From Tubiluchus corallicola (Eukaryota; Priapulida; Priapulimorpha; Priapulimorphida; Tubiluchidae), in assembly GCA_030141605.1 (NCBI GenBank), contig JAQGDQ010000392.1:124001-188000 (forward strand): DNA of 64,000 bases. The letters run 5' to 3'. The translations under genes and the position numbers were made by a program. The notes beneath the pieces were generated by a model that worked only from the letters and a program-made list of their open reading frames with translations, had not been told where the DNA came from and ran no database searches. This document shows positions 1 to 64,000 of this stretch, in pieces. Within the stretch, counting starts at the first letter, position 1; every line of letters begins with the position of its first letter.

Positions 1-1898
1 GCATTAATGCATTTTTTGTGCTGAAGACATGTTTTGTATCCATAATGTTTTAGGTACGATATAACTCGGTCAAATCAGTTAACATTTCCTTCCCTCAAGT
101 TTCCGACTTGTAGTTCCAAGTTGTGTAGCATGTAGTGATGTTACCGAATCTAAAATTACAAACCGAAATTTATGAAACATAGGAAACCGAAATGAAACCA
201 AACCGTAATCATTTTTGCGGGATGGACTACTATCAAAACTGAAAAAAATCCTGAAATAAATATCAAAATTTCTTGTTTGCATTTTTATTTGCTCTGATAC
301 AAGTTTGATGAAGTAGCTAAGCAAAAAATCTTAACCAGAAAAGTAGAACAATGGTAAAAGATCATGATGCTTCAAAAATTGGCAAGTTTTATTTTATAAA
401 TATTTTGTTGTCTATATAAATTTCATAAATTATCGATTAGACTTGGTTTTATTCAAGTTAAGCTTTAATATTTCGATTGATTGTGCCTGAAGACCTTAGA
501 GCTTCACAGTCGTCAGCACTAAAGATTTTCTCCATTGCTGTAAAAAGCTTGCTACAATTGGAGCAAAAGGTTAAATATAACGATATTTACGCTGTATTTG
601 AACTATATTAGCCAAAATTTTCAGCGATTTTTAACAGCTAGGAGAAAAACTAGGTAGGCTGGATAAATCCTACTAAAATCTGGGAAAAATGCTACTGAAA
701 GTTTTGGCTACGAAACTTAATAATTTTCAGCGAAAACGAAACTGAACCAAAGTGCAATTTGTAGACCTGAAAAACTTTTTTGCGACATGGTAGTTCTGAA
801 CATCCATGTTTCCGAGCCACTTGAACAGCAGCATAGTTAGGTGGTGCAGGCATCGTATCTGCATACTCTTACGTACCTGCATGTATCTCATTACAAGAAG
901 ATATGTATGTACATATAGATTGCAAAGTGTGCCCAACTACTGAGCCCACGGAGTGAGTTTCGGTCTTCTTGCTAATGGGCAGGTGAACCTTTCCGTAAAT
1001 CTGCAACATATTTTTGAGGTGTTGTAGATTCCTAGTTCCTAACAGATCAGAAGAGTGTACAAACCTTGTTGTTTTTGGAGCAAATAAATTTCTTACCAAG
1101 GGCCGACTGCCAGGCAACAGCCGTTAGGCTGATTTGAATACAGTAAATCCTCATAATGGACTAATGGGGGAAGGGTAGTCTGTTATAACCAAGGGACACT
1201 ACCTACTAATTAGTATATTTACTGGAAGAATGAACCAGTGAGTGAGGACACTTTGTTTTGTAACTCCAACGTTTAATAAATGTTAAGCGCTTCCTTCCAG
1301 CTTGCATCTGAAATGAGGTAACAATACCTGATAAACTTGTCTTTGTTACATATTTTCATCTACAAATACTGCGAGTATTAAAAACTGTATAACGCTGGAA
1401 TTGAAGGCTTAAACTAGTGGAATAGTAGATTTTCAACCTGTTGAATTATAAGCATTTTCTACTTCTGTTTCTTGTCTTAAGGAAATTTCTGCACAAATTG
1501 CGTTAAGTTTCTGGTAATGCACGAAAACATTAGGCTACTTGGAACAAGTGAAAACGTTTTAAGAGGTAGATTTGCAATCTGTTTTTATTAAGTTCAATGG
1601 CTAAGGGGTGGTAAGTTTGGCAGATTTTCGTATTAATAGAAAAACAAAGAAAGCTAACAGCATAATTAATATGTGCACTTATACATACATACTTAACTCA
1701 TACAAATAGGTTCAGACCACCAAATTCCCACCCCATCACCCATCCTCGAATATCATTATAAAAATTCAGTCTGGTAAACTTAGGTTGTAATGCGTAAAGG
1801 TTTGGTGAACCTTCATGTATACCAAAGTCACATTCATTGAAAATTATGTTAAACAAACCGAATATTGCTTATAATGGTTGTAATATATGTTGCCTGTA

Positions 1899-1926
1899 AT
1901 ATATATATATATATATATATATATAT
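1899..1926. repeat. (AT)n microsatellite
   Basis: An uninterrupted run of about 14 AT dinucleotides. It produces a spurious Ile/Tyr-alternating stretch in the reverse-strand translation, so that reading frame should not be taken as a gene. Confidence 0.95.
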
Positions 1927-4667
1927 CCTATAATGCTTATAAAAATTTATCCTACAAAAGCTGATAGTAAACAGCAAACAGTTGCTCAGCAGCCGACAGT
2001 TGCTTTCTGTTTCTGTATGATAACTCGAAGATATGAATATGCCGTCAGCATACAATTCATGCCAATGCACAATAGCGTGGCGGTGCTGTATGAATTCACT
2101 TGTTTTTTGCACGACGAAATAAATCAATGAGAACTCGAGCTTGTAAACAATTGTACTATTGCAGTTTTGCTTAAATACTGTTTTTATTGATTTGGTCAAA
2201 ATGATTTTTGAAAGAATTAGATCTTCTTTTAAAATACTTAATAGTTTACTACTTAACATCAATCTTTAAATACAAACATAAATTTAGTAATCAGAATAAT
2301 CTTAACTGCTCACCAATCGCCACTAATTTAAAATGATAAAACATTATAGTGTTTATAATTCTTTTCATTTGGAATCATTCGGTTCAGTTTTGACAAAAAA
2401 ATTGGTTAGCCTTCAGTCCAATAAATCAGTTGAACTTGATGTTTTATTCGGAATTCGGTTTGGCAACACTGGGTAAGCTTCGATTCCGTGGCACCTAAGC
2501 ATTAAAAATTGACTACGGTTCGGTTGACAAAAATGTGAATTTGGTTCATTCCTGCATACAAACAGACAAGACCTCCTAGCAATAGCAATGCTTATTTAGG
2601 TAATGTAACACATGCTGTATGCAACTGCATATAAACAGATGCAAAAGATAAACAAAAGTTTTTGTTGCATAATTATGTAGTTTGTAAAACATTTTATAAT
2701 TTTTTGCTAATTTCAGCCAAGTGCCTAGAGAAAATTTTGTTAAAATTTGTACATCTTTTAGTTGTGAATTTTTTAAATTTACTTTATCAATCTGTACTGA
2801 TTTATTTGTAAAAAGTTATGATAATAAGTATTAGTGGCATGTTTTGTTAAATTAAATTAGTCAATGAGTATCTAAAAGTATTACTGCAAGAGTATCTAAA
2901 CGTAGTGTATTTTGGCACAAAAATATCAGTCAGTTTTGACCACTGCATGGCCAATTTGAAAGAGTTTCAAGAGTTAAGCGCCTCGAGTGTTAAAGCAACT
3001 TTTTGTCAGGCTTCACAGGATTCCCATGTAGAGAAGTGGGGGTAATGTGTTTTTTATTTTATCATATTATGTTTTTGGTAAGCACTGCATGGCCAATTCT
3101 GTTCTGATTTGCGTAACTACGAAGTGTAACTTTGCGAACGAATCACCGAGGATACATGAATTACATGAAAGAGAACAACATCACAGCGAAATAGACCTCT
3201 GTAGATTACTCGCATACCATGTACTTTTGAAAGTCGAGATATACACCTGCTTAGCTCGGGTATTAAGCATACCTTATGAAATTACAAGCCTGCAATTTGC
3301 TAAGTTTTTCAAGTGTTGAAGCATTGGTCCCTAGCTCATTTAAACAGTTAATTTTAATATAGCTGACTGCTCTGTATTCAACATAGAAACAAATCCATAA
3401 TTTTTAATTTTGCAGTTTAATATGATTACAAAAGTGCTGTGCTGTAAATCATTGTTTTTTATTAATGATTGCGCATTCACCAGTTTTCTGTGTCTGTGTC
3501 ACTATCTTAGAAATTTTTCGTAGAGTTTCTTTAAATTTCTTGGACTGTGTCACAGCCGAGGGCTAGTGACATGACCAGAGTTTTGATTCAGAAATAAACA
3601 AAGTAAATACAATTGAATCACAGCAAGATTTTCATTAGACACATAATTTGTATTATGATAAACTAATGCTCAATTCTTTTCATTTTCGGGGATGACGATC
3701 CGAACATAATTGTTTGTGTTTAGTAGTAAGTAATTATTGCTTCTATAGCAAAAGCCTGCAAAATATGCGAAAAAGTTGTGAACAAATTTCATTGAAAGCT
3801 TTGCAGAAGCGTGAACTTTGTGCCACAGACATGGCTAATTAGTGTTCATTGATAAGGAATTTGGAAAAATAAGATTTCATTTTTTATTAGTTAATGATGA
3901 ATCTCTTCGGAGTAGTGCCATAAGAGAACCACTTGTGGACACCAGAGTGGAACTCCAGGAACACTATTAATTGAACTTTCACAGTCGAGTTGGGCACAGA
4001 ACCTCAGGTGCCAGGGCATTTTACTGGATTATTAATAATTTTGAAGCCCCTCCCAACTCATTTAAATATGAAACTACAAATATAGTTTTATGGACTTTTA
4101 AAGAGGGCAACTTAAGTCTAATTAACAACAGAAGCACTAACAATATTACAAATATCATAATAGTAAAAGGAGAATTTTTGCATAACGACTTCGAAGTAAA
4201 AAGAATTTATGGTTGTAAAATGCATCGATAAATGGACAGACTTTTTACTGTTGTCAAATCTGTTCATTAGTCATTTTCAAATAAGTTGGTGCAAAAATAG
4301 TGGCTTGCTGTTTATAAATTTACAATTTGGTAACTGATATTTTAGATTGAGGTGCATGCATATTATGTCATGAGTAAGATAAAAATGGTCTGTTAATATG
4401 GTTGTAACAGTATGAAAGAAAATTGTAGCCAAAGAAAATATGAAATAAAATTGCTTGAAAACACAGGACTTCTCCAGTCTATTAAATGGCTAGTGATTTA
4501 TTTGCACATAGGATTTTTATTGTCTTGGCAAAAGTTATCAGGGAGCCAGTCTTTGTCTGTAGAGTCATCTCTAATTAATCTAAAAAATTTAGTCTTCCAT
4601 ATGAGGTAAACATAAATTAAATACAGTTAAAGGAGAAGGAAAGGAAATTTTAGAATTGTGTAATTAG

Positions 4668-5065
4668 AAAAGAAAATTCTTAATAATTTAGAATGTTTGT
4701 GTGTCAACTGGTAAAACGGCACTGTATCACCTCCTCCAAATGTGCATCATTGATTTACCAAAAACACATTATTGATCTTATTGCTAATATAAAGAAAATT
4801 AAACTTTGCTTAGTTAGTGAAGAATGTGCTACGAATGCTCTGATTATTTTTTCACATTTTACCCAATGCTATCTAAACGTGATTCAAACAACTTACCATT
4901 AAAATGGCTCTGCCTAATAGTCATTACAGGAGTTCAGCTTTACAATTTTTACACAGCATTACTGCAAATGCAAGCACTGTACTCAATACGTTGTAAGTAA
5001 TGTAAAATTTCAAGATGAATTTTTAAGCTTTATTTATGAATAGTGTTTTCTTCAGCTTTAAATGT
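4668..5065 (+). repeat. Interspersed repeat family A, copy 1
   Basis: First of four diverged copies of a roughly 0.4-kb repeat in this window; the others are near 44.8, 54.5 and 56.1 kb. Shared landmarks in order are an AAAATTCTTAA start, 'CAACTGGTAAAACGGCAC', a 'CTTAGTTAGTGAAG' block, 'AAAATGGCT' with a G/C-richer stretch, and an end near 'GAATTTTTAAGCTTTAT'. No terminal inverted repeat, RNA polymerase III box or coding capacity is visible. The class is unknown; boundaries are approximate. Confidence 0.75.
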
Positions 5066-6090
5066 TTCTGTGCATTTCTGTCAGCTTCTCTGGTTCATTA
5101 GACTGATTGGCCATCCTGAAGATCAAGTGCATAAGAATGAGAACTTACCTGATGTAATAGATAGTATGCGCATTTGTCGCACAATGTTTACCTTAAAGAA
5201 TGGAAAAATCAGATATCGGGTAATTTCCATCTGCTGAGTTTAATCCTAGCTGCTGCTGGCTGGAGATGCCCTGTTCCTATCAAAATCAGTCGAATCAGTT
5301 GATTCTGTGTTGTATTGTCCTCCATGCGCATATTGCAGCTTGAAAAAACATAAATAAATTATGAAAAATGTCACTTTATTAGTCTTTCTTTGTCAACTTT
5401 TTTTTAGACACCTATAGAATTTTACAGGCTGTCAGTTTGTCAGTCTTTGAGGTGTTATTTATGCCCTTCAAAAATGCAGGTCGTATTAGAAGCTGAAGAC
5501 GTGCATGCCAGTTATTGAGTGCACGTGGGGTCATGACGCTGTGTACCTTTGGGTTTTTGTATGTCCTAGTAGTACTCTCCTGTACAATGAACTTCGCATG
5601 TTTTGGTGTGGAAAATTTAATACATGTGGTATGTGCTATAGAGTGTGAGTGCTAGAAGTGATTATTTTTAAATATTTTTCGAGTTTAATAATTACATCAT
5701 GCTGCACGTTTATAATATGCTTTAAATGGTTGTTTCTGCCCTTTGCATCTAAGCTTAATAACGCAGCTTAATAAGAGTTTTGCATTTTTTCTTGTCATAT
5801 GGAGTTGTCAAAGATTGTCACTTTGGTGTGGATTTATGCCGTTTTTATAGGCCTATAATTATCGCGTAATAGTTATGTTAATTATTCACTTATTAGTCTG
5901 TTTGATTTTTACAGGATGATACACAGCAAAGGATTCACAAAGACGTACAAACATATATTGTATGATTCCCAATGGAAAGAATTTATGCTTTGACATGTTG
6001 TCATGCAGTATAAATTGTGGACACGCTGTCAACATTTCTCTTCAACTTGAGTGCGAACACGGCAGACCCGTAACAGTCTGTTAACGACCA

Positions 6091-22057
<15,967 letters not shown>

Positions 22058-25000
22058 ACACGTATGACATAGGGAAAAAGCGGTTATTCATACCAGTGTG
22101 TTCCACGTGATGTTGTTGTCTGTTGAAATTGGGAAAGGGAAATTGTGTTGCTTTCTTGATAATATATAAATACGGAAATAATTAGTAACCGCTTATACGA
22201 ATATTTGTAATCGACATAGGTTAATATAATTTGTTACCTTATTAATGTCCGGTATGATAAAGGCATACTGTGTACAAATCTTACAATGTTATGTATAAGA
22301 AGCTGGCTGGCACTTGGTACTAACGTTGCAATGAATTCAAACAGTAAAATAAATTAGCATATGTAATACGTCACTGTTTCAAAATATTTCTGTATGCTAA
22401 TGATGTCTGAAAGAGTGCTACTTGTCCCCATTTGTGGGAGCCTCGATTACTAACAGCGTCACCGTTAGTAAATATATGAATGTTAAACTTGTTGCCTCTT
22501 TCTCTTGTTTGTGAGTAGATTGAATTTGTTCACAACTACGCTTGTATTTATAGGGATTTCAAAAAGCTATAAGTACTTATTGCAGCTCACCAACTGCCTG
22601 TTAGCTCTTGCAAGGCATAAAAAAATTAGTTTGTCTGTTTGTTTGTAAAACCAGCTTCGTTCAGCATGAGTCCAACCTATCAGATGATCTCTGTTTTATG
22701 AAGGATCGAGACAAAAACTATTTTAAGGTGTGATTTCGACATGATATAGCAAAAGTGAAAGGATGGTGATACTGCATTGTTAAAAGTCCAGTCGTAGGTA
22801 CTAAGTTAATTTGGTTAATGTACCATTTCCAAGCCCATCTAGAGTGGTTTTGTAGACATGTGTAGTTTGTTAAATCATTACAATTTTTACTATTTTGTAT
22901 CAGGCATATGGTAGACAGAAAATTAATTTTCCTTTTTGCAAATGACTACCGGTATTATGTTTTAACGTAATATGGCTTTTTGAATTCGCAATAGGTAGTT
23001 AAAATGAAGCTTGCCATTTCTTAAATTCAATTATCTTCTTTTGTCTGACATTTTCCACAATATGTCGAAATCGCGTTTCGTTGTTTGTCTGTATAATGCT
23101 TTGTTTTTAAATGTTTTATTATGATACTGTTTTACTTTAGGCTGACAAAAACCAAACTTGTTAGGTAGGTTATTCTATGCTAAGTCACTGAATGGAAGCG
23201 GTTTGAATATAATATAATAGTATTATAAGATTTGCATCTTATTTATTACCCAGAAAGTCATATGAAGAAATTACCTTGTGAAACATTGCAAGTACTATGC
23301 AGTGTTTAGTGAAAGTGTCCCATCTAATTAAAACTGCAACTCATGCGGAAGAATTTCATGGATTCAATTACATTAGCTCTACAGCAGATGTAATGTGTTA
23401 TGTGTTGCAGAGCAATGTTGCACGTGATAAAATTTCTTGTTAAGATGTTTTACTTTTGTTGTTAGTTTATTTTATGATGAAATTTTCTTTGTTGTATTGA
23501 AATATTTACATTTTTACTCTCATCCATTTCAGTAATGCCAAGTACTCAACCTTGGTTTCACATACTTAGCTAAGCTAAATAAAGCCGATTTCTGCGTCTT
23601 GACATGGTGAAAGTTAATTAAATACGAATCCTGCACCTTTTTTTATGTATTCTGTGAAGTTCTCGTCAGATTGCAAGTTATGTCATTAAACAATTCAGTA
23701 CTACGTACAATTCACTAGATTGTTAAGAGTGGATTCAATTTGAATAGCAGCTTGTGACAAAGTGGCCTGTTATCCAGCAAGGCTATTAGAAGTGCTATGA
23801 CTACAAGACAAGTAGTCTTGGTTTTTAGAATGCTGGCTATACTGTGCTAAGAGATAAACACATGCAGGTTGATGTCATTTGTTTGTAAATTAGAGAATAA
23901 TCTTTTAAAGAGCAAGAAAACATTTCTTATCGATATGCACATTTTCTGAAGCCATAATCCTGTAATGCAGATCCGTTATTACCTACTGTAGGCATGCTGA
24001 AACTCAATTAAAAATGGCTTCAATTTTGACCTTGAAAATAGAAAAGTGAGTGCCCAACAATGCTTGCATCTGGATTTGTGCAAACGTTTTTTTTTTGATA
24101 GACTCCTTTTTGACTTAGCATTTCAGTAAGATTGATTCTGCATAACTACAGCGAGTTTTAAGTTGCACAGCTTTTCAAATAAAAGCCCCCTTTTAGTGAA
24201 CCCAAAGATGACTTAGTCTTTCTCAAACTTAGGTAATGCACCTGCCTTCTGGACTTGGTTCATTAGAAGCTTTTGCAAGCATTATTAAGTGCAGCATCAA
24301 ATTTGCGACAGTGCAAGCGATACATGGAAGCTCCACAAACTAAGCAGTTTATATTAAATGCACATTGTCCAGCTAGGCCCAATTACTTATTGATTTGCAT
24401 TATTACTTGGCTAAAATGCGTTAATACTCCATCAACAGCAATTAATGTGGCTTTAATGTCTGTACTCATGAACATCAGATTTTCAAACTAGTTATTACGA
24501 TAAATAATTAGTGACATTTTTTATTTACATACATCAAGTCAGTACAACGAATACTGATATCATAACCCCTTTTCTGCGTAGACTGTATTGATATGTTTAA
24601 CCTTTCATGCACAAGTTATAACAAGTCTTTTGCAGCCTCCATTTCCTTCCATTCCAGAAAATTATTTCATCTGCATCCATAATCCTTTGTCTACATTAAC
24701 TACACTCATTGTTTTTTTCTTACTTTTGTTATTATTAGTCTGATAGTTATTAATGCAGAGGTCATCGTGACCTCTTTCAAGAGTATATCTTACAGATAAT
24801 CTTCATACTTGCTGTTACTGTTACTAGCTGTTTCCTATGAATTTTAGAAAAAGTTATTATAGGGCACTGTGTTGTCGTTATATAATCTGCCGATAATATG
24901 TAGGTAAACCCCACTATGCTAAAATTGTAAATAACACTGTAAAATAGCACACATACTAATGTTTCGCTTGTTTTGTTGGTAATGTGTACCGAAATTACTG

Positions 25001-25100
25001 TTGCCGATGTATATTACCTTGTGACCCTGTAGTCATTGTACCACAGAGTTGTATTTAAATTTGTGCTGTCATATATTTAATAAAATGGACACTGTTTCAC
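22058..25100 (+). other. PPP2R5E 3' UTR region
   Basis: This is about 3 kb of A/T-rich sequence after the stop codon with no conserved coding exon. Several AATAAA hexamers occur, for instance near 22346. The last, at 25079-25084, lies just before the convergent gene's likely 3' end, so the mRNA could use any of these. Long 3' UTRs are common in this family; the extent here is inferred. Confidence 0.5.
25079..25084 (+). terminator. Poly(A) signal, distal, PPP2R5E
   Basis: Canonical AATAAA in the sense orientation, the last one before the 3' region of the convergent ZFPL1 gene. About 130 bp separates it from that gene's own candidate signal. Use is inferred from position only. Confidence 0.45.
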
Positions 25101-25214
25101 GGAATTAGACTGCTTTGGTATATTGTTTGCTATCTGATGTTGTGAAAGATCATTATAGATTTGCCCTACTAAATAGTCTGTAATCATACTACTCAGTTCA
25201 CCTTCAATCAATAT

Positions 25215-25220
25215 TTTATT
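25215..25220 (-). terminator. Poly(A) signal, ZFPL1 candidate
   Basis: TTTATT on the plus strand reads AATAAA on the minus strand, about 920 bp past the ZFPL1 stop codon. It would give convergent 3' ends only about 0.1 kb apart. Nearer hexamers could also be used. Confidence 0.4.
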
Positions 25221-26142
25221 TGATTCAAGTACATTAATTTATTTAACGAAAAAGATTTTGAATTTACAACATTCTATATAACAAAACAGCCGCACAGCTT
25301 CATTTACACATTTTATGTAAAAAAACTTCGAAAGGAATGTCTAAAATTATTAGAATGACATCCCTTTTATCTGTTATTTACAGCCACTTGCAATATAAAT
25401 ATTTTTAATGCCTAAGAAGATCAAAATTAAAAATTTCAAAATATCTGCATATATTTATAAATTATGCATTCATACTCTGTTGTTAAATATGTTAGCGAAA
25501 ATTTGTTAAAAGTTAAGTAAAGCAAAGAAATATTGCACACGTTTCAATAATATTTTAGCCACAGAAATGATAAAATTATGCAGAAACTTAGGTACCAACA
25601 CTTTAACGTTTCTGAGAAAAGAGAATTAGAAAATTACGACATTAAACCACCAATACTTTTAAAACAAAGGGTAATACATAAACCCCAGGTTTAGACATAT
25701 ATAAAAGACATTTATCATAGTGGCCACTTTTTAAATAGCAGTTTAGATAAATGGTAAGGCTTTCAAAACTTTACATATATATTACGATACATTTTAATAA
25801 TTATATTACATACACGGTCATATAGGATATGATAAATGTTATGTATGGAATAATTCATACACTAATAGTGTATGTTGGGCATAACAAATTAACAACATAC
25901 CTATAAAACATAACATATGTAACACAACCAAATTTTGTAGCACTTGTACACTGATAATGTGCAGTACAACATAAACCATTCATTCTACGGAAAATGAAGT
26001 TAGTAATTTACACTGAAATAAAAGAATGGTACAGGTATTGCCAGCATGTCAGTGACCAAGAAAGTGATTTTGTGCAAGTTTTACAGCTCAGGCAGCTTAT
26101 ATTAAGACTCAAGAATGTGGGTTCATAATTACACACAACGTT

Positions 26143-29100
26143 TTAATTGAGAACAGGATCAGCCACGCGGATGTTTGGATTAGCCATAGGATCCAGCATC
26201 GGATCTGTGCCAGAACTAGAACGACCCAACTTTTTCATTATCATTACCAAAGTGAGAAGCACAATAAGGCTAATGATCACCAGAAAAGCAAACTTTTTTA
26301 GCTTCGACAGAGGCTGTCGACTGTGTTTAGAGCTCCTGGATAAACTGCAAAAAATGTAGTTCTAATTGAAGACAAAAGCTAAATGACACTTCAATGGTTG
26401 ATCAACACAAACATTTAAACCAGCTCATTCACGTTTGTTACATAGGTATGCTTTATCAGGTAAAACCAAAAACCTTCACATGCAACTAAAAACCACCTTT
26501 AAATTCCATGTTCAGTTACTGGACACATGCTAGTTTACCACCAAAATACTGAGAAAGTGCAAGACAAGCTGGAAATATAACGGTTTTGATATGCAATACT
26601 GTAATATGAGTACAGCTATTGTGCAGTGCACACATAAACACAATAACTACTTATCAGTCTTGTAACACAAAAAATAATTTATAGAGAAAGATGAATAACA
26701 GATGTCAAGATCATTAACTGTATTATCAGAATTAAATTGCAGTTGGTAAACGAGACAGTTAATATTTTCACATACTGACACATAGTGCATGACATGAGTT
26801 GCTCAAAAAAGAATGGTTGCCTGACTCATGAGCTTTTTTCACGTTCCTGTTAAAATCGGTAATACAAATGAGTAAACATCTTGACTGGCATAATTTTACT
26901 CTGGTGCAGTGAGTAAATAGCCAAACTTACAGAATGGCCAAAAAAGGGAAGTCATAGATGGAGGAGAGACGATTGTGAGATGTGCAAAACAATAAGAAGT
27001 TGGGTAACCAAACACATTTAGCTTAGCTGAGAGTAGACAGATTTTAGTGGGATATTTAATGAGCTTGGGTGGGTGGTTCAACGTGAAAAACCAAATCTCT
27101 CACAACTGTTGCAGTGAATTTCTTTTTAGGATTGTGCAGCCAATGATCAAAACTGAGAGAGATGATAAACTGAGTAGAAATGAAGTGTATGGTGATAAAT
27201 TGTCTTCCAAATTGCAGCAAGACCAGTAAATGTTTACAGTGTATCTTGAAAGCAGAACCAAAGCCGTTATAGTGAATAACAACCTAAAATAAAGGTCAAG
27301 ATCACCAGTCAGCAGCCAATTTAACTTTTAGAATTTGGTAACTTTAAAGATGAGATGGTCAGTGTATCCGGGCAAGGAAGACACTTCATACAGGAGGAAT
27401 GAATTTGTATTGGTACCCAACCTTGGTGAAATCTTTAAGGAACTTTCTGTTTTAGAAGTTCAGCTAACAGCAAAATCTGACCCTGCAAAATTTGATACTG
27501 AAGATGGTTGTATCTTTCGTGTAACCTAAAATGCAATTCCTTAATGTTGTCCAGCAATCATAATTTTTTTATAGCAAAATTTGATAAGGTTGAGCTTTAA
27601 TAGATCTTTGCGGGATCACAGAAACTTAGCCACTATAAAAACAGTATGTTTGATACATCACGTTTGAAGATGCTGCATGATTCTTTCGAAACTAACTGAC
27701 AGCAGCAACGCTATGAAAATAATTTTCCTAACAATACCCTGGCGTATTTCCTTGCTTTTTAATTTGCTGATAAAACAATTTCTTCTAAATTTGGATATGC
27801 AAGTTCTTGTATATATCAATATACACCAGCTTAAAATTGCATCCTGTTGCTTAAGAACTCAGTCTTAGAGATTTGCATAGCTTATAAGTGAACTGTCGGC
27901 ATTGTGTTACCAGTGAGGCTATCAAACATGAACACTCACCTGAAAATTCTTGACAAGGTTTCAAAAATGCTTTTCTGCTTATATTTGTTCTCGTCGATAT
28001 CAAACACGCGGTCACTTAATTGTGAACCAGCGCTCCCAGAAGACGTATCAAACATTTTCCTCGGTAACGACGCACCTAAAAAAGCAGGTGAGGTCTAGTA
28101 AAAACATTCGACCATGTTACTTTAGAACACAAGACATTTTTGAGAATAATAAAAACTGTCCACAAAAGACATCGCTTAAGAACATAAGTTTATAATGCTG
28201 ATGTTTTTTACTTAAGTTCTTTGTGATATTTCACATTGCTCAGGTAGATGATATGTAAACAATTGCATAATATGAAACAAATAATAACTTAGTTCATAAT
28301 AACACTAGAATCAAACAGGCCAAGTTGTGTACACTGGTACATAGAAAGAAAATGTACGGGTAGTCATTGACATAGGCCTATGCAACTTAGAACTGTTTGA
28401 CTTTCTGACCCAATCATAATTTGATTACTTATTTATACAGAACTAATAATAACTCATATTTCCATATTTACTTCTTTTTTAAGCAAATTAATTTTACTTC
28501 GCTATTTGCTTGGAAAATTCATCTATGAGTGCCACAACACTTAGTGTACGTACACACACAACAACCTATGTGTAGAGGTTGCAACACTTAGTGTGCGTAC
28601 ACACACAACATCTTATGTGTAGAGGTTGCAACACTTGAACATACGCATCCGACTTGCATCCAAGTCATTTTATGACCAATCTGCTGAAACCTGTTGTGGT
28701 CGTAAGTTGACGACTGCTTGTACAATTAAAATTTTTGATGTTGTGACAGTATGCGTAGCCCTAGTAACATGAAAATGAAGTTGGAACTTGTGCTGAGCAT
28801 AGAACTGGGACCGAGTCAAACACAAACATAAAAAATGAGAATTTCTAAATAGGAGTGGAACAGATTTTAGAAACAAATGGCCTAGCTGTGGTATAACTGT
28901 TTTATGCCAAAATTCAAGTCAATTCAACATGTGGTTACAATTTCGTTAAGCTTCTTAAGAAACACACTAAAGATCATCTAACAAGAAACAAGACTCCTAG
29001 TTTTACCCTTCAGCTTGAACGTTGGTATCTCTATGCAGCAAAGCAAATGTATCAGAAATCATCTACTGGTGTAATTTATGCCAAACTTGTGACCGACAAA

Positions 29101-31459
29101 AAGTTTATTTAAGAGTTTTATGAGACTGATTCAAGTAAGTGAATGCAAGATAAAGGCATTATTAAGATATAGTATATGGTGCTGAAGATGCCAACTGCAT
29201 TACGAAAAAATACCTGTAAGTAAAGGTCTGTGTTCCGCTCGAGCATGTGGCATCATAGTACCATCCACTTCAACGACACTATGGCTTACAGGGGAAGTAA
29301 AACTGTGGGTCTGATACATTGTAGTTGAAGTTGATTCAGCCTTTGTTGAGGTAACATCATTGTGAAGTGCAGTGTTATCTTCTTCTATCTAGAATATTAG
29401 TAAGTTGTTAAGAATGCGCAATTACTACGTAATTATTTTACATTTACAGTGATAAAATCACATTTAAATGAACTTAACTTAAAAATAAGTCACAATACAG
29501 CTTTTTCACGAAATCGTTAAGGCACACTTTTAGTTTGTTCAAAGTTGTGTGTTTAGTATTTCATGCAAACACGCATGCAATTCCAATACTGCATTACTTT
29601 TTAAATAAATTTCTACAATATTCGTGAAAATTGCTAAAAACAGTTTTGATCAATGACTATTTATTACCAGAGGTAAACCAAGTCCTGCTCGAGACCAGTT
29701 GACCTTTTGAAGGAGGGTCCTTAGTTCATCTGCTATGGGTGAAGCCTGGTTACTGGCTGGAAAGATGCACTGCGTGCAACTAGGACACTGGTAACCAGCC
29801 GGAGCTGTAGTCGATGGAAATTGCTTTGCATAATTGTTTAAACAATCCCAATGAAATATATCTAAATACAAGAAGCAACATAATTTATGAATTTAATTGT
29901 TACAAATACATTAGGGAACAACAATGGCAGGCCTACTAAACTCTAAACACGTGAACAAGATATTTTAGCATAGAGTCTGTTCCTAAAAATATCACACCAG
30001 AAATTAAGACAATAAGATCAACATTCTGCAGTTTGCATTACATAAGTTTCTAAAAAATTCTATTTTCATCTAGATTTTTTGCCTGAGTATCAAAAGGTGT
30101 TAATCTTGCAAATGCTTAGTAAAAAAAACAAGTGGTGACCACAGGATGGATACCTATTATTATTACTATTATTATCATCATCATGGTTATTATTATTAGT
30201 TATATGGGGAGTTAAAGTATAACCTTATACATATACACCTCGAATGCTGGCAGTTATATAGGTCGATATAAAAAAAGACTCATTACATTGAATATTATCG
30301 ATAATATCCAGTGAATATAGGGGGTGCTACAGTTCCGCAGTGCCTATTATTATTATATTTAAAGTAGATATTTGATCATATGTTACCTAAACACAACAGT
30401 CGGACGACCTCTCCGTTCTGTAAGGACGCACCACAAAGTAAACAGTTTGGGTTGTAATCGCTGTCTTGAAGCCACTGTAGGTAAGACTGAACTACGCACT
30501 AAAAAAATTAAATGAATTGTTTAGTATGCTTCTGATACTAATAAAAAACCATCCATTGTACAATCATTACTCCGTTTGATGCCAAACGGCTAACTTGTAA
30601 TATGTGTTGATACAGTATCGAATGTGTGCATTGTGATTATAGTGCTCCTTGTTGTAACTTCTCTAAGTGACTTCTACACTAAGCGTCTGAAATCTGAAAA
30701 TTTAGAAATTTCTACATATAAGTGTCACTATATTTACTTCCAGGACAGGTAATCTGAGTCTGAGCCTACTAAAGAAGCAAAGCAAAATTTCTCAGGTTTT
30801 CTAATTAGTTTACTTGGCATTTAACCAAAATTTATTTCCAATTTTGCTTTGTAGGACAAACCTATTATACAGCCAGAAGGGTTTTTATATAAACTGTAGA
30901 TTTCAATTCTTCTTGATGTTTTAACAGTTCAAAAATATAGTAATAAAATTAAATCAATTTCTCCGACGAGCGTATTATGAAGCACCCTTTTTGTGGCATT
31001 TGAGGGTTGTGTTAATTGGATTCTTTGAATGTTTACAGTATTTTAATTACTACATTATAATTTAGTAAACTGCACAATAACTGCATGTAGTGCCATTTAG
31101 GTATCGATATTGATTGCCTAGTAGCCTGTATAGCACAATATTATAATTTAGCTTTCAACATATTACAGTGACTACGATACACATTGTTACTTGGTCAGAC
31201 AACTAAACAGTAACAGAAACAGGCTATAATTTTCCAAATAATTTTATTCTTCTAGCATTACTGCAGTACACCACTTATAATGCAAATGACACTATTTGTA
31301 TACAATTTAATAAGAAAAACTGAGTGATAAATATAAAAATGTTAACGAGAACCATACCCTGGAATGATTTGCTGTCAAGCAATGTTCACAGACATTAACC
31401 CTGTGTTCAAAGCAAAACAAGTTCGTAACTTTCTTTTTGGGGCATTTACAAAGCCCCAT
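26143..31459 (-). CDS. ZFPL1: Zinc finger protein-like 1, Golgi membrane protein
   Basis: ZFPL1 is a cis-Golgi integral membrane protein in the GM130/GRASP network. Six exons on the minus strand: 31459-31358, 30498-30387, 29861-29668, 29388-29214, 28075-27940, 26344-26143. Phases join to 306 codons plus stop; the human protein has 310. The start '[20 protein letters not shown]' gives an N-terminal Cys/His zinc-binding (B-box-like) module. It is followed by '[15 protein letters not shown]' and a RING-like module through 'FHWDCL' and 'PAGYQCPSC', then '[12 protein letters not shown]'. A variable linker follows. A hydrophobic membrane segment lies near the C-terminus ('[18 protein letters not shown]') before the conserved tail '[14 protein letters not shown]'. 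The linker exons 4 and 5 are diverged, so their borders rest on splice sites and phase rather than similarity. Confidence 0.96.
28535..28636. repeat. Tandem repeat, 47-bp period
   Basis: Slightly more than two units starting 'CAACACTTAGTG' at 28535, 28582 and, partial, 28629. Each unit contains a self-complementary stretch around 'GTACGTAC' or 'GTGCGTAC' followed by an ACACAC run and 'TATGTGTAGAGGTTG'. It lies in ZFPL1 intron 4. Confidence 0.9.
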
Positions 31460-32039
31460 TATTATTTTCCTGAACCACTATTTTGCAAAAAAGTGATCTA
31501 ACAAAATCTAAGTAACGCAATTACAGCCACGTTCACGTTGTTGACTGCTTGTATACGCAAAATAAGCAATCTTCATTATCGCTTGTAAGCTCGACTTTTT
31601 CAGACGACTTCATCTTTAGTCTTCTAACCCGTGAAAATAGTTGCGGCCCGGCATACAAGCACAAAACTAAGATTTCTTAGAAAAACTAATAGGGGTTTGA
31701 AGAAGTAAATAACAGACTAAATTCCTCAAAATGTAAAAAATGTTATGAGTTAAGGCTAAATATTATGGTGAAGGTAAAACTATATTACAAGTAAATAAGT
31801 AAAAACTAAATTACAAGTACATAAGGAAGTACAAGAACACATTTATAAAAACTGATGATTTTTATGTCCAATCTGTAAAAATGAACAAGACATAGAGTGC
31901 ATTTGTTTTATGCTATGTACGTATTTATCTATCTAGAGTCTGCAAATAGCTAGAGGCATAATAATTAAACAACAACAACATCATCATCTATTGGTTACAC
32001 CTATTATGCTCATGATAAGTAATGGCTGTTTGTGTTGTT

Positions 32040-32150
32040 GTGTCTTGTGGTGTAGTTCATAATAAAAACCTGGTGACGAAGATTGGATTCGAATCCACAG
32101 GGGCAAAACCCAATGGATGAGCTAGCATAATAAAATCAAAAATAGTTATG
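32040..32150 (+). mobile_element. tRNA-derived SINE-like sequence
   Basis: An A-box-like 'TGGTGTAGTTCA' at about 32049 is followed some 36 bp later by a B-box-like, palindromic 'GGATTCGAATCC' at about 32085. This spacing is that of a tRNA promoter. The flanks do not pair into an acceptor stem, so it is not a functional tRNA gene. A SINE head or tRNA relic is the best reading; the 3' end is not defined. Confidence 0.4.
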
Positions 32151-33499
32151 AAGCATGAGCTCTAACAGGTGACGTTACAAGTGAACGTAGTAGTGGAATT
32201 GAAGGCCGATGAAAGCATCGTCATCAGATTTTTATTATAATTATCAAAATTAATGGCTCAATTTATGCCCATCAAATTTGTTAAAGCTATGTAAAGAAAA
32301 TTTCTTTGTGTTGTGCATGAACACGTGTTACAGTCAGGAGAGGCTCATTACCTTTGCTCAATTACTCCTTATAATATGTGTGAGACTCATTTCAAGTTAT
32401 TCCCAAGCTTTTTCAAAAAATTAGCTAAACTTAATATAAAGGATTATAGCACGAGTAATAAATTAGTAAACATTTTTGTTTGCTATAAAATAAATGCATA
32501 AAAATACAACAATTCTCAGTGTTTGTTGTTTTAAACACAAAACATTGCTGAAGACGAATGCGTCCAGTGCAAATTAGTTAAGTACAAACGTGAATGTCTA
32601 AAAATACACAGATACAAGGTACCTCAGAAGTACTACAAAGAATTATAGATACAAGGTACATTACCATTATTAAGAAACTGCCATTTAATGAATTTAATAA
32701 GTAAAAACAATCATGAATACACATGCACTTTTCCTGTAGTGCACCACGTGCAAACACCGCTAAGTTTGGGTGTAAGTCCAAGTACCAGCAATGGAGGAGC
32801 AGTTAGAGCCAAAATACGGCACATCTGACTGGCCATTGCAAGGCGAACCCCTGCTAGTCCTATGACTGATGTTGTGCGATCTATACATATGTATTAAGCA
32901 GCTTTTCAATTGATCGTGTAATCAGCTGATGTACTTGCAAAATTTGGTCACTTAAAGTGCTTTAGTTTTTCACACTTCAACACGTTCTGTAGTATCTTTT
33001 TTCAATACAACACATAGGGCAAATGTGAATATTTCTGTTATACTGTCATGATTAGGGGTTAAGCGAATACCCTCATGAAAATCTCGTATTTTTTCCGCAA
33101 AATATTTCTCGATTAAGGATTAAAACCTTATTCTGTTACTAATTGCATAATTTCCTTTATTTAGTCTAATGTGCATTTGTGCAACTTGATATCCACATCA
33201 GTTCATCTATCTATACATCTGTGACATCAGTGTAAGAAACTGTTGGCAACAACTCCGATTCCTAAAGAAGAAATCAGCACTTTGGCAGCAGACTCTAACC
33301 AAATTATTTTTAACTCTGATTATGCTATTTTTATAATTTTTCTTTTAAAAAGCTGGTGCAGATACCTAATACTTTTAGGTGATTTTTCTTCCTCCATTGC
33401 TAAATTATTTAATTTTTATTTAACTGTGATTTTAGTATCAGTATACCACATCTTAGCATTTGTTTATGAAAATAACTTTGCACACAGCTGGTTTATGTA

Positions 33500-33900
33500 G
33501 TATTTAACGTGTATTGCTTGGCCGATGTACTTTGTATGTATTTGTGCAAATAAAACTGAATTAAATTGAATGGATATGTATGGCTTTGGGTGGGTAGGGG
33601 CGAATAATTTTTCTTTCAAAAATCTTAGTTTTTCAATGATTTTCTTTTTCGTTCAAATTCTTGGTGTATTTGTTCCTAGGCAAGAGAGCAGTTTTCCCTA
33701 AACAAATTGTTCTGAACATATACCAAAAAACGTTGATTATTACAATCACTGTTAATAAAAATAACTTTTCGTACAAAGCTTATATGAATTAAGTTTACGT
33801 GTACGTATTATTTTACGTGTATAGATTATGTCAAGTGTTTTGCCAATGTACAATATTCGTATTTGAGCAAATGAAATCGAATTGAATTGAATAATAAAAG
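33500..33900 (+). mobile_element. Two LINE-tail-like 3' ends in tandem
   Basis: Two related segments, at about 33505-33573 and 33825-33892, share the order 'TGCC/GGCC..ATGTAC', 'GTATTTG..CAAAT' and a tail of AATTG/AATTA pentamers. Each ends with A-rich sequence. This looks like the 3' UTR plus pentamer tail of one LINE family, inserted or duplicated twice. No coding part is recognisable. Confidence 0.4.
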
Positions 33901-33920
33901 TGCAAGAAGTGCTTTTTGAT

Positions 33921-33969
33921 AAGATGGCGATTTCCATATGTTTGCATGTTAGTCGAATTTGTGTTTGAC
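33921..33969 (+). promoter_or_regulatory. Possible MOCS2/ESF1 promoter and first noncoding exon
   Basis: 'AAGATGGCGA' matches the YY1 element that often sits just downstream of start sites in TATA-less housekeeping promoters. It is followed 40 bp later by 'GAC|GTAAGC', a good splice donor. Splicing to the acceptor at 36740 would give a noncoding first exon for the MOCS2 transcript. This is inference from motifs only. Confidence 0.25.
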
Positions 33970-34224
33970 GTAAGCTTTTTTTTAGTAATATCCACATTAC
34001 GTGGCTACTTCGTGCACACGCGACTGTTCTGTGGTCTGTCGTGTGCCGCGGTGCTGCTTACCAGACGATTCATAGTGGCTATACTAATGTTTCTATCATG
34101 CTCCTGAACATAGTATATCCAAATTATAAGGAGCAAACAAAAATGTATCCCGTCATGTTTTTATCGTCTTGCTCTATGGTGCCCTTATTGTTTTGTAATT
34201 TTTATTAGTGGCATTGCTGAATGT

Positions 34225-35095
34225 GTACCTATGAGCCCTGGGTGAATGATACATGGAACAGGCTTCCAGCTAGAGCAGTTTATGCTAGTTCGGCGCTATT
34301 ACACTTTCGCACCGCCTAGCTTTTCCTGGCCTATTGGTTGTTTTCACGCCTGCAGGCCAGAAAGCAGACCAACAGGCGTAATATACACCATATTCCCATA
34401 ATATTATTGCGGCGTACGCTTTATAAGTCCAGATTAAAATCATGCATTACTTACCTACAGCCGCCATTAAAAGCTGCACGTGAATAACCGTGTTTACATC
34501 ACTGCTGCGCAGTCGCTCTCGCGCATTGACGTGATGGCCCTTAACCTGTATTTTTAGTTTCTTCGCATAATTTATGATTATTAGGGTTGCATCTACGAGA
34601 GTTTGTATCGTATCGCGGGTGGGCCTGGAACGGAACAGTTATTTATCATTAATTTTATTTATTGCTGTAGTATTATTACTATTATATTATAAAAAAAGTA
34701 AAGGTTTTTTCTTTATTTCGTAAATGCGGTGAAGATGAAAGTGTGTCACGTGCTTTTAAGCTAGGCCCTGATAATGCATAAACTAGTACGAAATTCGTCA
34801 CGTGACCACACACACAAACAAGATGGCGATACTGTGTCGAACTGTGAATACAGCGTAATTATTGGTAATTATGCCTAAATAGGATTAAATTACAATTAGA
34901 TTAGCGGAAACATTCACTGATGACGTAAGAATAATAGAATGATGACTTACGAGCCTAAAAACGCGTAATAACCTATAAAAAGCTAGGCGGTGCGAAAGTG
35001 TAATAGCGCCTGCTAGTTCTGTCCGAAACTTTCCGGCAATTGACACTTGATGCCATCAGAGTCATGGAGCCGCCTGTTCATATGGGAAGATTGTA
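34225..35095 (+). mobile_element. LINE 3' coding relic, split by a DNA transposon
   Basis: On the left (34225-34291) one frame gives 'VNDTWNRLPARAVYAS', and on the right (35011-35095) sequence encoding a C-terminal 'VMEPPVHMGRL' then a stop. This is the typical C-terminus of non-LTR retrotransposon reverse transcriptases ('WN.LP..V..A'). The two halves flank the 719-bp transposon at 34292-35010 and share its duplicated target. The right half carries at least one frameshift, so the LINE is dead and older than the insertion. Confidence 0.5.
34292..35010. mobile_element. Mutator-like (MULE) element, non-autonomous
   Basis: Terminal inverted repeats of 33 bp match perfectly (34292-34324 and 34978-35010), beginning 'GGCGCTATTACACTTTCGC'. 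They are flanked by a 9-bp direct repeat, TGCTAGTTC, at 34283-34291 and 35011-35019. A 9-bp target duplication and long terminal repeats are the signature of the Mutator superfamily. The 719-bp interior has no transposase frame. It has more CpG than its surroundings, two CACGTG E-boxes (34747, 34799) and a YY1-like 'AAGATGGCGAT' at 34820. The perfect terminal repeats suggest a fairly recent insertion. Confidence 0.88.
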
Positions 35096-36740
35096 AAAAA
35101 TTAGTACGTAGGCCGCAGGATATTTATTCATCTACGTTTAGTTGATTTGGTTTACACAGTGTAATTGCATGCATCCCGTGAAGCCACCTGCAAAAAACAG
35201 TGCAATGTGACTAGTACGGCCAACCTTCTAGTTAATGGAACTTCTAGCAGTTCTTTAGTGCATTTTTTGGTCCAAATTATTTTCTCTATATTAGAATAAA
35301 GCTATGCATATTTGGTCATTTTAAGTTCATTTCGAAGTGTTTTATTAAAGTAACCATAAATAGTTGATTGTTCATTCACTGAATTTGTTCGTTTGCTCAG
35401 GCTAAGTAGTTTGGCGTTGTATTACTAAGCCTAATGTTGTTGATGTCGAATGTATTGAATTATTAATCTCTTAAGGATAATGAGTATTTTCACGTCAGTG
35501 TCAATACATCAATTGTATTAGATAAACAAAACATAAGAGTTTATAAATGATCAGGTTTGCAGATATTGTATTTATTGCCCCTTTTTAATTACACCTTTAC
35601 CTATTTGTCTGTTCCATGTATATGCAATTAGAGAAATGTGTGTTTACTTTTTTCTAGAATTTATATTTTCTGTTTTTTAACTATATATTTTATCCCTTCT
35701 ACTGTGCTTTTGTCATGTTTTGTTAATTACTAGCTGAATGATTGCTTGTTTGGTTTAGCATTTATAATGTTTAAATTTGTAGTTTGAATATGTTAAGCAA
35801 CACAAATTCGCTGCATGAAGATACTGTTTATTAGCTTGTTTTGCTTTGTTATGTTTGTACTGTAAATTGGCAACTTAGGTGAATTAAGCTGCTTTATAAA
35901 TATCACTCGCATTATTCTGGCATCACAGCATTACGAGGTGATGATGCTGTACTTCGTAAATTTGAATTTTTCTGCCAAGTTTTATTATATGGAACTGTTT
36001 CTGTAGAATCCTATAGTTAATCAAGTACACAAATCAAATTTTGGTCCTAGGTCAATTTTTGGAAGTGAAACATGGTCTATCTTACTGCTTTGCTGTCTTG
36101 CCAAATCTTGATGTAAAATTTCAGTTGTTTGGTCAGCCATGCGGAGTAAATAGACATTTTAGTATTTAGTATAAATAGACATAAATATCATTTATAAGAG
36201 CTTACATTAACAACAACAAGTAATTTGTGCATAAAAGCTAGCAAATTCTTAACAGTTAAAGCTGTACAGCAAAATTAAAATGCTCAAAGTTTCGAAAACC
36301 AAATGAAAACGTAACTGAAGCTTTTCCTTATGTGCACTGCAGTCTATATGACAGTGTCTTTTTAAATATGTTTGTAATGCGTGAATTTTCCTAAAACTCG
36401 TACTTAGTGGTCATGTTTAAATTGACAAACAGTCAATAGGTGTAAATACTTGTTGTACATTTTTTTGTTTGCATTACTTTTTATCAATTCAGTGCTGTTT
36501 CAGTGCATCATCTAGACTTTGATTATGTGGCAGAGTAACAGGCATAGTGCGCCTGTTTTTTTATGTTGTGTTACTGTTAGCTGTGAATTTAATGGTGTTT
36601 AGTTTAAGTCTTGCATTAAAGATGCCTTTAAACTGTCTATTTTATTTTCAAATGCTAGTGCTGTAACACTATTTTCTAAACTAGGCTTAAAATTACTCTT
36701 ACAGTATTACATTACCTACCACTTAGCAATATTACTTTAG
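35020..36740. other. Intergenic region before MOCS2
   Basis: This is A/T-rich sequence in which I see no conserved exon, transposon end or obvious promoter. Any MOCS2 promoter or noncoding first exon must lie here or further left. A splice-acceptor-like 'ATATTACTTTAG' ends at 36740. Confidence 0.5.
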
Positions 36741-36760
36741 GTACACCATGAATTACTGAA

Positions 36761-37033
36761 ATGGCTGCGGCAAGTGTGGACGTGAAAATCTTATTTTTTG
36801 CTAAAAGTCGAGAACTCGTTGGACTGAAAGAAACTACGACAAGTTTGCCTCAGCAGCTGCAAGTATCTGAATTAATATTTCATCTGCTCAAGAAATTTCC
36901 AAGCTTAAAGGTGATAGAATCAAATATTGTTTTAGCATTGAATCATCAATATGTCGACATGAACAGCAGGGATCTGTTGAATTTTAGTGAAGGTGACGAG
37001 CTAGCTATAATACCCCCACTTAGTGGTGGTTAA
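36761..37033 (+). CDS. MOCS2A: Molybdopterin synthase small subunit (sulfur carrier)
   Basis: MOCS2A is the ubiquitin-fold sulfur carrier of molybdopterin synthase in the cytosol. Its C-terminal Gly-Gly is thiocarboxylated by MOCS3 and donates sulfur to precursor Z (cPMP). The 90-aa product opens 'VDVKILFFAKSRELVG' (the first beta strand) and ends 'LAIIPPLSGG', with the required terminal double glycine followed directly by TAA. Length fits the family (human 88). The ORF has no intron. A four-codon upstream ORF (ATG at 36748, TGA at 36757-36759) ends one base before this ATG, and an acceptor-like AG lies at 36740. The large-subunit ORF follows 6 bp after the stop in the same frame. Assignment is secure. 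Confidence 0.96.
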   Translation: MAAASVDVKILFFAKSRELVGLKETTTSLPQQLQVSELIFHLLKKFPSLKVIESNIVLALNHQYVDMNSRDLLNFSEGDELAIIPPLSGG

Positions 37034-37039
37034 ATCAAT

Positions 37040-37468
37040 ATGACTGATCACATATATCTAACATCTAATAAGCTTAGTGTAGATGAAGTTACTCAGATTG
37101 TATCATCTCCCGACTGTGGTGCTATTTCTTTATATGTTGGTACAGTAAAAGACAATTATGATGGAAAGCGTGTTAAACAAGTCGAATATGAAGCTTATAC
37201 GCCGATGGCAGAAGCTGAAATACGAAAAATTTGCGGAATCGTTCGCCAGAAGTGGAGGGTGCAAAACATGGCCGTGTTTCATAGGTTGGGAACTGTGTGT
37301 GTCATGGACGCCATTGTAATATTAGCAATTTCTTCAGAACATCGTCACGATGCCATGGAAGCAGTGACTTTTACAATTAATGCTCTGAGATCAGCTGTTC
37401 CTATATGGAAGCAGGAAATTTACGAGGAGGAAGAAGACACCCGTGCAGATTGTCCTACATCTGACTAA
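37040..37468 (+). CDS. MOCS2B: Molybdopterin synthase catalytic large subunit
   Basis: MOCS2B (MoaE family) binds cPMP and takes two sulfurs from MOCS2A to make molybdopterin. The 142-aa product contains 'LSVDEVTQIVSSPDCGAI', 'VEYEAYTPMAEAEIRKI', the active-site block 'AVFHRLG' and the lysine motif 'VPIWKQEIYEE' near the C-terminus, all family hallmarks. It is shorter than human MOCS2B (188 aa) because the N-terminal extension is missing. The ATG at 37040 is the only sensible start and is separated from the MOCS2A stop by six bases (two codons, same frame). The tandem arrangement means that the second ORF must be reached by reinitiation, leaky scanning, internal entry or an alternative transcript. 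ESF1 starts 163 bp downstream. Confidence 0.96.
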   Translation: MTDHIYLTSNKLSVDEVTQIVSSPDCGAISLYVGTVKDNYDGKRVKQVEYEAYTPMAEAEIRKICGIVRQKWRVQNMAVFHRLGTVCVMDAIVILAISSEHRHDAMEAVTFTINALRSAVPIWKQEIYEEEEDTRADCPTSD

Positions 37469-37631
37469 TTTGTAAAATTAATGCCTTCTTACCTGCTCTT
37501 TTTGTGCAATTGCATGACTAAGTCTGACATTGTGAAATTTGAAAGCTTTTGCTTGTGTGTTATTATCTAGGTTCAGAAGTGTGTGTATTTTGATTAGAAC
37601 TAAACTAAACTAACCAATCTAAACTGCCAGA
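37469..37631 (+). promoter_or_regulatory. MOCS2B-ESF1 intercistronic spacer
   Basis: In these 163 bp I find no AATAAA or ATTAAA. There are two splice-acceptor-like sites, 'TTATTATCTAG' ending at 37570 and 'CTAAACTGCCAG' ending at 37630. The second is preceded by branch-point-like CTAAC. The ESF1 ATG is two bases after the second AG. The spacer could be an ESF1 promoter/5' UTR, or an intercistronic region of a longer transcript. Confidence 0.45.
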
Positions 37632-40600
37632 ATGGGTGATTTTGGAATGGAAGACGCCCGATTCTCTCACATCGGTAGAGATCCGAGATTCAGGAGAATG
37701 CCTAGAAGAGAACGCAAAGTTAAAATTGATAAGCGATTTGAAGCAATGTTCAAGGTACAAACACAATTTTTTTTATTTATTATTATACATTTGTGTGCAT
37801 AAATACATAATGGGAACAGTTTCAATCGAAACAGTGTAAAAATGTTGACTTAAAATTTATACACAGGGTTTTAATCAATGCTACTGTGCAACTTTATGTG
37901 AAAGTCTGATGAAAGTTTCTCAGTGAGTTGCTAAGAATGCCAGTAAATTGATGGTTAGACTAGTAGGTCTTTATTCAACTGTCTTTGCATCTGCTCTCGC
38001 AATACCACAATTTATTATTTAGAAACCTCGCAGTTTTCACTGTACTTACATATTTACATCATGTGAATTTCTTTACATTGAAAGCCAAGTCTAAACTTTC
38101 TGCTGAGATGATTTAAATAAAAACAAAATCATTGTCAATTTTCATTACAGGCACATTTATAGTTAAAAATAACACAGCTTTATTAAAGACTTTTACATCA
38201 AAAACTTAAAAGTTAAAATCATGCCAACCGTTTCGACTAGCTGCTCCTGTCATCATCAATGGTAAATTTACGAACATACAACCAGTTTATATAGGCAGAT
38301 TATTCACTAATTAAGCAGTTAATAGAAGCCAAATAGGTAATGAATAAACAGACCAGTAAAGAAATTGATACAGTAAGTTGAACACTAATTATGTATTTAC
38401 AAAGGCCAAATACGTAATGATTAAGCAGACCTGAAGAAAAGGAATTGATACCGTAACAAATAACTAAGTGTTTGAAAGGAATTGAATTGTCTTGTACATT
38501 AAAAGAATGCTTATTAGGGTACAAAGACAAACTTTCATTTTTTTAATTAGTCTTAGTTATTAGTGAGATAGTTGAATAATTCTCAGTTATTAACTACAAA
38601 ATCATTGTAATGTAGTTTTTGCAAACTGTCTACTTTATACTAATAATAATAATGTTTACTTTTCAATTGAGCAAAGGTGGTACAGTCACGGACTAATAAA
38701 TTACGTTCGTGCGGCACATAATTTGATTTATTTCTCACTTTATTATTTAGGATAAAAGGTTCAAGATGAAGTATGCAGTAGACAAGCGAGGAAGGCCTCT
38801 GCATAATTATTCCACTAACGAGGATTTGAAACAGTATTACGAGCTGTCCTCATCTGATGATGATGATGACAGTGATGATAATCAGTGCAGTGGGGACGTC
38901 AACAGTAATGTTGATGAAATGCGTAAATCGCAGAACGTGAGAAAACCAAATGTTAGTGAAAATTTATCTAAGATATCAGCAAGAGAATTGGTTCTTCCTG
39001 ACAAGCAGAACAAGGAAATAAAAAATCTGCCAGTTGACAAAATACAATCTGGAAAATTCAGTGATGTCATTGATAGTGAAACAGGTATTTTTTATACATC
39101 TTAGTACACTGCAAGCCGTAATCAAGCATTCAAAGGTGGAGCCTACTCAAACAGATGTTTGTGGCAGAATTGGAGCCTAGTTCGTTACGAAAGCTAGGCC
39201 ATTGGACCGACAGAGTGCAAGTAAAATGCAGAGTAGGGGTGAGCAATCTGTATCGAAGAGTGAATTTGAATCAAATTAACTTTGTGGCTTTGGAGTACAA
39301 ATTAAACCGAATTTCAGCATTTTCGAATCCAAATTGAATTCAAATTCAGCGTTGAAGGTTTTCGAATAAATTTCTGAATCATTAATAAAAAGCAGTCTTG
39401 CAGAGATCATGCATATTACTTGATTTTGTTCTGCAGTTAAAACACTAATAATTTGTTTACAAATTATGTGCAGAAATCACAACTAAATTGTGTGCATTAT
39501 ATTTCAAATTTTTTAATGATAAAGAATAAAAGTAGTTGAAGCGCTGAATTGTTTGAATGTGTAATTTTATATTCGAATCGAATTCCAATTAAAAAACTGG
39601 TTCGAATCGAATTCAAATGTTTGATGCTCACCCCTAGTGCAGAGAGAACTTATTAATAGCTAATAGGTTGGTGATTTGTTTTCATTCTGACAGTTATAAA
39701 ACTTAATAAAATATGTAATAGTTTATGCTCACGATGAGTCCACAAGCTCTGAGTGAGTATTTAGTAAATATTACTAATAAGTAACAAAGATGCACCTATT
39801 CAATAAATAACTGAATAGAGACTTTAAAGGAATGAACAAGTCACTCAGCATGTTGGGTTTACTTTACTGTTATCACTTAAACTCAGAAGAATATAAATGT
39901 AACAAAAGAAATTTGCAAAAACTTTCTATAAAGCATAAATCTAAAATATACTACCTCTGAATAGAAATTTTCAGGCGTGGTGGTTGCCACCATTTGTTTG
40001 AAAATTATGACGCAGCTGGGGGATTTCTTAATTTTTAGTAAGTGCATTGTGGCTTTCCGTCACCGCACACTGTTCAAACTAATTCAGATTTCTGCAGCTT
40101 ACCTAATATTCATGCAAAAAGGTTAGAAAATCAGCTATCTAATTTTTTGTAAAACTTATACTTTTAGTAAAGATTGACAGTGCGCTACTTTTCTTCAGGA
40201 CGAATGACGTCATTGAAAGAAAAATGGGTATTGAAAATGCGAGTGTGCAAGCATGAAGTGGTTGTGACTTTAATTTGATTTTGCTAGTTATGTGAGGCAC
40301 TTATTGCAGTTTTCTTACCAAATTCTTTTAATAAGCGTAACTTTCCAGAAGGCTGGGCCTTTCTTTTAAACAAAGAGTCTACCAATGAATGCTTACCGGG
40401 ACAGGGTAGACTAAACTGCATAGAGTTTAATTGTTATACCTTTTTGTTAGCGTTTGCAGAAGTTTGACCTTAATCAGTTGCAATTAGACTGTTGCTAAGT
40501 ATACTGCAAAATGTGAAAAGAAAAACCCCGTTAACGTTTGTTGAAGGCTACCCCTTTTGAAGTCTTGTAGAATGAAATGTTGAAGTTCTTTTAGTAATAC

Positions 40601-43600
40601 TTGAGTGCCGTAGTAAATTTGGTACAATTTCTCAGTGTTATTTGGCTTTGTCAAATAGAATTTGACACATTTGTTATTATCATGCCATTGACAATGTTTT
40701 CTGAAATCTGCAGGCAAAAAACGGTTAATCAAAAAGCATAGACGTCCTGTTTCAAGTCAAGTTAGCGATGACAACAGTGACAACAGCTCTGAGGAAAGCG
40801 ATGAACAAGAGTGTGACAGCAACACTGATGCCAATGCTAAATGCAACAGTAAAATGCAAAATGATGCGGACAGTGATGTCGACGGAGATGATGATGGCAG
40901 AGATGATGATGATGAGGACGCTGGCAGTGGTAGTAACGACAGTGATGATGGTACCGAAGATGACGAAGACTCCACGGGAAAGACATCAATAAACAATGCT
41001 ATGCAAAAAAGAATTAGGACTTCTGTTACTTCTTCAGGAGTAAACAACAGGGATAAATCCAGCAAAAAACATCCATCCCAATTATCAGTATCGGAAAATA
41101 GTGATGGGGAAAGTGAGGAAGAGTTTGATCCCGCTAGAGGAATTGGACAAATTGAATCAAGTACTTCAACAGACATCTCAAGTGAAGAAGATGAGAAAGA
41201 AGGTAAATCACATTTTTTTAAATTATTAAATTTCTGTAAGTTACCTTTACATGACTAATCTAAATGTCATTTAATTGTTTGACTAGAGTTACTTTAATTT
41301 AAAAATGTGAAAGCTCGCATTATACCACAAAAAGCTATTTGTGCTGCTGTTTTTTAAATTATTATGCTACTCTCTTCAAGATATTCAACTTATTATAAAT
41401 GCTGCCTTTTCCTTGATTGTTAGATAATTGATTACTTTTCTAAGCACAACCTCTGAGCTTCATTCAACAAATTGCGATCTGGAAATGTAAAAACATCAAA
41501 GCTTATTCGTATCATAACATAGTCAACTTGTGTTGTCAGACTCTCGTGTTGGAATAAGCATTGTGTACAAACTTTGGAAGATTAGGAGTTACTTTTTTAC
41601 TTTTGAATGCAGAAAGCCAAAAAAGAAAGAAAAATGTTATTACTTGCAGTACAAAGTTTGTTTTATATAATACAAATTATATAATAAAATATGTAGTGCC
41701 ACTTTTGAACAGGTAAAATTAAAATCAAGCAAATGTCCCTCCTGCAAAATTTGATCACATGGAGGCTTCCCTATCGGTGAGATTTGTGGAAAATCTAGTT
41801 TGAAAACAGGTAGAGGTTATAACTTCACTGATGTGTCAATGTGCTCATTTATCGTTTAATCGATTGTAGATGAATTTGACCACAAATGGGGTGAATTAGC
41901 CAATGATGCCCCCGAAGCTGAGGAAATCACAGCTCGTCTTGCCATTTGTAATATGGATTGGGACAGAATTAAAGCAGCAGATCTGTACGTGTTGCTCAGT
42001 AGTTTTGTACCAGTAGGTGGCGTGCTGAAATCTGTAAAGGTGAGTAATTTAGTTACATTAGTACATATGCATAAAAAAGTTAAAAACATATAAAGTAGAT
42101 GGTCGTGGTGAGACTGGTGCCTGACTCATTATCAAGGCTATTCCTCTATGATGAATTACTGAACCAGCAGTGGTGTCTTGGCCATGTTCAGATGTATGCA
42201 CATCCTCCTGCTGTGAGGTAAACAGCCAGAATCAGTATGGCGAATGAAAAGGCAGTGTTGTCCGATATCTGATATTAGATTTCATTATACTGCTCGATAT
42301 TTAGCAGAATTCTGATATTTCTCGACGTATCGAATTGACGAGATTTGCTTAAATATTGGTCGACTTTCTTCTGCTTAAGCTTTCAGTAGTTACAGTGCTT
42401 CCCAGGAAGCGGGAACTGTAGTATTATATATTGCTGATCGATATATTGAAAGTGTTAACTTCATACATCATTCATGTTCATTGTTGACCCCTGCAAAAGT
42501 AAAACTGGTTGTTTCTGGCAACTTTTTGTCTGGCAAGCTTGCGATTGATTAGTGAGAAGTTCAACTTGCTCAAGTTGCAAGATTGTAGACTAAATTTATA
42601 AGTGTCGTTTGCTTAGTTACTTTCCTTTCTAGTTACTGCCCTTACAGATAGTAATGTAGAATAGCTAGCTTAATGCTGTCTTAGTTGTTGAATCACCAAC
42701 CAGTTCATGTCCTGATGCATTAGAAACTTGAAAAAGTCTAATTATGGATAATATGCTTTTGTTGTTTTCATTTTATTATGCTGTATTTCTTAGTGTGCTA
42801 CAGGTTAGTAAGGTTTATTACAGTTATTGCAGGCCATTTTTAATTATTCATTACAAAGCAGTATTGTTACCGATTTATTACTGATTCACACAGGTATACC
42901 TGTCAGAATTCGGCAAACAAAGATTAAAAGAGGAAACACTGAGTGGTCCACCTGAGTTACTTGCCGCAAGAAAAAGTAACACAGAACGAGATTCAGATAG
43001 TGAAGGTGCAAATGAAACTGAAGGTAAGAAAAAAGACGTAAATACAAAATCCGTTCCAACATTATATAAAATTGAAACAAGATTAAAACAAACTATCATG
43101 ACTAAATATGAGAAGACTAATAAAAGAGGTCAAATAGTTTAAAGCAGCTCACTGTCCTACAATACCCTGGAAACTTATAAAATTGCCTTGAAATTTGGAT
43201 TAATGATTTGTATTGTATGAACTGCTTTGTTTGTAGGCCTACAGTATTCAATTATATTACATTGTAATGTATTGTTTTAACTGATTGCATCGTATTGTAT
43301 TGAATATTGACTGCATAAAATGATTGTGATTCTCTTTTTCTATTGTAAAACTCATCCAAGCAACTTAATCAATGATTTTATTTACATTTTATAGTTTCAT
43401 TAGTTAGTATCTTATGTCTTAATTTCGTGATTAGCTTTTGTTTGATTTCTACTACATCTACTGCTGAAACATTTGTTTAGTCTTTTCTTTTTTTCACGTG
43501 CCTTTTTAAGACGCTGTTAACAAATATCAGTTTTTGTCTGTGATAAATTACATGCATATTAATTGTTGCTTATCATACACTTAACACGTATCTACTGTAG

Positions 43601-46600
43601 AAGAATAAAGTCAAAACAGATCCTTTATTGCAGTACAGCAAGAGCATATTAGAATGACATACGATTAATTTATTATATTGCACAATGTTGCATACAATTT
43701 AATGAACAAAGTCGTCTGAATTCAGTGTGCTGGGGATTTACACATCAGAGAATGCAGTGGATTTTGGTGAAAGAAGACACCATAAGTATTTTTGTGCACT
43801 GTACAATGGTACACATGTATAAAATGTACGCTGCACAAATGTACAAAAATTGTAATGAAATGTGCTTCAGTGTACATAAATAATGGTACGAAAATTGTAC
43901 ATTTTTGTACCACTATTTATGTATACTGAAGCACATTTCGTTAATTTTAATTTATGAATTTTTATTGAGGTTTTTTAGGTCTAGTTTTCTATAATCTGTA
44001 TTAATCTCCCAAGTGTTATTGCAATACCTTTGTTAGGATTTGAGTGACCACATCATGTAATAATTCATGTGCTGTTTATTTAGACAATCGGTATAACAGA
44101 GAGCGTTTACGCGAGTATCAGTTGAACAGGCTGAAGTATTACTATGCGGTAGCTGAATGTGATTCAGCTAACACAGCTAACAAGATCTATGAAGAATGTG
44201 ATGGTATGGAATACGAATCAAGTGCATCTAAATGTGATCTTAGGTAAATCACATTGATTATAATTAATAATTGAAGTCTTTGTCATCACTGTTTAAAGTA
44301 AAATACTAGCTATAAAAGCTACTCTTTGGCTATGATAAAGGAAATGTGAATTTCATGCACAATTATACAGCTGAGGCTGAACTGCTACTTAATCATTACT
44401 ATATGTAAAACTTCAACTGTTTAGATTTAGTAAAAAATAATGTATAAATGCTGGCAATTGAGTTTACAAAATGCGCGATTTATATGAGCACTATAGGTCT
44501 GATGGAATGCATTATAGTTGCATTGTTTCCTACAGGCAGGATGGCTTCATTTAATAACGACTCAATTCTACTGCAAAATATTACCACATTTGGTGAATAA
44601 ACTATCTTTAACTTGCATTGCTTATTATTAAATTAGGTTGAAAGGATGCTAGGATCATGTCTGAGCTTGGTTGTTGACACTTTAATAGAAGGCTACGTAA
44701 AATATCTTAAGCAGTTTTAAAATACATGCTAAAAGCTTTCAATACAAACTTATATTACTTAGCATTATGCTTGAAAGACTTGCATAACTAAAAAAGATAA
44801 TTTTTAATAATTTAAAATGTTCGCGTCAACTGGTAAAACGGCACTGACTCCCCTTCCTAGTGTGCACCAATGACTCACCAAAAACGCATTTTTAATCTTA
44901 TTGACAAGACACAGTAATATAAACTTTTGCTTAGTTAGTGATGTGTGCACTACACATGCTCTGAATATTGTTTCAAACTTTACACAATGTTATATGAGCT
45001 TGTTCCAGGCGGCCCACTATCAAAATGGCTGTGTCTAGTGATAATTGCTGGAGTTTAAATTTTCATATTTTTATACTGCTAATACAAGTTCTGTGTGTAA
45101 TAAGGCAGTATGTAGACGATACAAAATTTCAAAATGAATTTTTTTAGCTTTATATAACTAAAGAGTTTACTTGCGCTTTAATTTTGCAGTTTTTGTGTTT
45201 ACCTGAGGTAATGTCTAATTGCACGTTTGTTTTGCAAACCTCAAATTATGCAGTACAGTGTATAAAGTTTACTTAAGTCTACTTAACAATTTAATATATT
45301 GAAAGCAAATTTTGCTTGTTTTGTGCATACATTTTGTATTATTTCAGATTTATACCAAACAATATGACATTCGATGAAGAACCAAAGTCGTGTTGCACTC
45401 AAGCTCCAGATCTGGTTTCATACAAGCCTTCTCAGTTTTGCACTTCTGCTCTGCAGCAATCTAAAGTATGTGTGAATATTTACCTGATAGTTTATAAACG
45501 GCAATTGATAAGAATCAAGACATCATCTTAGAAATAGTGATAGAAGATCCATCAGTTACAATCTGTCATTCTCTTATTTGTTTGTATGCTTGTTTGATTA
45601 TTGTTTGCTTGCTTGTTGTTAAAGCACAATTTACTATGAGTGCAAACATTAAACTATGATATTGGTAACATCGATGAAAGTACTGGGCATAAAAAGTGTT
45701 ATTTATTTTTCAAAGATTTTTGTTGATATGGCGTATTGCTGAAAAAATATAATCTGTCTACCAACTTCTGCAACATTATTAATAAGAAAAAATGACAATA
45801 ATTTTTTCTCAACAAGCTAAGTGCAGAGCAGCATTAAAGTAAGTTATTTTTGCAAAGGCGTTAGTAATTTACCATATAATTTCCTTTTCAAATTACCACT
45901 AGCTTCGCAAAGAGAATGGTGGTCAAGTTCAGCAATATGGCCATTCTTAATAGTTGCCTACAAAACTGTCATTGTTTGCACTCAGAATAGCAGTACTTAA
46001 TTTAGATAACTGTAAAGACTGATTGAGGTTATTTTTGTTTAGCTTAATCTTTATTCTTCCACCACCAATCGGAAAATCCTTTATAGTTTTATACATGCAT
46101 TTGTACATTTGTTCATACATTTATGCAGATTATTTTCTTTTGTTTATATACTAAACACTGTTAATTATTTTTGACATAATATTGCTTTTTTAGGAATGCG
46201 ATATAAAAAACGGTAGATATTAATCATTGTTCTTTGAAAAACTTTTACTACAATTAGACTATTACATAGTTACTATAAATGTTACTGTAACAAGAAACAT
46301 TTAAATTTTTTGTTAGTCTAAAAATGTGTCTTTTCAGGTTGAACTGACGTGGGATGAAACAGATAAAGATCGCCTTGCGGTCACTACAAAAAGTTTTAAG
46401 AAAGAAGATGTAGCTGATATGGACCTCAAGGCATATTTGGCTTCTTCAAGTGAAGACGAAGGTCTGTTTGCTTAAATTGCTTATAAACATATAAATTCAT
46501 TTAATAATGATAAAGAGAGCAGAAACTAAAAAGCAGAGAAATGCTATTTCATGCCATAAAATGGAAATAGTATGCTTGCAAAACACACATAAATGTCAGA

Positions 46601-49600
46601 GAAATGTTAGGAGAACAAACCTAGAAACGTATATGTACACTAAACAAATCTTATAAAATGTATCATTATTCAATTATCTTTGTGCTTCTAGTTTGTGTCG
46701 GCTCTATATTATTTCAGTATGATCATTTAAATATTTGTAAATATTTTCTTTTTTAGAAGGTATTACTTTCAAGTTGAAGGTAACATTTATAGCAAAAACT
46801 GTAATATTCTGTTTAATTGCAGTTTTTAGACATTTAAGTAGCTTTAGCTGTGCTTTCTTTCTCTTACTTACTAACAAATCAATATTACAGAGGACATGTA
46901 CAGAAACATTGAACCACCTGATGAAGCCTCGTTAAACAATGAGCCTGAACACTATGATGACGAAGAAGCCATTGCCAGGTACAGAGAATTATTAAAAGGA
47001 GGCGAAGATGATGATAAAGAAGCTGATGATTCAGCAATGGAAATGGAGATAACGTGGGAGCCAGGTTGGTTTTTCACTTGGTACTAAGGCAAGAGCATTT
47101 CTTTTTAATGCTGAATGAGAATGTCGAAATGGTTACATATAGAGATGATGAATAAACCGTGAATTTGTATTAGGCATGATGTATAGCTGAGTGGTCATGT
47201 TTGTGTTACACTACTGAGATTAAGAGGCACAGAAGCTGGTAAGTGAATGGATTGGTGAGTGCCGAGTTCAGTACTCCCTCTGGGCGGTTTCATTTGGCAT
47301 GCTTATTCTGGCTGTTTATCTTATAGTGGGAGGATTTACTCACTTCTGAAGGTTCAGTGTCCCATCTGAGAGCTTTAGGCCGTGACCATGAGCTAGGCTC
47401 CAGTCCCGCCATAAACAGATTAAGCATGCTGGATTCCTGCTTGGAAGTATACTGAGATGCATCAAATTTCATTACTCGAACTCTTTTGTCATTTCATTTT
47501 GTTTCGCTTTTTAGGTTTGCGTGAAAAGGCAGATCAGGTGTTACAGCAAAAAGCAAAGGAAACCGAGAAGTTGACACCTTGGGAGCAATTTTTGCAAAAG
47601 AAGAAAGAGAAAAAGCTGAAAAAGAAGTCTGAGAAGATCAAGGTACATCACACAGTGAACATGCGGCACTACTAACTTTTTAGAATACGGCGTTATTCAG
47701 TATCACATCCAGAGGTCACAGTTTTTTCAATTTTATTATTCCAGTTTTGTGCAACAATTATTGTTGTAGCTGTAAGTAGAGATAGTCACGTTTCAAATTA
47801 ACCATCACATTAGTGATGCTAAAAAAATTGACAGTTTGTCAAGCCAACTCTACCATTGTCCAAGGAGAGAATCTTTTTATCAGTTTTATAAATTAGTGGA
47901 TGACATTAATTCAAGGATTCACATTTGAACACAAAGCAGCTAGATTTACACCTATTGGTTCATGCAGAATTCAAACCAAACTTCTCGAAAACTGCACATG
48001 ATAACCGTGCTGCGATTCTTTGTTCATTATTTCTAATGTGATTTTTTTGCTGTCAATGTTATGTTATAGAAAATGTTTGTTCATATTGCATTGTTCGCAG
48101 AATAACTAAAAAGTTTTTTTGCATCTTACCATTGTGGCTTTGGAAAATATAACAACAGATTTTTTGAGAAGCCACTGAGGGAAGTGAACTGTACTCGGCT
48201 GCTAGTGACAGAGAGAACAGATTGCTTGAAAAAATGCTTACTTCAAATTTATATAATTTTGCCAGAAGTTAATTTATTATGAACTATGTTAACAAAACTT
48301 TAGACTTACAGTGCTTTTGATAGTGGGATAATTTTAAAGCTGATATTAAATGGTTGTGTGTATAAGATTATATTTGACTGGCTGTTGTTTCAGGTTGACC
48401 AAGAAACAGTTGATGAAGCACAAGCATTTAGTGACGACGAGCTTCCTTCTGATGTTGATGTAAATGAATCTTTCTTTAAAGAACAAAATAAAAGTAAGTG
48501 ATGTAGCTGATACCTAAATTTCAGTGAGTTAGATTTGAAAATGATTTTCATTTAGATGTTTCCAATATCTATTATACATGTTATGCTAATACCAGCTACT
48601 GGTTTAACAAACACCAAGTTTGTACCTTGTATTTATTTATTTGTTTATTATTTATCAGAAACAAAAATAAATATATAAAACATTGTAATGCTGTCAGTGA
48701 CTTCATTTCTGCTTGCAGCTCGCCTTTCACTTATTTCATGTTATTTCTACTACACGCAAATAATCGAAATTATAGTTACGTTTTAAACTGTCATAAACAC
48801 TTCAGAATAATTCTCGACTTTTCCATTGAAAGGAAATTTTCATGGATTTAGCATGCAAGAGTTTGAACATTTGCATTTTAAAGGTCTTTTGAAATGGCAT
48901 TCACAAGTGTTATACTAACCTGCCTTTCTTCTTATTATTTTTTGAAGCTCAGATGTCTTTGTAAACTGCTATGAGATGTAATCAAAAACTTGTCTTGTAA
49001 TTTTAGAGAAAGAAAAAAAGAAGAATAAGAAACATGCGGAACACGAGAAGACAGCGAAAGACGATACAAAACAAACTGTACGTTAAGTTTGATTGTATGT
49101 AAAAAGGACTTTGCTGTAAATCGTTTAATTAGATTGTTAGTAATTAAAAGCAGAAACATTCTTTTATTAAACTCTTAATATTTAGCTTATGAATAGTGAT
49201 TGATTTAAATGAAAATTAAACTAATGAGTGCATTGGTTCATGTTGATAACTTGCAGGAATTGGAACTGCTTATGTTGGATGAAGACGATGATAAACATCA
49301 TTTCAACTTGAAGCAAATTATTGAGCAGCAGCAGAAAGGGAAAAAGAAGAAAAAGAAAGACAAGAAAACGGAAGTTATAAAAGATGACTTTCAGGTACAA
49401 TTGCTTTTATCAGTATGTAGACGTGAAATTGCCATAAAATTGTAAATGGAAATTTCAAAAATTATAAGTGGTGCTTCATTTTGTTAAATAAGGATCTTGT
49501 GCATTTCTGTTAAGGTTAACTATATATGGTGTGTCATAGATAAAACACTGCTTACCCTAGTATTAATGGGTATCAGTGAGGGTAGTACTGTTTGTTTCAC

Positions 49601-50349
49601 AGCCCAGCACAGTGCGCTCACAGCTCAAGCAACATGGTGTTTGGCTGTTGCGTGCATGTCTGAGATAAGATGCTTTTCTTTAGGTAGAAAGAGTGCTGTG
49701 CTCACCGCTGTGTGTGTTGTATTCTTGAACTGCGACAGATTAGGCTATTCGTAAGCAAACAATATTTTTTGCTTAGGATTTTATCAAGTTTATGTATAAA
49801 TTTTTGTATGTTTGTTTGTTTAAAATTACAATTTACAACATTAAAATTGCACATGTTTGTTTCGTTTTACACAGTATTAAAACATTGGCTAAAAATTTTC
49901 TGAAGCAGCACCCCCAGTAATTTTAGCTACGAACCATCCCTGAGTGTGACCTACCATGATAATGTGAATGGAGTTCTGCTAATTAATCTATGGTACATTA
50001 ATGACCCTTCTTGGTCAATGATTTGAACGATTAATTATGGCGTTATGATACATTTATCTCTGTTGTTTTATTCTAGATTGATGTAGAGGATCCCAGATTT
50101 GCGGCTGTATTTTCATCACACCACTTCAATATAGATCCGTCAGATCCTCAGTACAAAAAAACGACAGCTATGGACAAAATCATCTCAGAAAAGCAGAAGA
50201 GGCGGTTGAAAAAAGACGAGGCTGAGCATTCCAAAGCTCCAAAATTAGACACTGATAAGAGGGAGAGGGATTCTGCCCCTCTCGAACTATCCCAACTAGT
50301 CAAATCTGTGAAATCTAAAACACAACAGCACATGCTAAAGAAAAAATGA
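37632..50349 (+). CDS. ESF1: ESF1 nucleolar pre-rRNA processing protein
   Basis: ESF1 acts in the nucleolus in 18S rRNA maturation. Fourteen exons: 37632-37754, 38751-39084, 40714-41202, 41870-42039, 42894-43023, 44084-44243, 45348-45465, 46338-46461, 46891-47064, 47515-47642, 48394-48493, 49007-49077, 49257-49394, 50077-50349. Phases join to 843 codons plus stop (human 851). Landmarks: N-terminal '[20 protein letters not shown]' and '[11 protein letters not shown]', then a long acidic Ser/Asp region in exon 3. Next come '[19 protein letters not shown]', '[20 protein letters not shown]', '[15 protein letters not shown]' and '[15 protein letters not shown]'. A lysine-rich stretch precedes the C-terminal NUC153 domain ('[20 protein letters not shown]'). 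Donors after exons 8 (GTCTGT) and 9 (GTTGGT) are weak but keep phase and similarity. Identity is secure. Confidence 0.97.
38322..38470. repeat. Tandem duplication, 76-bp period
   Basis: 'GCCAAATAGGTAATGA' at 38328 recurs as 'GCCAAATACGTAATGA' at 38404. It is followed in both by 'CAGACC..' and 'GAAATTGATAC' or 'GGAATTGATAC'. Two units lie in ESF1 intron 1. A 'CCGTTTCGACTAGC' phrase upstream at 38229 resembles the loop of the hairpin at 21.6 kb. Confidence 0.65.
39234..39636. mobile_element. hAT-type MITE
   Basis: The 403-bp element begins 'TAGGGGTGAGCA' and ends with its exact reverse complement, the classic hAT superfamily terminus. The flanking 8-mers are ATGCAGAG (39226-39233) and GTGCAGAG (39637-39644), a 7-of-8 match to the 8-bp target duplication expected of hAT. 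The interior is rich in CGAAT/ATTCG motifs and has no transposase. It lies in ESF1 intron 2, between exons 38751-39084 and 40714-41202. Confidence 0.85.
43853..43943. repeat. Long hairpin, 37-bp arms
   Basis: Arms 43853-43889 and 43907-43943 are inverted repeats with three mismatches in 37, around a 17-nt loop. The arms begin 'TAATGAAATGTGCTTCAG' and end 'AATAATGGTAC'. The element lies in ESF1 intron 5, so the pre-mRNA would carry a strong stem. Related 'GTACAAAAAT' and 'TGTGCACTGTACAATGGTAC' phrases lie just upstream. It may be a microRNA-like precursor or a foldback transposon remnant; I cannot decide. Confidence 0.85.
44796..45185 (+). repeat. Interspersed repeat family A, copy 2
   Basis: It aligns with the copy at 4.67 kb from 'TTAATAATTTAAAATGTTC' through 'CAACTGGTAAAACGGCAC', 'TTAGTTAGTGATG', 'CAAAATGGCTGTGTCTAGTG' and 'AAAATTTCAAAATGAATTTT'. 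It is in the plus orientation, within ESF1 intron 6. Coordinates at both ends are approximate. Confidence 0.8.
47170..47430 (+). mobile_element. Possible tRNA-derived SINE fragment
   Basis: 'GTATAGCTGAGTGGTCA' at about 47179 has the A-box form TAGCNNAGTGG. It is followed by 'ACTGAGATTAAGAGGC', which resembles a tRNA anticodon arm and variable loop. A clean B box at tRNA spacing is missing; a looser 'GAGTTCAGTACTC' occurs 80 bp on. It lies in ESF1 intron 9. This is a weak call and the limits are arbitrary. Confidence 0.28.
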
Positions 50350-50565
50350 TTTTCACTTGTATTCTGAAGAAAAAAAAATGTTTACTTGAATGCCATTTGT
50401 TGTTTGACATTGATATGTATTAAAACAAATTAAGATTTTAATTTAGCAGAGATGTGTTTGAATTGGTAATAGTTAGAGCAAACATTCCCAGAGTGCTAAA
50501 TTGTGGATTGAATAATGAACGGCAAATTACAACTGTGATTAGACAATTTAAAAATCCTATTAAAC

Positions 50566-50940
50566 GTGGACTGCCTCACAAATCTGTCAGAAGTACTGGA
50601 ACATGAAGGTGAAACATATTTAAATTCAAATTTTTGTAAACTTAATTTAAATATGCTTGCGTTGTTCTACCTCAGTATCTTCCTGCTCATGCTGCCTCTG
50701 TATAATAACTCTGGGAGCAAATTGTTTTTGCAAAGTACTGTACAAATAGCGCTATGTGGGTTTTTACTGGTACACTTTACAATGTACAAACTATACAGTG
50801 ACGTTCTGAATAACAGGTGGGATCAAATAAAACAGATCTTAGATTCGGCAAACACTACTTTAACAAGCAAAAAAGGCACAGATAAGATAATGACCGATTT
50901 TACATTTTTGTTACCAGGTTGGACGTCATTCATGTTTTAA
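50566..50940 (+). other. Unidentified open frame in ESF1 3' region
   Basis: An open frame of 124 codons runs to TAA at 50938-50940. The first ATG in frame is at about codon 30, just before a hydrophobic stretch ('MLALFYLSIFLLMLPLY'). A second hydrophobic stretch follows ('IALCGFLLVHFTMY') and then a polar C-terminus. Two membrane helices are possible. I recognise no family, and no splice acceptor or promoter clearly serves it. A chance frame is the leading explanation. Confidence 0.2.
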
Positions 50941-51825
50941 CATATTGCTTTGTTAAAATCATTGTGCTATCTTCAACAGATTCTAAAAACTATAATTTGC
51001 AATGATACAGAAATTACAAAAAAGGATTTAATATTTTCTGCGGCTCTGTCAATTTCAGTGCCATATGTCCCCAAGTCTAGTGAATTGACTTCCTTCCACT
51101 GGTTCAACTGTGTTAATTTACTTTGATAAAATTAATTTCTACAGCGGTAAATTAATTTTTTTTCTTAATTATTTTAAAAATCTTTTAGTGCTCACGTCGT
51201 AGTTATTTTTTCTCATTTTTGTTAATTAAATTATGTTCAGTTTCTGGGATGGTATGCTGTTCTTTGCTTCAGGTTGAAGTACTGTGTGTGGGGAATTTGT
51301 TTTAGTGGCCGTTATTTCTCATTGCCTTTGCACGATTTTTTTTGTGCTGCTGTTAATTTAAAATAAACTGACAAGTATTATTTTTAAGGAGTTTACAGTT
51401 CCCCACAATACCCCCAACTCTAACTTCAACCCTCAACAGCACGAACTATTTTCTTCCGTGTGGGGATGGTAAATTTTAGCCCTATTTTTGTTTAAAACTG
51501 CATAGTAGAATGCGATGTATTACCAGTTAAATCAACGTGCAATTACTGATTTGAACTATTTAGACCATTGTGTATAGAAACCAGTGATCACTGCATGGTG
51601 TCTTCCCTAACCATAATAATGCAAGTGTATTAGATTAGAAGTATGGAATGTGGAAAAAAGTTCATCTTTGACTTCTTCCGGAAATATAGTAAATATTATA
51701 GATTGTAACTGTGTACGTAAATGTATGGTTAGACAACAGATCAAAACCAATGCATGCTAATCACTTTTTTGTTGTTAAGGGCTTTCATTGTTGTCAAGTG
51801 AGTAAAATCTTGTATTATATTGCAA

Positions 51826-51831
51826 AATAAA
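51826..51831 (+). terminator. Poly(A) signal, distal, ESF1
   Basis: AATAAA in sense orientation 1.48 kb after the ESF1 stop, and the last one before FAU sequence on the opposite strand. An alternative lies at 51362-51367. Confidence 0.45.
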
Positions 51832-51911
51832 ATTTACTGTATTCAGTTTTCTTCTGTAAGTTTAATTATGGTGTCATACAAACCAAATAAGAGTCTTCCA
51901 TCTGGATACTA

Positions 51912-51917
51912 TTTAAT
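51912..51917 (-). terminator. Poly(A) signal variant, FAU
   Basis: TTTAAT on the plus strand reads ATTAAA on the minus strand, about 42 bases after the FAU stop codon. Ribosomal protein genes typically have such very short 3' UTRs. I see no AATAAA on this strand nearby. Confidence 0.55.
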
Positions 51918-51958
51918 GCATATGTATAACAACACAATCATATCAAATCAAATACAAT

Positions 51959-54900
51959 TTAAGAGTTGGAATTTGGCCCTCTCCTCTTGCCGAATGTTGC
52001 AACAACATTGACAAATCTTCTGTTGTACTGCAGTCGTCGTTTTGCTCGCCCCGTCTTCTTCTTCTTCTTTTCCCCTGCTTCAACCTGAAAGAGACGAAAA
52101 TATTCTGTCAACATAACACCAGAGCCACTTGCATTTCTGCTACTGTTATAGGGCTATTCATTTTCTGGGACAGTCTTGTCTGTTTTTGTATTTGAACTTT
52201 TTTGTGGGAATATGTCCCCAAGGCATTTCGTCATTTCCGTTAAACATTGTACCAGGTTTGGACTATCGACTATCGTACATGAACTAGAGGATATTCAACC
52301 TAATTTTTTTTAATTTGCCCCCCAAATCTAACGACATATTGCTGTTGGTATAAAAAATAATTTAATTCAGGCATTCAAAAAAGGAGGCAGAGTGGAGAAA
52401 GAGAGAACTGTGCTGCTATGCGATTTGGCATAACATGAACAAAATAATTTTGTTGTTATTGCACTTTGTTCTGGACTAGCAAACAGAATTTTTTCTCTAT
52501 CGTGTTTGGCAAAATAAGCAAAAATCATTCCTTTTTAAGACTGCAATTCTAAAGTTATTTGTTAGTTTACGACTTGCACTTTCTGATCCAGTATTGTAAC
52601 AATATGAACGAAACAATAAGCATCAGCTCTAAATATTTTAAATTGAGGCAGGGCTTGAGAACGCATCTGCAAATTGGAAATTTGCCATCTCTTTGGTAAA
52701 CATGTATAAGTCTGCATCAAACAGCTTGCAGTCTTTGTTCTATGATGTTTAAGTACAAAAATGCTGTCCCAGGTGTAACTTCTGCAAAAACGCCTTAAGT
52801 TAAAAAAAGTTTGGACGAAAAACTGAATGAGTACAGCAAGTCCTCCGTAATATCGCTCCTTTTAAGGTGTGGGCGTCTTTTAACAATGTTCCACATACAG
52901 GCAAACCAGGCACAAAGCAGTTGAAACCATGTATGAATATGCAGAAATCTTGCATATAACAATGTGACAACAGCCTGAGAAAAATCCTTGACAAGCATTG
53001 AACATACCTTTGGTGTCTGGCCTCGGACTTTACCAGCACGTGCAAGAGATCCATGCACTTTCCCTGCAAAAAACATTTTCTGGTAAATTAAGTCTACCAT
53101 TTGTCATGAGGTCAAGATAATTTACAACTACTGGAACAAGCATATACAATTCAGTGTTAAAGTGCCCAAGTGATATAAAATCAGTTCAGTTTTCAACTTA
53201 TTTTACTCAACTAAAATTAGACCTTAACAATCAAATGACTTAGATTAGATTAGATTTATTCAATCCAAATATACAATTGCACATATACAATATGATTAGA
53301 TAATGTTTGAGGAAGGGAGAAAGCCATCAGGCATGAATGCACTTACAGATTTCTATTACATTTACAAAAAGGGTTAAAATCAAATGCGAGTAGTTTAAAT
53401 GAAAAAGAACGTTAGCATTGATAACATCATTCACCTTGTTTGCAAAAGAGTATTTAAAAACATCAATACGACAATAATTTTTGTACAACTTGTAACTATG
53501 GCCTCTTGATCGAATCGAATCTAATCTAATCAAATGACTTTTTTTTGCTAATTTCTTATGACGGCATTTAGACACGTGTGAATTTGAAAATAAGCTTGTT
53601 TCACATTTTCACTTAACGCACAAGTATACAAAGTGTGAATACATATATGCTGTATAAAATCTCAAGACTCCCACGCAGCAAATCATTTACAATTATATGT
53701 TGTTCAATAGTACCTACCACCAACCATGCGAGCTGTAAGGCAGAGGGTGTTGTTCTCTTCCAGCTGACATTGCTCTAAAGAACTTTCATTCTCCAAGGGA
53801 TGCCCAGCTGCATACAAACTTTGCTTTTCAACTGGAATGCCTTCTATATCTACTAAGCGTTCCTGCAACAATATGTTAACTGGCTGAAATTAATGAAAAT
53901 TGCAATGTTATTCAAGACAAATTTCAAACACGGGTAGAATTTTAGTGTAACCACGGCTGGGCAGGCATCATTTAGCTTAAATTTAGAGAACTTGCTGCTT
54001 ATTCAGCAGCAAGTACCGTAAATTGTGTCTACATTATTCTCTGTTGTACCATGCAGTATCAGCATTATGAGGTAAAGCAGCATGTAACACATAGCTATTG
54101 CCAAATTCAGAAGTACACTGTACAGAATGTAACACAACTCTTAATTAGTCGTTAAACTGAAATTCATGTATGCCGTGAAACTTTTTTAGTTAAACTATCT
54201 AGAAGTCAAGTATTACCAGGATAAATACAGAACTGATGTTGTGAGGCTCTTCAGAGTCATTTGCTATACCATGCCCATCTGCTCTTCATAGCCGTTCATT
54301 TTAGTCAAGTCAAATTAGTTAATTAAACAGTACTAACTAATTAACAAAGAGATAACTGCACTTTTTTTGTTTAAACCTCAGACATCATAGCTAACCATTC
54401 TTCCAAATTTCAACTCAGTTTGATAAGTGATTTGAAAGAGCCCTTTGATGGATAGTGTACTGTGGAAGAAAGTGTGACGGATAGAGTGAGTGAACAAGTC
54501 ACAGGATTCTTTCTAATGACTCATCCATCAGCTCAGTTCCATGTAAAGAATAAGAAAACCTTTCACCTAGATAAGCTTAAAAAATTTGTCTTGAAAGTTT
54601 TTACCACTCACATTGCATACAGATCTTACTTTAGCAGTAATGCTGTGCAAAACTTGTAAAGTTCAACTCCCATGGTGACCATTAGGCGCAGCCATTTTAA
54701 AGGTAAGCCATATGAAACAAGTTTAGGTAACAGCATAAAGTTTGAAAGAATAATCAGAGCATTCATAGCACACACTTCACTAACTAGTCAAAATTTCAAA
54801 TTACCATATCTTGTCAATAAAATTAAAAACGGGTCTTTTGATGAGTGTGTGGTGCCCATGGTGAGTCAAAGACATTTCACCAATTGGCATAAGCATTTTA

Positions 54901-55095
54901 ACTTGTTAAGAATTTTCTTTTTCCAGTTACATAACTCATTCAAGTAGGTATCCGAAATACTAATTATAGAAAGTTTTTTGGGACATAATTTAACATTGCC
55001 TACTCCTTAATACTACGTACCTTCACATCCTGTACTGTGTCTGAGAGGGATACCTCCAACGCATGGAGTTTCTGACCTTGAATAAACAGTTGCAT
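51959..55095 (-). CDS. FAU: FAU: ubiquitin-like FUBI fused to ribosomal protein eS30
   Basis: The precursor is cleaved after Gly-Gly to release the ubiquitin-like FUBI and eS30, a 40S ribosomal subunit protein. Four coding exons on the minus strand: 55095-55021, 53862-53718, 53063-53008, 52084-51959. They join to 133 codons plus stop, exactly the usual length. FUBI starts '[16 protein letters not shown]' and ends at 'MVGG'. The eS30 part starts '[18 protein letters not shown]', continues with a poly-lysine run and '[18 protein letters not shown]', and ends 'GPNSNS'. The fusion junction falls at the border of exons 2 and 3. An AG ('ATCACTAG', minus strand) seven bases before the ATG suggests an upstream noncoding exon, probably the TOP exon at 57.2 kb. 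Identity is secure. Confidence 0.97.
53242..53527 (-). mobile_element. 5'-truncated LINE 3' end with target duplication
   Basis: It is flanked by an exact 13-bp direct repeat, AATCAAATGACTT (53229-53241 and 53528-53540). On the minus strand it encodes '[19 protein letters not shown]' and '[10 protein letters not shown]', the C-terminal signature of many non-LTR reverse transcriptases. It ends with AATAAA and AATCT repeats. Only about 286 bp remain. It lies in FAU coding intron 2, between exons 53718-53862 and 53008-53063. A 13-bp duplication and the 5' truncation fit target-primed reverse transcription. Confidence 0.8.
54535..54923 (-). repeat. Interspersed repeat family A, copy 3
   Basis: Reverse-complement copy of the family at 4.67 and 44.8 kb. 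On the minus strand it reads 'GAAAATTCTTAACAAGTT', 'AATTGGTGAAATGTC', 'CTAGTTAGTGAAGTG', 'TTAAAATGGCTGCGCCTAAT' and 'AATTTTTTAAGCTTATCTAG'. It lies in the first intron of the FAU coding region. Open frames on the plus strand here are by-products. Confidence 0.8.
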
Positions 55096-56119
55096 GGCTT
55101 CCTAGTGATAACAAGAATCAAACTATTAAATATCACTATTCATTATAGAAACCACAGGACCCACTAATATAATAATACTGACTCATATGCAAACCGACGT
55201 AGTAACAGCTATTACGGCTGGCTAATATACTAAGTGGTTCATACTGGGAATTCGAAACCTGCCAAACAGTTGCTTTATATTCCATCAGCAAACATATAAG
55301 ACACTAAAAATCATTTATTTGTATATCAAAAATGCATTTGTGAAATTAAATGTGTGCTTTTCAGCAAAATCGTCCACAAGTCGGCATTAAAGCTTTTCTA
55401 GTTATTCATATATCCTGAATCTCAATTTCATGAGGATCTCTTTGATACCAAGCTCATCACTCTATGTTATTTTTAAGCTGAGACAATCCATTTTGAAGTT
55501 GAGGTGCACGCTACTCACTGAAAAACTTAATCTTGAGAAAATCACTGTTAAAGTTTAGTCCTTGTTTTTTGTCGCGTTTCTACAAACACTCGGCAACTGC
55601 ACAAATGTTGGTTGCCATGGACATCGCAAGAACACACTGAAGTTATGTTTAAATCCAGTAGATAGGCTTGGCAACACGAATGCTTCCACAAGCTACTATC
55701 AGAGTTTGAAAATGCAAGTTTTTTTTTACAATTCTAACACTAGTTTTTAGCCATAGAAGTGGGTACAGGGTTATAAAATTAGATTTTTAGTATTTTTTGG
55801 ACATTTTCTGGACAATTTGATGTTAGAATACAAAAGTCCAATATATTTAGCATTTGCTTTTATAAAAACAAAAAAATTGACATTTGACCAAATTTTTGGT
55901 GCTTTCTGCTTTGAAGCATAACAAAGTTGTTTTAACTATGCCAACTTTTGGATGGTTTTGCTTTGCAAGCACACAAATGTGTAAATTCGAATGGGACCTC
56001 TGATCTCTCTGACAAATACTAAAGATTGCCTAATAATAACACTGATTATTTTTTTTATCAAATATGATCATTAGATAAGGGTTGTCCGCATAACTTACAA
56101 TTATAAGTGACACCCAGGA

Positions 56120-56525
56120 ACATAAAGGACAAGAAAACCTATTTGCTTACATAATGCTAAAAAATTCGTCTTGGAATCTTATACTACCTACATAATTGCC
56201 TCATCGCCTACTGAGCTTGTACTAGCAGCAATGCTATACAAAACTTGAAACTTAAACTCCAGTGACTGTTAGTCGCAGTCACTTTGACGAAAGGTTATTA
56301 GAAACAAGTTTACACGACACTGCGTAAAGTTTAAAATAGAAATCAGCATTCATAGCATACAATTCACTAACTTAGCAAGAGTACAAATTACTGTATCTTG
56401 TCAATGAGAGCAATTTTAATATCATATCAACATGCTTCATTGTTAGCCAGTCATACACACTGGGATGGTGAGTCACTGACATTTTACGAGTTGGCGTGAA
56501 CATTTTGAATTACCAAGCATTTTGC
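56120..56525 (-). repeat. Interspersed repeat family A, copy 4
   Basis: The most diverged copy, in the same orientation as copy 3, 1.6 kb away. Plus-strand landmarks are 'AAGAAAACCT', 'TAAAAAATTCGTCTTGGAA', 'CAGCAATGCTATACAAAACT', 'ATAGCATACAATTCACTAAC', 'CTTGTCAATGAGAG' and 'GGTGAGTCACTGACATTTTA'. It lies in the presumed 5' UTR intron of FAU. Confidence 0.7.
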
Positions 56526-57212
56526 AAATTAATATAACATTGCAGGTAAGCGCGATGCAAATTAATATAACTTTGTACAGCAAGTTTTTTGTGATAAACT
56601 TTAAAATTGCCTTTTCTTCCTCTCAAAGAATTTTGTTGTATTTTGAAGGACTACAAAGTACAATAAAATATTGTAAAACTTGATTCTGACTGACTGAACA
56701 AAGTGATCTGGGATTTAAATTTATTCTCCATTTAAAGGACACAAGATTATCATACTAAACTTCTGAAATAATTACTTAATTTATAAATTCATAGTTGCTA
56801 ATTGATAACGTCATTATCACTGTTATTTACAATCTATTTTAGTTTATAGTATTTACAATCTAGTAGTAGTAGAATTTAAAAAAATATTCTGAATTATGAG
56901 TATCAGTCTCAGAACCAGAACGCCATAAATACTATCATACTTATTTAGCTTTTCCACTAGTCCGCAAAAGTTAAAAAAACATAATTAGTATTATAGTAAG
57001 TTACAAAAAATGAAAATATATTATTATTAATAATATTATTAATTATATAAACTAAACTATATACAAAATTTCAAGACGCAGAACAGTAATAATTCGTTTT
57101 GAAACTGCACCAGTGATTTTTCACTCACTGACTTTCTTAACTGACACTGTATTATTACATTCTTTCAATATACGAACAATATTATACAACAATTTTTTCA
57201 GATTTCACAAAC

Positions 57213-57256
57213 CTTGTGCAACAAGCAAATGGCTTTGCGATAAAAAGGAGGAAAAG
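57213..57256 (-). promoter_or_regulatory. Probable FAU 5'-TOP start and noncoding exon 1
   Basis: On the minus strand, 'GCGCACTTTTCCTCCTTTTT' gives a C followed by an unbroken pyrimidine run, the terminal oligopyrimidine start typical of ribosomal protein mRNAs. Some 44 bases after that C is 'CACAAG|GTTTGT', a splice donor. A short noncoding exon joined to the acceptor just before the FAU ATG is a common ribosomal protein gene layout. The upstream sequence is locally CpG-richer. A competing site is noted at 58.9 kb. Confidence 0.5.
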
Positions 57257-58576
57257 TGCGCCGCCTATGAACTAGGCCGTTAATGTTTCGCTGATAAAGA
57301 TCAATGGTTTACAGACCGTGCGCAGAGCCATGTGAACTACTTTTACACTGAGATCAATAAAAAATCTTATCTATTAATCCTTAAGACTTTCACAAGAAAA
57401 CTCCCCCAGAAACAATTAATTTACGCTGCTAGGCCCTTAACACAATAATATGAGTTAGTTAACATACGAAATGGTGTAGATGCACACCATGTAACTGTCT
57501 GTAACATGACCTTTGCTAGACTGCAAAGCGAGTTTTAGGTTTGTCTTTTAGATGACAATGATACGTTATTGGACTAAGTAGTATTGATTTTAGTCACTAC
57601 TCTCTTTTTCAGGATAGTTCCAATGTTTTGATAGGATAAAGGTCCGGAAAATTTCTAGACCATTCAGTCCCATTCTACATTTAAATATCGCAGGACGTGT
57701 GAAACAATTTAAAGCCTCTACATTAAATATTGATTGGCACGATCAAGTCCTTATTGTTTCAGCAATACCTTGATGTAATAATTTTTTTGTACTATTACCC
57801 GTTGTTACTGTACCTGTCTTCGGCTTTGTTGGCTTGCAAAATCAAAATATATATGGTTTTTGATTATAAATAAAATAAGGCTGAACTTTCTAGAAACTTC
57901 TTTGTGACAAACTCTTGGCTCACCAAAATGTAACAGCTTTAAAATTTTAACAACATTATATTAAATCTGAAAGACTTAATTAAGCATGTCATGATTTCTA
58001 TGATCAGAATGATCGACAACTTATTGTGATTAATATTATTGTTATTTGTGATGGAGTTAACAGTAATTAATAGTGCTGATCATTATGTGGATGATAAGGA
58101 TTGATGAGCATGATGGCTAATGATAGAGATTAAGATGATGATAATGAAGGTGATAAATATGGTATTGATGATGGCGACAGGATGAGAATGACAATGATGC
58201 CTATGATATTGATTATGGTTATGACAATGATAATAAAAGCTGCCATCACTAGTGCACACCAACAGAGTGCACACCAACCTGAAAATACCTGATAACAAAA
58301 TTCATGGGATCGTTATTGACTAGATAGAGAAGCTCACAGACTTTTCAATTGTGCAATGAAACAAGGGTGTATTAGAAAATAAATTTTGTTGCCGTGATCA
58401 CTTGCAATAGTCGCCAAAACTATAGGGCTGCATTAAACAGGAGAGTTTTTATAGTTTCAACTGTAGTTTATCAGATAATATTATTGACCATGAGTCGGTC
58501 AATATTCAGAATCACAGTAAACGCTTTGCTAAGATAAATGCTCTGTATTGTATAAAACATTCTTTTGGGCATATAG

Positions 58577-58600
58577 GTATATATATATATATACACGTGT

Positions 58601-58648
<48 letters not shown>

Positions 58649-58680
58649 GCGCGCGCACGCGCACACACACACACGTACAC
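58577..58680. repeat. Alternating purine-pyrimidine microsatellite
   Basis: (TA)n, then CACGTGTG, (CA)n, (CG)n and (CA)n again run together for about 104 bases with strict purine-pyrimidine alternation. The central CGCGCG segment is the classic Z-DNA-forming type. It lies about 1.3 kb upstream of the FAU TOP exon. Confidence 0.95.
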
Positions 58681-58859
58681 AAATATATTGAAATAAAAAA
58701 GATAAATGTGTGTGTTTGTGTGTATGTATTGCTTACGTTTTCAAATATACTCTGCTACTAAAAATATTACAGTAACAAGTTTCCGTAAGGTTTTAAAATT
58801 ATTGCGGCAAGAAGTTAATTTTTTTATGGTTTAATGTGACTGTGGGGCTGTGGTCGTTA

Positions 58860-58965
58860 CCATGTTTGCCGTTACGATGGTCGTCTAGCAGCGAAAAAAG
58901 AAAATTGCGGTGAATTCTGGGAAACATGCTCAACTGACGCCATTTTAAAATTGTGCATTTTGGTT
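58860..58965. promoter_or_regulatory. CpG-bearing promoter-like patch
   Basis: A cluster of CpG dinucleotides includes 'TGACGCCATTTT', the reverse complement of a YY1-like AAAATGGCGTCA. It also has 'ATTCTGGGAAACATGCT', which resembles a ZNF143-type element in reverse. On the minus strand a 'TTTTCTTTTTTCGCTGC' pyrimidine run follows, which could be an alternative FAU start. On the plus strand it could serve the PP6 subunit gene 4.8 kb away. Assignment is open. Confidence 0.3.
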
Positions 58966-59298
58966 TGTGCGACAATGAATTAAATAAAATGTTGTCTTAA
59001 CATGATTTGTGAACACTAAATAGTTAATATCATTAAAGTCCTACTGTCGTCTGTTAGGTAATTTAACAAAAAACTTACTGTTTTTATTACACTTTACGTA
59101 AGTTGATTTTGTAAACAGGATCTAGAAATTAGCCTTGCTGTAGTCATAAGTCGATGATGATGATAAGATGCTAATTATTGTTGTATTGCTAAGTCTCCTT
59201 AATCGGCAGAGTAACTGCTCGTGAATATAATAAGAATCTTTATTTAAAGTCGGCTTTTGTATGATCAATGAACATTAGCTGAAATAGCTATTATCCCC

Positions 59299-61890
59299 GA
59301 CATAGACATAGACATAGAACATTTATTTTCTCCATTTGTTTGACATGACAAGTTTTTTTTAAATATTACTTAATTATAGTAGTGGAGCAGGGCAGGGAAG
59401 GACCATAGGGTCATCTAGTCTCCTGCCCTGTCTTATAATTAAATTAGTATATTAAAAGTAAATGGTGAGACTGCGGATAACAAAATCAAATAGGAAAGAA
59501 ATAATAATATTAAACAGTATAAATGAAAACAAAGTATAAATGAAAACAGTATAAGTGAAAACAAAAAATAATAAAGTTAGATGACACCTAAATCTAAACA
59601 AAACAATACAATTAATACAAGTAATTATGATTATTACATATATTTTCAAATAGGGGCCTTAATGACAGGGGATTTTGACTGTATGGAGAGATAAAATAAG
59701 TATCAAAAAAGTGTAATATAGAAAATTTAAGAGAAAAAGTTAGTATAAGAAAGAGCAACAATTACTTAGGAGATGAGAAAAAAAACACTTGATAGCTTGC
59801 TTATTAGTCTTACAAGTTATGTATTACAGGTATATTCATTTAGTAAGAATTTTCTGTATTTTTTGGAAGCAGAAAATAAGCTACCTCCAAAGGTATCTTT
59901 TGGCAACGAGTTCCATAATTTAACTCCTCGTGATTTTAAGCTATTGAAACCATGTCGGGTAAAAAATCTCTCCACAAAATACTGTTCATTAGAAGCAGCT
60001 CTTGTGGAGTATGAATGTATATCAGAAACATTAGTGAAATATTCACTAAAAAGTTCGGGTAATAAACCAGCATTGAATTTATACATAAATTTGAACAACT
60101 CAAGATTGTAAATATCTCTTACTTTTAAAATTTCTAATTTTACGAACGATGGTGTAGCATGATCATATTTGCGAGCAAAAGTTATTAGTTTTACTATTTT
60201 GTTTTGTTGTGTCTGTATTAATTTTTGAATTGATGCAAAAGCCGTACCCCATGTTAGGATGGAATATTGTAAATAAGGGAAAACTAACGAATTATATAGA
60301 AGTTTCAGAATATATTGGTCAACGTAGTGCCTTACTTTTAAAATTATTCCAGTAATTCGACTTAATTTGTATGTTATGTGTTTTATATGTGGTTCCCATG
60401 TTAATTTATTATCAATGAGTAGGCCCAAGTATTTGATGTTGTCTGTTTCTTCAATTTTGTGTTTGTTTATTATAATATGAAATTTTGGATTATTAGCATT
60501 GTTAATTTGCTTATTGTTGATTATCATAAATTTGGTTTTTTTTGTAGTTAATTGATAGCTGGTTTGCCCTCATCCACAGGTCTATTTTTTTCATTTCGTC
60601 ATTAACAGATTTTTGCAAATTATTTATATTGGAGTCAGACATGAACAAATTAGTGTCATCGGCAAATATTCGGGTTTGAAAGTTGCTGCATGTGGGAAGA
60701 TCGTTAATATAAATTAAGAATAGAAGAGGTCCTAAATTAGAGCCTTGTGGCACTCCACACGATATGTGTTTATAGTCTGATGATACATTGTTAATAGATA
60801 TGAATTGTTTTCTGTTAGTTAGATATGACTGAATTAGTTGCAAAGGTAGACCTCTGATGCCATAATGGTTTAATTTGGCTATTAGTATACTATGCTGTAC
60901 GGTATCAAAAGCTTTTGATAAGTCTAAAAATATTCCGCAATTCAGTAATTTTTTGTCAGTGTCTAGAGAGATCGTGTCAATTAATTCGGATACAGCAAGG
61001 GCAGTTGAATAATTTTTTCTGAAACCAAACTGGTATTTACTTAGGATATTACTTTTCACAACAAACTGGTATAATCTCTTGTAAATTAGCCTCTCAAAAA
61101 CTTTTGATACTGGTGATAAGAGAGATATTGGTCTGTAATTGCCAGGTTCATGTGGAGAGCCAGTTTTATATAAAGGAATAACTTTTGCTATTTTTAATAT
61201 ATTTGGAAAAGTTCCAGCATTAACCGATTTATTAAACAGTAATGTGAGTATTGGTGAAATAATTTGACTTGCAGATTTAAAAAAAGATATTGGTATATTT
61301 TGTGGTCCTGGTGATTTGTTTGAATTAAGTGTGTTTAAAAGTGTGCATGTTTCATTTTCAGTAATAGGATTAATGAAAAAAGAATTTGGGTTAGGGTTTT
61401 TCAAAAAGTCAGTAAAATTAACGTTAGGTTTAGGTATTTTGGCAGCCATGTCAGGGCCTATATTTACAAAAAACTCATTTAGTTTACTGGCAATATCATA
61501 TGTATCTGTATAGTCCACATTATTTATTGTTAACTTACTTGGTGTTTGTCGTGTTTTTGGATCAGTTTTTATAATACTGTTTATTGTTTCCCAAGTTTTT
61601 TTCATGTTATTCTTGTGTTTTTGCAATGCTTCAGTGTAATATTGTTTTTTTGATGATTCTTTGACATGATTTAATTTATTTGAGTAGGATTTGTAGTAGA
61701 TTTGTTTGTATAAATTATTTGAGAGTTTGTGTGATTTGTAAAGACGTGATCTGATTTTAATACTATTTAAAATTCCTTTAGTGATCCATGGTTTTTGAAA
61801 TGTAATAGTGTCTTTCCTAGACAGAGTTTGCAAAGGAAAATGATTATTAAACACATTGAAGAGTATTTCATTAAATACTGTAAGTGTAAA
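59299..61890 (-). mobile_element. Non-LTR retrotransposon, 5'-truncated
   Basis: On the minus strand the reverse transcriptase region (61854-60511, 447 codons) has 'FLDLSKAFDTV' (motif A), 'GVPQGSNLGPLLFLIYINDL' (motif B) and 'FADDTNLF' (catalytic motif C). The frame then shifts at a run of eight A's near 60536-60543, and the rest continues at 60527-59817 through 'WGTAFASIQKLIQTQQNKIV' to a C-terminus with 'LWNSLPKDTF'. After the stop comes a 3' UTR with AATAAA and a (TATGTC)3 tail at 59299-59317. The endonuclease domain is absent; in-frame similarity stops near 61.89 kb. The motifs and microsatellite tail fit the Jockey/CR1/L2 group. Only one lesion is seen, so it is young. Confidence 0.93.
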
Positions 61891-61904
61891 TAAGAAACTA
61901 AAAT

Positions 61905-62081
61905 TACACCTCTATTAAAAGAGACTGTCATTACCCCACCTTTACCCTAAATACGGCGCACCAGGCAAAAGTAACATCGATCCATTTTTAAAGTGTTTGG
62001 TATGACCTGGCCTCTGAGTCGAACTCACTACCTCACAGACAGAATGCGGACGCATTACCTCTAGACTAAACTGTCCGCTCA
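61905..62081 (-). mobile_element. tRNA-derived SINE
   Basis: Minus strand: A box 'TAGTCTAGAGGTA' near 62069-62057 and B box 'GAGTTCGACTC' at 62026-62016, about 40 bases apart as in tRNA promoters. The tRNA-like head runs from 'GAGCGGACAG' at 62081 to about 62010. The ends do not pair into an acceptor stem, so it is not a working tRNA. A non-tRNA body follows ('TTTGCCTGGTGCGCC'). The LINE's truncated 5' end abuts or interrupts its 3' side. Confidence 0.6.
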
Positions 62082-63281
62082 AATAATTAATTTGCTAAAC
62101 ATTGACTTGCTATGATAGTGGCAGTTACAGTACCTTTTCTAAATTATGTAGGCACATTGTAAGTTTGTCCTACCTCTCTGTCTTTAGTAAGCAGCAAGGT
62201 AAAATAGGCTACTTATTGAGTGAAGTTACTTGCCACTCGGATTTCACACTGGCCGATTAAACCAATTGTTAGTGATGGCATACTTCTACTTCGTTCTAAG
62301 ATTTGTCTTTTGCCTTGAAATGGTGACAGGCACTCATGATTAATTTTTTATAACTGCTTTTTAAACACCTTTTATTTCTTGTAAATTAAAATAATTTTCT
62401 TAGAGAGAAAATAAGCTGAATAGTATGTGACCGTAAGACTGGTACTCTTTTAAATTCAGTCACTCTTTTACACGTCTTTATGCCATTTTCTCTTTTTTGC
62501 TGCAGTTCATTAACATTTTAGTAAGTGTTTGAATAATTGGTTGATTCGATGTTGTGTTTTATTTGCTAAAGTTGTCACTTCATTCCACAGTATTTCTTTT
62601 TTGTACAAAAAAGTAGACGTGTGTCCTGTCTATTTATTATAAGACAATATACATGTGCCAGTACTATCACTCAGTGAGAAATTACATAATGTCTATAAGT
62701 AATCTAGAAAGCATTTTCGATTTTCAAAATTAACCAAGTTCAATAGCAAAAAACTGTCAACTCCTTTACAATTCCGCTTCACAGAAATTGAAAGTTAGGA
62801 GGCCGTATAACCAATATTTATCATAAAATTATGATACGTTGTAAATAAAAAAATTAATATGAATTAAGTATGTAGTCCATCAGGCATTGTCTTAGCTTTC
62901 CATAACTTAAGAACACCAACATTTGGATTTTTTTAAACATTTATCTTGCACAAAATTTGCCTGCTATGTCGCCGTTATAGTATAACATAATTAACTGCTG
63001 ATTTAACAAATGCTTATAAATAATTCCAGAAGGAACATTCGTCGGTCTTTTGAAACAAGTAGACTTAACTGTGATCAGCAGAATAAAGTTCAAACAAATT
63101 TTAAAAATAAATATAATTTCGAGGCCGTAGCCACGAGCTGTTTGTATGAAAGTGGGAAGCCTTTTCACTTTCACGTGTTGCTATTTGCTTCAAGCTGACA
63201 CACAAACTATTTCGCGTTTCCCGCAAAAACAAATGGAGTAAAACGACATAGTGGGTGTGCAAGTTGCATAAAAAAGCAAAT

Positions 63282-63284
<3 letters not shown>

Positions 63285-63323
<39 letters not shown>

Positions 63324-63330
63324 AGGTAGG

Positions 63331-63415
<85 letters not shown>

Positions 63416-63416
63416 C
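63285..63416. repeat. (GA)n polypurine tract
   Basis: About 132 bases of GA repeats, purine-only on the plus strand apart from a single T, with a GGGAGGGAGGTAGGGAGGG interruption. It yields a spurious Ser/Leu-repeat frame on the minus strand. Its mirror symmetry could allow triplex (H-DNA) formation. It lies about 0.3 kb upstream of the PPP6R first coding exon. Confidence 0.95.
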
Positions 63417-63656
63417 TTCTAGCTTGATCGCGAGTGCTGAAAAAACTGCTTAGTTTAGTACTGTGTGAAGTAAATTTCATCTCCAGTGCTCATTAAATTC
63501 ATATCAAAGTCAGACATTGGGCAAATTCCATTTTTCGTTGTTGTTTCTTTTTCAGTTGCCCGGTTCTATTAATTTCGTCCATTTTTTGCGATCGTGGAAC
63601 AATCAGAGGCCCTGAACTGTATTGGTCTGAATGATTGTTGGTTGGAGATGAACCAT

Positions 63657-63668
63657 GCCACCTGCTGG
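63657..63668 (-). promoter_or_regulatory. CTCF-like motif
   Basis: The minus strand reads CCAGCAGGTGGC, a full match to the conserved core of the CTCF recognition sequence. It lies 45 bp before the acceptor of the PPP6R first coding exon. A single 12-mer match can arise by chance, and binding is inferred. Confidence 0.25.
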
Positions 63669-63758
63669 TGGTGAACACTGAATTGGATTAAATTTTATTT
63701 CTGTTTTTTCAGTTTACACGATAGGGTCATAAGGGTCCTAAAAATAGAAGCCGCAACC

Positions 63759-63818
63759 ATGTTTTGGCGATTTCATCAGATGACCACGTCGCATATCGAC
63801 ACATTGCTGAGCAAAGAG
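63759..63818 (+). CDS. PPP6R: PP6 regulatory subunit (SAPS family), first coding exon
   Basis: SAPS proteins are regulatory subunits of protein phosphatase 6. Only the first coding exon lies in the window. It reads 'MFWRFHQMTTSHIDTLLSKE' and stops at 'GAG|GTTAGT'. Vertebrate PPP6R1-3 begin with a very similar MFWKF...SHIDTLL..E block, and an exon border at this point is consistent with the family. The exon starts after 'TTTTTTCAG' at 63712, so 46 bases of 5' UTR precede the ATG. The remaining SAPS domain would lie beyond 64000. With only 20 residues I cannot tell which paralogue class it is, but the match is distinctive and the splice sites are good. Confidence 0.85.
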
Positions 63819-64000
63819 GTTAGTATGATATTGAGCTGCTTAAACGTAAAAGAGTTATCGTTCTTGTGAAAATGGTGGACATATTTCCATTGGCCTGCCT
63901 CATATTAGATTGTATCTGGCTGTCAAGCAGTAAATTCTTTATGAGCTCACTTGAAATCTTAGAACAATTATTATATACATAAATTTCACTTAAAGTTGCA

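What the first reader, a model, noticed from the sequence alone, without database searches (positions are those of the whole stretch)
36761..37468. MOCS2A and MOCS2B lie in tandem in one frame, separated by one stop and two codons
The sequence shows the small-subunit ORF ending Gly-Gly-TAA, six bases, then the large-subunit ATG, with the distance a multiple of three. Known: the human MOCS2 locus uses overlapping ORFs in different frames, with first-exon choice; insects have a bicistronic locus. Here the reading frame is shared, so stop readthrough would make a fusion, which would bury the Gly-Gly that must be free for thiocarboxylation. The second ORF must be reached by reinitiation, leaky scanning or a separate transcript. 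This would be a compact natural case of coupled translation in an animal.
Basis: partly seen in the sequence, partly recalled or inferred. Interest (0 to 1): 0.7.

Follow-up and report, generated by a model that had tools for sequence, protein, structure and literature searches.

The report
Two-gene molybdenum-cofactor locus, odd enzyme
In this animal genome the two subunits of a molybdenum-cofactor enzyme sit back to back, an arrangement already known from flies and humans, but the paired large subunit carries changes at two key active-site positions, while a second large-subunit gene elsewhere in the genome keeps the normal ones.

Summary
MOCS2A (36761-37033, ends Gly-Gly-TAA) and MOCS2B (37040-37468) lie in tandem, each in one exon and in one frame, with ATCAAT between stop and start. 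A shared frame has a 1-in-3 chance and shows nothing by itself. Tandem, bicistronic MOCS2 is known: Drosophila Mocs2 is annotated as dicistronic and called highly conserved, and human MOCS2 is bicistronic with overlapping frames. The layout is a new member of a known kind; how the second ORF is translated cannot be settled without RNA data. A fusion need not be dead: MoaD-MoaE fusions cut by JAMM proteases are known in prokaryotes.

It keeps the catalytic lysine (E. coli K119), the substrate-pocket arginine (R39) and a C-terminal WKxNKE motif. The copy paired with MOCS2A has K119 to R and R39 to K and lacks that motif. The same Lys-to-Arg change inactivates Haloferax MoaE in vivo. The paired copy is still predicted to fold like human MOCS2B (0.6 Å). 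I infer that it is catalytically weak or dead and that the unlinked copy does the chemistry with the only MOCS2A found.

The parts
36748..36759 (+). Possible mini upstream ORF (ATG AAT TAC TGA) whose stop lies one base before the MOCS2A ATG; its ATG has A at -3. Present only if the transcript includes it.
   Evidence: sequence
36761..37033 (+). MOCS2A (MoaD/ThiS type) small subunit of molybdopterin synthase, 90 aa, ends Gly-Gly-TAA, single exon; the only animal-type copy found in the genome
37034..37039 (+). Intercistronic spacer ATCAAT, keeps the two ORFs in one frame; MOCS2B ATG has A at -3
37040..37468 (+). MOCS2B (MoaE type) large subunit paralogue, 142 aa, single exon; R39 to K and K119 to R (E. 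coli numbering), acidic C-terminus without the WKxNKE motif
37148..37150 (+). Codon AAA (Lys37) at the position of the cPMP-pocket arginine R39; Arg in human, the unlinked copy and all 12 prokaryote loci
37388..37390 (+). Codon AGA (Arg117) at the position of the catalytic lysine K119; Lys in human, the unlinked copy and all 12 prokaryote loci
37632..37754 (+). Probable first exon of an ESF1-like gene, 163 nt after the MOCS2B stop on the same strand, no AATAAA or ATTAAA in between. Neighbour, possibly part of the same transcription unit.
   Evidence: the ESF1 name rests on the NUC153 exon at 50077-50346 and on memory

Best explanation
This is an animal MOCS2 locus in the known bicistronic layout: one mRNA most likely carries MOCS2A and, nine bases after the first base of its stop codon, MOCS2B. 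The second start is reached by post-termination reinitiation and/or leaky scanning (inferred from layout and relatives; no RNA seen). The product of the second ORF is a well-folded MoaE-type paralogue that has lost the catalytic lysine and the substrate-pocket arginine, each by an Arg/Lys exchange, and the conserved C-terminal motif. It is therefore probably catalytically weak or inactive. The molybdopterin synthase activity this animal needs would be supplied by the unlinked, canonical MOCS2B on contig C1244, working with the single MOCS2A. The paired copy probably acts as a MOCS2A-binding or MOCS2B-dimerising, non-catalytic partner, comparable to the non-catalytic MoaE-like part of MBIP.
For: Layout. 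Bicistronic relatives. Second copy. It lies on host DNA: its flank holds a repeat with 40 scored copies, the others 93-97% identical, on many contigs, and the repeat in the window is likewise widespread, with contig C1451 carrying both. Residues: R39 and K119 equivalents are Arg and Lys in 12 of 12 prokaryote MoaE loci and in L002, in human MOCS2B, and in the Aquifex and S. aureus chains; the paired copy has Lys and Arg. The Haloferax K240R variant, equivalent to K119R, is expressed but no longer complements a moaE deletion (PMC4443979). R39, H103 and R104 form the cPMP anion pocket (PMC9916421). Fold kept: pLDDT 91, 0.6 Å to 5mpo_C. ORF under constraint: differences from L002 by codon position are 43, 26, 77 over 132 codons, and 70 residues are identical. 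Pathway needed: three sulfite-oxidase-type matches and MOCS1A-type exons.
Against: No transcript, ribosome or protein data. Both substitutions exchange one basic residue for another and could partly compensate each other; H103, R104 and K126 are kept. The Haloferax result comes from a distant homologue. A base error in the assembly at either codon cannot be excluded here. Overall the paired copy has not evolved faster than L002 (23 versus 21 private changes).
Confidence: 0.55

Rival explanations
1. Ordinary bicistronic MOCS2: the paired MOCS2B is the working enzyme subunit and tolerates the Arg/Lys exchanges; the unlinked copy is a redundant or tissue-specific duplicate.
For: Arrangement and partner are ancestral; Pfam score, fold and 60% identity to human MOCS2B are all normal. 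Basic charge is kept at both sites, and H103, R104 and K126 are unchanged.
Against: Both sites are invariant in every other sequence examined. The same Lys-to-Arg change abolished function in Haloferax. The C-terminal motif is also lost, while the other copy keeps everything.
Confidence: 0.3
2. Separate transcripts: MOCS2B is made from its own mRNA through an internal promoter, an alternative acceptor or a trans-splice acceptor inside MOCS2A, for example the CCCCCACTTAG ending at 37023, so no coupled translation is needed. (This concerns expression only and can be true together with either reading of the enzyme.)
For: A pyrimidine-rich YAG site lies 16 nt before the MOCS2B ATG. MOCS2A and the mini upstream ORF have acceptable start contexts, which makes plain leaky scanning inefficient.
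Against: That site is also simply the Pro-Pro-Leu-Ser coding sequence. Fly and human relatives use shared mRNAs. It is not known whether this animal trans-splices.
Confidence: 0.25
3. Stop-codon readthrough gives a MOCS2A-MOCS2B fusion that is later cleaved after Gly-Gly, as in prokaryotic MoaD-MoaE fusions.
For: Frame is shared with no further stop; cleavable fusions exist in Haloferax and Deinococcus (PMC4443979, PMC8832034).
Against: Shared frame has a one-in-three chance. The second ORF has its own ATG with A at -3. No readthrough signal was identified, and the MOCS2 relatives found in the literature make separate proteins.
Confidence: 0.04

Closest known systems
Drosophila Mocs2A (CG42503) / Mocs2B (CG10238) dicistronic locus
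   Same: Small-subunit ORF (90 aa in both) precedes the large-subunit ORF on one strand; described as highly conserved (PMC4528330, PMC2276209)
   Different: Fly Mocs2B is fused to an MBIP domain and keeps the catalytic residues (PMC9228816); here the paired copy is short, has no MBIP part and has changed catalytic residues, with a second MOCS2B elsewhere
Human MOCS2 (bicistronic, overlapping frames, seven exons)
   Same: Same two proteins from one locus, small subunit first; MOCS2B 60% identical
   Different: Human ORFs overlap by 77 bp in different frames and are split by introns (PMC9607355); here there is no overlap, a shared frame and no introns
MBIP (ATAC subunit with MoaE-like N-terminus)
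   Same: MoaE-derived protein that lost catalytic residues but may still bind the small subunit (PMC9228816)
   Different: The window protein has no MBIP region and remains much closer to MOCS2B
Prokaryotic MoaD-MoaE fusions (Deinococcus, mycobacterial MoaX)
   Same: MoaD unit directly followed by MoaE unit in frame
   Different: Those have no stop codon between the units; here a TAA and a new ATG separate them

Membership tests
MOCS2A / MoaD | ThiS-type ubiquitin fold with free C-terminal Gly-Gly | tested here: met
   Pfam ThiS, 1-76 of 76 positions; ends PPLSGG-stop; best PDB hit human MOCS2A
MOCS2B / MoaE (catalytic) | MoaE fold and family profile | tested here: met
   Pfam 121.8 bits; model 0.6 Å to 5mpo_C
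MOCS2B / MoaE (catalytic) | Catalytic lysine K119 | tested here: not met
   Arg in the paired copy; Lys in L002, human and 12 of 12 prokaryote loci
MOCS2B / MoaE (catalytic) | Substrate anion pocket R39, H103, R104 | tested here: not met
   H103 and R104 present, R39 replaced by Lys
MOCS2B / MoaE (catalytic) | Molybdopterin synthase activity with MOCS2A | not testable with these tools
   needs purified proteins or complementation
Bicistronic MOCS2 locus | Small- and large-subunit ORFs in tandem on one strand | tested here: met
Bicistronic MOCS2 locus | One mRNA carrying both ORFs | not testable with these tools
   no transcript data available
MBIP | C-terminal MBIP region after the MoaE-like part | tested here: not met
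   ORF stops at 142 aa, 10 to 15 residues beyond the MoaE core; the next gene is ESF1-like. A genome search with a remembered fly MBIP segment found nothing and is not informative

The most novel reading that the evidence does not exclude
The ancestral MOCS2 bicistronic gene of this animal has turned its second cistron into a MoaE pseudoenzyme, still made next to MOCS2A, while an old unlinked duplicate took over catalysis: a natural separation of the structural or regulatory role of MOCS2B from its chemistry. The paired protein could dimerise with the active copy or bind MOCS2A to tune cofactor synthesis.
Probability: 0.4. Interest if true: 0.55.

Novelty: new variant of a known kind. Interest (0 to 1): 0.4.

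Why it matters
MOCS2 is one of very few bicistronic genes shared by insects and mammals, and non-catalytic roles of MoaE-type proteins (ATAC, kinase signalling) are under study. An animal with one MOCS2A, an active-site-altered paired MOCS2B and a canonical unlinked MOCS2B would let the catalytic and non-catalytic roles be tested apart. The tandem layout alone is ordinary.

Tried and rejected
Shared frame as a signal: rejected, chance 1/3. AUG depletion in ORF1 as a sign of leaky scanning: none (1 out-of-frame ATG, 1.7 expected, P 0.40). Special RNA structure at the junction: none (z -0.15). A missing C-terminal exon or frameshift hiding the WKxNKE motif: no such motif in any frame of the window. 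C1244 as a contaminant contig: unlikely, see the repeats; the minisatellite beside it was uninformative because it was found only there. A second animal MOCS2A: the other ThiS matches scoring above the cut-off lie among bacterial-type genes on other contigs. MBIP search with a fly segment written from memory: nothing, and no positive control. Identification of the species through COX1: no match in the assembly. Rfam and tRNA scans of the window: nothing. No collection of animal genomes was available, so how widespread either feature is in related animals is untested.

Full report
What is there. On the + strand, 36761-37033 encodes a 90-aa ThiS-family protein ending in Gly-Gly, and 37040-37468 encodes a 142-aa MoaE-family protein. 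[quoted passage not shown] The ORFs are separated by TAA and ATCAAT and share one frame; each is a single open exon. A shared frame occurs by chance in one spacing of three.

Whether the layout is new. It is not. FlyBase curators describe Mocs2 and CG42503 as a highly conserved dicistronic pair (PMC4528330), and an independent screen found the same bicistronic transcript with a 90-aa upstream ORF (PMC2276209). Human MOCS2 encodes both proteins in frames that overlap by 77 bp, with leaky scanning as the accepted mechanism (PMC9607355; PMC3923131). What differs here is that the locus is intronless, does not overlap and shares a frame.

How the second ORF may be translated. The MOCS2B ATG has A at -3. 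The MOCS2A ATG has G at -3 and G at +4, and a mini upstream ORF (36748-36759) would end one base before it. ORF1 is not depleted of ATGs and the junction has no unusual structure. A pyrimidine-rich YAG site ends at 37023, but it is also the Pro-Pro-Leu-Ser coding sequence. I therefore favour a shared mRNA by analogy with fly and human and leave the exact step (reinitiation, leaky scanning, alternative transcript) open. A readthrough product need not be dead, since MoaD-MoaE type fusions that JAMM proteases cleave are known (PMC4443979; PMC8832034).

The second MOCS2B. A genome search found exactly two MoaE-type genes, by protein and by Pfam profile: the one in the window and one on contig C1244 (L002, 148 aa). 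Only one animal-type MOCS2A was found; the other ThiS matches above the cut-off lie among bacterial-type genes. C1244 belongs to the host: beside the gene is a repeat with at least 40 scored copies, the others 93-97% identical, on many contigs, and the window's own repeat is equally widespread, with C1451 carrying both. The two MOCS2B proteins are 69/130 identical to each other and 77/129 and 79/129 to human, so the duplication is old.

The active site. At the position of E. coli Arg39, which forms the cPMP anion pocket with His103 and Arg104 (PMC9916421), the paired copy has Lys (AAA, 37148). At the position of the essential Lys119 it has Arg (AGA, 37388). Both positions are unchanged in L002, in human MOCS2B, in three PDB chains from Aquifex and S. 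aureus and in 12 of 12 prokaryote loci. Those loci were fetched with patterns from other parts of the protein, so they were not selected for these residues. The paired copy also lacks the C-terminal WKxNKE motif seen in L002; no such motif occurs elsewhere in the window. The human WKxN part is visible.

What this implies. In Haloferax the equivalent Lys-to-Arg variant was expressed but lost complementation (PMC4443979). Yet the paired copy is not a decayed gene: it is intact, its differences from L002 are concentrated at third codon positions (43, 26, 77), and it is predicted to fold like human MOCS2B at 0.6 Å over 127 positions. The genome has three sulfite-oxidase-type matches and MOCS1A-type exons, so cofactor synthesis is expected to be needed. 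The simplest reading is that the unlinked copy does the chemistry and the paired copy has become a non-catalytic partner. A precedent exists: the MoaE-like part of MBIP lost catalytic residues but may still bind the small subunit (PMC9228816).

Shown and inferred. Shown: layout, gene identity, two MOCS2B genes, substitutions, conservation in the sample, predicted fold. Inferred: shared mRNA, loss of activity, division of labour. Not known: the species, expression of either copy, and whether related animals show the same split.

Limits. The conservation sample is small; base errors in the assembly at two codons cannot be excluded without reads; the two exchanges keep the charge and might compensate. 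No animal genome collection was available.

Noticed in passing
37469-37754: An ESF1-like gene starts 163 nt after the MOCS2B stop on the same strand, with no AATAAA or ATTAAA between; the next such signals lie inside its first intron. Possibly one longer transcription unit.
   Followed up: partly
36748-36759: A mini ORF ATG-AAT-TAC-TGA ends one base before the MOCS2A ATG; it would be an upstream ORF if included in the mRNA.
   Followed up: partly
L007 (C276), L008 (C1597), L009 (C1353): Contigs with bacterial-type genes (thiS with hemH and ligA; thiS with a pyruvate-kinase-like gene; thiS and thiF with glyS) are in the assembly, probably associated bacteria (gene names other than thiS are by eye).
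   Followed up: partly
L031, L032, L033: Three sulfite-oxidase-type (Oxidored_molyb) genes with single open frames of 566-581 codons, more than the one usual in animals (the comparison is from general knowledge).
   Followed up: no
L002:1990-2960: A tandem array with units of about 161 nt lies beside the unlinked MOCS2B and was found only on that contig.
   Followed up: partly
59820-61911: Non-LTR-type reverse transcriptase element on the - strand with copies 98-100% identical on more than 25 contigs, so recently spread.
   Followed up: partly
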